DNA of 64,000 nucleotides, taken from positions 2,728,001 through 2,792,000 of the forward strand of contig NC_026744.1 in assembly GCF_000210295.1 (NCBI RefSeq). Reading direction: 5' to 3'. The stretch comes from Trypanosoma brucei gambiense DAL972 (lineage: Eukaryota; Euglenozoa; Kinetoplastea; Trypanosomatida; Trypanosomatidae). Each line of letters opens with the position of its first letter. Position 1 is the first letter of the stretch. The notes beneath the pieces are model-generated. The model saw only the letters and a program-made list of their open reading frames with translations, was not told where the DNA came from and did no database searches. Shown in pieces: positions 1-64,000 of this stretch. The position numbers were made by a program, and so were the translations under genes.

Positions 1-420
1 GCTTTTTTGTACCTAGTCTATTGCACAGTAGCTTAATCACTTTTTTCTCGTTCTCTTTCCCTTTTATTTTCCATGTTTCTTTTTACCACATATCTCTTTC
101 CGTTGTTGCCGCGCCGCTGAACAGCAAACAAAGTGGGGGAGATTACTTCTCTCGTTTATTTGTTGTGCGTGCGACTCCACACACGCTGCCGAAGGGTGAA
201 AAAACAGTGATTGTAGGCGTAGGACAGTGCGGACGGAAACGGAGAAAGGTTGAGACCCCCGAAGTGCGACGCAACAGCAATCGGGATATATATATATATA
301 TATATATATTTGGAAGGGGAGAAGAGTTAAGGTAATTAGACAGTGGTACTCCCAACGGAAGTTGAGGGTGGGGGGACATTTCCCGCGCAAGAAAACAGAA
401 GGTGTGTGTTTCGTGTTTTT
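1..420. other. Intergenic / 5' region before NASP-like gene
   Basis: No gene is supported here. The stretch holds T-rich pyrimidine runs near 40-100 that could serve as a trans-splicing polypyrimidine tract, then a TA microsatellite at 286-309. The frame of the next gene is open upstream from 343, but only from a GTG codon, so the stretch 343-420 is treated as 5' UTR. Confidence 0.6.
286..309. repeat. TA microsatellite
   Basis: Uninterrupted TA dinucleotide repeat of about 12 units in the gap before the first gene. Similar tracts recur in many other intergenic gaps of this window and in none of the called genes. Confidence 0.9.
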
Positions 421-1644
421 ATGAGCGACCCACAGCAGCAGCAGCGGGTGGCGGAGGCCGCGGTGAGGAATGACCAGGGAGAGCAGCAGTTGACGGGTGT
501 AAAGCCCGGGGAGAAGCAAGCGGAGGGCACCGAGGCATCTTCCTCAGAGAGCAACTGCAGCAGTGAAAGCTCTGAGGAAATCATTCCTTTTAATAGTGAA
601 GAAGAGGCCGTAGCAATGCGTGCTGTTGGGCTAGAACTGTTCAACAAGCACAACTATGAGGAGGCCCTTGACGTTCAGTACCGTATTGTACGCTATTTTG
701 AGAACAAATACGGTGCGACATACCCCGAATGTGGCATATACTTCCTTGACTACGGCCTCTCGCAGCTGCGCATGATACAGTCCGCCAGCAGTATGGAGGC
801 AGCTCTTGACCCCCTTGATCACGACGCCCTCGAGGCGTGTTTTACAAACCTCGATGTGGCTCGTGTATGTTTTCAGAAACAGGAGCGGAGCCGCGGTGAG
901 AATGATGTTGAGGTTCAGCTGCGTCTGGCCGAGGTCCACAACGCGATTGCACAGGTTCAGGTTGAACGTGAAGCATATGAAGAGGCTCTCAAGGAATATG
1001 AAAGTGAACTGTTCATTTACAGGTATCTTGAGCAGGAGATCCCTGCGTCTTTACCCTATGGACGACTTGCCGCAGTACTCTATGAGATAGCCGACTGTTA
1101 TATGAAGGAAGGTGACTTTGAAGGTGCGGAGGAGCGGTTCATCAAGGCGATCGAAGAAATCGAGAAATTTCCCGAAGGCAAAGTTGATCCAAAACTCGTA
1201 GAGCAGATGCGGGAGCTTCTTGAAGATGCCCGGGAGATGAAGGATGGTCGCTTTAAGGAAATACAGGAGTTCATCCAAGAGCAGTTCGCAGTGAATGAAA
1301 CGGAGCGGCTGCCCACAGCGCAGGAGTTCTATGGTGACGTGGATGAACAGCAGCATCCCTTTGTCTCGCGGCTCCCTAATGATGGGGAGTGTTCCGCCCT
1401 GTCGATGCCGCAGTCTAACACGAACCCTGTGCAATGGAGTGAGCACAGCAACAGTATGTCACTTTCATTGTTTCCTTCGCAAGTAAATGGTCGTTCGTCG
1501 GAGGCATCTAATAGTCAACCCGTGCAACATGTAGTCGCAAGAAGGAAGCCTAAACCGCTACAGAAGCAGAAGGCGCTGGAAGTAGAGAGCAGCGGTAACG
1601 TCAGTACGGGCTCCGATATGAAGCGCTTCAGGGCGGAATCATGA
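421..1644 (+). CDS. NASP/Sim3/Hif1-like TPR histone chaperone
   Basis: 407 residues from the first ATG. Residues about 35-60 form an acidic, Ser/Glu-rich leader. A first TPR-like unit (about 62-110) carries the family pattern YG...ECG..F.DYG followed by a leucine-rich helix, as at the start of the SHNi-TPR array in NASP. Two more TPR units follow (about 175-250), including the EIADCYMKEGDFEGAEERF stretch, then a charged helix and a disordered C terminus with a basic patch RRKPKPLQKQK that could be a nuclear signal. Known family members bind histone H3 or linker histone and escort them to assembly factors in the nucleus. The acidic insertion that interrupts TPR2 in animals is short here (around residues 120-150). 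Identification rests on motif matching by eye; a generic TPR protein is the alternative. Confidence 0.7.
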   Translation: MSDPQQQQRVAEAAVRNDQGEQQLTGVKPGEKQAEGTEASSSESNCSSESSEEIIPFNSEEEAVAMRAVGLELFNKHNYEEALDVQYRIVRYFENKYGATYPECGIYFLDYGLSQLRMIQSASSMEAALDPLDHDALEACFTNLDVARVCFQKQERSRGENDVEVQLRLAEVHNAIAQVQVEREAYEEALKEYESELFIYRYLEQEIPASLPYGRLAAVLYEIADCYMKEGDFEGAEERFIKAIEEIEKFPEGKVDPKLVEQMRELLEDAREMKDGRFKEIQEFIQEQFAVNETERLPTAQEFYGDVDEQQHPFVSRLPNDGECSALSMPQSNTNPVQWSEHSNSMSLSLFPSQVNGRSSEASNSQPVQHVVARRKPKPLQKQKALEVESSGNVSTGSDMKRFRAES

Positions 1645-2908
1645 GCAAGCAGCCCGCAGTTGCTCGAATCAACGGGCGCCCGATGGCGAAGCATCTCTTT
1701 CTTTTTTTTTTTTTACAAAAAAACCTATACAAGCATACATGAATTCAGGACGTGTGTGTTTAGGGCTTTATTTTATTGAAGAATGCTGTGTGCGTATTGT
1801 TAGACTATTTCAAGCAATGGTGACGTATGGGAGACGAGTAGTGTTGACTCCGGAAACTAGTGAAACCCCGTGCGTTGTAACAGACGGATGCTTTTTGAAT
1901 TTCCACTTATATTTTTTTCACTCGCGCAGAGGGCGGTGGCGGCGGTAGAACGTCTGTGGTAGGGCAATCGGCTTCAAAAAACATGAGCGAGCTGGCAAAC
2001 AGCTTTTAATACCTTCCTTGAGCACCTTTCCTGATATATACCTGTTCATCAAATTACAAAAAAAAAAAGAAAACACCGATGGAAACTTTCGAGTGATGAG
2101 TATTCCCGAAAAGTGTGTACGAGATGCCCTCTCTTTACAGCAACCCAACACACTTTTCGGGAATTGGGATTACTACAACATTATCGCTATGCCGCGCAGC
2201 GGGATCGGTTGGACCACGCCTGAAGACCCATCTCTTCTCCCGGTTCTGATACTCTTCGTCCCCACTAGACAGGGCCGACGCTTGCCAGGGAGAATTGTCC
2301 GCTGTCCCTGGTGGGTTTGTACATGCATTGCAACGCATAGCAGCCGCATAGAGATTAATTTGTGAGGTATATATATATATACACATGCTTGTGTAGGAGG
2401 ACGACATAATGATTGGCCAGGGAGGTGTGCATGGTTGTACTGGGGAGAACATTAATCCAGCACCTCCTCCATCTTTCTTCCTCATTACTATTATTATTGT
2501 TACTGTCATTATTGTTGTCTTTTGGTGTTTGATCACGTGGAGAAGCCGTAATCACTGCATCGCCGAGTACAATATCGCCCTTACCCACCCCGTCTTCCTT
2601 ACTTCTTTGACAGGTACGTTCCAATAGTTATTTCTGTTTGGGCGGGAGTTAAAGGAGACCATATATATTTCTTTCTGTTCAACCAGGGAGTAAACGCCAT
2701 TAATTATCGCGGTCCCCAAGCACGTTAGTAACGGTAAGCGGAAAGAACATGCATGGGTGGAAGCACTTGGTTTTGATACAAACACACAAACTTCCCACGG
2801 CTCTCTGGTACTGCATTTCCAATTTCACATGAACTCTCACCTAAGTTGCGGGCAAACGCAGAGAAACCCACGGAGAAAGAGGGAAGTGTTAGATCACTTT
2901 ACAACAAC
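1645..2908. other. Intergenic region with hairpin and TA repeat
   Basis: 1.26 kb without a convincing gene. It contains a T run at 1698-1713, an A run at 2058-2067, a perfect 17-bp inverted repeat at 2102-2164, a TA repeat at about 2369-2382, and pyrimidine-rich DNA around 2460-2525. Short open frames (for example 2096-2365) have no recognisable motifs and run through the inverted repeat. Confidence 0.6.
2102..2164. repeat. Perfect 17-bp inverted repeat (hairpin)
   Basis: Arms at 2102-2118 (attcccgaaaagtgtgt) and 2148-2164 are exact reverse complements, with a 29-nt spacer. Both the flanking pair (2101/2165) and the inner pair (2119/2147) mismatch, so the stem is sharply bounded. It would form a stable stem-loop in RNA from either strand. 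It lies in the gap between the NASP-like and TatD genes. Confidence 0.85.
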
Positions 2909-4108
2909 ATGATGCATCTCCCAACATCAACTACACCCACCGGTGACGGAACTACGAGCTGGTTCACTCTTACGGACTCGCATTGTCACCTTAAGTTGGA
3001 TACCAACACAAGGAGGAGCTCTTCACCAGCAAGCTCGGGACATGTGCCGTTTGTATGTGATATCAAGCGGGCTGTTATATGTGGTACTCACCCCGATATC
3101 GACTGGGGCCTCATTGAGGATGTTGCAACATCACCTCCAACATTGGAGGTGCAATCGGCTTCCGAATCTGAGGAATCATGGAGCGGTGCTATCATCCCCG
3201 GTTTCGGCATTCACCCGTGGTTCGTCCCATATGCTGAAGAGGGGAAGGAAGGGACCGCGCGCGTAACTAATGGAAAGGAGGAGAGAGAAGAGGGATCGAC
3301 TAGCGCTTACAGGTGCTGCTGCCATGCTAATGCCACTTCGACAAATGTGGTGCGCCGAAGCCCGAGGGAGCTGCTGGATCTCTTGGAAAGGGCCCTGGAG
3401 CGATTCCCGCAGGCTATCGTTGGTGAGATCGGCCTGGACAAACTGCGCGGCCCACCTGAACCTGTACAGCTGGAGCTATTTTTGGGACAGATGAAACTCG
3501 CCGCCCGCTACGGGCGCCCGGTATCGGTGCATTGTGTGCGTAGCTTCGGCACCATGTTGTCGGCGTTGCAGCAGCTTTCCTTCGAAGACACACCACCGTC
3601 GATTGTGCTCCATGGCTTCACGGGATCGCTCGACTTCGTACGATCGGCCATAAAAATTCAGAAGAGGGGACCTTTTGTCATCGGTACAGGTTCCCGTTCG
3701 AAGCCCAAGGTGCGGCCGCTCCGCATTTTCTTTGGTGTGGGTGCCGCAACAAGTTTTCGGGTGAAAGGTTTTGTGGATAAGGTACTGCCTTTCCTGCTTA
3801 AGGAGGGGCGTGCGTTACTGGAAACGGATGCCCATCATATATTTGCCCGCAGCAATGATACAACTCCCACATTTGTACCTTCGCCAGGTCGGTCCCCACG
3901 AGTTCCTTCAGCTTCAGGAGGCGGTGTGGAGCGTCATGAGCAACGAAGATGCGTGCAGAGGTTGGAGGTGCTTGGGTGTGAACAACTGGGGCAACTCCTT
4001 TGGTTGGCAAGTGATGGTGATATCAGGGTGGCGAGGGATATAGTGGAAGGTTGTGAGAGGACTTGCAAGGACGTCTTCTCGTTTGCGGGTGTGTTACCTG
4101 GTGTTTAG
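2909..4108 (+). CDS. TatD-family metal-dependent hydrolase (Scn1/TatD-like)
   Basis: 399 residues. The longer open frame begins with TTG at 2846; the first ATG pair is at 2909. Family motifs appear in order: a metal-binding HxH at residues 25 and 27 (DSHCHLKL), GFGIHPWF, the metal-bridging Glu in VGEIGLD, HCVRSFG, LHGFTGS, and the final Asp in LLETDAH. All expected metal ligands are therefore present. TatD relatives are Mg-dependent DNases or exonucleases linked to DNA degradation and repair; the eukaryotic Scn1/YMR262W branch is less well understood. Insertions rich in Glu and Arg (about residues 110-150) and a C-terminal region after about 330 make it longer than the usual 260-300 residues. 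Substrate cannot be inferred. Confidence 0.85.
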   Translation: MMHLPTSTTPTGDGTTSWFTLTDSHCHLKLDTNTRRSSSPASSGHVPFVCDIKRAVICGTHPDIDWGLIEDVATSPPTLEVQSASESEESWSGAIIPGFGIHPWFVPYAEEGKEGTARVTNGKEEREEGSTSAYRCCCHANATSTNVVRRSPRELLDLLERALERFPQAIVGEIGLDKLRGPPEPVQLELFLGQMKLAARYGRPVSVHCVRSFGTMLSALQQLSFEDTPPSIVLHGFTGSLDFVRSAIKIQKRGPFVIGTGSRSKPKVRPLRIFFGVGAATSFRVKGFVDKVLPFLLKEGRALLETDAHHIFARSNDTTPTFVPSPGRSPRVPSASGGGVERHEQRRCVQRLEVLGCEQLGQLLWLASDGDIRVARDIVEGCERTCKDVFSFAGVLPGV

Positions 4109-4526
4109 TGGAAGTTTTTTCAATTGCCTTCACCCGTTGTGTGCAATCATGCATACGTATGTATGTGTTCGTATGCTCTTATAGCCTTGTTAGCCTTCTG
4201 CTACCCACACCAGTCGTACACTTCATCGCGGGGAAGGGTTCTTTTCCCTCCTAATCCGTGCGAGGAGTGTCGTGTATTCAAGTGCGCCAACGAGTTTCGA
4301 ACAACCTTAGTCGTTTCTGGTCTCATGCGGCGGAAATGAGGGAAAAGGGGGGACGAAGCATTCTTCTCTTTTGTTTTGTCCTGTGCGTGTGTGTGAATAC
4401 CTGCCTACAGGAGTGCATTCTGAGCTACCTTCTACTTTTTTTTTTTTCTTTTGGTCCTTTTAGTGTACTCTGTCACTTTGAAATTAAGGAGAAATTAGAA
4501 GAAAAGCAAAAGGTTGTGCTTGCAAA
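4109..4526. other. Intergenic region with strong pyrimidine tract
   Basis: Pyrimidine-rich DNA culminating in a T/C run at about 4431-4461, immediately followed by an AG dinucleotide. No gene is seen. Confidence 0.7.
4430..4463 (+). promoter_or_regulatory. Probable trans-splice acceptor for the RCC1-repeat gene
   Basis: A T/C tract of roughly 30 nt ends in TTTTAG at 4458-4463, giving a 5' UTR of about 63 nt to the ATG at 4527. This is the expected spacing for a spliced-leader addition site in trypanosomes. Based on pattern only. Confidence 0.6.
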
Positions 4527-6467
4527 ATGTTCTTCTGGGGCTCGTACAACTTTTTTGAACCCCGACAGGCGGACCCCCCTAATTGGCCGCCGCTGCGTTA
4601 CCCCGTATATGTGCCCCCGTCGCTTTCCATGATGGCTGACGCTGGGATTGCAGAGCCCGAGAAAATTTTAAAAACTGAACAGGACGACATCCAAAGCACA
4701 TTGCAACATGTGGACAACCATCGTATCGTCGTGAAGCTGATTGGTTGTGGCCAAAAACATTTGGTGGGGCTTATGGGCCTGGCCCCCAAATCAAGCATGG
4801 GTTCTGCTTTGCCGCGTAGGGAAGGTGCCGTCACATCTGATATCGGTTCGAATGTGACATATGCACTGTATGGCATGGGAAGCAATCACAGTGGCCAGTT
4901 GGGCCATCGCCTGCCAACGTACAGCACCACATTGGTAAAACTCCAATTTGAGGAGTTGTTGCCACCAGGAGTCACCGTTTCTAGCATTGCCTGTGGTGAT
5001 AAATACACAGTTGTTTCTACTTCCGATGGGCTTGCGTTCGCCGCCGGAGATAACAGCTTTAGTCAACTTGGTACAGTGGGAAAAGGGCTTGGTTTTGCTC
5101 CTGTTCGTGGTATACATAACATTAAGCGAGTCTTCGCCGGTGGTAACGCAACCTTCGCCCTAGACGGTAACGGCCAACTCTTCTCATGGGGTGAAGCACA
5201 GTACGGACACCTGTGCCATGGAGACAACGGCCAGCGGTTGGATGTAAAAACACTGAAAACTGTGAACACCAATGTTTCCGTGCCTACAAGGATCGAATGG
5301 TTCGTCCGCCGTCACGTTACTATTGTGGATGTGTCAGTATCCCGAAGTCACGTGGTGTGCCGTAGCGGCGATGAAGTGTACACGTGTGGTGATGGTACAT
5401 ATGGAAAGCTGTGCTCAGGGAGTTTCGAATCGTCGTACTTACCTGTGCGTGTCAAATTTCCAGAGCGTACCCACCCTGAGCGTGTCTGTGCTATTGCTGC
5501 TGGGGATGATCATACGCTAATTCTTCGCGAATCAAGTGCCGTTGGTGCCGTTGTTTATTACTTCGGCAAAGCAAAAAACGGTGATGGGCAGTTGATCCCA
5601 GACATCATATCTTTGCCATCAAACGTTCAAAATATATTCGCTGGGCGAGGAACGTTTTCTGCGGCAACAACGAGTGATGGGCTTTTGTACGTATGGGGAA
5701 AGCAAGTGTACGCTGGCTTGTCAAACGGTACTTCAGGTAAGGTTTCTCGCAGTTACCCGTGTAGCGTTGTGGCTTTAGAATCACATAACATTACCAGCGT
5801 CGCCGCAGGTGCCACGTTTGTAGTGGCGATCGGTGGTGAAAGGCGTGCCTGTGAAGGCATCGCCAACGAAGGGGAAAGATGGGATATAGTGATTCCACAC
5901 GACGATAGAACTGAGTCAGGGTATGGCGATTCCTTCAGCTCGAGATACGAAAGTGCGGTTCAGGCGTTTCTCACACAGTACCTTGGTTCATCAGTCGCTG
6001 GAGCATATATATCTGGCATTCCAGAAGCTCCGTTGGCGACCAATCCGAACGCCAACAGGTTTAAACCCATCGGTGCACACTCCCTAACCGTAGGACAAAA
6101 GGTGCGGTTGTGGATGACAGACGTGTACGCATTAGCCTCCATAACGAAAGTGATTGGCCGCAAGGAGCAATCAAATCACGTTGATATCAGCGGCAAGACC
6201 AACGAAGAAGAAAGAGAGCATCAACAACATCTTCAAATAAAGAATGAAGAGGAAGAGAAGGAAAATTTAGGGCTCTCAGAGGTCAGTGGCTCAGCCGATG
6301 CACCGGGTTATCGCTTCTGTATTGAGTGGCAAAGGGACGATTGGAGAGACGAGGAAGTTACGTTGTACTCTGACGATGAAACTTTAGAGGAAACAAACCC
6401 CAACAGATGGCAGCCACTGTGGTTCCTCTACGACGAAACAGCTGGAAACTATGTCGTCGGAAAATGA
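4527..6467 (+). CDS. RCC1-repeat (beta-propeller) protein
   Basis: 646 residues. Residues about 110-440 contain RCC1-type blades with recurring patterns such as YGMGSNHSGQLG, AAGDNSFSQLG, FSWGEAQYGHL, YTCGDGTYGKL and LYVWGKQVYAG, each separated by about 50-60 residues and ending in an IACGDKYT- or IAAGDDHT-type strand. The C-terminal third lacks repeats, contains a run of Glu/Lys/His (about 550-585) and ends in a Trp-rich acidic segment. RCC1 propellers act as Ran exchange factors or as protein-interaction scaffolds; nothing here proves GEF activity. The N terminus is aromatic and Pro-rich; an internal Met pair at 4629/4632 is an alternative start. The ATG at 4527 is preferred because it follows the likely splice acceptor. 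Confidence 0.85.
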   Translation: MFFWGSYNFFEPRQADPPNWPPLRYPVYVPPSLSMMADAGIAEPEKILKTEQDDIQSTLQHVDNHRIVVKLIGCGQKHLVGLMGLAPKSSMGSALPRREGAVTSDIGSNVTYALYGMGSNHSGQLGHRLPTYSTTLVKLQFEELLPPGVTVSSIACGDKYTVVSTSDGLAFAAGDNSFSQLGTVGKGLGFAPVRGIHNIKRVFAGGNATFALDGNGQLFSWGEAQYGHLCHGDNGQRLDVKTLKTVNTNVSVPTRIEWFVRRHVTIVDVSVSRSHVVCRSGDEVYTCGDGTYGKLCSGSFESSYLPVRVKFPERTHPERVCAIAAGDDHTLILRESSAVGAVVYYFGKAKNGDGQLIPDIISLPSNVQNIFAGRGTFSAATTSDGLLYVWGKQVYAGLSNGTSGKVSRSYPCSVVALESHNITSVAAGATFVVAIGGERRACEGIANEGERWDIVIPHDDRTESGYGDSFSSRYESAVQAFLTQYLGSSVAGAYISGIPEAPLATNPNANRFKPIGAHSLTVGQKVRLWMTDVYALASITKVIGRKEQSNHVDISGKTNEEEREHQQHLQIKNEEEEKENLGLSEVSGSADAPGYRFCIEWQRDDWRDEEVTLYSDDETLEETNPNRWQPLWFLYDETAGNYVVGK

Positions 6468-6858
6468 AATGGTAGGTGATACACAAAAGCTCGTTGGAAT
6501 AGAAAGCTGTGTACAACTGAATATATATTTTTTTATCATAAAAAAAGGAGGAACAAAGCCCCATCGAACAAGGTCGATGCGACACATATCATAAAGCACA
6601 CAAAGAAGAATACGAAACAGCTATTACAGTAAACAGTACGGCACAAGAAATTACAAAACAATATTAAAAACTATAAAAAACTTGCGGAAAGAAGCTAACT
6701 GTCATACTTACGAAAAACCATCAAAATAATATGCAAGAACAAAAAAAATAATTCAACTTCATCCCCTATCAAAAAAAAAAAAAAAGAACACACAAACAAA
6801 AGGTAAATTAAAAAGAAAACGGAAAAATAAAAAAAAGATAAGTCGATATGTCAGATGC
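6468..6858. other. A-rich intergenic spacer
   Basis: Strikingly A-rich on the + strand (many A runs between 6600 and 6840), unlike the T-rich gaps elsewhere. It directly abuts the first copy of the 747-bp repeat. No gene is seen. Confidence 0.7.
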
Positions 6859-7605
6859 GGCGTGAAGCTCTGCCACTGGTGCATCAGTAGCTCGGCATTA
6901 CTGTGTTCGATGCTCTGCTCTCAGTGGACATGATGCTCCGCCGCCCATATATCCCGTTATGTATATCCTGTGTGCGCTCTAGTTCCGTTGGGACCCTGAA
7001 GAGTAAGCACACTAAACCATGCATTATACATGACCATACCCCATATATACACAATTGTAAAGCTCTTTTATGTAGTGTGCGTACCACGAAAGTAGCAGGT
7101 ACTGCACACGAAACTGGAGAGCGAGACTCTTCATTTCGACTATGGACCATATGGTTGTAGCCGTTGCATGATGACTGACAAAACATCACAGACTTTGATG
7201 ACCCCATGAACAAGAAAAATTGTCGCCCCAGACTGATTTTCGCTCCCACCCCTGTATACTGACACTGGCACTTTCCTGCCGCTGTCACTGTCGCTGTTTT
7301 CGTTCATACTCTCAAATACTCTCACATACTCACACATTCACACACTCTTTCTCCTTCCCCTCCTTTTGACCCTCTTTGTTGTTGCCACCGTGAAGTGATT
7401 GACACCTAGGCCGATGTAAAGCCGTCGCAGATGGACGTTGATATCTTGTGAAAACAGTACTATTTTATGCCCTGACTGATCGCCGTGGCCGCCCCACTCA
7501 CTACGTTTGTTGTGTAGTGTACATCCCTCTCATTTTGCTCCGTCCCCCCTCCCTCTCCTTCTGTTTCCCTTTTCTCCCCTCTTTCTTTCAGTTGGCACCG
7601 CGACA
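6859..7605 (+). repeat. 747-bp direct repeat, copy 1
   Basis: Starts at GGCGTGAAGCTC and ends at CCGCGACA. It is essentially identical to 7691-8437; the one difference I noted is A at 7597 versus G at 8429. The unit contains two GATGCT motifs near its start (6909, 6932), a CACA/CTCACA-rich middle (7312-7345) and a strong pyrimidine tract ending in TTTCAG at 7586-7591, which could act as a splice acceptor. Short open frames inside it are the same in both copies but resemble no family. Confidence 0.9.
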
Positions 7606-7690
7606 AGGTCAGCCTGAGGGCACACCTTCAGTGTGTGTACGGCCTCGGGAGGGCGTATATCCGCTCGAGTCGCAGAGCGAGGGAAATGGT

Positions 7691-8437
7691 GGCGTGAAGC
7701 TCTGCCACTGGTGCATCAGTAGCTCGGCATTACTGTGTTCGATGCTCTGCTCTCAGTGGACATGATGCTCCGCCGCCCATATATCCCGTTATGTATATCC
7801 TGTGTGCGCTCTAGTTCCGTTGGGACCCTGAAGAGTAAGCACACTAAACCATGCATTATACATGACCATACCCCATATATACACAATTGTAAAGCTCTTT
7901 TATGTAGTGTGCGTACCACGAAAGTAGCAGGTACTGCACACGAAACTGGAGAGCGAGACTCTTCATTTCGACTATGGACCATATGGTTGTAGCCGTTGCA
8001 TGATGACTGACAAAACATCACAGACTTTGATGACCCCATGAACAAGAAAAATTGTCGCCCCAGACTGATTTTCGCTCCCACCCCTGTATACTGACACTGG
8101 CACTTTCCTGCCGCTGTCACTGTCGCTGTTTTCGTTCATACTCTCAAATACTCTCACATACTCACACATTCACACACTCTTTCTCCTTCCCCTCCTTTTG
8201 ACCCTCTTTGTTGTTGCCACCGTGAAGTGATTGACACCTAGGCCGATGTAAAGCCGTCGCAGATGGACGTTGATATCTTGTGAAAACAGTACTATTTTAT
8301 GCCCTGACTGATCGCCGTGGCCGCCCCACTCACTACGTTTGTTGTGTAGTGTACATCCCTCTCATTTTGCTCCGTCCCCCCTCCCTCTCCTTCTGTTTCC
8401 CTTTTCTCCCCTCTTTCTTTCAGTTGGCGCCGCGACA
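7691..8437 (+). repeat. 747-bp direct repeat, copy 2
   Basis: Second copy, offset by exactly 832 bp from copy 1. The 85-bp segment between copies (7606-7690) is unique and more GC-rich. The pyrimidine tract and CAG (8418-8423) are retained. Near identity suggests recent duplication or gene conversion, or selection on a repeated RNA. Confidence 0.9.
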
Positions 8438-8496
8438 GTTTATTTTGAGGTTTTGCCCTTTATGGTTTATCTCTATGAAAACTGTCGAAGATTAAG

Positions 8497-8570
8497 GGAA
8501 ATAATGGCGTGAAGCTCTGCTGCTCGTGCATCAGTAGCTCGGCGTAACTTTGTTTGATGCTCTGCGCAAT
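8497..8570 (+). repeat. Degenerate third repeat start
   Basis: Begins with GGGAAATAATGGCGTGAAGCTCTGC and matches the start of copies 1 and 2 for about 65 nt with several substitutions before losing similarity near 8570. The matched region includes the GTGCATCAGTAGCTCGGC core and a GATGCTCTGC motif. Confidence 0.75.
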
Positions 8571-8820
8571 GTATACTCTTTGTTGAACTGTATTTTTGTT
8601 TACTTTTTGACTCTGAGTTTTTACTTGTGATTGTGATGCTCAAACACTTTTTTTTTCGCCTGATGCGCTGTATGTGATGGACTTGATGCTTATCTCTTTC
8701 GGACAATGATGACGCATGTTGTAGTGTGACGCTCGATGATTTTATCGTGTGATGCTCCTCTGCACTGCCCTTTGTTGTTTGTTAAGGTGGTCGATGCTCA
8801 GTCCTATAGCACATGATGCT
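8556..8820 (+). repeat. Dispersed GATGCT motif cluster
   Basis: The hexamer GATGCT, usually followed by C, occurs at 8556, 8635, 8685, 8751, 8793 and 8815, at irregular spacings of 22-79 nt. It also occurs twice near the start of each 747-bp copy. The intervening DNA is not obviously repeated. Meaning unknown. Confidence 0.6.
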
Positions 8821-9102
8821 CTGCCATTGTTATACTCGCTATGCACGAAGTTGGTACTCTAGTCTGTTTGACATTGATGAGTTGCCTGCTTTGGTATGTT
8901 GCATCGCACATAATTCCCAGTGCATCTTATGTGGAAGCTGTACTTGCGTTAATCTACTTATTTTTTTATTTGTCACTTTTTTTGTACATTTTCCCCTTCT
9001 TTTTTTAACTCTTGATCATGGACGTGAAAAGTTAGGTTGGTTACTGGCTGTGCTATTTCTTTTTTTTTTGTTACTTTGTTGGTGGTGCTTGTTTGTGATA
9101 TC
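8821..9102. other. Intergenic region upstream of PGAM5-like gene
   Basis: T-rich gap with pyrimidine tracts at about 8958-9007 and 9056-9070. A reading frame open from TTG at 9037 is not used as the start. The nearest AG dinucleotides that could accept the spliced leader are around 9030-9035. Confidence 0.6.
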
Positions 9103-10017
9103 ATGACGGTGTTGTCACGGGTGCTTCTGGGTGCAGCGGTGGGAAGTGTGAGTGCGGCATTTAACATAGCGTGGTGTGATTCATCATTGCAAAGCGGTTC
9201 TGTGCTTTCTGTAAACAGTTTACTGCCTGTGGATGAAATTATTAGAGCGGATGGAAAGAACGCCAGTCTTAAGTCTTGGGGTGTTCCGTGGGTTGAGGAT
9301 TGGGACTGTCTTGAGGCGAAGGACGGAGCGGCGGGAAAAAGTTCGGGGCATAAACGGCAGCTGATTTTGATACGTCACGGGCAATACCAAAATGAGAAGA
9401 GTAGTGATGACCGGCAACGCACTCTTACTCAACTTGGGGAGGAACAGGCGAGACTCACCGGAAGGTATTTGTGGCAGGCGTTTCAGCAGAAACGTTTGGT
9501 GAAGGAACTGGGTAGTGAACCGGCGCTTGGGGTTGATAACTTCATGGGCGGGTTGTTGCGTTTCCATGAGCCGAAAGAAATCTACGTCTCGGATATGACT
9601 CGTGCTCAGCAAACTGTCAAACTCATAACGGAAGCTTTTCCCTACCACATACGTGCGCGAGTAAAAACTGATCCCATTCTTAGGGAGCGGTATCCCTGTG
9701 ACCCTCAGCCGCCGCATAAGCACCGATCTGCAGCGCACAGTGACATGTTAGCGGTGGAGGAGGTGTTCAAAAAATATTTTCATAGACCCTTAAAGGACGA
9801 GTCGTCTGTCGAGGTTATTGTGGGACACGCCAATGTCATTCGGTATTTGGTGTGCCGCGCACTGCAGTTGCCCCCAGAAGCGTGGCTGCGCATTTCGCTT
9901 CCCCACTGTAGCATCACAAGTCTCGTGATTGGTGCAAACGGTCACGTCAGTTTATCTTCGCTTGGGTCGGCAGGGCACCTACCAGTCGACATGGTCACAA
10001 CTCATAACGTTCCGTAA
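9103..10017 (+). CDS. PGAM5-like mitochondrial phosphatase (histidine phosphatase superfamily)
   Basis: 304 residues from ATG 9103. The catalytic RHG motif lies at residues 91-93 (LILIRHGQYQNE, His92 the expected phospho-acceptor), followed by RTLTQLGEEQARLTGRYL, very close to the PGAM5 signature. The second catalytic His is at residue 242 in IVGHANVIRY. The N terminus is a hydrophobic, Ala/Val-rich segment (about 3-22), consistent with the membrane-anchored leader of PGAM5, and VPWVEDWD (about 60-68) resembles the WDxNWD motif used for multimer formation. PGAM5 is a Ser/Thr/His protein phosphatase of mitochondria controlling dynamics and mitophagy in animals. Role in trypanosomes is inference. 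A soluble phosphoglycerate mutase is unlikely given the motif set. Confidence 0.8.
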   Translation: MTVLSRVLLGAAVGSVSAAFNIAWCDSSLQSGSVLSVNSLLPVDEIIRADGKNASLKSWGVPWVEDWDCLEAKDGAAGKSSGHKRQLILIRHGQYQNEKSSDDRQRTLTQLGEEQARLTGRYLWQAFQQKRLVKELGSEPALGVDNFMGGLLRFHEPKEIYVSDMTRAQQTVKLITEAFPYHIRARVKTDPILRERYPCDPQPPHKHRSAAHSDMLAVEEVFKKYFHRPLKDESSVEVIVGHANVIRYLVCRALQLPPEAWLRISLPHCSITSLVIGANGHVSLSSLGSAGHLPVDMVTTHNVP

Positions 10018-10563
10018 TTTGATTTAAAAGCGGTGAAAGGGGGAGGGGTCGCCGCGGAAATAATACCAAGGGCGGGACCTTTTCTGTTTTCCTTCTTTTT
10101 TCCTTACTTGGGTGTGCGTCAGATGAAATAAGAAAAAAAAACTGAAGGAGAAGGACGGTCAGGTCGGTGTCGTTCAGCTTTGCGCGAAGGCTTGTGCCGG
10201 CAGTTTATGTCTCTAAGACTCAGGTGATGTGTTTTCCTGCATCTCTCACCCAAAGCACACACACACTTACGTGCGCATGGTTTTCCTCTCTTTATGTCTC
10301 TATTTGTTTGCGTCCCCTTTAGTGGTGTTAAAAGCGAAGAGATCCTTCGGCTCTCATCCTTTTAACTTCTTTCTCCCCTTCGTTTTGTTTCTTTCTTTAA
10401 TCCCTCGTTCACCTCTTTGCTTATTCAAGGTATTTTTGTGGGGGTTACCGTTTTCAGCTAAGACAGATAAGTGTATTTTCGTTAGTGTCTTTTTTTTTTT
10501 TTTTGCAAGCCACTGCATAGTAAGCCCTTTTGTTGTTTTTAAATCTCCCCACTCAAGGCCCTC

Positions 10564-10842
10564 ATGAACAATCCCACCGGTGAGTGTACTCATTTAGTCT
10601 CGTGCGTGGACCTAGGAGCGCCAAGATTTCATTCACTTGAGATAGGGGTGACAGCCAGAGGCAGGAAAAAAATACAGCAACAACGAAAGTTGTGGAAGTG
10701 TGGACGTGATGAAGAAAAATTATTTACTTCTGTTTGGAGAGGGTTCAGGAACACTCTCCATGACGTTACCATAATTAATCCATTCTCTGATCACGTTCAG
10801 TCGCTTCTTCTTTCCTCCCCCTTCCCGCGTCCCCTGTGTTAG
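10564..10842 (+). CDS. Possible small protein of unknown function
   Basis: 92 codons from an ATG that follows a T16 run (10489-10504), several AG acceptors and a further pyrimidine tract. The predicted protein has no recognisable domain; it has a basic central part (RGRKKIQQQRKLW) and no long hydrophobic stretch. Position and upstream signals are those of a real trypanosome gene, but nothing else supports coding. It may equally be part of an untranslated region. Confidence 0.25.
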   Translation: MNNPTGECTHLVSCVDLGAPRFHSLEIGVTARGRKKIQQQRKLWKCGRDEEKLFTSVWRGFRNTLHDVTIINPFSDHVQSLLLSSPFPRPLC

Positions 10843-11011
10843 TTACAACATTTAACGTGATGAAAAACCTTTCATGCTGTGTGACGTACTCCCTTATGAG
10901 GGCAGGCACAAGCTGCTTGCGGCCTAGTGTCATGCAATTGATTATAGACGGCATTCTGAAAAAGTAACTTACTCTCTCTCTCCCCCCCTTTTGTTTACCT
11001 CCTCTCTCTCC

Positions 11012-11014
<3 letters not shown>

Positions 11015-11057
<43 letters not shown>
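11015..11057. repeat. TG microsatellite
   Basis: About 21 uninterrupted TG units in the gap before the SPATA17-like gene. Expected to be length-polymorphic between strains. Confidence 0.95.
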
Positions 11058-11058
<1 letters not shown>

Positions 11059-11317
11059 TGACCTTCTTTTTTTTTTCTGTTCTGAGAGTGTATCTGTTTG
11101 CCTCCACCATAACGGGTACTATACAAAACAACTACTTTGACAAACAAAGTTTGATTTACCTATCTTATTTATCTTGTTTCACATGGCACTGCGCATCATT
11201 TTACCTGCATTCGAAGAATCTGTACGTTGTGCTCTCTCGCTTCTACTTTTCACGCCTCTCGTTCCTGTTTCTATTTCATTCACCTATTTATCTTGAAGAC
11301 AGGTGCTCGTGGACCAA

Positions 11318-12337
11318 ATGGACGTGGGGTATTACGTTCCCCCTCGGTGCACCAGGCTTGTTTCTTCAGTTATGGATGCATTCGTTGGTGCCTCCGAGAG
11401 GCAGTTTAAGGAGATTGATGCCGCCTGTAAAATACAATCGTTGTACCGAATGTGGCGTGAGCGTTGTGCATACCGGCGTATTCGCAATGCCGCCCTAAAC
11501 GTACAAAGATTGTACCGTGGCCACCTAGATCGCAGACGTGTGTTGGAGACGCGGGCTCTGAATGCTGCCCTCCACGAGGGATCAGTCTACGAATATTACG
11601 CTTCTCTTATACAGGCTTGCTTCCGTGGTTACTATGTGCGTCGGTACGTGGACAACTTCTATGCAAGGAGAAGTTACGTTCAAATGACAGTAAAGGCATC
11701 TGACGCTGTGCGGGAGGCGGCGGAGGTGCAGTTGAAGGAGCAGCAGGAGCGTGAGGCGGCGGAGAAGATAAGAAGGAGAGATCTTAGGTACAAGAGGGCC
11801 ACAGAGAAATTGCACTACATAACTTCCACTTTGAATTGTGGAGGGATATACAAGCGTCCCACGGATATCTCCTCGGCGACAACAATATATGGAACGTGCG
11901 TGGAGGATGACATTCGGAATGGGTCGAAGGCCGTTCGTCGCCCACAGCTGGAAACGACAGTGCGCAATAGGCTGAAGATGGCCTCCGTGTCGGCCAGGAA
12001 GGAGAGAGGAGAGTGGGGCAGAAGACCACCCGCGTCTCAGGACCTTCAGCAAGCAGGAGGAGACACGGGTGAAAAGACGGATAGCATGATGTATTTTACT
12101 GTAACATCAGGCGCATGGAACCGTAGCGGCGTGAAGGGGTGTAGCCTTCCGCCCATTCGCGGTCCAGATGAAGTGGACGCGGTGAAATGTAACGTGGTGT
12201 CGCATTGTTGCATTGAGGACTTTCTGTCCACGTACGATGAAGAAAAGTTGAAGATAGAGCGTTCAGTAGACAAGAAAGAGATTGAGTTGGCACACAAAAA
12301 GCAGCGATTCACTGTCTCAGCCTCCGCTTCTCTGTAG
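11318..12337 (+). CDS. SPATA17-like IQ-motif protein (axonemal)
   Basis: 339 residues from ATG 11318 (the upstream frame starts only at GTG 11303). Three IQ calmodulin-binding motifs lie at about residues 35-55 (ACKIQSLYRMWRERC), 58-75 (NVQRLYRGHLDRRR) and 94-111 (LIQACFRGYYVRRYV). They are followed by a long charged helix with repeated EAAE/EQQE patterns and a segment LRYKRATEKLHYITST....GIYKRP that closely resembles the region after the third IQ motif of SPATA17. The same order, spacing and GIY(K/N) ending are found in animal SPATA17, a ciliary protein associated with the central apparatus in sperm and algal flagella. Role here, flagellar axoneme, is inferred from that. A generic IQ protein is the alternative. 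Confidence 0.7.
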   Translation: MDVGYYVPPRCTRLVSSVMDAFVGASERQFKEIDAACKIQSLYRMWRERCAYRRIRNAALNVQRLYRGHLDRRRVLETRALNAALHEGSVYEYYASLIQACFRGYYVRRYVDNFYARRSYVQMTVKASDAVREAAEVQLKEQQEREAAEKIRRRDLRYKRATEKLHYITSTLNCGGIYKRPTDISSATTIYGTCVEDDIRNGSKAVRRPQLETTVRNRLKMASVSARKERGEWGRRPPASQDLQQAGGDTGEKTDSMMYFTVTSGAWNRSGVKGCSLPPIRGPDEVDAVKCNVVSHCCIEDFLSTYDEEKLKIERSVDKKEIELAHKKQRFTVSASASL

Positions 12338-12804
12338 CCATGAGTCGGCCCAGTCGCACGAATGTGGTAGCCTATCTCTGTTGATGCAAATTCCAAATAT
12401 ATATATATATATTTATATATGCTCCTTTACATGTAGCCTTTTGCTATGAGGGATTTTGGATTGCATCCACGCTCAGGTACGCACTTAAGAATGTATGTAG
12501 AGGGAATGGTGTGAGGGGAAGCAATGGCAGGGAAACACGGTTGGACACAGTCCGCTTCTTTATATCACTGTTCTCATATTTATGCGGTATTCCCCCTGAC
12601 GTAGCAGTCCACAATGTGCAAAGGTGTTGCGTGTGTGTTTTGTCGTATGGGGCCCTCGTTGGTTCCACCACTCGTGTAGGATCATTTCCCTTCGTTGCAC
12701 CCTCCCTTTCATGATTGTTTTTGTTCATAGTCTGTTCAGTTGGTTCCCTAGCAGAAGAATACTTTCTTTACTGTAGTTCCGTGTGGCTGTCTTCCTTTTG
12801 AATC
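12338..12804. other. Intergenic region with TA repeat
   Basis: Contains a TA-rich run at about 12397-12420 and moderately pyrimidine-rich DNA before the next ATG. No gene is seen. Confidence 0.6.
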
Positions 12805-14190
12805 ATGGCCACGACTGGGTATACTCTTACGGAGCGGGTTGAGGGGATCGCTTTTGGAAAGTCAGCGCTCCCCGCGCCACCGCCACCGGAGAAGTTTTTG
12901 GATATTTTCTCAACCTTGGAGGATCAATTCAGGGACACGTGTAAGGGTGTTGGTTTTCTTTTCGGCGCTGACTCGGTCACTTCCAGTAGCAATAGTGTTC
13001 TTGTCTCAAACGGGTGGCCACCGTACGCCCGCATCGCAAGTAGCTTCGCTGCGGCTGCGGCACATTCAGAACTCGGTAAAGTGTTGCGCTGGTTTGCCAA
13101 AGCTGTTGTGGGTCTATTTGTCAACGGTGTGAAGAGTGGTGTGGGATTCCCACAGCAGTGGGACGAGTACGTACGGCAACAAGCCGACTTAATGGAGTAT
13201 AGGTTCGAACTCCAGGGCTTTGGTGTACTCTTCACGTATATACTTTGCCAGTTAGCCGCCGTTGAGAGTGCAGTGAGCGAAGGCGGCGTGAGTGGAGAGT
13301 ATAGTCCCTCCGAAGGCGCAATCGTTGCCGACGTCCGTTTACCTGATTTGGGTGCAGCGGCGTGCTATCCGGAGACAAAACAGTCGGGGAAGTTACGGCC
13401 GGCGGACGGCTGCAAAGAGGCCGCCTGTTCTTCAAGAGTAAATCAACTTGTACCTAGGAAGAGAGACAAGCTGGCTACGGCGGTAGGAAATGCCAACGGC
13501 CCTCTGAGCCCGCTACAACCGCCAGCCCGCCACTCTTCTGCTACGGTGAGCAGGACGTTGGAACGAAAAACAGCTATGCCTCCGGCTGTCGTTTCCCTAG
13601 GGGATGGTAATGTTAACGGTTCGTTGATTCTGGGCCCAAGTAAGTCTTTGTTGAGCCCCGCACGTGGGCATATGGGTATAGATCCGCTTTACCCCCAGCA
13701 GTTACGGCAGCGGTCGCGCCCCCGTAGCGACACCCCCCCAGGATGTGTGCCGCAACCCAAGCAAGGTGGCCCCACACCTGTTAGTAGGAGTGTCCCTCGT
13801 TTGTCTTACAGTGCCCTGCAAGTTCGTTCCTGCAGCCCCAGGGATGATGTGGGCGACAGCGGCTTGTACGTGGGCGCTCCCCCACCCACGAGTAACGATG
13901 TTTCGGGTTTGGATGATCCCTCCAGTCATGTCTTCAGGCGGCGAAAGGAAGCGAATAAGCTGTTAGGAGACGGCAGCTGTGGTGAACAGAATGGCATTAG
14001 GTTCAGCATCGGGAAGGCGAGCCGTGTTCCACCCACCACGTCGCTTTCTCCGATAGAAGTTCAGGAAAGAATGAGGGCAAGTGATCTAGCGAAACAGTAT
14101 GGCGTGAAGAGCATCACTAACTATGCGGAAAGGGATGTCGAAAACTTCAAGGAACAAATGAAAGCGTTGAGAAAGCTGTGGGAGGAATGA
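12805..14190 (+). CDS. Conserved-looking protein of unknown function
   Basis: 461 residues, not recognised. The N-terminal about 150 residues look folded (alternating hydrophobic helices, including WFAKAVVGLFVNGVKSGVGFP and LQGFGVLFTYILCQLAAVESA). The middle (about 160-400) is low-complexity and rich in Pro, Ser, Arg and Gly, consistent with disorder. The last about 45 residues form a charged helix beginning LSPIEVQERMRASDLAKQYG and ending FKEQMKALRKLWEE. No signal peptide or clear membrane segment. The two-ended structure with a long linker suggests a scaffold or cytoskeletal adaptor, but that is a guess. Confidence 0.7.
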   Translation: MATTGYTLTERVEGIAFGKSALPAPPPPEKFLDIFSTLEDQFRDTCKGVGFLFGADSVTSSSNSVLVSNGWPPYARIASSFAAAAAHSELGKVLRWFAKAVVGLFVNGVKSGVGFPQQWDEYVRQQADLMEYRFELQGFGVLFTYILCQLAAVESAVSEGGVSGEYSPSEGAIVADVRLPDLGAAACYPETKQSGKLRPADGCKEAACSSRVNQLVPRKRDKLATAVGNANGPLSPLQPPARHSSATVSRTLERKTAMPPAVVSLGDGNVNGSLILGPSKSLLSPARGHMGIDPLYPQQLRQRSRPRSDTPPGCVPQPKQGGPTPVSRSVPRLSYSALQVRSCSPRDDVGDSGLYVGAPPPTSNDVSGLDDPSSHVFRRRKEANKLLGDGSCGEQNGIRFSIGKASRVPPTTSLSPIEVQERMRASDLAKQYGVKSITNYAERDVENFKEQMKALRKLWEE

Positions 14191-15073
14191 GAACCACGCC
14201 TTTCAAGAGGCGGGAAATGTACTTTAAAAATTGCGTCGAGGGTGCATTTATTGGTTTACGGGCGCGCATAAGCGTGCTGCCGTCATTTGCACTAGAGGCG
14301 TTTTGTGGGTATGTACGTATGCAGTGTATGTCGAATACTTCCTTTTGCCACCTTATCTTCAGTGATGGCAATTTTCTACTTCGATACTATCTATTTGTTT
14401 ATTTGTTTATCTGTTTTTTTTTTTGAACTTACCTTTCCTTACTACATGTGTCTTAAAACTCCACTTTCTTGTTTTGTGGTGTGTATGCGTGAGGGAAGAG
14501 GAGGAGGAAACTGAGAAGGAGGGATGGTGGGGGTACCTCTTTGGGCAGGCTTCTCAGCTCCCTGCTGGTGCCGGATGCAATTATTAAGTCAGAGGGTTCA
14601 GCTCTGCCTGGTTATGTGTTTGTGGGTGGATGTTGTGTCTAAAAGTACTCATATATTCAGATGTGCACACAAATGAGGACGCTCACAATGACAAAACCGT
14701 TTAAGCGGGTTTGTTTTTATATACGAACGGGGAAAGGATATTTCCCGATAGGTTAGATATTGTTTCCAAGAATAGCTGACTAAAGGACTAAAGTTTTCTT
14801 TGGAAAAAAAAAAGACGTACCTGTGGTGCGTAGACAAAAGGCGAACCATCTCTGCAGTTTCTACTTTCTTCTCTTTCCCATGAACAGCTTGCCTTCATGC
14901 CTTGCCGGCGATCACCTGTGTATCCCTTTTATGAATGCACGTGGGTGTGTATATGTGTGCAAAATCACCGTGGACAATCGGGCTGTTGCTTGATTACAGT
15001 GGGTTACTGTGCTTCTCCTTAATTATTGTTCGTGCTACTTCCTCGCGCCTTCTTCACACCTAACCCGTGTGCG

Positions 15074-15094
15074 CGCTTTCTTTTTTTTTTTTAG
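15074..15094 (+). promoter_or_regulatory. Probable trans-splice acceptor for the GH31-like gene
   Basis: TTTC followed by about 13 T residues and AG at 15093-15094. No better tract occurs between here and the start codon. Confidence 0.6.
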
Positions 15095-15095
15095 C

Positions 15096-15131
15096 ATGAC
15101 AAGGTGTCAAATTCAGGGGAGTATTTTGTAA
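15096..15131 (+). other. Short upstream open reading frame (11 codons)
   Basis: An ATG two bases after the probable splice acceptor opens an 11-codon frame ending TAA at 15129-15131. It would lie inside the 5' UTR of the GH31-like mRNA and could lower its translation. Depends on the acceptor being used. Confidence 0.35.
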
Positions 15132-15281
15132 ATTTCCTTTTGAAGAGGAAAAAGTGAGGGGTAAACAACTTCTAAATTCGTAGAAGGCAAACATAGAAGT
15201 AACACAAAAGAGTGAAGGGTCGAAATATAGTGAGTGGAGCTTAACTAATTAGAAACACCACAGTTAGGATCAGGGACAGGG

Positions 15282-18200
15282 ATGCCCGCATACACTGGCC
15301 TCAACGGCCGTCCGATACCTCCGGGAGCGAAGAGGAGGCGGCACATCACATCTGCCTTGTTCAAAACACCACTCTTGTTGGTACCAGCAATATTTATGAT
15401 GATCCTCTTGTATTATTCCATGCGGTCCGGGCGTGGACATCGCAGAGGTCTACCCGTCCCTTTTTATGATTCTCAAGAGACTACCACCTCGCTAGATGAT
15501 TGGAAAAAGGACCGTTCTTCTTCAGGTATTCCTGGACTGCCACCAATGTCAGATGAGGGAAGGTCCGTTATCATTGTCCCCTGTACCGCATCTGGATCTA
15601 TAAATAGTAAACTCGACGGTCAACAGCAAGTGACCACTGAAGTTCAGTTCTACCGCACGCGGTGCCAACCGGTCGTAGTTGGGAAAAATGATGAACGCAC
15701 GGTGAAGGAAAAAGGTGGATGTAGCGATGATGTGCGCCCCATTGTGAGCATAATTCCAGAGGGTTCAGAAAAGTTGTATTTCCCCAAGGAGGTTCTTCTC
15801 GAGGAGATGGAGGAGGAAGAGCAGGGACCTCAAGACACCGTTGGGAGGTTCCCACAACGTATGGAGAAGGTGTTGTCGGAAGACGGGACGAATGGTTTCT
15901 GGTTGAGTACCTCTTCCTCAGGGCCACCGATTATGCGCTGTGCCTCTCGTGCTCTTGTTGAGCCATTTTTTAGCGCTCCACTAAATCCTCAGCCAAACTG
16001 GATATGGGGCTCAAGTGGTTTTGTTGTTAGTGTCCTTCTGTATACCATTGCCCGCGACGTAGGCAAGGGCGTGGTAGAGGGCTCGTTCACATTTCGTTCG
16101 CGAGAGAAAATTCATTTCTACGGTTTACCCCTTCGAAAGAAGCCGAGCGCAGGTTGGATCGAGGCAGACGACGACGAACTAGACGACGAAGCGGTTACAG
16201 GAGGAACTCTTCCCAGTGGAACTGTGCCACTAGTCTACGCTTTTGGGGAGCGAAGTGTCGTCGGTATTCTGTGGCTGAATGGCTCCCCTTCGCATGCTTA
16301 CACTACCGACACCGCAGATAGTAAGCCTAGTGGGATGCGAGAGCAAACCGTCCACTTCGCCAGTGCCACAGGTGCCACTCGTGTCTTCCTCCTCCCCGGG
16401 CCCACGCTGGAGGATGTGCTTCTGCAGTACTATACGCTAACTGGTTTCCCCGTATTTCCACCTCTATTCGCTCTGGGTTACCACCATCATTCTGTGAGGT
16501 ACAGACATGCGGATGATATATTACATGTGAATCATATGAGTCTAAGCTTACATTTACCTATCGACACAGTGGGAATGAATTTGGGTGCTGTTGCCGCTGA
16601 CGATATCTTTGCGTGGCCGCGAAGGCGTATTGCAGACTCGTTGGAGGTTCAGACGCGGTTGTGGCGGGACGGTGGGCACATTATTGTGCTGGCGGTAACA
16701 CCAACTGTAGTACCCAGCTCTGGTTCAGCGGCATACATAGAGGGAAAAGAAAAGGGGTACTTTATTTTCTCGCCGCTAAAGGAGGGTGCCGCATTTGTTC
16801 ACCTAGTTTCGGGTATAGCGAAGGTGTGGATCGACTTCTTGAACCCTCGCGCAAGGCAATGGTACTCTGAGATGATGGAATTTACACGTTTTGTTGGCTC
16901 CACAAATCTCACCCACTTCTCTCTAGTGGATAATGAGCCGATGCTACCCAGAGTCCTTGGTGGGACCGATGGCGTAACTCTACCGTCATCAGCGCTACAT
17001 TACCGGGGTGTGCGTCACAGGCAAGCCCGAAACGTCTACGGTATGTTACACTCTATGGCCGCATACGATGGGCAACTAAGTCGTACAAATAATGAATATC
17101 GGCCCTTCGTTGTCACGCAGTCGTACTTCGCGGGTTCGCAACGCTACGCTGCGGTGCGGTTGCGTTACCGTCACAGGAGGAATAATGATCTCACCCTTTC
17201 ATGGGCGCGGCTAAGGGAAACGGTGGAATTGTGCATCTTACATAGCATCTCAGGCCTTCCTTTTGTTGGGCCTGATATTAATGTCCCCGTGCCCAACTCC
17301 TTCTGGGGAAAGAAAAACTTTGACGAACTACAGGTGCGGTGGTATCAGCTTAGTGCGTTCCTTCCATTGTTCAGGAGCGACATGGATGTGCGGCCGCGGC
17401 ACGCTACGATACTTGAGTTCCCTAAACGTACCATCTTTCGTATTCGCGAGGCTGTTCTATTCCGGTACACTCTTTTGCCTTACTACTATACGCTGTTCTG
17501 GAGGTCACATCTATACGGGGAACCCATCCTTCGCCCAGTATTTCTTCCGTATGAGAAACGGGGCCCACCCCCGGAGAAAGGAGTGGCAATGTCGAAGGAA
17601 TCTTTCTTTGTGGGCCCAGACCTTTTTGTGGCTCCGGTGCTGTCCGCTGTGGGGGAGGAAACCGCGTGGCGGAAGGAACCGCACCATAGGATACGTCTTC
17701 CACCCAATGACCTCTACTACGACTACTGGACTGGTGCTCTTCAGTACCAAGGAGGATTGGTAAAGGAACCCGCATGCATACGCTTCGACAAAAACCCACC
17801 ATTTGCCGAAGCGAAGCATGTGGCACCGTTGTTTCTGCGAGTAGGTTCAATTCTCCCAACCTTCACTCAGACACGAACAATGCGTAGTTCCCATGATCCG
17901 GCAAACTACACGCTTACTATTGCACTCCCGCAGCTGACGTCGGAACTCTTATGGGCAAGTGAGCCCGTGAACTCCAGCGACGGTAGGTTGCTTGCTGAAG
18001 GTGAGTTGTTCGTGGATGGTGGCGACAACTACGTAGACTACAACAATCATTCCACAATACGCAGTGACTTCTGTGCCCTTCGGTTGGAGTGCCGGTTATT
18101 TCCTCACTCGTACCGTATGGAAGTGCGATTGAAAGCGACGGTTAACTCGTCGTGCGGTAAAGCTGTAGAGGCGCTGAAGGCTAATTTGGTGGAGCTGGAT

Positions 18201-18449
18201 GACCCTAATGTATATGTTATTGATCGGCTGCGGTTATTGTTTGCGTCACCAAGCGAGAGTAGGTTTTTGGTGAGGGGTTTGCCCGCGGCCAGCGAAAACG
18301 GTCGACAGGAGCAGATGCAATGGAAGGTGTCCTACGGGGAGATTGATGATAACGTGGTGGAAGTGCATAATTTCTTTGTGCAGCTGTCGGATTCTCTTTC
18401 TAACGAGAATACAACTCATGTGATCGCTGCATTGGATTTGAGGTTATGA
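15282..18449 (+). CDS. GH31 alpha-glucosidase homologue, type II membrane protein, probably catalytically altered
   Basis: 1055 residues. A basic cytoplasmic tail (GAKRRRHITS) precedes one hydrophobic segment at about 29-47, typical of a type II signal anchor in ER or Golgi. The body follows glucosidase II alpha: FPVFPPLFALGYHHHSVRYR (start of the catalytic barrel), DFLNPRARQWY, NEPMLP, GSQRYAAV, and LQVRWYQLSAFLPLFR, then the C-terminal beta domains. The -1 subsite residues diverge: the WLD Asp is Asn433, the nucleophile motif DMNEP reads VDNEP (residues 549-553), the conserved substrate Arg is Gln613, and the His of FFRxH is Asp700. An Asp636 with correct spacing to Trp may keep the acid/base. 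Known active members trim glucose from N-glycans. This one looks like a pseudoenzyme or a hydrolase with changed specificity. Confidence 0.85.
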   Translation: MPAYTGLNGRPIPPGAKRRRHITSALFKTPLLLVPAIFMMILLYYSMRSGRGHRRGLPVPFYDSQETTTSLDDWKKDRSSSGIPGLPPMSDEGRSVIIVPCTASGSINSKLDGQQQVTTEVQFYRTRCQPVVVGKNDERTVKEKGGCSDDVRPIVSIIPEGSEKLYFPKEVLLEEMEEEEQGPQDTVGRFPQRMEKVLSEDGTNGFWLSTSSSGPPIMRCASRALVEPFFSAPLNPQPNWIWGSSGFVVSVLLYTIARDVGKGVVEGSFTFRSREKIHFYGLPLRKKPSAGWIEADDDELDDEAVTGGTLPSGTVPLVYAFGERSVVGILWLNGSPSHAYTTDTADSKPSGMREQTVHFASATGATRVFLLPGPTLEDVLLQYYTLTGFPVFPPLFALGYHHHSVRYRHADDILHVNHMSLSLHLPIDTVGMNLGAVAADDIFAWPRRRIADSLEVQTRLWRDGGHIIVLAVTPTVVPSSGSAAYIEGKEKGYFIFSPLKEGAAFVHLVSGIAKVWIDFLNPRARQWYSEMMEFTRFVGSTNLTHFSLVDNEPMLPRVLGGTDGVTLPSSALHYRGVRHRQARNVYGMLHSMAAYDGQLSRTNNEYRPFVVTQSYFAGSQRYAAVRLRYRHRRNNDLTLSWARLRETVELCILHSISGLPFVGPDINVPVPNSFWGKKNFDELQVRWYQLSAFLPLFRSDMDVRPRHATILEFPKRTIFRIREAVLFRYTLLPYYYTLFWRSHLYGEPILRPVFLPYEKRGPPPEKGVAMSKESFFVGPDLFVAPVLSAVGEETAWRKEPHHRIRLPPNDLYYDYWTGALQYQGGLVKEPACIRFDKNPPFAEAKHVAPLFLRVGSILPTFTQTRTMRSSHDPANYTLTIALPQLTSELLWASEPVNSSDGRLLAEGELFVDGGDNYVDYNNHSTIRSDFCALRLECRLFPHSYRMEVRLKATVNSSCGKAVEALKANLVELDDPNVYVIDRLRLLFASPSESRFLVRGLPAASENGRQEQMQWKVSYGEIDDNVVEVHNFFVQLSDSLSNENTTHVIAALDLRL

Positions 18450-20384
18450 GCGATTGTGCCAAGCAAATAGGAATGGGCAAGTTTTCCTTAAAATCAAATG
18501 CCGCCAACAACTAGGAACTGAAATGAGTAAAGCCATCAGTGCCTAAACGCACATTTGTCTGATTTTCACGGTGGAACAGGGAATGCAACAAATAACGAAA
18601 AGGGAAGAAGATGAAGGAAAATCATTTGAGTGTATCTTTTTTTTTTTATTTGTTGCATTTTCCGCCCCATCATAAAAGTCAGACAAATGCAGTTGTGCGT
18701 GTTTGGGATAAATGTATGCTAAAGGGGGGACGTGGAAGTGGCGGCAGATGGATGCACAGACAGCGCTATAAAGAGGCTCGATTTGATTTGTTCTTTTGGC
18801 CTTTACCCCTAAAGGGAACGTTTTTACTTTTAGCTTCTAGTTACTTTTTCTTTTTTTAGTTTGTTTTCGTTTCGTTACTGGACGTTTTCTTCCACGACCA
18901 AATAAAATGAAAGGAAGAAAGTCGGCATCGTGGAGTGCGCGGGGATGTTGTTACGAAGCGGGTGAAGTTGAGTTACTCGGCGAGAGTTTGTGGAGTTACA
19001 AATTTAGGTGAGAAATAAATGGAAAGGGATGGATATGTTTGATGTAGTTCCAATTTGTTAAAATCGCATCCAGGCCCATTGCTTTCAATGCGGTACACGT
19101 ATTTAAAAAATGGGTGTGGGTGGGTGATGCTGTTACTTTCCGTTGTTGTTTTTCGCTATTCTTTTTGCAGATGACACTATATTTCCCCTCTTGTCTCGCC
19201 TCGCCACATGCTGAACTTGGACCTTACCAACCTGACTATTTGTGCCTTCTTAGTATGTGTGTATGTGTGTGTTTGTCTTTTCGGTTCGTCACCCTTCGCA
19301 TTTCTGTATTGTAAACACGCACGTACGCATATTTGTGTGATATGACTGTGAAGTATATAAGCGGACGTTTTGTTTGGGTTGTTTGTATTTTTCTGCGCAC
19401 GACGTTGAACTTTTAAAAAATTGGGGTGCTTATTCATCCGCCCTATCTGTTCCACGCTTTTTAGTTTTTGTTGTTGTTGTTGTTTTGTGTGGCTCCTTCT
19501 ATAGGAGCGGCAAGATAAAGGAGGGAAGGGTGAGGTAGAGGCGAAGGATCGATCAGATTTACCGATGGAAACATATTCCTTGTTGTTGTTTTCTATTGAG
19601 GGAGAAAGAGAGGAGGCGGACGAACAATAAGAGATTAAGCGAATAATTTTTTTTTTTAAAAAGAGTCCGTATTCTGTTGGCGGTGGAGGAACGGGGAAGA
19701 GCTCTAGTCATCCCAGAAACCGGTATGCTTGTCATCAGCACGGTTATTTTTCCTTCCGTCTTGTCCGAGCCGTATTTTTTCCCATTTCTTTTCTTTTATG
19801 CGTTTTGGTTCGGTTATTATTATTGTTGTTGTTGTTTTGTATGTGAAATAACTGACGAGGTCGACGCTAATTGTTCAACTTCTTGACTTCACCCGCCTGG
19901 CGTTTCCTTCGCCAACGGAGTAGGAGGAAAAGGGAAACAGGTACTTACGTAATCAAATTAACACCATTCATAAAAAAACAAACAAATAGTCGTATTGTTG
20001 CACTGACATCTTTTCACTGTGATAAGGGTGTTGGTATTATGAAACCGCCACCTTCACAGCCAAAGCCGCTCCCCCGTCCCGAAACTTTACACAAACGTGT
20101 GACTACTAACCATTATTTTTCATTTATCCTATTTTTCCGGCGTTTCTCCCTTCCATTTATTTACTTTTACTTTTGCTATTGTGTACTTAGCTTGTACTCG
20201 GCAGTGAGGAACTGAAACCTCGTGCTGCACGCTTCGTAAGAGGCTGTAAGCAGAAAAGAGGAAGTGTGGTAAAGAGAGAACTACGGTTACAATAAAGACT
20301 CACCCATATTTCCCCCCTCGTATATACGTATTTATAAACACTTAACGGAATACGCGAAAAGGAATAATAATCAAATACTTTTGA
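18450..20384. other. 1.9-kb gene-poor gap
   Basis: The largest gap without a called gene. It contains several T/C runs (18638-18652, 18842-18860, 19650-19660, 19815-19840) and numerous AG dinucleotides, but every open frame is short and low-complexity on both strands. A TGT/TTG repeat lies at about 19467-19487. No tRNA or other structured RNA gene was recognised. Confidence 0.6.
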
Positions 20385-21539
20385 ATGACTGAGCTATTAA
20401 GTGCAGGGGAAGTGCAACATCCATGTGGCTGGGCGTTTGCATTTCCCTTCGTGAAGCGGGTGCCCCCTGCAAAACTGGTTCGTTTGCTCGGAACAGCGAC
20501 ACTGTTGGATCGCATTCGTGAAAACGACCCAACGCTTCGGTCCGTTCGATTAGACTATGAACTGCTACCACGAGAGGAAATAATGCAGGCATTGCTGGGA
20601 AACAACACAATCTCCAGCGTTGTAATTGCGCGTGTCATACCCAGGAATTCGACAGGAACTGATTTTGCTCGCTTTCTTGAGAGTTTGTATCACCTCCCGC
20701 TGCGCAGCGTGCAAGTACAAGATGGAGAGAAGCTCCCGAGTTCATATTTGAATCACTTGCTTTACCTCGTGGAATACTGTTCTGGTGTGGGAAAGGCCTG
20801 CAAATGGACTGACGGTAAATGTTATGCTGGAGCCGACTTAAACACTGGGAATACGACCACTGAGATAAATGATGCCGAAGAGTTCAATGGGAATAACAGC
20901 CGAGAAGATGTTGACTCGGAAGTACTGGATTACAAGAGGGGCGCCGTGCTGGAATTCGTCGACTTCTCGGGGTGTCGGCTAACGGTGCGGCAGGCGCAGT
21001 GGCTTGGGGATATTTTGTTTCATCGTCGCTGCACGCTGAGGCATGTGAATGCGTGCGAGTGTCGCCTGGGAAATGGGGGCGTGCGGGCGCTCCTTCGACG
21101 CGTAAGCACGAGCCCACGATTGAAAGCCACGAGCATTGCGGAGGGGTCAGTAGTGCCACTAGACATGATAGAGTTGCGTTGGAATGGCGTTACAGAGGAT
21201 GAAAGCATACGAAATTTCGTCGATGTGGTGGAGAGGAGTCCTGACTGCTGGACTTGCATGACAGTGTATGGGAATTACATTTCTCCCCACATGTACACAA
21301 GGTGCGAGGCTCAGGTGGTCAAGGCCAAACGTCTCATGGAAGAGGAGCGCTTAAAAAGAAGGGAAATTCCCACAAATGTGGAGGTGGCCCAGCCGGACGG
21401 TCGGTTGTCTTCAGAAAAGGGAACATCCTGTTCTCCTCCACGGTATTTTGTAGATCTTCTCACATCAGTCGCGGGCGAAGTGGACTTCGTTTGCCCATCC
21501 CTGCGTGCTGTTTCTTCGCTTTTGCACGAAGAACCCTGA
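20385..21539 (+). CDS. Leucine-rich-repeat-like protein of unknown function
   Basis: 384 residues. Residues about 185-300 show LRR-like units of the ribonuclease-inhibitor type: LEFVDFSGCRLTVRQAQWLGDIL, LRHVNACECRLGNGGVRALLRRV and MIELRWNGVTEDESIRNFVDVV, each with a strand, an Asn/Cys ladder position and a following helix. The N-terminal 100 residues include SVRLDYELLPREEIMQALLGNNTISSVVIARV, likely an earlier unit. The C terminus is charged then disordered. No signal peptide or membrane span. Related short LRR proteins in trypanosomes are often flagellar or cytoskeletal, but no specific partner can be named. Confidence 0.65.
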   Translation: MTELLSAGEVQHPCGWAFAFPFVKRVPPAKLVRLLGTATLLDRIRENDPTLRSVRLDYELLPREEIMQALLGNNTISSVVIARVIPRNSTGTDFARFLESLYHLPLRSVQVQDGEKLPSSYLNHLLYLVEYCSGVGKACKWTDGKCYAGADLNTGNTTTEINDAEEFNGNNSREDVDSEVLDYKRGAVLEFVDFSGCRLTVRQAQWLGDILFHRRCTLRHVNACECRLGNGGVRALLRRVSTSPRLKATSIAEGSVVPLDMIELRWNGVTEDESIRNFVDVVERSPDCWTCMTVYGNYISPHMYTRCEAQVVKAKRLMEEERLKRREIPTNVEVAQPDGRLSSEKGTSCSPPRYFVDLLTSVAGEVDFVCPSLRAVSSLLHEEP

Positions 21540-22430
21540 GTTTGCGTGGTTGTGTGTGCTTTTTTCTGGCACGTGTGCCGTTTTACGGGGGCTTCCCCTT
21601 TCGTTTGTTTTCATGATGTGGACGTTTCCTTTTCCCATTAATGACTTCCTTTTTCTTCCTTTTTACCCTTAACACCACGAAAACATTATTACAAGTGTTG
21701 TTGTTCACACGATTTCACGCTCACATCATGTGGAGGATTTGATTAAATTGTGCAGGTTTTTCGGACAGGTCAGTGAAACAAGTAATTTAGCTCCCTTCTC
21801 GCTCTCTCTTTCCCTCTTCTTCATTACAGGTGGATGGTGAAACGGTGAAAGAAGAGGAAGAACAAAGGCATGGAGGTAAGGGGGAAAAGAATTAGGAAAG
21901 AAGAGGCGGAATCATAAGTGAAAGGAGGAAGGAAATGAGGGATGTTGAGACATTAGCACAATGCACGGGGAAGTCCATGTGTGCGAAGGTTGGACTCCTT
22001 TTTTTTTTCCTTCAGAGGGGGGAATATCTTGCTTCACATAACCATCGAAGCATCCTCTCTCTTCCCCTCTACTGTGCCTTTTGTGGTTTCTTGGTGTTGG
22101 TGTGTTGCTTTGTTTTTTTTCTTTTTGCCTTTCCTTTACGCGGCGCTGTATAGCTGGTAATTGCATGTGTAGTAGACTACCGGGTGATGAGAAGGGAGTG
22201 CGTGTACTGTACAACTTTAATTACGTATTTGTGCATGTTTACACGTGCACGTGGATACATTTTTATTTTATGCTTTTTTTTCCCCTCCCCTTTTCATCCC
22301 TTCTCATCTGTGCGTCCCATGACGCGTACCAAAACTACATATGTGGTACATATGATGGACAGATTGGGAGAAGAAAATTCGGTGTGTTTTGTTACGGTGT
22401 TTTTCCCCCTTTTTTTATTTTTATTTTTTC
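21540..22430. other. Intergenic region with two pyrimidine tracts
   Basis: A strong tract CTCC-T10-CCTTCAG ends at 22015. A second, very long tract (22400-22430) abuts the next start codon. Which acceptor is used decides whether translation begins at 22431 or 22443. Confidence 0.6.
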
Positions 22431-24755
22431 ATGGAAGGGAGTATGAGTGGGAAGGGCTTTGTATCAACCCGACTGCTGCAAGCGGTACCTGCGGGGGGTG
22501 CAGTCCCAGCACCAAGATCCATTCCGTCCTTCAAACCGGTTCCGTTCAAGCGAGAAAAGTTTCTCTCTATAAAAACTCGAACTGCCGAAACGTTCTTCGG
22601 TACGCGCGACCGACTATTCCGGCGCTCTACCGCTATTGTTGAGCAGATGAGTGATATGAGAAGGAAAGAAAACCTATCATCTTCCGTGAGTGGTAGTGGT
22701 GGAAATGTCCTCAATGGTTGTGAAGGAATATACATTGGGGCCCCCCTTACACCACAAATGACGGATGAGATTAACGCGTGGAACAGAAATCTTCAAGGTC
22801 TTGAGGGGATGCAAGGATTTGTTCTCACTGACGAGTTAGTGTACGAGGCTGTCTCTAGGAACATTCGCATGGGTGCATTCCCGCATGCGCTGAATTGGTT
22901 GGAAAAGGCTGCGCGCGAAAAGCGGCTTCCCGTGCCAACTTTAGTGCTGAAGGACCTGCGCATGTTCTTTGATTTTGTGCTTTCTGTGCTCCCCGCGAGC
23001 AACGCAACCTTCTCAACTGCAGTCGACATGCTGCTCGAGGAAACGGCTTCGACTACGTTGCCTGAAGTATCGACCGATGGGTCGCGTGGCGGGGAAAATG
23101 AAGATGAAGTCACTTGCGGTGAGGTGTGCGAAAACTCGCCAATACGACTTGCAAGCACTTCACCTTTCGCACTCCACATTTTCAGAGAATTATTCGCTCC
23201 CGTCTGGGGTTGCCTGCTGCGTCTTGGTCTGCTTCCTACGGTTGCGTCTGCGCAAAAGGAGTGGGATCGTTTGCAGGGAAACAAGGTCTCTGACGGTGTA
23301 TTGTCAGGTTTGATTGAGCGTACAGACTTTGATGGGTGCGCACCCTCCAACAGAGAGAGTAGTGGCACTAACGTGGGAAAGGTGCCTGCGGCACGGCAAG
23401 CGTATATGGAACTCCTTCTATCTCTTGCACAATGCGCTGCCGAGGCGAAAGAGGTATATGTCCTTTTACACCTTCAATCTACCTTCTGTGCATTATTTGC
23501 TGAACCAAGGGATGAGGGCCGCTCTCACCCCTCGGTTTCTTCTGACGATTCCCGCCTTCAGCGTTGGAGGTTGCGACGGAATGTTTGGTGCAATTCGGAT
23601 GATGGCAGGGAATACTTTCACCGCTTTGCGAACGATTTCCTTTCTTCTGTATATTATGGCCGCCAGCTCTACCAAAGCGAAGTCTCTCTAAATAATTGTG
23701 TTCGACATTTGTCCAGTACCGTGCCCGGGGTGCAAGGAACAGAAGAGCTGGGAGATATGCGGAACGATGGACAGGATGTTGGAGGTGCCGACGATGAACA
23801 ACGGCAGCCAAACGATCCGGATGCTGACGAAGATGGCAAGTCAAGGTTGTTTACGGTGGAGGAGGCCGTGGAAAATGTATTGTGGGAGGTGATGAGCCAC
23901 GAGGCGTCACTGTTCCCCGATGCACTCACATACGCCGGACTTCTGCTTCGACGTACTGTGACTGATACAACTCTTCCTACTTCCGCAACAAACCCTCGCT
24001 TCAGTCGGGCGGAGCTCGAGTGGATGCAGCTTCATAGTGACATGTGCCGTCGCTCCCACGGTGGTGAGGACGTGACAGCCGAGTTACTGAATCTCATTCG
24101 CCCAGGTTCCACGGTAACACGAGGACTGGCACTGAATGCTACATGTCTCGAGGATAAACAGTGTCTTCTGGGACTGGTGGTTGAGACAGTTATTACGATT
24201 GCTGGGGTGTCGGGGCTAGCGGGCCCTCAACGAGGTGACCTGATTATTAAGGCTACCACGCAGTTGCTTCTGTGTATGAGGGAGGTTGAATGTCAGGGAG
24301 GACAGCGGTTGATGCTCCCTCAGTACAGTGTAGGATGCGTAATGGTATCCTTGGTGCCCTTACTTCGTACCACGCTTGAATCTGCTTTCAAAAGTTTAAA
24401 ACAAACTGAGTGTTGTGAGGGCCACGTTAAACTCTCATTTTCCCGCGGAGATGTTCTGCGTATTGTGAGGGGTCTGATACCGAGTATATTGGAGCAACGA
24501 GTGGTATTTGGTAACGTGTACAGCGGAGTGATAACAGTTCTGACGCTGGCAGAAATGTGGGACGAAGTGATGCAGGTACTGAAACATTTAGACCAGCCAC
24601 ATGTGTCAGATGGTGAGGATGGCGACCATCAGGGAATAAGCAGCCTGTTGGTGGATCAGCGGGTATGGGCTTGGTTGTTTCGCCGTGCTCGCGATGCTGG
24701 TCAGGTGGAAATTTGTTTGTTCCTGCGCAGTCGGCGTGAGAAGTTGTTTTACTAG
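22431..24755 (+). CDS. Large protein of unknown function, possibly mitochondrial
   Basis: 774 residues from the first ATG; a second ATG at 22443 becomes the start if the first AG after the long pyrimidine tract (22436-22437) receives the spliced leader. From the second Met the N terminus (MSGKGFVSTRLLQAVPAGGAV) is basic, hydroxylated and Ala-rich, like a mitochondrial presequence. The rest is mainly helical with hydrophobic segments at regular spacing, for example EAVSRNIRMGAFPHALNWLEKAAREK, VITVLTLAEMWDEVMQVLKHL and VWAWLFRRARDAGQVEICLFLRSRREKL. This resembles the helical-repeat (PPR-like) proteins of kinetoplastid mitochondrial RNA processing and ribosomes. No PPR assignment can be made by eye. 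Confidence 0.6.
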   Translation: MEGSMSGKGFVSTRLLQAVPAGGAVPAPRSIPSFKPVPFKREKFLSIKTRTAETFFGTRDRLFRRSTAIVEQMSDMRRKENLSSSVSGSGGNVLNGCEGIYIGAPLTPQMTDEINAWNRNLQGLEGMQGFVLTDELVYEAVSRNIRMGAFPHALNWLEKAAREKRLPVPTLVLKDLRMFFDFVLSVLPASNATFSTAVDMLLEETASTTLPEVSTDGSRGGENEDEVTCGEVCENSPIRLASTSPFALHIFRELFAPVWGCLLRLGLLPTVASAQKEWDRLQGNKVSDGVLSGLIERTDFDGCAPSNRESSGTNVGKVPAARQAYMELLLSLAQCAAEAKEVYVLLHLQSTFCALFAEPRDEGRSHPSVSSDDSRLQRWRLRRNVWCNSDDGREYFHRFANDFLSSVYYGRQLYQSEVSLNNCVRHLSSTVPGVQGTEELGDMRNDGQDVGGADDEQRQPNDPDADEDGKSRLFTVEEAVENVLWEVMSHEASLFPDALTYAGLLLRRTVTDTTLPTSATNPRFSRAELEWMQLHSDMCRRSHGGEDVTAELLNLIRPGSTVTRGLALNATCLEDKQCLLGLVVETVITIAGVSGLAGPQRGDLIIKATTQLLLCMREVECQGGQRLMLPQYSVGCVMVSLVPLLRTTLESAFKSLKQTECCEGHVKLSFSRGDVLRIVRGLIPSILEQRVVFGNVYSGVITVLTLAEMWDEVMQVLKHLDQPHVSDGEDGDHQGISSLLVDQRVWAWLFRRARDAGQVEICLFLRSRREKLFY

Positions 24756-25190
24756 CGCGAGAAGAATTGTTGCCTCGGACACCGAAGCTACGATGAAACT
24801 TCGCAACAGTTAGTTCATGTGAACTGTGGGAGGGGCCCGGTTGAAGGCCCTCAAGAGGGTGCCCAACGATCAATCTGTATAACTTCTACTTCACATACGC
24901 ACCTGCATGCGCGCATGCTCCCAGCTCCATGTTGGTAGGCGCCATCCAATTGTTACTGTTTATTTACTTGTGTTTTCTACCTTTGTTGTTGATGTTTGTC
25001 GTCAGAACAGTAGGCCTCACACAGTTAAGGTAGTGTCAGTGAGGGAACCAGTAAACAAAGCACCCGTTTGTATCCTGGTGGATTTCATCAGTTGAGACCT
25101 TTTGTTGGTTATCAGTCACACATAATTCGTGCGAAGACACACGTTTCCAAAGATATATATATATAATCTGCTGTAGGTTAAGTAGTGGGG
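24756..25190. other. Intergenic region
   Basis: Nothing beyond a short TA run at about 25152-25165 and scattered pyrimidine-rich DNA (24950-24990). Confidence 0.6.
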
Positions 25191-25730
25191 ATGCTTCGGT
25201 TCACTCATAGGGCTCTAACAGCTACTCCCGAACGCTTCTCCGTGCTAGGTACGACGCATCCCAAACCCAAACGCACTGGCTTTGGTCGTAACAACAAAAT
25301 GCGCTCGAAACCTAGTGACAATGTAGCGTGGTATGACAAAGGCCCGGTTGAGTGGCTCCCTCGCCCTGTTAGACTTACTTATGACCATCTTGATCAACTC
25401 CAGCAGTGGACGATGCGTGCTACGCTCGACGGGCGAACGGAGGAGTTTAATCGCATCCGGGACCTTCACCGCGAGTGGTCGCAGCACCCGCTCATGCCAG
25501 TTCTGGGCGATGTGGAGCCAAAGTTTCCCCTCAACTTATTCAAGCAAAATCACAGAGCGAAGAAGCGTTTCTTGGTGCGGTGGCATAAAGCTAATACACC
25601 AGCGAATTGGCTGTGGATGCCACGCGGCCCGACGGTTGTCACCCCTCTGCACCGCACCAACCCAACGCAGTACCCGGAAAATTGGAAGCAAATGGTGCAG
25701 AGAAAGTCTGGAACAGGCACCCCTTCGTGA
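25191..25730 (+). CDS. Small basic protein, candidate mitochondrial ribosome component
   Basis: 179 residues from ATG 25191 (the frame extends to a GTG at 25185). The N terminus MLRFTHRALTATPERFSVLG is Arg-rich and amphipathic with no acidic residue until the Glu about 14 residues in, a good mitochondrial presequence. The mature part is basic and Trp/Pro-rich (WLPRPVRLTYDHLDQLQQW, KRFLVRWHKANTPANWLWMPRGP) without recognisable domain. Size, charge and targeting match kinetoplastid-specific mitoribosomal or ribosome-assembly proteins. This is inference from composition only. Confidence 0.6.
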   Translation: MLRFTHRALTATPERFSVLGTTHPKPKRTGFGRNNKMRSKPSDNVAWYDKGPVEWLPRPVRLTYDHLDQLQQWTMRATLDGRTEEFNRIRDLHREWSQHPLMPVLGDVEPKFPLNLFKQNHRAKKRFLVRWHKANTPANWLWMPRGPTVVTPLHRTNPTQYPENWKQMVQRKSGTGTPS

Positions 25731-26198
25731 TGACTCTTCGATTGCTTTTATTTGTACTCGGGTTTAGCGAAGTGTGTGTGTGTGCTTGTGTATGTGTGTG
25801 TGTGTGTGTGTTTAGCTTTCCTTTAAGGGACGAGAAGGAGGAGTTGCCATTGGTCTATTGCGTGCCATCTACAGGTTCTAACCACCTGCGCATACATTGA
25901 GGAAGTGTCTGTATTCCGATTTACCGCGGTACCACAGAAAAATTGCTAAGCGTATTGCACTGTCATACCGTATGTTTCACCGCCGGCCTTTCTCTACCTT
26001 ATGCTGTTGACTTGTTTTGTGGTTGTAAAAGGGTTGTGTTTATAGGGGTTCTAGCGAAGGAGGGGGAACCCACGCAAGGGACGAGTCAAGGATACATTAG
26101 AGATAACATATAGTATTGCGTGCTTGATACGGGCGTGTTGGTCTACCTGAGCTGGTGTCGATACATAAAAAAAGCATAAATAGACTAGACATAAAAAC
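25731..26198. other. Intergenic region with GT repeat
   Basis: Holds an imperfect GT microsatellite at about 25771-25811 and no supported gene. Confidence 0.7.
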
Positions 26199-26769
26199 AT
26201 GAGCACGCCATGCAATATTCGTGATGCATTAGCTTTGCAGTTTTGTTGGGTGAATGTCCTGGTGCGTCGACGAAATGGCCATTACACATCATTTGCGCGC
26301 GTACGGGCGGCGTTATTTGCCAGCATGCATGCGTGTTTTATAGTTACACTACTGTTTTATTTTGTTTTTGAACCTTTTTCTTGGGTTCTTGCCTTTCTTA
26401 TACAGTTGATCCTCTTCATTATTTCAGTCGTACACACCGCTCTGATCTCCGAGTACGAAGAGCGTCTAAATAATGCAATGGAGCTGGAGAGACAGCTGAA
26501 CCCTCTCATCATCGCCGAATTAACTTTTCGTTGCTTCAGTCTGTTCCACTTGTATTTGTTGCACTGATGGTTCGCTTTTGCCGTCAGACTGCTTGGAGCC
26601 ACTGCACAATTACTGGTCCTATCGTAGAGCACATTTCCTGGTGGATGCAGCAACAACATGGAAACAATTAGGTTCTTTGAGGACGGATGCCCGTCTGCGG
26701 CTGATGATCCAAGGTCTGTTGTTGATACTCACCTTCGCATACCTTACGCTCGCTCTGTTACCAAACTAA
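26199..26769 (+). pseudogene. Cornichon/Erv14-family cargo receptor, disrupted by in-frame TGA and +1 frame change
   Basis: Two frames together cover a cornichon protein. Frame A (26199-26567) ends at TGA after a segment with the family pattern: a first hydrophobic helix, ISEYEERLNNAMELERQLNPLI and the helix ELTFRCFSLFHLYLLH. The same frame continues past the TGA with WFAFAVRLLGA, which fits the WFxF..... helix of Erv14 and CNIH4. Near 26601 the match moves to the +1 frame: LHNYWSYRRAHFLVDAATTWKQLG and a final helix LMIQGLLLILTFAYLTLALLPN, ending TAA at 26769. Skipping one base there gives the exact family length across the junction. Cornichons are three- to four-span ER export receptors. The N terminus is about 50 residues longer than in yeast. 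Explanations are a decayed gene, assembly errors, or recoding. Confidence 0.7.
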
Positions 26770-27725
26770 GACAGAAGTTGCAACGCTTAGGTTTCTGTCA
26801 TCTTTCCTTCGCATATTTTGTCTCAAGTGAGCGGAGAGATCCTTGACGAGTGTGCCGCTAATTGCACTCGGTGCGGCAAGGGATGAGAAAAGTGAAGGAG
26901 CCAATCCAGTTCATTGTGGTGACTTGGTGTCGTTAGCGTCACATGGATATGCTTCACAGCCTCCAAGTTGTCCGCGTGTTTGGTTAACTCTTTATTACCC
27001 CTTTCCCCCGACTGCGGATTCGGAAGGAAAAACTGTGGTAGCGTTCGGACGGAAGAAATGAGCGGAGGCAAATGGTGTGTTGATTTTTGGCAGTCGTGCC
27101 ACACTTTGGTTTTGCACGTAACAAGCCTCCTTCATTTATTCTTTGTTTAATATTTTTGTGTGTTACACATCACTTCGCCTTGTCGCACCGTTATTATCCA
27201 TTACTGACTTCGAAACACATCGTCCGCAGTTGGATTGTCACTTTCTGTTTTCGTGGCGACGGAAGCAATTCTTTCCTTCACCCCACATATTTATTACGTT
27301 ATAGCGGGGACCGAAAGGGAACTGTGTGAGTCAGTTGGTTGCTTTTGCTTGTGAAGGGGAAGGAGGATGGCTGTATCTTATGGAGTTTTGTGTGGGAGCT
27401 TGTTTACCCTACTGGTTGTTATTTGTGGTGGAGGTGTTGTGCCTTACTACTCACTGGCGTGCCGTTTTCTCTTTTGAATTTGGTGATGCAGAAAAGAAAC
27501 AAGGTGATCATCGTTTGGATCGGTCAATGCATAAATGTTAGGAGAGTTGTGTCTGTACCTTTAACTATTCTGTATACCCGTTGTGATGTGCGCTTGCTAT
27601 ATTTCCTCGCTTTCCGCCTTAATTACCTTATATCTCACATACGCGCAGTGATATAGTCTGGGAGTGTGAGTGGAGTTCCATTGGACATCAGGGTTTGTAC
27701 GGCGACGAACTCGAAAAAAGTGACA
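26770..27725. other. Intergenic region
   Basis: About 0.95 kb, moderately T-rich, with no convincing gene. A pyrimidine-rich stretch at about 27596-27645 ending in CGCAG (27648) is a likely acceptor for the RPA12 gene. Confidence 0.6.
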
Positions 27726-28181
27726 ATGAGTGCACCAATGGCTCGCAGGGATTACTTTTCTATGGGATCGCGCTGCTGCATCGCATGCGGGCAATGGATC
27801 CCGTCTGAACACGACATGCCTCGGAGTGGAAGTGCTGCAGCTGGAGGTTTGCAGTGTCGGCGATGCAACGTTGTGCAGCCGGAGCGCCCCATGCCTGATT
27901 TTGAAAAAGCTTCGGAGGTAACAACAGCAGCCCTTCTTTTTACAAAGGCAGAAATCGACGCTGCATGGAAAAGTGTGAAGCATTCCCTTGAGGAGGCGAG
28001 GAGGGAAGATGTTGGTGTTGCCCAGACGGACAATCGTGTTGAGGAGGAGGCGTTCTGCGAGAAATGTGGTGTGCCACGCAAGTGTAAGGTGTTTGCGCGG
28101 CAAATACGTAGTGCCGATGAGGGTCAAACAGTCTTCTACCAATGCACCTCGTGTGACTCGGAGTGGCAGCTCAACTCATAA
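27726..28181 (+). CDS. RPA12: RNA polymerase I subunit RPA12 (TFIIS-like zinc ribbon)
   Basis: 151 residues from ATG 27726 (the frame opens at a GTG, 27666). N-terminal zinc ribbon: CxxC at residues 18/21 (CIACG) and a second pair in LQCRRCN. C-terminal TFIIS-type ribbon: FCEKCG and CTSCDS, bracketing QIRSADEGQTVFYQC. The RSADEGQTVFY sequence is the signature of RPA12 rather than RPB9 or RPC11, and the Asp-Glu pair needed for RNA cleavage in TFIIS-type ribbons is present. RPA12 supports termination and transcript cleavage by Pol I. In T. brucei Pol I also transcribes VSG and procyclin genes, so this subunit serves surface-coat expression as well as rRNA. The linker between ribbons is longer than in human. 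Confidence 0.88.
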   Translation: MSAPMARRDYFSMGSRCCIACGQWIPSEHDMPRSGSAAAGGLQCRRCNVVQPERPMPDFEKASEVTTAALLFTKAEIDAAWKSVKHSLEEARREDVGVAQTDNRVEEEAFCEKCGVPRKCKVFARQIRSADEGQTVFYQCTSCDSEWQLNS

Positions 28182-28814
28182 CTTGTGAGCTTTCCTTTAG
28201 TAGCACATAAGTTGGAGGAAGGGGCACGCGGATGTGAGTGTACTCCACGCTTCTTTACAAGTTTATAACATAAGGTAAACACGGCGTGCATGAGGATACT
28301 CCAGCGTTTTGAGACACCGTTTAAAGCATGCGGCCCATAGCTCTATTTGCAACCTTTGCACAGCCATTACGTTGTGTAATGGGCCTTTGGGCTTTTCGGT
28401 GTAGTCTTACAGGTCTACTCTCGTTTGACCTTTGGCATTTGAGCGGGTTGTAAGTGTGCTCGGGATCTCGTCTCGTTAATGTGAGAGTTGATACACATTT
28501 CCACACTGTCTGCCTTCGTTCTTTGCAATTGCCTGATCTAACTGTGACCTTCCTTGCAGCAGTCTAATTTTATTTTGAGTTCACTTTTACCGGTGTTGGC
28601 GGGCGCTTTCTATCGCTGCAACCATTGGCAGAGAGTAGACACAGGCCGTTAAGGTAGCAAAGAAACAGAGAAAGGGAGGTTAGAAAGCTTCAGTTCGAAC
28701 CGCTCGTGTACCTTGACATCTGAGTTTCTGGTGGTTTGAGTAAAAGACTGCACGACGAAAGAGAGCAGTGGTATTGGGAAGAAAAAAAAAGAGAACTTTA
28801 GCTTGTAAAGCACC
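28182..28814. other. Intergenic region
   Basis: No gene and no outstanding repeat. A weak pyrimidine-rich segment lies at 28555-28615. Confidence 0.6.
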
Positions 28815-30521
28815 ATGCGAAACGATAAGTCGATGCCGCACACGGCGAACCCTTCCCCGATCCCGCCCTCCAATGGCGGTACGATTTGTTCTGACCACAA
28901 GTCGCTCGAGCTTTTCAACGCCGCGCATCCAAACCCAACAGGGCAGCAAATTGAAGTTGCACCAATTGCATTTCTCACAACAAATCGCGTTGTATCTGCC
29001 CTGAAGAAAGCAATAGGGCGTTTGGAGCTGCTGAACCTGCTCGACACTACGGCTCCGGACGATGGCTACAATGCTTCTCCATTCGTGACCGAACAACGAA
29101 CAACCAATAGTCTATTCGCCAAAGAAGCGAAATCAACTACCGCCGACACGGTACCACGTAAAGCCGCGTTGATCGCCGGACTTGGGGGTGAGACATCCCA
29201 TCGAGAAATAAGGGAGATAAATCACGCCCTTCAGGTAGCTGCGACAAAACAACGCACCGTCCGACCCACCGTTGGGGACCTTGTACAAGAACAGCAGGCC
29301 CTTGAACAAAAGTATGGCGAACTCCTACAAAAGGTGGGGCGTGTCAATCCTAGTAGGAGCGGTCCGACCTTAGACCCGAGCTGCTTTGCTTCCGTGCAAG
29401 ACTTGGATAAACTGGCTCTCATAGAGGAGCTTAAGCAAACCTCCAAGCGGCTACGAGAACATAATAAGGCCCTTTTCACACGTCTTAAGGACAATCCCAA
29501 TGACTCCGACAACTGGAAGAAGGTTGGCAACGAGCGGTTAGAATTGATAGAGCTACTCAAATCTGTCATTAAAGAGCTCACTGTGGGGTACGCCAGTGGT
29601 CGGACGCAGTCTGCAAGAACCGGCCTTTTGGCTAGACGCTACAGTCGAGGACCGAGGCTGAGTGGGACAAATGACAGTTCTGGTACGGAGGCGCGGGAAC
29701 CAACTCTATCAACTGCCATGAACCGGTTTGGTAGTTCGGTACAACTGAAACGAGCTGGGCGGAACCCTTCAGCAGCGCGCATTCCGCTTACCTCCACCTT
29801 TGAAAAGTTTGCCAAACTAGTTTCAGATGAGCAGAGTGCTCAGTTGTGGGCGAGTGAGCTTGTGCTGAAGGAAAAAGAACTGAATCAAAATGTGAAACAG
29901 CTTCAGCAAGAGCTCAAGACCCAGAAATTATTGAGGGAGAAGGAAGTCACCGAGTTGAAGTTGCGTGTCGCCGAGCTGAGGCAGAAATTGCGTCAAGAGA
30001 AAAAGCTAACTAAGCAGCGCGGTGATATGGTGAGAGCGGCCGCCGAAGCTGCGCACGAAGCAATGCAGCGTGCTGCAGATGATAAGGCGCATATTGTATT
30101 GGATGGCATGCAGGCAAACAGAGCTACGGATGTGATGGAAGAACGCGCGCATGCCGCGTTCAAGGAGCATCTCTTAGAACGTACTGCTGCGATGGATGAT
30201 CTTGCTATGCAGTGGGACAGGAAGAATCAAAATGAGGTGAAGCGTGCTGAGGCACGTAAGATTGATCTGGAGCAAATGCGGCAGCAGTGCGCCGAGCGTT
30301 TAGAGAAGGCCCGCAAAGACAAGGAGGTGGAGCTGGAAAAGAAAGCAGAGAGAGATGCTGAAAAGGAAAAACTGGAAGCTGCAAAAGTAGCGGAGGAGCT
30401 GCGGAGGAATACGGTTTATGAAGCCGTGTCAAAGATACAGTCGGCGATTCGGGCGATGTTCACGCGGAAAGCGGTTGCTGTATTGAGGAAGAAAGCTAGC
30501 AAGCATAAGCGCAAGACCTGA
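28815..30521 (+). CDS. DRC10: DRC10 (IQCD-like) nexin-dynein regulatory complex protein
   Basis: 568 residues. Residues about 50-75 (FLTTNRVVSALKKAIGRLELLNLL) match the opening helix of DRC10/IQCD. A further helical block (about 190-260) contains LIEELKQTSKRLREHNKALFTRL and ELIELLKSVIKEL at the spacing of the DRC10 middle region. A long coiled coil covers about 335-530, then one IQ motif (SKIQSAIRAMFTRKAV, about 540-555) and a basic Lys/Arg tail, again as in DRC10. The complex links doublet microtubules in the axoneme and regulates dynein. DRC9/IQCG has a similar end but not the N-terminal helix. The Ser/Arg/Thr-rich linker between the two halves is longer than in animals. Confidence 0.7.
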   Translation: MRNDKSMPHTANPSPIPPSNGGTICSDHKSLELFNAAHPNPTGQQIEVAPIAFLTTNRVVSALKKAIGRLELLNLLDTTAPDDGYNASPFVTEQRTTNSLFAKEAKSTTADTVPRKAALIAGLGGETSHREIREINHALQVAATKQRTVRPTVGDLVQEQQALEQKYGELLQKVGRVNPSRSGPTLDPSCFASVQDLDKLALIEELKQTSKRLREHNKALFTRLKDNPNDSDNWKKVGNERLELIELLKSVIKELTVGYASGRTQSARTGLLARRYSRGPRLSGTNDSSGTEAREPTLSTAMNRFGSSVQLKRAGRNPSAARIPLTSTFEKFAKLVSDEQSAQLWASELVLKEKELNQNVKQLQQELKTQKLLREKEVTELKLRVAELRQKLRQEKKLTKQRGDMVRAAAEAAHEAMQRAADDKAHIVLDGMQANRATDVMEERAHAAFKEHLLERTAAMDDLAMQWDRKNQNEVKRAEARKIDLEQMRQQCAERLEKARKDKEVELEKKAERDAEKEKLEAAKVAEELRRNTVYEAVSKIQSAIRAMFTRKAVAVLRKKASKHKRKT

Positions 30522-31042
30522 GAGAGCATCACTGTATATGTTGTGTTACACCGTTTGCAAAATGTTTGAAACCTTTCCCGGCGGTTGAAACTGTAACTTG
30601 TATGGGCGGAAGGTTGGTTGGCCGCGCTGTTCTGCCTCCTTCCCCCAGGTGGTCAGGGCATGGTGTCACCGTTCTATACCATACATTCATTAGAGGTACG
30701 TAACTACACGATGTATTCCAGACGGGCATTTAAATAGTGATGCTTGTATGTACTCACATGCATCAATTGAGGTGCGCCCCACTGCAGACCAATGCGGCTA
30801 AATTTATTTTCTAATGACTTGATCTGCGCGGGTGCGCTTGCCAATGTTTCTCATTCTGTTAGTGTTGGCCATGGGCTTCATTTGTTCAATTATTTTCATT
30901 GTTGGACACATCCTCATTGCGCTTTCACTTTCACATACAACCACTATCGCTTCCGTTTTGTTTCTACCGAACCATTTTCCATGCAATGTCAAGTAGGATC
31001 TGGGCCCCCACTAATTGGTAAAAATAGTTGCTTTCCACGTAA
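30522..31042. other. Intergenic region
   Basis: About 0.5 kb without a supported gene. A T/C-rich stretch around 30840-30920 is the only candidate splicing tract for the next gene. Confidence 0.6.
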
Positions 31043-31771
31043 ATGAGGCAAGCGTCTGCGGGAGAACGACGGCGGCTGAAACCCAGGCGGAAGCGTTCAA
31101 CAACCTCCGTGCCTTGCCGGAAACCATTGAGCGAAAGGGAGACTGCAGAGTTGTTTCTGTCGGATGTTGCTGCCGCGGGAACGGATGGAGTGGGGCCGAG
31201 CAGCTCTGTGGATCAGAGAACATTACCCGCAGATGCGCGGAAGAAGGTAAAGAAGGCCCCTGTCACTGTGACGAAGCGTGGAAAGGAGAAAAAAGGAGCA
31301 AAGTTGAATGTAAAGGTGGCTCTGGAAGAGGTCGTCGCTGCGTCTGGACCCGGTGGCATAACTCTGCCCCTTGAGGAAGGTGAGGATGATCCCTCTGTTT
31401 CAGTGGAGGTGCTGCAGCAAACCGCAGCTTTTCTTGCTGCCCTTACACCCAGCCGATCGCACCGCTTTTGGGCGTGCCGGCGGGTGGCCCGTGGGGAGGC
31501 AGAAGGGGAGGTGGATGCTGCATTGGAGGTATCCTCAACGGATAGTGACATCACTGACGGAGGGACGGATGGCAGCAATGAGGAGGAGAGTAACGATTTG
31601 GAGGACGCACGTGATTCTGGTGATTACAAAGAGTGCCCCACGGGTTCCATGGCGGGGAGGGCGACTGCGTCAAAGCATGCGACTAAAAAACCTAATGAGG
31701 AAGCGAAGGGGACGAATAAGAATGACGGCGGGTTGCTTTTCAAAAGCAACCCCGATATCTGGGATGACTGA
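31043..31771 (+). CDS. Hypothetical protein, basic N terminus and acidic C-terminal half
   Basis: 242 residues, not recognised. The first about 95 residues are strongly basic (RRRLKPRRKRS, ARKKVKKAPVTVTKRGKEKKGAK), resembling nuclear or nucleolar signals. Residues about 118-150 hold the only likely helix (VEVLQQTAAFLAALTPSRSHRFWACRRVARG). The rest is acidic and Ser/Asp/Glu-rich, ending in a short hydrophobic-acidic tail (LLFKSNPDIWDD). Composition suggests a nuclear, possibly ribosome-biogenesis protein, but this is inference. Confidence 0.65.
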   Translation: MRQASAGERRRLKPRRKRSTTSVPCRKPLSERETAELFLSDVAAAGTDGVGPSSSVDQRTLPADARKKVKKAPVTVTKRGKEKKGAKLNVKVALEEVVAASGPGGITLPLEEGEDDPSVSVEVLQQTAAFLAALTPSRSHRFWACRRVARGEAEGEVDAALEVSSTDSDITDGGTDGSNEEESNDLEDARDSGDYKECPTGSMAGRATASKHATKKPNEEAKGTNKNDGGLLFKSNPDIWDD

Positions 31772-32202
31772 GTGATGTACCAATGCTATGCATGGTATTT
31801 ACAGTCACTTAGCTTTGGGGTGCCGGTGGCTCGTGTAATCAGCACCTACTTGTAGCACTAATTAGTAATAACTTGCGCCCCCCCCCTTGTACACCTGGAT
31901 AAGCTTTTACAAGGGTTTTCAGCCTTAAAATTTGATCTCCTACTCCATTCTTTCGCTTTCGGTGCATGGGCTTCACTGTCTCTTACTTTCCTTGGAATGT
32001 GCGAATCAATGCACTTGAATATTTTCCTTTTATCTATCTCTCTGCGTCTCTTCTTTCCATGATTCAATTACGCCGCTTTATGCGTGGTTTGCCAGTGTTG
32101 TTGACAACCGGACTTGAAGTATCACGGGGTGGCAATTGGTGAATATCGTTGGATTGCCGAAGCACTCGTTACTGTCACGACGCTTGCGCCAAAAAGAAGC
32201 CT
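31772..32202. other. Intergenic region
   Basis: Contains a short C run at 31877-31884 and a pyrimidine-rich block at 31965-32060. No gene is seen. Confidence 0.6.
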
Positions 32203-33384
32203 ATGCACGCGACAGTCACTGCCACACAACATATCCTTCAGTCGGTTACCACTCACAGATACGAGCTTGTTGCAGTGTTAATCAGTGGTATCGTTGCCTA
32301 CTTTGCTACCGTGCGTTTTGTACAGGGGGCCCGCATAAAGCTAATACAAAGAAGGCTCTGCGGAATAGATATTAATAAAACAACGCCGGAGCAACGAAAG
32401 AAGATTGCATCGAAACCGTATGACGAGCTAGACGAGGGCGAGAAGCGACTCGTCGTGCCGGAGTCATTTGGCATTCTTGCAGGTGCTGTGTACCTCTCTG
32501 CCGTTTTGATAACCACTTCTGTGACCTTTGGTAGGGTCTCCCGCCAACTGGATGGATCAGTGACTTCCATTGCCGTTATGCTCCTTCTTGGATTTGTAGA
32601 TGATGTGCTCGACCTGCGTTGGAGGTACAAAATACTTCTCTCGGCCATAGGCACCATCCCACTTGTCATGACGTACAAGGGAAGCCTCGAGGTCATCGTT
32701 CCCCGCCTCCTCACACCTTACCTTGGTTCACCCACGCTGTACCTCGGTGTCTTCTACCTTGTGGGTCTGTCGTTGTTGTGCATCTTCTGCACGAACAGCA
32801 TAAATATTCTCGCTGGTGTTAATGGTGTGGAAGTAGGGCAAAGTATTGTGATTGCTGTGGCATCTATAGTGCACTGCATTATGCAGATGCGTCTAGAAAG
32901 TGATCCGAGCTACGGTGGACCTGCCACCTCAGGGCAACTCCTAGCCATTGCGCTGCTCGTACCGTTTGTTGGTGTGAGCGCTGCCCTCTGGCGTTTCAAC
33001 TCGTACCCTGCTTCCATATTTGTGGGTGACAGTTATACATATTTCGCAGGCACTGTCCTTTCGGTCGCTGGCGTAACAGGTGTCTACAGTAAGACACTCA
33101 TGCTCTTTTTCGTGCCACAGCTTGTTAACTTTGCAATTTCGCTTCCGCAGCTACTGCGAATCGTGCCATGCCCCCGCCACCGCGTTCCTCGGTGGGACAT
33201 GGAGAGGGACGTCATGCAGAACAGTGGTAATTACACGCTGTTGAACGCCATCTTGCTTCTACGTGGTGATATGCATGAGCGGGATTTGACGCGTGCGGCG
33301 TTGAAACTACAGGTTGTCTCTTGCATAGTTGCGATGTTCGCAAGATACTTCCTGGCTTCCCTCCTGTACGACCACGTCTACTGA
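32203..33384 (+). CDS. ALG7: UDP-GlcNAc:dolichyl-phosphate GlcNAc-1-phosphotransferase
   Basis: 393 residues from ATG 32203 (the open frame begins at a TTG upstream). This polytopic ER enzyme makes GlcNAc-PP-dolichol, the first step of N-glycan precursor synthesis and the tunicamycin target. All family landmarks are present in order: a first membrane span (LVAVLISGIVAYFATV), LLLGFVDDVLDLRWRYK (catalytic Asp pair), TNSINILAGVNGVEVGQS, SIFVGDSYTYFAGTVLSVAGV, and PCPRHRVPRWD. About ten hydrophobic spans can be counted. Length is close to human DPAGT1. The product feeds the lipid-linked oligosaccharide pathway that glycosylates the VSG coat. Confidence 0.93.
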   Translation: MHATVTATQHILQSVTTHRYELVAVLISGIVAYFATVRFVQGARIKLIQRRLCGIDINKTTPEQRKKIASKPYDELDEGEKRLVVPESFGILAGAVYLSAVLITTSVTFGRVSRQLDGSVTSIAVMLLLGFVDDVLDLRWRYKILLSAIGTIPLVMTYKGSLEVIVPRLLTPYLGSPTLYLGVFYLVGLSLLCIFCTNSINILAGVNGVEVGQSIVIAVASIVHCIMQMRLESDPSYGGPATSGQLLAIALLVPFVGVSAALWRFNSYPASIFVGDSYTYFAGTVLSVAGVTGVYSKTLMLFFVPQLVNFAISLPQLLRIVPCPRHRVPRWDMERDVMQNSGNYTLLNAILLLRGDMHERDLTRAALKLQVVSCIVAMFARYFLASLLYDHVY

Positions 33385-34394
33385 TTAATAAAAAAAAGAG
33401 GTGATGTGGTCACATGGCGTATGTAACGACTTCAATTTGGGTGCAACTGCAGTTACCGTGTCTGTTACGCTGTGTGAGCGGGGTCATAAGGATAGAAGCT
33501 AAACTCTGCTCTCATTTATGCCACACGCTATATACTATTCAGGAGGATAGTGTGTGGTAAGTGCGGAAGGAAGGCGCTTCTACTTGTTGTGTTGCATCAC
33601 TGAGGGAAGGAAAAGGTTGGTCGAAGGGATGCAGAAGAACTATCCTCTATGCCAAAGCAAAGTACTCTCTTTGTGTGGTTATGGTGCGCGTAGCCACTAA
33701 CGACTTTCAGATCAGTTTGAGTGGGCTCATTGCTTTGGGGTTCCCAACTTATGATTAAGTACTATGGTGGGCGATTGCTAAAAAAGGTTCGCAATGGGTG
33801 CCTGCACTCGTGCAAGAACAAGTTAGCGTGCTGCCAACGCTTAGATTTGCCTAATAGCATATTGTATTATTACAGGGTTATAATACCGATCATACTGACC
33901 GTCAACGCCGTCTCTCCCTGTGCTTATCGCAACCATAACAAGCCGTTACTTGAAATAAGCTCATGGCACTGTTATCACTTTCTCATTAACTTGCACTGGT
34001 TCACTCAAATATATATTTCCTCCCTATTCGCATATATGTTAATGAATGAACCTTTAAGGCAATTTTGGCGACCCGCATCCTCGGGAAAAGGGTCGTAGCT
34101 ACATACAAGCCGCGACACCGAACTGAGTTCCGCCGAGAATACATGTAAGTGCCCTCATCACCGAAATCGACAGAAGAGTAGTTCACACGCCAAGGACATC
34201 TTCTCGCACGCGCCCACCCACGGGGGCTGGAAACGATATTAGGGAACATTTTTGAGAACCAACGAGGTGGTAAGGTGTGTGGCAAAAGGAATATTAAGTT
34301 TTTAACTGCATACCTATTTTGTATGTCTGCCGGTAGTGCCGCGTCCCATCCGGTGGCGATCCATGCTGGAAACAGTCGCAGCGGTAGTTTCACA
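33385..34394. other. Intergenic region upstream of PSF2
   Basis: 1 kb without a supported gene; open frames such as 33721-34098 have no motifs. A pyrimidine-rich stretch at about 34290-34330 followed by GGTAG (34336) is the likely acceptor for PSF2. Confidence 0.6.
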
Positions 34395-35255
34395 ATGTAT
34401 CACTTTGCCTCCTTCGCCGCTATGGAGGTCACAGTGACGATTGTGCCTCGTTTCACCATGCCACGCATTTCAACTGCATTCGGTGGTCGCTACGGGCCCT
34501 TTACACCCAACTTCCCCACCGATGTGCCGCTGTGGCTTGCGCTCCACATCCGACAGACGGACACTTGCACTATTCAACCGCCGCCCTACGTCGCTTTGCC
34601 GCATCTTCGCCAGGTGCTGGAGAGAGAGAAGGAAAATGAAACAACATTCGAAGCACTTCCCTTCTACTTCTTCGAGGTGGTCAAGAAGTTGTGCGAAGTC
34701 AGTGCCGCTGCGGAAGATGTTCCACATGTAGCGGAGGTAGTGCGGCTCGTTGATGAAGTGCGTGCAGTGCGGAGACGGAAACTCCAACAGAGCATGTCAG
34801 TGTTTGAAGCGGAGGGATCACCCGTGTTTATACCCGGCATTAAGCTATCAAATATCGTGAACCACGAACTTCAATACTTGCGCACGTCCTTTGCAATAGT
34901 GCTACAGCAGTCTGCAGATATGAAGCAGAGACGAGAGCAAGACATTGGTGGACCCATAGAAAGCGTCCCAACACCCATCCGAACAAGTGGGACGACGCTG
35001 TCGTATACGCCCCTGTCAACAGCCGCTGCAGCCGAGGCGCGTTTGTTGGATTACGCAGGAACGAGGAGTAGCGACACACACGACTCTCTGTCAACCTCAG
35101 CAGCAGCGGAGCAGGCAATATTTACCCCTGAAAACACTTTCACAACCGACAGTGCCCCGTCGGTTGCTGGTGCGACGGAAACGGGAACGGCGAGCATGTC
35201 AGAGGAGATTTCAGGACCACCAGTGAAGAAGCGGCGGACGCTAAGACAGACGTAA
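34395..35255 (+). CDS. PSF2: GINS complex subunit PSF2
   Basis: 286 residues from ATG 34395; an earlier in-frame ATG at 34323 would add 24 residues but lies before the likely splice acceptor. Residues about 14-30 (TIVPRFTMPRISTAFGGRYGPF) and 38-46 (VPLWLALHI) match the PSF2 N-terminal domain, followed by the helical GINS A domain (VLEREKENETTFEALPFYFFEVVKKLCE, VAEVVRLVDEVRAVRRRKLQQS) and IKLSNIVNHELQYLRTSF. GINS joins CDC45 and MCM2-7 in the replicative helicase. Human PSF2 ends near residue 185; this protein continues for about 110 residues of Ser/Thr/Ala-rich sequence and ends in KKRRT, a likely nuclear signal. Confidence 0.85.
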   Translation: MYHFASFAAMEVTVTIVPRFTMPRISTAFGGRYGPFTPNFPTDVPLWLALHIRQTDTCTIQPPPYVALPHLRQVLEREKENETTFEALPFYFFEVVKKLCEVSAAAEDVPHVAEVVRLVDEVRAVRRRKLQQSMSVFEAEGSPVFIPGIKLSNIVNHELQYLRTSFAIVLQQSADMKQRREQDIGGPIESVPTPIRTSGTTLSYTPLSTAAAAEARLLDYAGTRSSDTHDSLSTSAAAEQAIFTPENTFTTDSAPSVAGATETGTASMSEEISGPPVKKRRTLRQT

Positions 35256-36072
35256 ATATTGGCGACGATCGATAATATGGGAAACAGTTGCAATGGCTTG
35301 ACCCCAAAAAGCGAAACAAACCGAAAATGATGAAAGCAGGGTCGTGTTTTATTAATGGTCGTTGGATTCTCAGGCCCACCTGAGTGTACACGGTTGCGCG
35401 GGAACTTCTTTTGGATTTGTGAGAGGCGGATAAATTGTCCGAATACCCAGCGCTAACACGGCTATATCTTCCTCTTAGAGTAGTTCTGCGGCACCACTGC
35501 TCTGATATTTATGTTTCTCTACTTACTTTTTGCCGTTACTCGACCTCCCCATTTTCACTTGTTTGTGAGTAACCGCAACAGGGCAATAGCTTCACAAGAT
35601 GCAATTGCAGACGATTGGCGGACGTTTCTTGCATCAAATCGTCAAAAATCCAGCACAGCAGGTGTACAGTTTTTGACAAAGGCTTGTGTATTCTCCTACA
35701 ACCCCTCGCATAACATCTGACTGTGCAACCGCGGTTGTAAGCAACGTGGCTCTGTATCACCTTTCCGCCTATAATTAGGTGTTAACAAAAGTTCTCAGTG
35801 CTCCTTTGAGGCAAAAGCGAGAGGCAACAGTTGAAGGGGGAAGGTATATGGAACCTTCGGACGTGTGATTCTTGAGGTATTAGTTGTGGCTAACCGCATC
35901 CTTCCTTCTTTTCTTCTTTTGTTGCTGTTTCGGTCAACACCAAAGTTGTTTTTTTTTTCTGCACTGTTCGGTGAACGGTATTTTGTTAAACTTTAGGAGT
36001 GACGGAAGAAAAAAGGTATTTGCATTTGTTAAGGAGGGAAGGGAAAGACGAAACACGAAAAAGGTAAAGGTA
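35256..36072. other. Intergenic region and 5' UTR of arrestin-like gene
   Basis: Contains pyrimidine-rich DNA at 35905-35965. The frame of the next gene is open from TTG at 35884 through this tract, giving an implausible Phe/Cys-rich leader, so it is treated as UTR. Confidence 0.6.
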
Positions 36073-38031
36073 ATGAAGACTCATCGTGCCGCTAAGCATG
36101 TAACAGCGCATCGTATACTGTTGGAGCGGTTATCTTTACAACCCGGTGAGGTGCTCAGAGGAATTGTAGAGGTTTGGGTGGATGCACCGCTGGGATATTC
36201 GGTACTGGAGGTTGTGCTGCTTGGTCAGGAGTTTACGCGTCTGAAGAGCTCCTTCGGAAAAATCCTTGGCAAAGATGCTGCCAAAGCCACATATTACAGG
36301 CAGCGCGTCGTCGTAGCGGGATGTCCCGGCGAGAATTCGCAGGTATCCGTTGTTTCGGAAGGTGACGGGAATCCGGAGGGTGCCAATAGCGATGAGTGGA
36401 GTGACTTCAATCGATCACCGTCGGTAAGTGATGTGGAATTAGCGGGTATTCAATCGTCAGGACTGATGCCCGGAACCTACACATTTCCCTTCAAAGTGAG
36501 GCTCCCCTCCGCACTACCGCCTACTCATGAGTACCATATACGAGGAAGTGCTTCAAGGCTGAAATACACTGTAACATCGACGCTGCTCTCGAGAGGCCGT
36601 CTGCTCTCAACAACCGATGCACCATTCAGTGTTAAGGCACTCCCGCTGGATGAGTCCCGTTGGATGAATGCGTACTTAAAAACCGTTCCAATGTTTGATG
36701 GAAACGTTCTTCTTGTCAGTGACGCCGCCTCTGGGACCGAAGAAGACCGGTGGGCATCTTTGAGCGGGCTTCAAGGGACTAACTGCATTTGCATGAATCA
36801 CAACATGCCGCTTTACGCACCCAACGAATGTAGTGGCTCCAGTGATTCCGTGACCGATGCCGGTGGGCTCTTAACGACTACCCCGTTCGGTGCACCGCAC
36901 CCTGCGTCGATGGATCCATTAAGGTCTCAGCTGGTAAAACCTTCAGTGAATAACTGGTTGGATGGTACCAGCGGCGTCAACACCAATGAGGATGCAACCG
37001 AGGACCAGAAGAGTGGGCATGGCACTGAGGACGCACTACAACCGCGGGCATCTGCGAATGAGTCGGAACAAGGGATGAGTGTTTTTCAACAAGCTGATTC
37101 TTGTTCTGGTAATAAAAGGGGGACTCGTCGTGGTGGTGACGATTTGAAGGGCGGTGGTCAAGCAGCAGCTCCGGGAGCCAGCGACGCTCAGAATAATGTT
37201 GATGCCGCCGCGTGCCTCAATCAACTCGTGCAGCGTGTCCGTCAAGATGCGAGGTGGGAACATCGTCTAGAGGTACCAATTGAAGGGCTATTTGGCAGGG
37301 GAAGTGTTACCATCACGCTATCTTTCGGGCGTGTGGTATTTACCGGGGGCGCAACTGTGCGTTTCCATGGGTTAGTTGACAATGAACGGGGATTATCTAA
37401 TGTTTTGATGATTAATTTTTCTCTTGTTACCCATTATCAAATGAACTCACTCATAGAAACCCGTCATACCAGAAATGTTATTTCGGAGTGTTCACTGCGC
37501 CAGGTCGTTAAACGCGGGGAGGCGGCTCGCATACCTCTCTGTACGCTAGAGGTGCCCCAAAACACTTCACCGACTGCTGTAACGTCGAACTGCAGCTGCC
37601 GTACGTTTCTTGATGTTGAAGTTTTCTCTATGCATGGCCCCGGCACGCGGTCCGGATCGGCAAGAACGGAGCTGTTGGTCGTGGACTCGCTCGCTCGTGA
37701 CGAAAAATCTTCCGACCGAAAAGGGAGATGGTCAAACTATTTTCAATGTTATGACCCTTTAAGGGGACAAAGTCGTATAGACATTGTTTCATCGTATGTG
37801 CTAAGTGGAAAGATAAATGTCATCAAGAAGGATGCGTGCAACGGTAATGGGGAGCTACTGCAACCGCCAGAGAAACCCAGTCGTTACTGCAAAACGTGGA
37901 AACACACTTTCCGCCCCCAACTTGACTTTGTGAATGCAACGTATTATCCGGACGAGTCCAGCGGTCACAACTCCCGGGGCATCAACCCCCTCCAGAGCCT
38001 TTACTACACAGAAGGTTCATTAACTGAGTAG
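36073..38031 (+). CDS. Arrestin-fold protein with long central insertion
   Basis: 652 residues. The N-terminal domain begins with LLERLSLQPGEVLRGIVEVWVDAPLGYSVLEVVLLGQEF, the typical first sheet of alpha-arrestins. It includes the pattern PGTYTFPFKVRLPSALPPTHEYHIRGSASRLKYTVTSTLL (about 135-175), in which PG.Y.FPF..LP...P.S/T and Y.v...l are family hallmarks. A disordered insertion of about 180 residues (about 215-395) separates it from a second beta domain (about 400-600) with LEVPIEGLFGRGSVTITLSFGRVVFTGGATV. Alpha-arrestins and VPS26 act in endosomal trafficking and ubiquitin-ligase recruitment. No PPxY motif was seen, so a ligase adaptor role is not supported. Partner unknown. Confidence 0.7.
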   Translation: MKTHRAAKHVTAHRILLERLSLQPGEVLRGIVEVWVDAPLGYSVLEVVLLGQEFTRLKSSFGKILGKDAAKATYYRQRVVVAGCPGENSQVSVVSEGDGNPEGANSDEWSDFNRSPSVSDVELAGIQSSGLMPGTYTFPFKVRLPSALPPTHEYHIRGSASRLKYTVTSTLLSRGRLLSTTDAPFSVKALPLDESRWMNAYLKTVPMFDGNVLLVSDAASGTEEDRWASLSGLQGTNCICMNHNMPLYAPNECSGSSDSVTDAGGLLTTTPFGAPHPASMDPLRSQLVKPSVNNWLDGTSGVNTNEDATEDQKSGHGTEDALQPRASANESEQGMSVFQQADSCSGNKRGTRRGGDDLKGGGQAAAPGASDAQNNVDAAACLNQLVQRVRQDARWEHRLEVPIEGLFGRGSVTITLSFGRVVFTGGATVRFHGLVDNERGLSNVLMINFSLVTHYQMNSLIETRHTRNVISECSLRQVVKRGEAARIPLCTLEVPQNTSPTAVTSNCSCRTFLDVEVFSMHGPGTRSGSARTELLVVDSLARDEKSSDRKGRWSNYFQCYDPLRGQSRIDIVSSYVLSGKINVIKKDACNGNGELLQPPEKPSRYCKTWKHTFRPQLDFVNATYYPDESSGHNSRGINPLQSLYYTEGSLTE

Positions 38032-39937
38032 GTTGGTTCCACGTGTATCGTTTCGGATTTATAGCAAGTCCGACTCCGCTTTGCTAATTTAACTTTCCAT
38101 TTTATTTGGTTTCATTCATTTTGCCTCTTACTTGTGTGGACGTTTACCCATTTCTTCTGCGATTCTGCGTGTTAGCAGATAGCCACCCCCACTCTCAATT
38201 TTTAGTTGGGGTTAGAAAAGCGTAACGACATGTTGTTTGCCTCACATTCTTTTGAGGGGGAAAAAAAAGGGAAGGAGTTGGTGGAGGGCGCGTGTACGTT
38301 TTTTTTTTACCAATGTGTCAACACTGTGGGAGGAAATGGGGATTTCGGATATGAGAAAGAGTTGCAGGGGGCGGGGTCTCTTTTCTTCATGCATATCTTT
38401 AGTTGGTTACCCCCTTCTTTTAGTGACCGTGGCTTTCTTCTTTCTTCCCCGGCGTAGATGCTTTTGGTGGGTTCCTTCCCTATTTTGTAAATGTGACAAG
38501 GTACACGTCGCTCCCCTCCTCTCCATGTTTTTCTTTTTCTTTTGTGTGTAGTTGTCACTACCGCACCTTCGTGCACTGTTGGTATTATTGGTACCGCTAC
38601 CTACAGGTTTTAAAGCCTCTGGGTTTAACCTTTTGACTTTATTTTCGACTTGTTTTTATTTTATCATCTCCTTCTTCTCATCAACGTCAATATGTATAAG
38701 AACAAAAGTACACGCATACGTTAATATATATATATATATTAATGTGTTATACCTTACATGGGCCTATAATCGTACCTCTATTCTTTGTGTTTTTTTTCCT
38801 TTTGTTACCCTCTCCCTTCTTGCCTTTTGGCTTTTGTATTACTAGAGTGCCATAGCTTTTTTTTGTTTCCTGTATTTTTTTATTTTTCAATTGATATGCT
38901 GGTTTTCAAACGGGGGAGTCCTCCCTCCTCGGTTCTTTAACCACATCTCAAGCATAGTTGTTGAGTTCTGTGTTATCCTCGGGAACTTAGCGTTTCTGGT
39001 GTTTTTAATTTAAATTAATTTTTTTTTACTTTAAAGACCCTTGCAGCGGCACCATTCTTGCCTGTGTTATTCCTTTCGCCTCTTCATATTCTCTGCTGTA
39101 TGCTTCTGTTGGGGGAGTCTTTGGCGAGGTGTGTGAGAGGAAAAAAAAAAAGTGATCATGGGAGTGATAACACGGATAGTTTCTATTATTCACTGTCAGA
39201 GAGGAGTTGAAGTGAAAGAATGCCGCTGTTGGGACCAATTTGTCCCTTTTGTTTCCTTTTATCCTTATCTTTTCCCCCTTTTTTTTTCATTTGCGTGTCG
39301 TTATTGTGAAAATGGCAGAGGGAAGTGAATGTGACATGTTTTCTTCCCTTTCCCTCCTGACGTGTCTCCTACGTTCGATACATATACAAATACGTTTGTA
39401 TATATATATATATTTGGTCCGTCTATATCTGCTCCTTCCTTCGTGTGGGGATGGTGAGAGGTAAGGGAAAGAGGCAATGGCGGTGGTTACAAGTGATTTA
39501 CTTATTTAACTATTTTATGTGAGCGTGTTTCCCGTCTAGTAACTATGTGGTGTACGGTAGAGGGAGAGGAGACCTGGTTTATGCGAGAACAGTGTGGGAA
39601 GGGTATTGAAGTGTCATTAAATACGGCTACTTGTTTGGCTTCTCCTCGTAGGAAGATGCACTTGTTGGTTGTGCCTCGCATCCACACGTTTTCTGCTCCC
39701 CTCTGCATGCGTACTTTTGATCCTGTTGCACCAAATGTAGAAAAAAAAAAAGGAAGGAAGGAAGGAAGGAAGGAAGAAAGCCGAAAGGATCGTGCGGGTG
39801 CGGTTAGTTGCGTCAAAGGAAGGAATATTTGCCTGGCGTTTGCGGTCTCTTTTATTTGGTTTCGTCTCCGTTATCCCTTTTTTACCTTGCGGGGGCTAGT
39901 TGTTGGGGCCACTATTTCGATATTCCCCTCTCAGTGG
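38032..39937. other. 1.9-kb intergenic region, T-rich with TA and GGAA repeats
   Basis: Very rich in T/C runs, with TA tracts at about 38723-38739 and 39399-39413, and a GGAA repeat at 39752-39776. No gene is supported. The UTP21 frame is open from an ATG at 39545, but the added 131 residues are composed of repeat-encoded and pyrimidine-tract sequence and do not fit the family. Confidence 0.6.
39752..39776. repeat. GGAA tetranucleotide repeat
   Basis: About six GGAA units after an A10 run, just upstream of the UTP21 start. Likely variable between strains. Confidence 0.85.
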
Positions 39938-42865
39938 ATGGAAAGCTTCTCCCCATTTCGTGTGGTCGGAAGCGTATGTGGTGAGCTGCCAGTCAGTAGC
40001 ACAATGTTATACGGCGCACCGCAGTTGATGGTTGCCACAGGACGCACGTTTCAGTTGTTTCGGGGGAAAGAACTTACAATGCTTCGCGGTGGGCCGCACT
40101 TTGAGAAGAGGGTGAGGGCTGTAACACAGGCAGGGAAGTATCGTTTTGTTGCCGAAGGGCCTCGGATTCATGCATTTGTGCATCACAAGCCGCTCTGGAA
40201 CTGCATGCACAACGACGTTACGCAGAGCAGAGTGGATCACATTCTTGCTGTGGATGATATTCTTTTCTGTGTGGGTAACGATAAACGTGTAGTGGTGCGG
40301 GAGATAAAGAGCGGGAACATGCTCACAGAGTTTCTTGTTGATGGTAGTGAGGAGACACGCGCGATGGTTACCCCTGCCGGATACAACAACAAACTTCTTT
40401 TGGCGACTGCACAGGGATCACTGCAGTTATACAATTTCAAAAGCGGTGTCTGCCTGTGGCGCGAAAAGCGAGAGCCTGGTGCGCAGATCACGGCTCTAGC
40501 GGCAAGTAACTTCAAGGACATCATCGCATATGGCACAAGCAACGGCCGTGTAGTTGTTCTCAACATGGCTACTAACGAGGATATCATGTCATTTGACCAG
40601 GAGGAGAGAGGTGCCGTGACTGCGCTGGCGTTCCGAACCGACAAGGATGTCCTCGTCGCCGGGTCTAGCTCCGGCGAGGTGGCGATGTGGGACCTTGAAA
40701 ATGGCTGCCTTGACGGTCTTCTGACGCGTGGCAAGCAAGTGAAAACTGAGACGGAGGTGCTGGAGTCCCCACACACCAATACCGTTCACTCCATAGTTGT
40801 TCTGCCAACAGAAACTGCCACCATTGTTACAGCTGGAGCTGACAATGCATTGATGCAGTTTAGGTTTGACACTGTAGACGGTCTTGGCGTGCTGGTGCGT
40901 GAGCGTCGGGGTCATATGGGGAGCTGCACAGAGGCTAAGTTTTATAACAGCGACTTGCTGCTGACTGCCGGTACCGATCGTTCGCTCCGTGTGACGCACC
41001 TATTTTCAGATCGTGCGTCATGGGAATTGTCTCAGGGCCAGTTGGGCCGACGGGGGCGCGAGAAGCAGATGGGACGTGAGGCGATGAAGATGCCACCTGC
41101 TGTTGCTATTGCCAGCTGCACTGCAAGGAACTACCAGTGGGCGAGCATTGTTTCTATTCATGAATCTTCGTCAAAGATGTGCGGCTGGCGCATGGACACT
41201 CGTTCTCTAGATTGTAAGCTGAGCGGTATTAAGACGTCGATGCACATCGCACGTGCCGTCGCCATGAGCGACTGCGGGAACTTTGCTGTTATCGGGTACT
41301 CGAGCGGTGATGTATCTGTTGTCAGTATTCAGAATAAAGGCGTACGGCAGTTGCTTGACTCCTCACTGAAGCCGGACGACCGGGCACACTGTGGTTCAGT
41401 GGAGTGCGTTGAGGTGGCCTGTGGAAACAACATTGTTGTAACTGCAGGTCTTGACTCGATGATTAAGTTGTGGAGTCTCTTCACTTGTCGCCTCCGCACC
41501 GTCGTGAAGACTGATTGTCCTTTGCATAAGTCATGTATTCATCAACCGTCGTCTCTCTTTATTGCCGCGCAGCACTTCTCCATTCGTGTATACCACTGCA
41601 ACCCCGACATTGGGCTTACAACCCAAGAGTTGCGCGTGCCCGTACGAACGTTCAGCGGCCACACCAGCCCCATTACAACCCTAGCCCTTGCGCCAGACTC
41701 GTATCGTTACGTAGTGTCGGCATCTGGCGATGCAGCACTACTTGTTTGGGATCTTGCCTCCTCTGCCTGTGTCGGGCAGTACCGCCTAGCTTCTCCGGCC
41801 ATCTCACTTGCCTTCCACCCAGATGCTCTATTTATGGTCTCTACGCATGCCGGTGAGCGTGGTGCCTTCCTTTGGTCAAATAATTTGCGTTATGGCTTTG
41901 TTCCAGAGGTAATAACGGATCCGAGGGCGCGCAGCGTGGAGGAACTGCCACAGCTGCACTTTCCTACAGCTCATGGCGCCGCGGAGGATGCAGAGGATGA
42001 TACTGTTGACAATGCTGTGAAGTGTGAGAAAGGGCTCCCGGGTTCAGGTAATGAAGTCAAGGAGGAGGGTGAAAGCGATGGTAATGATGATGGAATGTTG
42101 GGCGACATAGCGGGTGCTGGTGGAAACGCTGAGCAGGAGGTAGAGCTTTTTGACGCCAAGAAGGATACTGCGTTAATGCAAATTGAGAGGGAAAAAGTAA
42201 AATGGGCTGAGCTTGATGAGATTATTTCCGGTGGCATGCGCCTAGCTGGCGTGCCCCGCTCCATGTGGTTCGACCTTACCCTGTTGGAGCAGATAAGGGA
42301 AAAGAACCAACCGCTCCTTCCACCCAAGAAGCGCGACGTTCCCTTCTTTCTACCAACCACGCAGGAATTGCGTCCCACGTTCCTTGTTGCAGCTTCAAAC
42401 TCAAAAGATAAGGAGACTCTTGTATCGCGGGTGGTGAGTGCCCCGATAGCCCAGCTCACGCCGGTGCAGCAGATGCTTGTGCGGAACGAACATGATGCTT
42501 TTTTGTCGTACATCCTTTCCCTTGGTTCACCACAGGCTGTTGACTTGGAGATCAAGCGTGCGGTCGACTATGTGGAGGGTTGCTCTTACACGGAGAAGGA
42601 ACTGGAGCGTATTAAGGACTGCCTGCATGGGCTGTTGTCATTTGTGGCGGAGTGGCTGAAGCGGCGCGAGAATGTCGATTTGGTACAGGGCATATTGGCT
42701 GCCGTCATTCATTCACACGGCCCACTGATAACAAAGTGTGGTGCCGAGTTAATTAATGTTCTTGAGGAGCTGGCAGAGTTACAGAACTCGATACGATATA
42801 GCGTAGATCACCTCGTTGGGTACCCAAGCTGTCTGGCAGGTACTTTTTCGGGGTCACACTTCTAA
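39938..42865 (+). CDS. UTP21: UTP21/WDR36 U3 snoRNP WD-repeat protein
   Basis: 975 residues from ATG 39938, close to yeast Utp21 (939). The N terminus FSPFRVVGSVCGELPVSS is the family opening. Tandem WD repeats form two propellers over about 1-660 (for example DVLVAGSSSGEVAMWDLENG, NIVVTAGLDSMIKLWSL, RYVVSASGDAALLVWDLAS). After an acidic Glu/Asp-rich linker (about 680-730) comes the Utp21 C-terminal domain, marked by LAGVPRSMWFDLTLLEQIREKNQPLLPPKKRDVPFFLPT and a helical end. UTP21 belongs to the UTP-B module of the small-subunit processome and is needed for 18S rRNA maturation in the nucleolus. Confidence 0.93.
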   Translation: MESFSPFRVVGSVCGELPVSSTMLYGAPQLMVATGRTFQLFRGKELTMLRGGPHFEKRVRAVTQAGKYRFVAEGPRIHAFVHHKPLWNCMHNDVTQSRVDHILAVDDILFCVGNDKRVVVREIKSGNMLTEFLVDGSEETRAMVTPAGYNNKLLLATAQGSLQLYNFKSGVCLWREKREPGAQITALAASNFKDIIAYGTSNGRVVVLNMATNEDIMSFDQEERGAVTALAFRTDKDVLVAGSSSGEVAMWDLENGCLDGLLTRGKQVKTETEVLESPHTNTVHSIVVLPTETATIVTAGADNALMQFRFDTVDGLGVLVRERRGHMGSCTEAKFYNSDLLLTAGTDRSLRVTHLFSDRASWELSQGQLGRRGREKQMGREAMKMPPAVAIASCTARNYQWASIVSIHESSSKMCGWRMDTRSLDCKLSGIKTSMHIARAVAMSDCGNFAVIGYSSGDVSVVSIQNKGVRQLLDSSLKPDDRAHCGSVECVEVACGNNIVVTAGLDSMIKLWSLFTCRLRTVVKTDCPLHKSCIHQPSSLFIAAQHFSIRVYHCNPDIGLTTQELRVPVRTFSGHTSPITTLALAPDSYRYVVSASGDAALLVWDLASSACVGQYRLASPAISLAFHPDALFMVSTHAGERGAFLWSNNLRYGFVPEVITDPRARSVEELPQLHFPTAHGAAEDAEDDTVDNAVKCEKGLPGSGNEVKEEGESDGNDDGMLGDIAGAGGNAEQEVELFDAKKDTALMQIEREKVKWAELDEIISGGMRLAGVPRSMWFDLTLLEQIREKNQPLLPPKKRDVPFFLPTTQELRPTFLVAASNSKDKETLVSRVVSAPIAQLTPVQQMLVRNEHDAFLSYILSLGSPQAVDLEIKRAVDYVEGCSYTEKELERIKDCLHGLLSFVAEWLKRRENVDLVQGILAAVIHSHGPLITKCGAELINVLEELAELQNSIRYSVDHLVGYPSCLAGTFSGSHF

Positions 42866-43362
42866 CTGAGATGTACGCGCGCGGATTGTTGGCGGCGCCT
42901 GCAGTCTCAGCAACAAATGTGAAGGAGACTTTGCGGTTCGATGCGGCCACAACCAAACTGCGTCCCGACTCTTAATGCATCTAAACAATCGATATGAAGT
43001 AAGAAAGAATAAGTAAGCGATAATGCCGGTTGCGAGTAAAAGAATAATCACACGCCGGTATGTGAGTGGTGGGGGAAGTTCACAACAAACGAAGACAATG
43101 TTGGGATGCGTGTCTTTAGTTCATTAAGCGTTGACGATTGTGAAACACGCGCTTTTCTGCGAACTAGTGTTGTGTTTTCGTATGCATGTTCGGCCCTCTT
43201 TCCTTCAAGAACCAATTTTGTCACTACTGTTTTTTCTCTTTATCCATCCACACCAGAACTGCCCTTGGTATCCACCTGATTTTTTTTTGTGTGAACATCA
43301 ACTCCTTACTCACACGGGCATGTGCTTACGTACGTCTGCGCAAATCACGCTTCAGTAGGTGT
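42866..43362. other. Intergenic region
   Basis: Pyrimidine-rich DNA at 43205-43290, then TTCAGTAG at 43351-43358, which is the likely splice acceptor four bases before the next ATG. The open frame extends to an ATG at 43186 but passes through this tract. Confidence 0.6.
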
Positions 43363-45204
43363 ATGTTTAGTGAGTCTTTGTACTCGTTTCACACAGTCTC
43401 TGCTGACAAAAACCAAAGCAACAACCAGAAGGGCTTGTTGGAGGATGAGCCATGTCAATACTCAAATGGAAACAATGAGCCTGGAAATAAAGCAAAAGGG
43501 AACAGGGATCATGAACTTGTTGGAAGGTGGGGGAGCCCACGACACGGTGGAGGCGTTGGGGTTAGAATCAGCACGTCCGTTTCTGGGAAATTTGACAAAC
43601 GATGTCCAAAACCTAGCGAAGGGTACGTGCCACCACACTATGTTGGTTTACCGAAATATTGGTTACCAAATGAGACCTTTCATCCGGAAATAAACCCCCG
43701 AAGTCAACGCATCACCAAGTGGGAAAACTATGTGGGAAATAGTGAGCGCTACCATGCGATTTGCGAGCTCGTGAAGGAGTTGTGGCTTGCGAACGCGCCT
43801 GTCAACGGGAACGAGATGGGCATCGATGGTGTGAACGGTGCCCTACGGCAACTGGGTATCGAGGTGTGGTCTCCGCTCGCAGAGAATTTTTTCTCGGAGC
43901 TATCGTTAAATGAAACAAATGGACAGCGACTTGTGGGATACAGTGCCTTCAAACGCGTATTTGTTAGGGAACTTCAGGCCCTCTTGACTCCTTCATCAGG
44001 CACCAATAGATTGGATGGTGAGGGTGTCCCAAGGGGTGACACTTGCGGTGTGCGGTTCTGTGACCCCAATACGATATGTTCAAGTATACAAACGCTTAGA
44101 AGACATCAAAGCACACAGGGAGCATCAAGCAAAAATACGGTGTCGTCTGCTGCAGCTTCCTCTTCGTTCCGGCGCACTGCCGCTGGTGAACCTTCGGTTG
44201 GGTGGCCGGGCATATCCGATATTTGCTCCGCACTCTCTGGCCACGATCTCTTGGGTGTAACTGCGGCCGACGTGTACCTCAGCCCTGATAGTAGGAGACG
44301 GTCATCCATCCTGGGTTCGTCATCTACAGGTACTGATGCACTGCAACGGGTGATGGGACGGGGCAACCAGGGCTTGTACCCTTTGCCCATCGGTGCAAAC
44401 GGTAAAACACTGGACGGGGTGTCTGTAGTGAGCAGAATGTCTATCGCCAATTCCTGTGAAGGTGACTCCTGTACACCCGTTGCTCGTTCCAGACGATCGT
44501 CTTCGCATCGGAGTGCACTGGCGGTTGTTACGAGTCCCAACAAGTGCGAAGGGAGAAAGTTGCGAAGGGCGGATGAGGGCTCTCCAGAGGCCGCAGGTGC
44601 CCAAAGGAGGGGTAGGTCAACCACGAAAACGAAAGGAGGTAAACAAAAAACCCGTCAGAAGTCTAGAGGCTCGTCCGCTACGCCACGGCGACCTTCGCGG
44701 AAAAGCAGCTCGAAGAGGAGAAACCGTAGCGGCTCGAAGAGGAGAAACCGTAGCGGCTCGAAGAGGAGAAACCGTAGCGGCTCGAAGAGGAGGAACCGTA
44801 GCAGCAGTAGCCGTGGTAGGTTGCCGCAAGAGTGCGAGGGACGTGACGATTCAAGTACTTCCCTTTCATCTGTGAGAATTGTGAAGAATCCTACCGGGAC
44901 GCAGCGGGACGGATCAGTGGTAGAAGACGAGAGCCATTACGGCCCCTGCGATGCAGCGGGAAGGGGATCGTATCGTTCGCGCGTAATGACCCTTCACCGT
45001 TGGCGGAGAACTTCACCACCTGTGTTATGCGTGGATGTAAGGATGCCCGACGACAAGAGGGGTACCTTTGATGTTTACAGGGGTGACACTGTGGAGGAGC
45101 TTGTGGGCGACTTCGCGAGTGCGTACAACTTGAGTGATAGGTTAAGCAAACGCCTGGAGAGGTTGCTGGCAAGGAAGCTTGAGTACTACAAATGGAAACT
45201 TTGA
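43363..45204 (+). CDS. Protein of unknown function with RS-rich repeats and conserved C-terminal domain
   Basis: 613 residues from ATG 43363. A compact region at about 95-205 contains YVGLPKYWLPNETFHPEINPRSQRITKWENYVG and an EF-hand-like helical stretch ending in FKRVFVRELQALL. The middle is disordered and Ser/Arg/Gly-rich. Residues about 449-480 consist of four 8-residue units of the type GSKRRNRS encoded by a 24-bp DNA repeat. The last about 60 residues form a ubiquitin-like or PB1-like fold candidate: VLCVDVRMPDDKRGTFDVYRGDTVEELVGDFASAYNL, then a Leu/Arg-rich helix. Similar tails occur on kinetoplastid cytoskeletal proteins. No function can be named; RS repeats suggest RNA-processing or cytoskeletal interaction. 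Confidence 0.6.
   Translation: MFSESLYSFHTVSADKNQSNNQKGLLEDEPCQYSNGNNEPGNKAKGNRDHELVGRWGSPRHGGGVGVRISTSVSGKFDKRCPKPSEGYVPPHYVGLPKYWLPNETFHPEINPRSQRITKWENYVGNSERYHAICELVKELWLANAPVNGNEMGIDGVNGALRQLGIEVWSPLAENFFSELSLNETNGQRLVGYSAFKRVFVRELQALLTPSSGTNRLDGEGVPRGDTCGVRFCDPNTICSSIQTLRRHQSTQGASSKNTVSSAAASSSFRRTAAGEPSVGWPGISDICSALSGHDLLGVTAADVYLSPDSRRRSSILGSSSTGTDALQRVMGRGNQGLYPLPIGANGKTLDGVSVVSRMSIANSCEGDSCTPVARSRRSSSHRSALAVVTSPNKCEGRKLRRADEGSPEAAGAQRRGRSTTKTKGGKQKTRQKSRGSSATPRRPSRKSSSKRRNRSGSKRRNRSGSKRRNRSGSKRRNRSSSSRGRLPQECEGRDDSSTSLSSVRIVKNPTGTQRDGSVVEDESHYGPCDAAGRGSYRSRVMTLHRWRRTSPPVLCVDVRMPDDKRGTFDVYRGDTVEELVGDFASAYNLSDRLSKRLERLLARKLEYYKWKL
44707..44802 (+). repeat. Four tandem 24-bp repeats within a gene
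   Basis: Four in-frame units of GGCTCGAAGAGGAGAAACCG plus TAGC, the first beginning with A instead of G and the last with GAGGAGGAACC. They encode an Arg/Ser/Lys repeat. Near-identical third positions point to recent expansion by slippage or unequal exchange rather than protein-level selection alone. Confidence 0.9.
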
Positions 45205-45822
45205 TGTGAAAAAATAGCTTGAAACTGTACTTGTGGGGAAACTGAAGTTCCCAGTGATTATAGATAAGGTTGAGAGTACGCGGTCATACACGACTCTCCC
45301 TCCTTTATAAAAAATGTTCATAGGGAGGAGGCGGCTGTCCAATATATAGAGAGGCATAGATATGGTCGCTTTTAGCTGTGAGTACGGTTTATAAAACTAT
45401 ATCTGTACGTATGCTCTTCTCCTGTAACACTGAATGATGCTTGCTTGTCAATCATTAATATCTAAGCAGCCTCTGGGCGTGCTCTAAGTAGGATGTTTCA
45501 GTTTATTGGTTTATGACTCTTCCTTGAATCAAAAAATATATGAAAGTGTCTTTAGGGACCGTGTTTGTGTGTGTGTGGGGGGGGAGGAAATCTGTCTGTT
45601 CAAGGTGAATGGCGCTCCGCACGTTCTCCCTACCCTTTTGCCGAACTGTTTCTCTTCCTCTTCTTCACTTCTTTTTAAACATGTGCCTCCATCACCGGCA
45701 ATTTACTAAAGAGAGACGCTTCCTTTTACCGTAGGATATACCATAGCTGCGGAGTGGAAGCGGTCCGGTATAAGTGGGGTGGAGTGAGAGGTAGGATAGG
45801 CGACAACCACTTAACACTTGCA
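45205..45822. other. Intergenic region
   Basis: Contains a GT/G-rich run at 45565-45585 and a T/C-rich tract at about 45645-45680 suited to splicing of the next gene. No gene is seen. Confidence 0.6.
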
Positions 45823-47412
45823 ATGACTAGCAGGAAGCGGCCGCGGGAAGCAGCTACATATCATGACATTCGTTTGATGTGTCAGCACGCGAGGGAACGG
45901 GAGGCGTTGCTACGCACGGGGCCGTTCTTTGTGGAGCGTATTCTGGCGCCCCGTCTTGTGGGTATTCATTACAGAGTGGACGGTTTATTGACCGACCCCA
46001 GTCGGTTGAGCCGTGACAACGAGGTGCGTGCGCCACTAAAGTGGCGGCAGCGGTGCCAAGGACTACTTGCACTACCTCAACACGCACAAGTAGAGGGTTT
46101 AAAACGACATTTTGGTTCGATGAACGTCGATGATTTCCGGACTGTGATCCCGTCACCAGTGTATGTCGCGACGAGGGGTGAGAGGAGTGGCATAAATGTT
46201 GCGGTAAGGGCACTAGCCCCTGTAACAGACGTGGTGTTTGACATGGAGGAGCAATTTGCCGTTGTATGCCAGCGGCGACGCTTCTCTACCTACGCAATTA
46301 GCAGTTGGATGGAGAGTTTAGATGTACCTTCCATTCCTGGTGCTGCAGTCCCTCTAGTTTCAGTTGAGCCGCAAGGCTTCTCGAGTCTCGGGTTTGCCCT
46401 CTCAGCGTTGCAATTTTTGTCGTCTTCACTTCATGTTATTGCCGGTTACCATAGAGCCCCGGTGGTGGATATCTTTGACTTGGAGAATGTTGACGAGGAG
46501 ACGAGTGAGCCCCAGCAGCGGTTCAACCTGACGGATGTGAAGGAAAACGGAAACGTTGAGGATGGTTCAAGCGCCTACGCAAACGATGTTATGCCAATGG
46601 ACAGATACGTTAGTTTGGGGGCGCTGTCATCAGGGTTGTCCGTGTGGTTAGACAGTCGTAGCGGAAAGGCGGAGGCATGTACTGGAGTCTTAACGCGCCA
46701 ATACACTATTGGGGCCCACAACCCCCATACAGGCCGCCGTGATCCACTCGCATGCGTAACATCCTTGTGCCAAGGCAACCCTGCGAACATACTTCTAGGA
46801 ACGGAGGCTGGAGCGTTGCAGCTGTGGGACGTGCGTTGCACCAGAGAGTGCGTGGCCCAACATATGACATCGGCGTCAATCTGTCGCCTCCATCCATCGT
46901 ACTCATATCCCCTGCGCAACGTTGTGTGGCTTAACACGTTAGCGGGCTGCGTGGAAGCTGTAAGCGTTGGACAGAGCGACATGGAGCTGTTGGCACGGCG
47001 TCTGTGCCCGGACTTCCAGCGTTCATCCTCAACGTTTCATTTACCGCCACCACGTCTCTCCCTTATGGAGTCCTCTGGGGTTGTGGCTTGTCCACACATA
47101 TCTTCCGGCAAACTGTTGCTTTATGATGGGAGTTCCTTGGTAAAACAGCCGAACAACTCTCGCACACAGTTATCTTCATATAATAGAGGTGTGGATGGAA
47201 AGGACAACGAGTATGAAAACGGGCATTGTAGCAATTTTGGTGGTTTTCTTCGGGAGGCATCCTCTTCCAGTGAGGAAAGTGGAGAGCGTGAAATTCCGCT
47301 GCTGAATGCTCTGCCCTCTGAGGCTAATGCGCTCGTGACTGCATGCACCGTGTGGAGCAACCGCGATATGTTCGTGCTTGGGGATGAAACAGGCCGAGTG
47401 CAGCTCCTGTAA
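45823..47412 (+). CDS. WD-repeat-like protein of unknown function
   Basis: 529 residues from ATG 45823 (the open frame begins at GTG 45754). The N terminus MTSRKRPREAATYHD is basic and may be nuclear. Propeller strands are recognisable but degenerate: VAVRALAPVTDVVFDMEEQFAVVCQRRRFSTYAI, LGALSSGLSVWLDSRSG, and NILLGTEAGALQLWDVRCTRECVAQH, the last a good WD unit with the WD pair. A second clear one closes the protein (MFVLGDETGRVQLL at the very C terminus), as in propellers closed by the terminal strand. Possible roles include CUL4-adaptor or RNA-processing scaffold, but no specific family was identified. Confidence 0.65.
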   Translation: MTSRKRPREAATYHDIRLMCQHAREREALLRTGPFFVERILAPRLVGIHYRVDGLLTDPSRLSRDNEVRAPLKWRQRCQGLLALPQHAQVEGLKRHFGSMNVDDFRTVIPSPVYVATRGERSGINVAVRALAPVTDVVFDMEEQFAVVCQRRRFSTYAISSWMESLDVPSIPGAAVPLVSVEPQGFSSLGFALSALQFLSSSLHVIAGYHRAPVVDIFDLENVDEETSEPQQRFNLTDVKENGNVEDGSSAYANDVMPMDRYVSLGALSSGLSVWLDSRSGKAEACTGVLTRQYTIGAHNPHTGRRDPLACVTSLCQGNPANILLGTEAGALQLWDVRCTRECVAQHMTSASICRLHPSYSYPLRNVVWLNTLAGCVEAVSVGQSDMELLARRLCPDFQRSSSTFHLPPPRLSLMESSGVVACPHISSGKLLLYDGSSLVKQPNNSRTQLSSYNRGVDGKDNEYENGHCSNFGGFLREASSSSEESGEREIPLLNALPSEANALVTACTVWSNRDMFVLGDETGRVQLL

Positions 47413-47765
47413 TATACAAACTCGTAGAGAGGTAGATGGGAATTGTCTCCCGTTGTCTGTCTTACCATCATTTTTCTTCACGCATATGTCACTACTTTTT
47501 TATACACCAGCCGGTGGCGATTGGTTATGTTGTCACGCACGCTCTTTATACATGGGAGCGCCTTGTTACTTGTACATTCACTTTGCATGAACACACGTGT
47601 GTGCGGTAAAAAAAAAAATATGGGGATGCGACAAGCTTATTTGTGGTGATGTTAACAACAGTGATAATAGTGTCAGGGTTATGTATTGTTCTTTCCGTGC
47701 CATTTACCATCTGGGACTTAGGTAGGCTTAGCTAAAAATTACTCAGAGAGGAACGTTAAACGCAG
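47413..47765. other. Intergenic region
   Basis: T/C-rich at 47455-47505, with an A run at 47608-47617. No gene is seen. Confidence 0.6.
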
Positions 47766-48632
47766 ATGCTCCGTCGCAGTGGTTGCTTCCTCAACATGGG
47801 GCTGGGGGACGAGTACGTGAAAAAGGTGTTCAACAGCGTGTCCAGCAAGTATGATATGATGAACGATGTTCTTTCGCTTGGCATACACCGCCTGTGGAAG
47901 CGCGAATTTGTCCGTGACTACGTACGACCGTGCCCTGGTGGATCGTACGTTGACGTCGCTGGAGGTACTGGCGATATTGCCTTTCGCATAATTGATGAAG
48001 TGCGCCAGTTGGAACGGGGACTTCCAGGCCTTACACCTCCCGACTTTCGAGGAGTTGGCGTGACGGTTGTGGACATAAATGAACAGATGGTTCACGAGGG
48101 AGAGGCCCGGGCAGCGCGGGAAGGATATGATGGTTTGGAGTGGATTGTCGCCAGCGGGGAGGAGCTTCCGTTGGATGACATGCAGTTCGATGGCTATACG
48201 GTATCGTTTGGCCTGCGGAATTTCAGTGACAGGCCGAAAGCCCTTCGAGAAGCGCATCGAGTGCTGAAAGTGGGTGGTGTACTGAGCGTGCTGGAGTTTA
48301 GCAAAGTCACGTGCTCGCTGCTGCGCGTGCCTTACGACGTGTGGTCTTACGGTTTCATTCCACAAGCCGGACGGATTTTGGCAAATGAGGAAAGCTATAG
48401 GTACCTTGTGGATAGCATTAGAGCCTTTCCCGATCAGGAGACCCTAGCAGAGATGATTCGGGAGGCGGGATTCGGTTACGTGAGGTATGATAATCTCTCT
48501 GGCGGAATCGCATGTGTACACACCGCAGTAAAAACGGAGGCTGTTCCAATGCATAAACCTAAGTCAGAAGTAGAAAACGCTATGGCGCAACAGGAGCGAG
48601 TGGTAGAAGACAGTAAAGTGGGGGCTGCATAG
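47766..48632 (+). CDS. COQ5: COQ5/UbiE C-methyltransferase of ubiquinone synthesis
   Basis: 288 residues. It C-methylates the polyprenyl-benzoquinol ring using S-adenosylmethionine in the mitochondrial matrix. Both UbiE/COQ5 signatures are present: YDMMNDVLSLGIHRLW (residues about 35-50) and RVLKVGGVLSVLEFS (about 166-180). The SAM-binding motif I reads VDVAGGTGDIAF (about 62-73), and VVDINEQMV gives the acidic residue of motif II. The short N terminus MLRRSGCFLN is basic and probably part of a mitochondrial presequence. A C-terminal tail of about 35 residues beyond the family core is charged and probably disordered. Length is typical. Confidence 0.93.
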   Translation: MLRRSGCFLNMGLGDEYVKKVFNSVSSKYDMMNDVLSLGIHRLWKREFVRDYVRPCPGGSYVDVAGGTGDIAFRIIDEVRQLERGLPGLTPPDFRGVGVTVVDINEQMVHEGEARAAREGYDGLEWIVASGEELPLDDMQFDGYTVSFGLRNFSDRPKALREAHRVLKVGGVLSVLEFSKVTCSLLRVPYDVWSYGFIPQAGRILANEESYRYLVDSIRAFPDQETLAEMIREAGFGYVRYDNLSGGIACVHTAVKTEAVPMHKPKSEVENAMAQQERVVEDSKVGAA

Positions 48633-49479
48633 AAAACTCTCCCGATTGAGCTGTGTTGTGCAACATTTGTTGAAAACATACAAGCAGAATTAAGTATAGT
48701 AGTCGCAGGGGAACTTTAATCATTCATATGCCACAAGGCGTATAATAGTGGTGGGCTTATATATTTTCTTATCCAACCCTTGCTGCATGCCGGGGCCTAC
48801 GTTTTGTGTTCGTTGTAGCTCCACTTTGGCAACGGCCACGCTATGCCCTGTTACTTTTTTCATTATATTTTGCACGTCGTGTTTTAATCAATTTTGTATT
48901 ATCCGGTTCATTCTTCATTTTTTCCCCCTCCCGTGCATTTTAGCGTGTAACGACGGCGGCGCCTGACCTAATCATTGTCGGCTGCACACGAGGTTCATTG
49001 CAACCGTCTAGAGAGTTACGAGGGGTGGTAGTGGTGAGTACCATAAAGGAAAGGGACCGAAAAAAAAATAGGAGGCAAACAAAAAACACACACTAGCGGG
49101 GGACGCATACAGGTATATATATATATATATATATATATATTACGCGCGCACAGAATTGGAAAGTCTTTTTTTTCCGTAATCCTCCTGCGAGCAGGTAGCG
49201 GAGACACATAAACGAAGAAGGGGTAATTACAGTAAACGGCTCTAGGAACATACCCCACCCCTGGAACGCACGTAGAACGAGCATTAGAAATCGAAGTTCA
49301 AGGATCGCCGAGGAGAAGCACTACATTACGAAAACGCTGTACTGCGCGATCTTGTTTTAGTTTTTTTGGCCTGTAGCCTCTGTGGTAGCGAAAATCGTCG
49401 ATACAAAAAAAGAATAAAAGAAGCAACAGAGTGGATTGCCTGCCAGTAGGTTGAGTGAAAGAAGGGACGGGGCACAGTC
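48633..49479. other. Intergenic region with TA repeat
   Basis: Contains T-rich DNA at 48850-48935, a TA microsatellite at 49113-49141 and a T/C run at 49165-49175. No gene is seen. Confidence 0.65.
49113..49141. repeat. TA microsatellite
   Basis: Uninterrupted TA repeat of about 14 units in the gap before KKT2. Confidence 0.95.
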
Positions 49480-52400
49480 ATGTTCAATGTCTCACCAGCG
49501 AGTCGTGACCGCGTGCGTTCTGAGAGTCAGCGCACCCCGCGCCCCCGCAGCTCACTCTCCATGCCACGTGAATTGTCCTACACACCCGCCATATCTTCCA
49601 TTCCTTCAAGCCTGCACACACCGTTTATTCAAAAGTGCTACGTTCAGGGGGACAATTCCACTGAGGGTCAGCAGCAGCAGCAGCAACCGCCTGATCACAT
49701 GACTGTCGTATTTGAAAGTGATAACATGCAACTGACAACAACAAGTTTGCTCGGGAAAGGTGGGTTTGGTCGAGTGTACGTGGCCCAGTCAAGTGGCGGG
49801 GAGCTGTGCGCCTTGAAAGTATCGTCGAAACAAATGACGGATGGTGACTGGGAGCGGTTGCGCAAAGAGGTGGCGCTTATGAGTCACTTCTCGCAGCACC
49901 CCAACGTGGTGAAGCTAATTGCTGCCGGTCGAGATAGGAATTTCGCGTATGTGGCGATGGAGTGCTGTGCGAGTCGGTCGCTGCATGACATTATTAACAA
50001 ACATGGTCTCGAAGTGCCAGAAATTTTGTGGGTCGGCTATGCACTCATTGATACAATCGCCTTTCTGCACGCCAAGGGTTGCATACACCGGGACCTAAAG
50101 CCACAGAACCTTTTGTTTGACTTCGATGGAAACCTGAAGATAAGTGATTTTGGACTTTCAAGCAACGTTACCGAATCTGAACCACGGAAGACGGTTGCCG
50201 GGACGGCAATGTATATGGCACCCGAAATTGCTGGCGCAGTGTATAAACGCATGACCAACGATAACAGCTCTAGTTCGCTGCGCTACGGTCAGGAGGTCGA
50301 CACATGGAGCATTGGTGTGGTGTTGTACGTCATGTTGACGCGCATGAACCCGTACGCGCAGGCGCTTGAAAATGAAGGTGCACACGAGATGAACAAGACG
50401 CAGAAGACACTCACCTTATTTAGTGCGGTTGCGGGGGCCGCTTGGCACTGGCCAGCGGGTTGGAGAGGCGACAAGGAACTAAGTGATGTTGTCAATCAAA
50501 TACTGCATCGGAATCCAGATCAGCGAGCCACGCTACAAGATATACTGCAGCACCCTGTTTGGGACCGACGGCCGCTTTCGTGTCCGCTCACGCTGCTGCA
50601 AAAACTGAATTTAGTTGAGCGACGACCGTTTACCCGAACCGGAGCGGTAGGCCGCTCATGCAGCCGTGCCCCTGAAGGTATGCAGCCCCAATATGCCACC
50701 AAAACGGCAGAAGCTGTGCTCCTAGAGGGGCTAAACCAAGTGATTCAAGTCGAAGAGAGCACTCGTACTCAACTCGTCCTTGAAAGCAATGAGGTGATAA
50801 ATCTCATATTCGGAACCCTGAAGCTGCATGCCTCAGAGGCTAACGGAAGGCGGTTTATTGTGATAGATGAGAAAGGTTGCCGCAAGAACATCGAAGACAT
50901 GTTGCTGACCACTCGCCCGGTGCGTTGTCGCAGCCATGAGTTAGTGTCGACAGCGGTGTGTACAAAACAGCCCAAACGTGGAACAAGGGTCGGTTCCTCA
51001 TTAAGGCCGCAAAGGGAATCCAGTGTTTTGTTGGCGGGTCCATTAGCTTTCGGTCAGACTCAAGATGCTGGAGAGATTGTCCGCGCAACGTCTGACAGGT
51101 ACGCTGTGGTGTACAGTGGACGTGAAACCTCCACACGGTGGTCTCTCCGCAATGTCATCTCACTCCCTCGAGAACTTAACGCTGCAATTGAGGATGTTAC
51201 GTGCATTAACAAACACCAAATGAAGAAACTTATCAAAATACCCTTGGGTTATGTCGGGTTTGATTGCAACGTATGCGATAGTGCGATTGATGATATTAGT
51301 ATCGAGAAACCAGTTTTTCGATGTCATAAGTGCGACTACGACCTCTGCATGAATTGTGCTTACCAGGGAAAAATAAAGGACGTTAACTTTGTTTGTGTTT
51401 CATGCATGAAAAAGTTTGCGTCCTCTTCAAAGCTCGAAGCACATTCAGCTAAGTGCCGTGGCCCAAGCATGAGCCCCTCGGTACGCTGCTCTTCCCGTCG
51501 AAACACGATGCTTTGGGAGCAATTGGAAAACGAGGGTGGAAGTTTGCTGGATATCCGGTTGCCTACCGAAACTAAACCGCGACGTAGTGCCCGTACATCT
51601 TGCCGTACCTCCGGTGGTCGAGAGTCGTCGGGTGGTCGCATTAGTATTGGTGACAGCTATGTACCAGGACCGGAGGACTTAGGCACAATGGTAGTAGCGC
51701 ACCGTGACGCCAATTTCCCTGAAATGCCAAAATTCTCCACTCAGAGCGATAGCAAGGCAAGCTCCCCTTTCGGTGAGAAGGAGGGCGCTGATAAAAATTA
51801 TAAGCAGAGTTTCTCCTTTGAACTTCCCCCTCAGGTTCGGCTCTCTAAACATCGTAGGGAAAAGGGAGCGGAACCACGGAGTTCGGAAGAATTGCGCGAG
51901 ATTGTAGATGAGCTTACGCCAACACCTAAAAGGGTGCGTACAGAAGCACGGCAGAATTCTTGTGAGCCATATGCTCCCCAAGTGAATGACGCAGGCTTGG
52001 TTGTCGGCATTGCTGCGCGGTCTCGTGTTGAAAGGGAGGGAAGTCTGCGTGGGGAACAGCAGTCCCGTAACGTCGTAGTAATCCGTGCAGACAACGCGGC
52101 GAAACCACAAGACCTGCGAAAGCAGTCTCAGGTTCCTCGAAGCGCTTCGTCAAGTCAACCTGGTAGTAGGATGGAGTCGCAAGCCATCGATACTCTCTTG
52201 AAGCCGGCCCCTAAGAATGTGGCAGTACGAGAGTATCGGTCCGCGTCCGGCCAGCGCGATCCACTGGTGCCGAGAACGTCACTGCCTTCAGCTCAGACTG
52301 GAGAAATTTTCGGTGCACCGCCTCTCCCACGAATCGTCACCTCCGGGAGGTCTAGCGTACCACGTTCAATGTCGTACACATTGCCATCTGCTGCTGGTGT

Positions 52401-53259
52401 TGCGCGACGCCAGACATCCCAGCCTTTAGTGAACTTACTTGGAGGGGTCCCCGTCGGGGCGTATGGGGGCGGATCTTTCAACCCCGGCGAGCGCAATGCT
52501 TCCATCAGCAACACCAACAGAACTGTTGGACCGGGGCAAGGTGGGACGGCGTACCTGGCCCTTCCTCGGGACAAGCAAAACCGGGATCGCTTTGTTGATG
52601 ACTTCCTAAGCGGGGCGTGGGTAAGGGTTTACTCTTTCATTGGTTCTGAAGTTGTTGTGATGTATTATTCTGTGCAACCCGGTAGGTACGGTGCCCTCTT
52701 CCCCACAGAGGAGGGAGCAGCTACGGCAGTTCTGGACATACACTCTAAGTTGGTGCTATACGTGCCGCGTATGGATAAGGATACCGTTACTCGGACCCAG
52801 TGCCATCCGAATGTTCTAAGTTTCTTTCAAGACGAAATACGCATTCTACCCGCTACAAGTGCAGAGAAAACCCTCGGTGATGTGCTTCGTGGCATAATGG
52901 GTTTCGTTAGTGAACTTACGAAATGTCGTGGGGAGGGAGAAAAGTATGCAGCAGCGCAGTCTGCATACATTCACCAACGTGAGAAGGGTGCGGTCCCCGC
53001 GGGCACAAAGTTCGCGTATGTGAGAAAGGCGTTCCCAGATCCAGCAGGCTCTTTCGTGTTGTTCCGTTTGTCCAACCTGCGGTCGCAGGTAGTTTTTAAC
53101 AACGCACTCCTAGACATCCGTTGGCAAAGCGACAAGAACCATAATGTTGGGCAAAAGTACTACGTGCGGCCCAACGGCGAGGCCGGACCATTTACTGCGG
53201 AGCACTCAGGTATCCTCAATCACGTAAATTTGGTGATGCGCAACGTCTACCGGAAATGA
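49480..53259 (+). CDS. KKT2: Kinetoplastid kinetochore protein kinase KKT2
   Basis: 1259 residues. The architecture identifies KKT2: an N-terminal kinase domain, a central zinc-binding centromere-localisation region and C-terminal divergent polo boxes. Kinase landmarks: glycine loop GKGGFG (92-97), Lys113 in ALKVS, Glu130 in helix C, HRD 203-205, DFG 223-225, APE 247-249, so it should be active. Residues about 570-665 hold paired Cys/His motifs (CINKHQM, CNVCD, FRCHKCDYDLCMNC) followed by a C2H2-like finger (FVCVSCMKKF...HSAKC). The region about 1035-1259 resembles two polo boxes (YGALFPTEEGAATAVLDIHSKLVLYV and FVLFRLSNLRSQVVFNNALLDI). KKT2 sits constitutively at centromeres and recruits other KKT proteins. 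The paralogue KKT3 is shorter; length 1259 favours KKT2. Confidence 0.9.
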   Translation: MFNVSPASRDRVRSESQRTPRPRSSLSMPRELSYTPAISSIPSSLHTPFIQKCYVQGDNSTEGQQQQQQPPDHMTVVFESDNMQLTTTSLLGKGGFGRVYVAQSSGGELCALKVSSKQMTDGDWERLRKEVALMSHFSQHPNVVKLIAAGRDRNFAYVAMECCASRSLHDIINKHGLEVPEILWVGYALIDTIAFLHAKGCIHRDLKPQNLLFDFDGNLKISDFGLSSNVTESEPRKTVAGTAMYMAPEIAGAVYKRMTNDNSSSSLRYGQEVDTWSIGVVLYVMLTRMNPYAQALENEGAHEMNKTQKTLTLFSAVAGAAWHWPAGWRGDKELSDVVNQILHRNPDQRATLQDILQHPVWDRRPLSCPLTLLQKLNLVERRPFTRTGAVGRSCSRAPEGMQPQYATKTAEAVLLEGLNQVIQVEESTRTQLVLESNEVINLIFGTLKLHASEANGRRFIVIDEKGCRKNIEDMLLTTRPVRCRSHELVSTAVCTKQPKRGTRVGSSLRPQRESSVLLAGPLAFGQTQDAGEIVRATSDRYAVVYSGRETSTRWSLRNVISLPRELNAAIEDVTCINKHQMKKLIKIPLGYVGFDCNVCDSAIDDISIEKPVFRCHKCDYDLCMNCAYQGKIKDVNFVCVSCMKKFASSSKLEAHSAKCRGPSMSPSVRCSSRRNTMLWEQLENEGGSLLDIRLPTETKPRRSARTSCRTSGGRESSGGRISIGDSYVPGPEDLGTMVVAHRDANFPEMPKFSTQSDSKASSPFGEKEGADKNYKQSFSFELPPQVRLSKHRREKGAEPRSSEELREIVDELTPTPKRVRTEARQNSCEPYAPQVNDAGLVVGIAARSRVEREGSLRGEQQSRNVVVIRADNAAKPQDLRKQSQVPRSASSSQPGSRMESQAIDTLLKPAPKNVAVREYRSASGQRDPLVPRTSLPSAQTGEIFGAPPLPRIVTSGRSSVPRSMSYTLPSAAGVARRQTSQPLVNLLGGVPVGAYGGGSFNPGERNASISNTNRTVGPGQGGTAYLALPRDKQNRDRFVDDFLSGAWVRVYSFIGSEVVVMYYSVQPGRYGALFPTEEGAATAVLDIHSKLVLYVPRMDKDTVTRTQCHPNVLSFFQDEIRILPATSAEKTLGDVLRGIMGFVSELTKCRGEGEKYAAAQSAYIHQREKGAVPAGTKFAYVRKAFPDPAGSFVLFRLSNLRSQVVFNNALLDIRWQSDKNHNVGQKYYVRPNGEAGPFTAEHSGILNHVNLVMRNVYRK

Positions 53260-54434
53260 GAAACTCACAAGTGAGTTACTCTTCTGCTGCCACGTGCGCA
53301 CGCACGCTTCTGTGTTCGGGTACTTTGGTGTGTCTGCACGGCTCCGTATGCATATGTGGTTGCTTCAGTGCGATATCCAGTGTCCGACCACCTCGTTGGG
53401 GAAGTAAAAAGATTTGCGTGATGAGATAACCACCTGTGGGACACCGCGGTGAAATCCGCAGACGCGATACTGGAGTCCACAGTTTGAGACGCTTACTGTG
53501 TAGCTTTCATTTACGTTCACTTAAGATTTTGTTTTCCTTTCTATAACTTTTATCTACAATTTTTTGTTTTTACCCCGCAACTTTGTGTTTATTCACATAT
53601 CTACAAATAGATTTAGAGGCCATCTGAGGATGGGGGTCGAAAATGTGGGAAACTTGTTTTGCGTGTTCATTGTGTGGGAAGGAAGTGGGGAAAGGGAAAT
53701 AGACATAGAATGGTGTCTGGTCGTCTTTAATGTGCGTGCGAATTAAAACTGTTGCGACGACGTGCATTTGACCAAACACTCCTTTTTTAGCCTAGAGGCC
53801 CGCTTGTGAGGGCCCAGTGGGCCACGTTTATTACTATTATGATATATATATATATATATAACTTTGTTTGGCTCGTCGTTACGCGAGGTATGCAACCCTG
53901 TGAACAGGAACAGGGGGAATACGTTGATTTCTGCTTTTCGGCTTGTCGTTTCAGTTTCAATCATTAACTTTCTCATTGGTTGGGTGACGTATTTGATCCT
54001 CCCTCGCTCTCGCTCAGCACCCCATTCTCAATATAATCTGGGACGCAGTAAAACTTGTTTCTTCGGTTACTTTCATCCACCTTTCCCCAGCGCCTTCTAC
54101 GTTTGTTTTCCAGGCACGGAGGCGTTTTGAGTGCTTCGCCACCCATTGTGTCCTATTCGTTTTTTCCGGCAGTGCTCACCACCTTGTGCACGATTTCATG
54201 CTTAGACGAGCGAACTAGACGGAGGAGCTAGTTCCTGCAGGAAAGGGGTGTAAGTGGGTGATCTGAAGCATTGGCACATCAGTTTTGCTAGGTACAAAGT
54301 GCTTCCACCTGTTTCGCATTCAGTTTTTTTTACTGCCTACTGCCTCGCGCACCTTCCTTTCCCCTTAATAGTCTTGTGCTGTTTTTTAAAAAAAAATTCG
54401 ATAGCGCTTGGCATCGCCCGTAGAGGTAGAAAAG
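53260..54434. other. Intergenic region with TA repeat
   Basis: 1.2 kb; TA tract at 53842-53861, T/C tracts near 53520-53575 and 54320-54385, and an A run at 54388-54396. No gene is supported. Confidence 0.6.
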
Positions 54435-55070
54435 ATGCCACGCCACCACACGTTGCCTGTGGGCTTTCGCGGGTCACGGCATTCCGACAGTTGGACAGTG
54501 GGATTCTGCAGCAACGAGCGCGACCGCTTACACCACGACGTTGGTGCCACAGAGGAAGTTGGCACTGTGTGTCAGAGGCCTGAGCAACCGCCCAATCGAA
54601 AGCCGTTGTGGCGCAACCAAGCAGGACACCGTCGGTGCCGCTCGAGTAACAGCTACAGCCCCGGTTGTCAACCCGTTTCCTCCACTGGTGTCCAACTGTT
54701 TTCAGCTTTCTTCACAACACCACGGGAGGCGTTAAGGGTTCTGGAGCAATACGTTCCCTTACAACAGCCACAACAGCGCCGCAAGCGCACAATCAGGGGG
54801 CAGCGCCCGGTTTTTGCAGGGACCACCAAGCAGTTGAAATGTGACGATCCCCGCGTTTGGAGAACTAGCGAGGATACAGAAGCGCAGCGATCGGAGGAGG
54901 AGTTGGTACAGTTACTGAACACGGCGCGCTTACTCTGCTCCTCACTGCGACAAACCACTGCTGCGGTCACTAGTGTCCGAGCGGGTGTACATGTTCTTGT
55001 GAGGCAGAGTCGGAGTCTTACCCTTTGGATTTCGCCACTATCATTCCTCGGAGCTACTCGCGAATTTTAG
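54435..55070 (+). CDS. Hypothetical protein, 211 residues
   Basis: Not recognised. ATG 54435 is chosen because the longer frame begins with TTG. The N-terminal two thirds are Arg/Gln/Ser-rich and probably disordered. It contains LFSAFFTTPREALRVLEQYVPLQQPQQRRKRTIRG (a short helix plus basic patch). The C-terminal part holds a helix EEELVQLLNTARLLCSSLRQTTAAVTSVRAGVHVLVRQSRS. No membrane span or signal peptide is evident. Its place just after KKT2 gives no functional hint, as gene order in trypanosomes is not functional. Confidence 0.55.
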   Translation: MPRHHTLPVGFRGSRHSDSWTVGFCSNERDRLHHDVGATEEVGTVCQRPEQPPNRKPLWRNQAGHRRCRSSNSYSPGCQPVSSTGVQLFSAFFTTPREALRVLEQYVPLQQPQQRRKRTIRGQRPVFAGTTKQLKCDDPRVWRTSEDTEAQRSEEELVQLLNTARLLCSSLRQTTAAVTSVRAGVHVLVRQSRSLTLWISPLSFLGATREF

Positions 55071-55660
55071 GTGTGGTTTTTCATCTAAACAAGTAAGTTC
55101 ACTACTCAACTGAAGACAACGGTCTGTAAATATGTGGTGTGCCCACCGCAGACCTTGTATAGGTGCGGTACATCAAATACAACGAACTCAAGTTTACTTT
55201 TTGGTTTCTTTCTTTACAGGATTGTTCACATACACGTTGAGGAAAAGGCCCTCTGGTTATTCCTCTAACTTTTTTTTTTCAATTCAACCCGTAGTATGTT
55301 GATTCCACAATCATTGTCTATCCCTTTTGCATGTTTGTATATTTTTAAGTGTTTGCGTGTGACTTTTTCCTTACCGCGGTTTGTAGACTCGTTGCAGTGG
55401 TTATGGACCTGTGCTGCTGACGAGCCTGACGCTTTTAACTTTCTCATTCTCTGAAACTGTGTAACTATTTTACTGTTTCCACAATTCTAACCTATGTAAG
55501 CTCATCCTATAGGGGCTTTTTCCTTAAATACCACTCACTGGAAGGTATCTAAAGGCGTAGGGACACAGGTGCGTCTTTTCAGTCATTTCGTGCACCAACG
55601 TAGAAGAGGGGGGAGGCACCCGAGGAGTGTATTTGCAACTGTTGCAAACCGCGACCAACG
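55071..55660. other. Intergenic region
   Basis: T-rich with tracts at 55196-55217 and 55267-55280. No gene is seen. Confidence 0.6.
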
Positions 55661-58228
55661 ATGCGAGTTAAGCGGAAGAACGCAGCAGCCGAAGGTGAAA
55701 AGGCCGAAGCAGCGCGACAGGCGGAGTTGCGCAGGTATGAAGAAGAGCAGGAGCGCCTCTACAAACTGGAGCTTGCCGCCCGTGAGGCACTCGAAGAAGA
55801 ATGGACCCGTGCAATGGAGGCGCATCGGCAGCGGGAGATGGAGCTGCAGCGCGCCATAACAGAGAGGGAACTGCGGCGTGGCTTTGAAGAACGCGAAAAG
55901 AAACTAACTGACGAACTGCACGGCAAGGAGGTAGAGGTGCTGGAACTGCGGGCGAAACTCTGCGGACTACAGCAGGGCCTTACGACCATCCAGCAGGAGC
56001 GCGAATCGGTGATGCGTCGCCTGTCTATGGTTAGCAATGAGCTCGAACTGGCGCAGATCAAGTACGTGGAATGTGACTCACTTGTAGAGAAGACTACTAA
56101 TGAGTACAGCGAAAAGCTGCGGGAGGTGGAGCGGGCACGCGACTCTCTCATGGAGGACTACCAACAACTCCGTGCAGAAAACGAACGACAAAAGCGAGCG
56201 TATGAAGATCTGGAAAATCAGTTCAACGAAGCCAAATCAACGTACTTAGCGAAGGTTGATGAGCGGCTCGAAACCGTTGAGCCCCAAAGTGCCGATGCAG
56301 AGACTGCTCTGCTTCTGAAGGTGCTCAATGAAGAGGTAGAAAAACACCGCGAAACCGCGCGGCTCCTGCAGGCAGAGCTCGAGCGTAAGGGCCGCGATGA
56401 GGAGAAGAGCAGTGTGCTCGTCACCTTGCTCAACTCGCAGCTGGAAAACACCCGCGACGAGGTGAAAAGGCTGCATGAGGTGTCAAAGGGAAGACTTCAT
56501 CAGTTGGAAAGCGTTCAGAGCCTTCTAGATTCAGAGAGAGAGAAGGCGAAGACTCTCTATCGTGACCTTGACGTCGCTCACGCTGAGGCAACGGTGGAGC
56601 GACGGCAATTCAATCTTGAGATTGGTGTACATAAGGCGCAGGTGGAGGAACTCACAAAAGCACTTCAGCGAGCACAAGATGAACTTGCAGATACCAAGAA
56701 CGAATTCGAGGTTTATAAGAACAAGTCAATGGAACGTGAACAGGGTGACCTTCAGGTGAACATCGCACTGAAAGCGGAGGTGGAGCAGGCTAAGAAGGAT
56801 TTCACGAAGGTAAATGAGGACCTACGGACCGTAACCGAAGAGGCCTACACAACAAAAGCTGTCTTACGCGCTGAAGTCGATAGTCTTAAGGTTCGCCTTC
56901 AGAGACTACAGGAGAATGCTGAGAGGAGCGAGCGTGAGTCCTTTGAAACAATAGCAGTACTTCGAGCGAGTGAGGAAAGACTTCTGGAAGAAAAGAACTT
57001 TTCTGCGAAGAACCACGAGGAAATGACACGCTCCTTACGTGATGAGATTCGCTCTGTCTGCAATGAGCGTGATGTATTTAGGGCTGAGGTGGAGAAAATA
57101 ACTGCGGAGAAAGTGGAGGTTGAAAGGGACCTTTATCAGCGGCTACTTCGCATGACGGCAAACCATGATCGGCTTCACGAAGAGGTGGAGAGGCTTACGG
57201 GAACGTACTCTTCTCGTGAGAAGGAATTCATCGAGAATGCCATATTCACCAATGCTGAGAAGGAAACATTGAGAGCGAAGGTTGAGGAACTGACCGCGAC
57301 TCTCGAAAAGCGGAAGGAAGAGCATGCGAACCATGTACAGCAGATAACTACAGACCTGACGGACCTCCGTGATAGACTTGAAAGGGAAATATCTAAGCAG
57401 CAGCTTCTGCTCAAGGCAGAAAAAGAGCGTGCAGAAGGTGCGGAAGAGGAGGTGTCGTCGCTGAAGCGTCAGGTTTCGGGTTATGTGGCAGAGGTAGGGC
57501 TGTTGAACCGCAAACGGGAAGAAATTGAGGGAACAATGAAGGCTGAGATACGTGACCTTCGTATGGAATTGGGTGCGGCGAAACGAACCATCGAACGGTT
57601 TGAATGTACACTCGGTGATTTCACATACAAGTCAATTCGAGAGGCAAACGATCGTCTGCTTCGCGAGGTGGAACATCAACGAGAAAAGATAGCCACACTT
57701 AACGACACTATATCTTCCATGAAGGTTGAATCGACCATTATGGAGACTTACAAGGAGAAGATGCTCTCCGAGCAGAATGAGAAATATTCTATTCATATTC
57801 AACACTTGGAGCGGTTGCGGCAGATGATAAACCCTCTTTTCTTCGAGTTGCGCTCAATTGTCGAGAAGCACGGGCTCGTTGGCCCCCTTCGGCGCGACCT
57901 AGACGCGTACGATGAGCACGTCCGCCGCTCCCGCATTGTTTTTTCCCAGCCAACGGCGAGCTCTCTGCATGTACAGGAGGAGAAAAACGCTACCAAGTCA
58001 TCCCCTGCTGTTGCTAATTCTGTTGCAGCGGGGGCGGCATGTAAAGAGCCGATAGGTACGGATATGTTAGTCGGTCGGGGGTGCGATACGCTGCCAGCCG
58101 TAGCCCATCAGACAGCAGTCGAATATGAGAAACCCGAACGCATTGCTTTGGTTCCTCACAAACCTGCGACTACGCAGCAGGCAGTAGCGGAGCACGGCTA
58201 TCACTATGTGTTGCCTCGTATCAGTTAA
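55661..58228 (+). CDS. Long coiled-coil protein, probably cytoskeletal or flagellar
   Basis: 855 residues, almost entirely heptad-repeat coiled coil from about residue 10 to 745 (for example EREKKLTDELHGKEVEVLELRAKL, LRAEVDSLKVRLQRLQENAERSERE). Breaks are few. The last coil is followed by a short non-coil element, LRQMINPLFFELRSIVEKHGLVGPLRRDLDAYDEHVRRS, that may be a terminal binding domain, then a disordered tail. Such proteins in trypanosomes are often parts of the flagellum attachment zone, basal body or axoneme, or tethers; no specific orthologue could be assigned. Strong bias to Glu, Lys, Arg and Leu means similarity hits to other coiled coils will be unreliable. Confidence 0.75.
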   Translation: MRVKRKNAAAEGEKAEAARQAELRRYEEEQERLYKLELAAREALEEEWTRAMEAHRQREMELQRAITERELRRGFEEREKKLTDELHGKEVEVLELRAKLCGLQQGLTTIQQERESVMRRLSMVSNELELAQIKYVECDSLVEKTTNEYSEKLREVERARDSLMEDYQQLRAENERQKRAYEDLENQFNEAKSTYLAKVDERLETVEPQSADAETALLLKVLNEEVEKHRETARLLQAELERKGRDEEKSSVLVTLLNSQLENTRDEVKRLHEVSKGRLHQLESVQSLLDSEREKAKTLYRDLDVAHAEATVERRQFNLEIGVHKAQVEELTKALQRAQDELADTKNEFEVYKNKSMEREQGDLQVNIALKAEVEQAKKDFTKVNEDLRTVTEEAYTTKAVLRAEVDSLKVRLQRLQENAERSERESFETIAVLRASEERLLEEKNFSAKNHEEMTRSLRDEIRSVCNERDVFRAEVEKITAEKVEVERDLYQRLLRMTANHDRLHEEVERLTGTYSSREKEFIENAIFTNAEKETLRAKVEELTATLEKRKEEHANHVQQITTDLTDLRDRLEREISKQQLLLKAEKERAEGAEEEVSSLKRQVSGYVAEVGLLNRKREEIEGTMKAEIRDLRMELGAAKRTIERFECTLGDFTYKSIREANDRLLREVEHQREKIATLNDTISSMKVESTIMETYKEKMLSEQNEKYSIHIQHLERLRQMINPLFFELRSIVEKHGLVGPLRRDLDAYDEHVRRSRIVFSQPTASSLHVQEEKNATKSSPAVANSVAAGAACKEPIGTDMLVGRGCDTLPAVAHQTAVEYEKPERIALVPHKPATTQQAVAEHGYHYVLPRIS

Positions 58229-59292
58229 TTGACTCCTCCTTTTAGTTCTCGTAGACTGCAGGTGACGGAGTAGACTTCTATGGGTACTTGATTCTTTCAC
58301 ACACTGAAGTGTGTGAAAGACAGAGAGTGAAGGGACTACACAAGAATGAAAATATTGGCACCAGAAAGTTCTTTACCCTCATGCTACTGCACCTGTGTGT
58401 GCTTGCACGTCTTTCCTAGAAGAGAAGCAGCAAAAAAAAAAAAAAGAGCAAATAAATCAGAAAGAGCATCTGGAGAAAAAGAGGTAAAAGATTTTTTAAA
58501 AAGAGGGGAGCGGTACCGCATAGTAATTTTAGAGAGAGTAATACTGAGTTACATGTATTTGTTTTCTTTTTTTTTTTTTGCCGATTTTGTGCATACCACT
58601 TTTCCCTTCGTTTTGGTGTACTTGTAGAAAGGGACAATAAAGACGATGTCCCGCACGCGCCCTTACGCATTTTCCCAACCCCCAAGATGTCTTTTCCCCC
58701 CTGCTCACCCTCCCTTCTGTGTATGTATGTATGGAAAAAAGCTGCTTGGGGAGACTTTGAGATGCGCATGTACATGACTTTGTCTTTTTTAATCAGTCTA
58801 ATTATGTACCCCCACTGTTAACTCATTACTACTACCTTCTGATGCAAAGCCAGTAGAGAATGGAGCGGAGATTTCAACGCAATGGGGGGTTCCTTGTTTT
58901 TTTTCTTTTGTTGGAGGGGGAAGTAGGAGAAGAGACTCTGCGCCTCATTTTCAGTACTTGTTAGTCTCTCATAAATTTTGCGAGAAACAAAACAATCCCT
59001 TCGTCAACCTAACGACTTCCAAACATCCCAGACAGTTGTGAACGTGGCTTCTGTGTTCGTACTGCACTTCATCTATTTTTGCTCCACCTTCCTTGCTCCC
59101 GATTCACATCTTTGCATGGTTGCCCACCGTTTGTGCATTGACCCGTGAACAACAATTAATCGGGGGCGAAGGGTGGGAAGCCGGGCTCACTTTCAAATAA
59201 GGGGTCGGTGTGGACGTTGCTACGAGTCCATTTGCAGCAGCACTGTAGAGTACACTAATATTAGTAAGACATTACCCTCACTGAATGTTGTG
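58229..59292. other. Intergenic region with hairpin
   Basis: 1.1 kb without a supported gene. It contains a 12-bp hairpin (58293-58320), an A run at 58431-58445, a T run at 58566-58579 and a T/C tract at 58896-58911. The reading frame of the next gene opens at GTG 59173. Confidence 0.6.
58293..58320 (+). repeat. 12-bp stem with 4-nt loop in 3' flank of coiled-coil gene
   Basis: Arms tctttcacacac (58293-58304) and gtgtgtgaaaga (58309-58320) pair perfectly around the loop TGAA. It lies 65 nt after the stop codon, so it is probably in the 3' UTR. No U run follows, and trypanosome Pol II does not use such terminators; a regulatory or fortuitous stem is likelier. Confidence 0.8.
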
Positions 59293-61773
59293 ATGATGGA
59301 TGCGCAAACGAGTAGTCTTAGAATTGACGTGAGTGACTGTGTTCCAGTGAGCGAATACAGCACAGGAAGCCCTGACTCCGTTGGGTGGAGTCCGCACAAT
59401 ATTCTGCACGTGGCCACTCAGTTTGCTGTTTTCCTTCACGCGAATGAACTCACAGCCGCTGATGCTATCATTCGTCCAGTCTACTTGCCCAGGGCTGATG
59501 ATGCTAGTCCCATGTGCATTAGTGGCGCCAAGTGGGCGCTGGGTCTGACGTCCGACAATATGTATCCCTCAACATGTCGGTTATGTGTGCTGACAACACG
59601 TGACCTGTTTATTTACCGTGTTGTTCGCTATGGTAATGGTCGTGTGCGAACCAGCGCTGCTCTCTGTATAATTCCTTCTCAGCGCCCGGCGCAAACTCAA
59701 ATAGGTGAAACCTCTCCAGATTTTAAGAAATCTGTGAAGAGAAGGGGACGTGACGGCTTAGAGTTGTTGCTGCGTGGCGACATCGATGAGGACTGCGGCA
59801 GTGACGATGGCGGTGGTGAGCCAGTGCGTAGGTGGGGGAACAAAACTTTCGATGTCATCGGGGAATGCATAATAGGTTACGAATGGTTTCCACGGGATCT
59901 GCTCGTTGTTGTTACCTTTAGAAGTATTTACATCGTTGATGAACCGAACAAGGCAAATAGTGTGGACGAAGGTAAAGAGAGCCAGCAACAGAGAGAGTAT
60001 TTACCACCACCCTCTTACCGTTTTACTGGAAACCCCGAGGCCAGCCTACGACCGTCATGTGCTGCGCGAGTGGTGGGTGCCAACGCCGAGAGCATGCGAC
60101 TTGTTGTTGCAAGTCCTCTTTTCTTGAGGGTGTTTTCCATCTCAGTTGAAGGAGGTGTAAATCTTCTGTGCTGCGTGCAGATACCCCTGCTTGGTGGTGT
60201 CCCGGCGTCCCTATGTTGCGTTCAAGCCAGTGAGGAGAGGCCAGATATCCGTGTCCTTGTCTCCGTCCCGTTGCATGTTATCCACGGAAATATAATTATG
60301 TCTGGGGCAGTGGGAGAACCTCACAACCGTGGGGAGGGGTTCCGTGGCGGCAGCTGTGTTGCAGCGACAGCAGAGCAAACCGCAGAATGGCAGTTAGTGA
60401 ATGTGTGGGGTTGCGAAAGTGGCTTCGGCGATGACATCACGGTTTCTCGCTTCGTCACTATCTCACTGGGTTCCTTTGCACTTCGTGGGTCGGACTTCAC
60501 TACCCCCAGCAGCGTAGCCGGTGGGGGGCCCTTTGTGGTGCTGGGTGTTTGTAGGCGAAGACTCGTGGGTTTCTTTGGAAAAAGTTGTATAAATCTCATT
60601 CAGTGCTCGCGCATGGATTGCTTTGTACCGCCGGATGAGGAAGGTACAGAATTGACGGGACTAGCGTTTCATCCGTCTTGCACTTTAGCCGTCGTTGCTT
60701 TACAGACTGCTTCGCGAAGGCATCCCCCTTTTCAGCTGTTTCCCTGTCCGGTAGAGAGAAGTGGGGGATTCTTAGAACGGCTACTTTACTTTCAGGAGGG
60801 GTTTGCGTCTGTTTTTGACGTTGAACAAAGTCAAGCACGAGGGGTGCATGGACCGGCGCTTGCCGGGAGGGTAAGTGCCCTCAATAATCTGCAGTGTAGA
60901 CAAACATCCACTTCATACTTCATGTGGGAGAAACTTCTCCCTAGGAGTGCGCTGTCCCGAAACTTTCTGCAAGGTGATGGGCTTCGACAGTACGGCTCAT
61001 GTAGGTTGCCACTAATTTCGTGTCCAGCATTACTAGATAGTTCTGACGCGTCCCCTGGTCTTCTCGCGGCCTTGAGGATGACTTACCTAAACCTGCGATG
61101 CGAGTACGGCATAGAGCTATTTTTGCGGTTTCCTGAAAGTAATGCGCTGTGGAGGCAAACTCTCATTCGTCTACAGAGACTTTCAGTTGACAGTTATGTC
61201 ATTACGGAACTTATTCTTGCAAACGCCATTCAGCTTCTTGCAGATAAGGTTTCGTACTCGGGTTTTCGAAGGGATGGCTTTCAAAAGTGCGCACTACCCA
61301 ATGACGAGTATTCGCTATCCCTCGCGTATGCAGCCGCCTTACAGTTTATAAGGTTGTATCATCAAATGTGTGAAGAGAAGGAGGCTGACGAGATGTGGAG
61401 CCACTCCGGTGAGTTCAAGAAGCAGTTAAATAAGTTTATGGCTTGTCTCGAGAGGGAGGGAGGGGGTAATGGAATCAGCAACAAGGGACAACCTGAGCCG
61501 GATCCGCGCTTCCCGTGCTCTGTATGTGGAGAGGTGGAGAAAAACAGGCTGAGTTTATCCTTGTTCTCGAGAAACCAAAACGTACCAAAGGAAGGGGAGC
61601 AAACCACCTCCGACTGCTCTGAGGGTCATCACATAACTGCTTTCTCGGGAAGAAACTTTGCGACACTTTGCTTTCTCTCTCAAGATGAAGTATTGAGCCA
61701 GTGCCACGCATGTTCCGTGTTTGACTACGCTGTGGGACCTTATTGTGGTGTTTGCGAAGGGCTCATGGCGTGA
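59293..61773 (+). CDS. TFIIIC90-like candidate: beta-propeller protein with C-terminal zinc finger
   Basis: 826 residues from ATG 59293 (the open frame starts at GTG 59173). The N-terminal half looks like a divergent propeller, beginning SVGWSPHNILHVATQFAVFLHANEL and continuing with strand pairs such as CRLCVLTTRDLFIYRVVRYGNG and ECIIGYEWFPRDLLVVVTFRSIYIVDE. The centre is helical (ELILANAIQLLADKVSYS, YSLSLAYAAALQFIRLYHQM). Residues about 738-826 form a zinc-binding end: FPCSVCGE, then DCSEGHHI, LCFLSQDEVLSQCHAC and YCGVCEG. The order C..C / C..GH / C / C..C / C..C resembles the TFIIIC zinc finger of GTF3C4 (TFIIIC90), as does the opening WS.....VAT. TFIIIC binds tRNA and 5S promoters. The match is visual and modest; another WD/zinc scaffold is possible. 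Confidence 0.5.
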   Translation: MMDAQTSSLRIDVSDCVPVSEYSTGSPDSVGWSPHNILHVATQFAVFLHANELTAADAIIRPVYLPRADDASPMCISGAKWALGLTSDNMYPSTCRLCVLTTRDLFIYRVVRYGNGRVRTSAALCIIPSQRPAQTQIGETSPDFKKSVKRRGRDGLELLLRGDIDEDCGSDDGGGEPVRRWGNKTFDVIGECIIGYEWFPRDLLVVVTFRSIYIVDEPNKANSVDEGKESQQQREYLPPPSYRFTGNPEASLRPSCAARVVGANAESMRLVVASPLFLRVFSISVEGGVNLLCCVQIPLLGGVPASLCCVQASEERPDIRVLVSVPLHVIHGNIIMSGAVGEPHNRGEGFRGGSCVAATAEQTAEWQLVNVWGCESGFGDDITVSRFVTISLGSFALRGSDFTTPSSVAGGGPFVVLGVCRRRLVGFFGKSCINLIQCSRMDCFVPPDEEGTELTGLAFHPSCTLAVVALQTASRRHPPFQLFPCPVERSGGFLERLLYFQEGFASVFDVEQSQARGVHGPALAGRVSALNNLQCRQTSTSYFMWEKLLPRSALSRNFLQGDGLRQYGSCRLPLISCPALLDSSDASPGLLAALRMTYLNLRCEYGIELFLRFPESNALWRQTLIRLQRLSVDSYVITELILANAIQLLADKVSYSGFRRDGFQKCALPNDEYSLSLAYAAALQFIRLYHQMCEEKEADEMWSHSGEFKKQLNKFMACLEREGGGNGISNKGQPEPDPRFPCSVCGEVEKNRLSLSLFSRNQNVPKEGEQTTSDCSEGHHITAFSGRNFATLCFLSQDEVLSQCHACSVFDYAVGPYCGVCEGLMA

Positions 61774-62578
61774 TCTTCACTTTTTGGCGTTTTTTTTTCC
61801 TCCCTTTTGGTGGCGTCTCTTTCCCCCGACACGCTTTGCTTGAAGTATGTCAAACACCAAAAGCGCCCTGGCATGGCGGAAGTGGAATAAACAAAGATTG
61901 GGCGTGAGGGTTGTGTGGACTGATCTTCATAACGAACCGTTGAATTACCACTGTGGTCAAGGGATAAAGGCTAGAAGGGTTTTGTTTTGGTGTACTTGGG
62001 TACCACTGAGAAACGCGTGCATTACATGGAGTTTTGTAACTATTTTTTTTTTGCCATATTACATTATATACATATGTATGTGTTATCGCATATTGGTTGT
62101 GAAAGCTAGGTGACCACAAACACAAGGGATTGTTTTCCCAACATTTTTTGCGGCATCACCGTTACCGCAGCTGTGTTGCTGCCATTTATTTTTCGTGGTT
62201 ACCCTCACTTGACCACCACAGTCAACAGTCTCCTTGGCTCCCCCTCCTTTGACTTGTCGTGTCGAATGTGTTCAAGCTCCAAGTATGTGTTAGTTGCCTT
62301 TCGTATTACCATATAAACACGTGCGCATATTTTGTTGTGTATACATCCCTTCATTACCCTTCTCTCTTTTCCTATCCTGTAGTTGGTAACGGGCAGCGGA
62401 CGGTTGCCTTCTTTCCCTTTCCGCCGTTTGGTGAAACACAAAGTTGGTTGCCTCAAAGACTGGTACGTTCACGCAGTTTTACAGTCAGAACAACACAAAC
62501 CCGATTACACAATTCAAGCAAGCAGGTCAGAGGGCGGTCACATCATCGTTATTGTCACCAATAACCATAGCATATACA

Positions 62579-62613
<35 letters not shown>

Positions 62614-62703
62614 CATTTCACTCATAGGGATAAGAAGGGAGGAAGCAACAGAGCAAGGTGATAGGATTTTTTTTTTTTTTGAAACGGGGAGACGTGTGTA
62701 ATA
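61774..62703. other. Intergenic region with TA repeat
   Basis: Contains T/C-rich DNA at 61788-61830 and 62042-62052, a TA microsatellite at 62581-62611 and a T14-type run at 62668-62681 just upstream of the eIF4G start. No gene is seen. Confidence 0.65.
62581..62611. repeat. TA microsatellite
   Basis: Uninterrupted TA repeat of about 15 units, 92 nt before the eIF4G start codon and probably within or next to its 5' flank. Confidence 0.95.
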
Positions 62704-64000
62704 ATGCTGTTCAAACCTCGTGGTGTCACCAGCAACGATCCAAGATATGCTGGCGGGTCGCGGCTAATGTCTGTGTCGGATCTTCTTGCGTACCGTGACA
62801 CGTGGCGCGGGCGACCACCTACTGAGAGTTTTTCACTAGCCCAAATTCTACGAGATGCACGCGCAGCGGATTGTAAGCCCGTTGTGACAGAAAAACTTGT
62901 CATGTCGGAGAACGGCTTCAAGGTTAAGTCCCGTGACTCAATTGATTCGTTAGAGCGTGGCGTAAGAGCAGTGCAATCTGCCCTCAACAAACTCACTGAA
63001 TGGAATTTTGACGTGGTAGTGCAGACGGTTCTCACGCCAGATATTATTATAAACAACGAAGTAGTGAAGGATGTTGTTCGCCTTATTTACGAAAAAGCCC
63101 TTATGGAGCCAGTGTTCGCTGGGCTCTACGCGCGGATGTGCTATTCAATTGTTCGTTTTGAATATGAGTACCGTACTAAGTTTCTTCCGGGAACGTGTCA
63201 GGTGCCCAGTGCCGTGCGTGTGGCGATCGTAGAGAAATGCCAACAAATGTTTACTAACGCGGTAGAGGAATCCAAGCAAACCATGTCGGAAGAGCAGGCC
63301 GAGAGGCTGCGAAAAAGGAATGTGAACAATATCAAATTTGCTGGTGAGCTCTTTCTTAAAACACTCATCACGCAGAAGATCATTGATCGTATTCTGAACG
63401 AAAGAATATATGAAATGGTTCCCAACGATATGGAACTGGAGGTGATAATTAACCTCTTGGAGGTTGTTGGTAAATTATACGAAGAAAAGAATCCGGACGC
63501 ACAAGAACAGCTGTGGAAAATGCTCTCTAGCATGCAGGAGAATCGGCGCTACTCCATGCGCATACGTTTTCTCCTCCAGAACCTCATTGATCGACGTAAC
63601 GGTGGATGGAAACCGCGAGAACCAGAACAAGTCGTTATCGAGGATATTCAATCTCAGCAGCAACCTCAACAGCAGTCTCAACAGCAACAGCAACAACAAC
63701 AACAGCAGCAACCTCAACAGCAGCCTCAACAGCAACAGCAACAACAACAACAGCAGCAACCTCAACAGCAGCCTCAACAGCAACAGCAACAAGGTCAGAA
63801 GCACTATTCCCAACAACAACGACACCAGCAAGGTTTCCCACACCACAACCAACCTCAGTCACATGGAGGATATCACCAGCATCCGCCACCACCGCCACCA
63901 CCGCCACGTAACTCCGAATACCAACACACGCCGGGGATGAAGCGAGGTGGCAGCTATCATGAAGTTTCGAGCTCACTTGGAATGGGTGGGCGGTGTTCCC
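62704..64000 (+). CDS. EIF4G4: eIF4G translation factor, probably EIF4G4 (3' end beyond window)
   Basis: 432 codons visible, truncated by the window edge. Residues about 85-300 form an MIF4G domain: AVQSALNKLTEWNFDVVVQTVL, IYEKALMEPVFAGLYARMCYSIVRFEYEYR, NNIKFAGELFLKTLITQKIIDRILNERI, and SMRIRFLLQNLIDRRNGGW. Its position near the N terminus is typical of trypanosomatid eIF4G proteins. Upstream, MSVSDLLAYRD (residues 22-32) resembles an eIF4E-binding motif Y(X)4L-hydrophobic with Met in place of Tyr. After the domain comes a polyGln/Pro tract (about 316-365), then Gly/His- and Pro-rich sequence. The paralogue number rests on recalled gene order near KKT2, not on sequence proof; EIF4G3 is the main alternative. 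Function: scaffold of the cap-binding complex. Confidence 0.82.
   Translation, partial: MLFKPRGVTSNDPRYAGGSRLMSVSDLLAYRDTWRGRPPTESFSLAQILRDARAADCKPVVTEKLVMSENGFKVKSRDSIDSLERGVRAVQSALNKLTEWNFDVVVQTVLTPDIIINNEVVKDVVRLIYEKALMEPVFAGLYARMCYSIVRFEYEYRTKFLPGTCQVPSAVRVAIVEKCQQMFTNAVEESKQTMSEEQAERLRKRNVNNIKFAGELFLKTLITQKIIDRILNERIYEMVPNDMELEVIINLLEVVGKLYEEKNPDAQEQLWKMLSSMQENRRYSMRIRFLLQNLIDRRNGGWKPREPEQVVIEDIQSQQQPQQQSQQQQQQQQQQQPQQQPQQQQQQQQQQQPQQQPQQQQQQGQKHYSQQQRHQQGFPHHNQPQSHGGYHQHPPPPPPPPRNSEYQHTPGMKRGGSYHEVSSSLGMGGRCS
63650..63797 (+). repeat. CAA/CAG repeat encoding polyglutamine in eIF4G
   Basis: Mixed CAA and CAG codons with occasional CCT (Pro), organised as two nearly identical blocks of Gln runs separated by QPQQQPQQQ. 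The block structure suggests a past in-frame duplication. Likely polymorphic in length. Confidence 0.9.

What the first reader, a model, noticed from the sequence alone, without database searches (positions are those of the whole stretch)
26199..26769. Cornichon/Erv14 gene split by an in-frame TGA and a +1 frame change
Seen directly: two overlapping frames each encode half of a cornichon-family protein. The match to Erv14 and CNIH4 runs through a TGA (26565-26567), continues in the same frame with a WFxF helix, then jumps +1 near 26601; skipping one base restores exact family length at the junction. Known: cornichons are ER export receptors for membrane cargo and are normally intact. Inference: either a recent pseudogene, an error in the assembly, or recoding. 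The regions on both sides remain family-like, which argues against long decay. If T. brucei lacks another intact cornichon, cargo export would have to work without it or use recoding.
Basis: partly seen in the sequence, partly recalled or inferred. Interest (0 to 1): 0.82.

Follow-up and report, generated by a model that had tools for sequence, protein, structure and literature searches.

The report
Interrupted copy of a cornichon gene
A gene for a membrane-cargo receptor is interrupted in this trypanosome assembly, but a close relative carries it whole and a second, intact cornichon gene lies on the same chromosome, so it is most likely a local sequence error or a very recent broken copy, not a new way of reading genes.

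Summary
ORF 26199-26567 (122 aa) matches Pfam Cornichon (48 bits, cut-off 29.2) and ends at TGA 26565-26567; a second frame ending at 26769 carries the rest (21 bits). A 189-aa protein named from T. b. equiperdum is identical at 129/132 and 58/58 positions. The visible differences (residues 119, 123, 130; frame change at 132) fall within 44 nt; four random events cluster so tightly about 2 times in 1000. Conserved columns are kept as in that relative (36 of 40 in both): not old decay. Nineteen of 20 related proteins are full length. No sign of recoding: no SECIS match, no unusual fold, no shared interruption. Best reading: an ordinary cornichon orthologue with one clustered lesion, either a local error of an eight-fold capillary assembly (about 50%) or a recent mutation (about 45%). 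Raw reads would decide; none were available. Low interest.

The parts
26199..26567 (+). ORF A: N-terminal two thirds of a cornichon-family protein (122 aa) ending in TGA
   Evidence: Pfam PF03311, 48 bits; identical to P0001 except residue 119
26565..26567 (+). in-frame TGA, at residue 123 of the intact relative, between modelled helices 93-120 and 124-143
26568..26627 (+). zero-frame continuation, family-like for about 9 codons, then out of family to TAG 26625-26627
26592..26596 (+). place where the match passes from the zero frame to the second frame
26524..26769 (+). open stretch of the second frame; family-like from 26593 on (residues 132-189 of P0001, 58/58 identical)
   Evidence: (21 bits)
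26656..26670 (+). position aligned with the COPII-binding motif IFRTL of yeast Erv14, beyond the stop
   Evidence: alignment of profile A1 to ERV14; role of IFRTL from passages of PMC10022740

Best explanation
This is the local copy of a kinetoplastid cornichon/Erv14-family ER cargo receptor whose reading frame is interrupted by one tight cluster of differences within about 44 nt (a stop, two other changed codons and a frame change). At protein level the rest of the gene is unchanged against a close relative, so the interruption is either a local sequence or consensus error of the assembly (slightly favoured, about 50%) or a very recent mutational event in this strain or one of its alleles (about 45%). 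It is not programmed recoding and not an old pseudogene. If real, the mRNA would probably still be made and translated only to the stop, giving a 122-aa product without the last two modelled helices and without the segment aligned with the COPII-binding motif, expected to be inactive as a receptor. Shown: frames, homology, clustering, an intact relative, the second cornichon. Inferred: error versus mutation, and the inactivity.
For: Both frames match one intact 189-aa protein at 129/132 and 58/58 positions. The four visible differences fall in 44 nt of 571; chance 0.0016 for that span, 0.0023 for the wider span first used. Conserved columns (same residue in at least 18 of 20 proteins) are kept 36 of 40 in the window, as in P0001. 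19 of 20 proteins found with the profile are 185-192 aa long, among them T. congolense, T. vivax, T. cruzi and Leishmania. One DNA copy found in its genome. In-frame stops are rare in control families of this assembly: 1 of 130 kinase, 0 of 76 helicase and 0 of 93 RRM matches. DAL972 was sequenced to about eight-fold by capillary reads and assembled with Phrap; 281 contigs, 22.1 Mb, were ordered (passages and section 14 of PMC2854126). PMC8445201 section 23: nearby allelic variants made INDEL errors in a collapsed T. brucei assembly; six genes with allele-specific premature stops kept their transcript levels and lost translation downstream.
Against: Against error: the assembly paper reports manual base checking and finishing, the window has no N, and the spot is more than 26 kb from either window edge, so no gap or contig end is visible. 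The amino-acid changes are not an excess: mean Ka of 0.0068 between Tb927 and DAL972 (passage) predicts about 3 in a gene of this size (my arithmetic). Against stepwise mutation: two disabling changes within 44 nt with no other visible change. No DNA of an intact T. brucei relative was available, so silent changes are unseen, and intact copies in T. b. brucei were not shown.
Confidence: 0.93

Rival explanations
1. Local sequence or consensus error in the assembly, for example poor reads or two alleles merged badly.
For: Tight cluster of substitutions plus a frame change in coding sequence that is otherwise unchanged at protein level; eight-fold capillary draft; INDEL errors described for a collapsed T. 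brucei assembly (PMC8445201 section 23).
Against: Manual finishing reported; no N in the window; in-frame stops are rare in control families, 1 of 299 matches.
Confidence: 0.5
2. Real, recent loss-of-function allele in this strain: one complex mutation, or two mutations, broke this cornichon paralogue, heterozygous or fixed in the asexual T. b. gambiense group 1 lineage; the other cornichon or bulk flow carries the cargo.
For: Full-length proteins elsewhere in Trypanosoma; a second cornichon exists; [quoted passage not shown] PMC8445201 found 123 putative genes with different coding lengths between alleles in Lister 427 (section 23).
Against: Clustering and the lack of any other visible change fit stepwise decay poorly; the second cornichon is only 22% identical.
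Confidence: 0.45
3. Programmed recoding: ribosomes pass the UGA and change frame, or shift +1 once in the overlap 26524-26567, to make a full-length product.
For: The second frame is open across the TGA from 26524 to 26769, so one +1 shift would reach the C-terminal part.
Against: A single shift at or before the UGA would replace the family-like stretch after it by a more polar one (mean hydropathy 0.37 against 1.47 over 8 codons); the route that keeps the family sequence needs two events about 25-30 nt apart; 19 of 20 related proteins are full length (a database biased to open frames); no SECIS match in 25700-28800; RNA fold not unusual (z -0.82, 43 of 200 shuffles as stable).
Confidence: 0.015
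4. Old, decaying pseudogene.
For: Stop plus frame change.
Against: 187 of 190 compared positions identical to an intact relative (129/132 and 58/58, one position shared); conserved columns kept as in that relative.
Confidence: 0.02

Closest known systems
P0001, 'Cornichon protein' [Trypanosoma brucei equiperdum], 189 aa
   Same: Identical at 129/132 and 58/58 positions; same start; Pfam Cornichon 86.5 bits
   Different: One uninterrupted frame; the window differs at residues 119, 123 and 130 and by a frame change at 132
Yeast Erv14 (PDB 32pz) and animal CNIH proteins (PDB 6peq, 7lep, 9ovv)
L001, the second cornichon of the same genome, 183 aa
   Same: Pfam Cornichon over profile 3-121 of 122 (77 bits); intact ORF
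   Different: 22% identity over 130 residues; a separate paralogue

Membership tests
Cornichon/Erv14 family (PF03311) | Pfam score over the curated cut-off | tested here: met
   Piece A alone 48 bits against 29.2; piece B alone 21 bits, below the cut-off but in the fitting part of the profile, 76-119
Cornichon/Erv14 family (PF03311) | CNIH fold | tested here: inconclusive
Cornichon/Erv14 family (PF03311) | COPII-binding IFRTL motif | tested here: inconclusive
   The aligned stretch is TWKQL in P0001 and piece B: position kept, letters mostly not; in the window it lies beyond the stop
Cornichon/Erv14 family (PF03311) | ER-Golgi cycling and cargo binding | not testable with these tools
   Needs experiment
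Functional (intact) cornichon gene | One open frame over the domain | tested here: not met
   TGA at 26565-26567 and frame change at 26592-26596
Programmed recoding (selenoprotein, +1 frameshift) | Interruption conserved in relatives | tested here: not met
   19 of 20 related proteins are full length; the database holds predicted proteins, so it favours open frames
Programmed recoding (selenoprotein, +1 frameshift) | SECIS element for UGA as selenocysteine | tested here: not met
   One Rfam match up to E 1 in 25700-28800, a miRNA model at 23 bits against a cut-off of 90; that Rfam holds SECIS models is recalled

The most novel reading that the evidence does not exclude
In this lineage a single +1 ribosomal shift in the 26524-26567 overlap, perhaps at the UGA itself, makes a full-length cornichon with an altered start of the fifth modelled helix, or the stop is used to make a short 122-aa form.
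Probability: 0.015. Interest if true: 0.75.

Novelty: new member of a known kind. Interest (0 to 1): 0.15.

Why it matters
If the interruption is real and fixed in T. b. gambiense group 1, a conserved ER cargo receptor paralogue has been lost in an asexual pathogen lineage, and cargo that uses it must travel otherwise. If it is an error, it is one more doubtful gene in the assembly. Neither changes the understanding of recoding.

Tried and rejected
Second DNA copy in the same genome: none found (one match, itself). Repeats that could have templated the cluster: none in 26450-26720 with seed 7 and minimum length 9. Selenocysteine: no SECIS match. RNA or DNA structure as stimulator or as cause of poor reads: not unusual (z -0.82 and -0.92). 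Codon-usage frame scan of the window: 27 segments called, 25 on the + strand; no + segment has an in-frame stop (stops were counted on + segments only) and no frame switch was called. It does not call the cornichon gene itself, so it is a weak control for short genes. The three control families count matches, not genes, and count stops, not frame changes; 120 of 190 kinase candidates were scored.

Literature: full-text searches for 'trypanosoma brucei' + 'cornichon' (0 papers), 'trypanosom' + 'erv14', 'cornichon' + 'trypanosom', 'cornichon' + 'leishmania' and 'trypanosoma brucei' + 'CNIH': no listed title or abstract start concerns this gene; none of these papers was opened. Papers seen: PMC2854126 (outline with abstract, passages, section 14), PMC8445201 (passages, section 23), PMC4288722, PMC4739771 and PMC10022740 (passages). 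Whether T. b. brucei TREU927 has an intact copy was not shown: the cluster P0001 holds 3 sequences on 7 contigs, but only T. b. equiperdum is named in the listing.

A slip mended: the hydropathy figure for the second frame was taken in the wrong frame; redid it (0.37 against 1.47). The conclusion and the odds did not change.

Full report
What is there. ORF 26199-26567 encodes 122 residues and ends in TGA 26565-26567; the zero frame goes on for 19 codons to TAG 26625-26627; a second frame is open from 26524 to its stop at 26767-26769. Pfam Cornichon (cut-off 29.2 bits) matches piece A at 48 bits, piece B at 21 bits (profile 76-119, below the cut-off on its own), and piece A read past the stop with X at 55.6 bits.

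An intact close relative. The protein search with piece A gave one protein at E 0.001 or better among 6 candidates: P0001, 189 aa, named Cornichon protein of T. b. equiperdum. It is identical to the window at 129 of 132 positions in the zero frame (the stop, given as X, counts as a mismatch) and at 58 of 58 in the second frame (the stretches share position 132). The differences are at residues 119, 123 (the stop) and 130, and the frame change is at 132: within 26553-26596, 44 nt. Four random events in 571 nt fall within such a span with probability 0.0016 (0.0023 for the 48-base distance first used), and three codons within 12 of 189 with probability 0.010. Proteins only were compared; no trypanosome DNA other than this genome was available, so silent changes are unseen.

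No decay elsewhere. Of 40 columns with one residue in at least 18 of 20 related proteins, the window keeps 36, the same as the intact relative. The number of amino-acid changes is not unusual: mean Ka between Tb927 and DAL972 is 0.0068 (PMC4288722, passage), or about three in a gene of this size by my arithmetic. What is unusual is their position and that two of the events break the frame.

Orthologues. Searches with P0001 and with a seven-sequence profile found 7 and 20 proteins; 19 of the 20 are 185-192 aa long. Those named by their sources are from T. congolense, T. vivax, T. cruzi, T. rangeli, T. conorhini, T. theileri, T. melophagium, T. grayi, T. b. equiperdum, Leishmania species and Novymonas; five (P0007, P0016, P0018-P0020) have no name. 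The exception, P0020 (134 aa), lies on a 907-base contig and lacks the N-terminal part. The database holds predicted proteins and so favours open frames; it could miss other broken copies. The gene is a conserved kinetoplastid cornichon with about 55 residues ahead of the domain.

A second cornichon. The same genome has one other match to the family, C11:4307058-4307417(-), within an intact ORF of 183 aa, Pfam 77 bits, with Erv14 its only match in the PDB sequences up to E 1 (E 3.1e-04). It is 22% identical to P0001 over 130 residues. The organism is therefore not without a cornichon, although the two may serve different cargo (inference).

Which organism. The genome holds 22,148,088 bases in 11 contigs. 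The T. b. gambiense DAL972 paper gives 281 contigs, 22.1 Mb, ordered against T. b. brucei 927 (section 14 of PMC2854126). I take the window to be DAL972; this is inference from size and contig number. That assembly is about eight-fold capillary sequence assembled with Phrap, with manual base checking and finishing.

Error or mutation. For error: the tight cluster in surroundings unchanged at protein level, the draft depth, and the report that nearby allelic variants led to INDEL errors in a collapsed T. brucei assembly (PMC8445201, section 23). For mutation: manual finishing, no N in the window, and real alleles with premature stops in T. brucei (123 putative genes with different coding lengths between alleles in Lister 427). 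Stops inside control families are rare in this assembly: 1 of 130 kinase matches, 0 of 76 helicase matches and 0 of 93 RRM matches (299 matches in all, not genes; 120 of 190 kinase candidates were scored; frame changes are not counted by this measure). I put error at about 50% and a real recent allele at about 45%.

What a truncated product would lack. In the AlphaFold2 model of the intact relative (mean pLDDT 73, seven sequences) the helices are 7-22, 31-54, 58-89, 93-120, 124-143 and 157-186; the TGA falls at residue 123, between the fourth and fifth. [quoted passage not shown] A 122-aa product would lack this and the last two helices. PMC8445201 found transcript levels unaffected and ribosome occupancy falling after such stops, with no sign of re-initiation, in six genes (section 23). 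The product is expected to be inactive (inference).

Recoding. One +1 shift between 26524 and 26567 would reach the second frame, but would replace the family-like stretch after the stop by a more polar one (hydropathy 0.37 against 1.47 over 8 codons). Keeping the family sequence takes two separate events. None of the related proteins found shows the interruption (with the bias named above), no SECIS match was found in 25700-28800, and the local RNA fold is not unusual. I regard it as very unlikely.

Verdict. An ordinary, conserved cornichon gene, interrupted in this assembly by one clustered lesion; probably an error or a very recent allele. Low interest until reads are checked.

Noticed in passing
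window 26564-26587: A short hairpin (arms 26564-26570 and 26581-26587) has the TGA in one arm and codon 130, one of the changed codons, at the edge of the other; it might favour mutation or poor capillary reads, but the fold is not unusual against shuffles.
   Followed up: partly
G000:C4:1413012-1413785 (-): A protein-kinase domain match with one in-frame TGA, the only one of 130 kinase matches with a stop inside.
   Followed up: no
window 27666-28181, 32149-33384, 34275-35255, 15282-18449, 47766-48632: Neighbouring open frames with Pfam matches: TFIIS-type zinc ribbon, glycosyl transferase family 4, GINS subunit PSF2, glycosyl hydrolase 31, UbiE/COQ5 methyltransferase.
   Followed up: partly
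window 49480-53259: The kinase match at C11:2777738-2778559 falls in this 1259-aa ORF.
   Followed up: no
window 62704-64000: ORF running off the window with a long glutamine/proline-rich tract.
   Followed up: no
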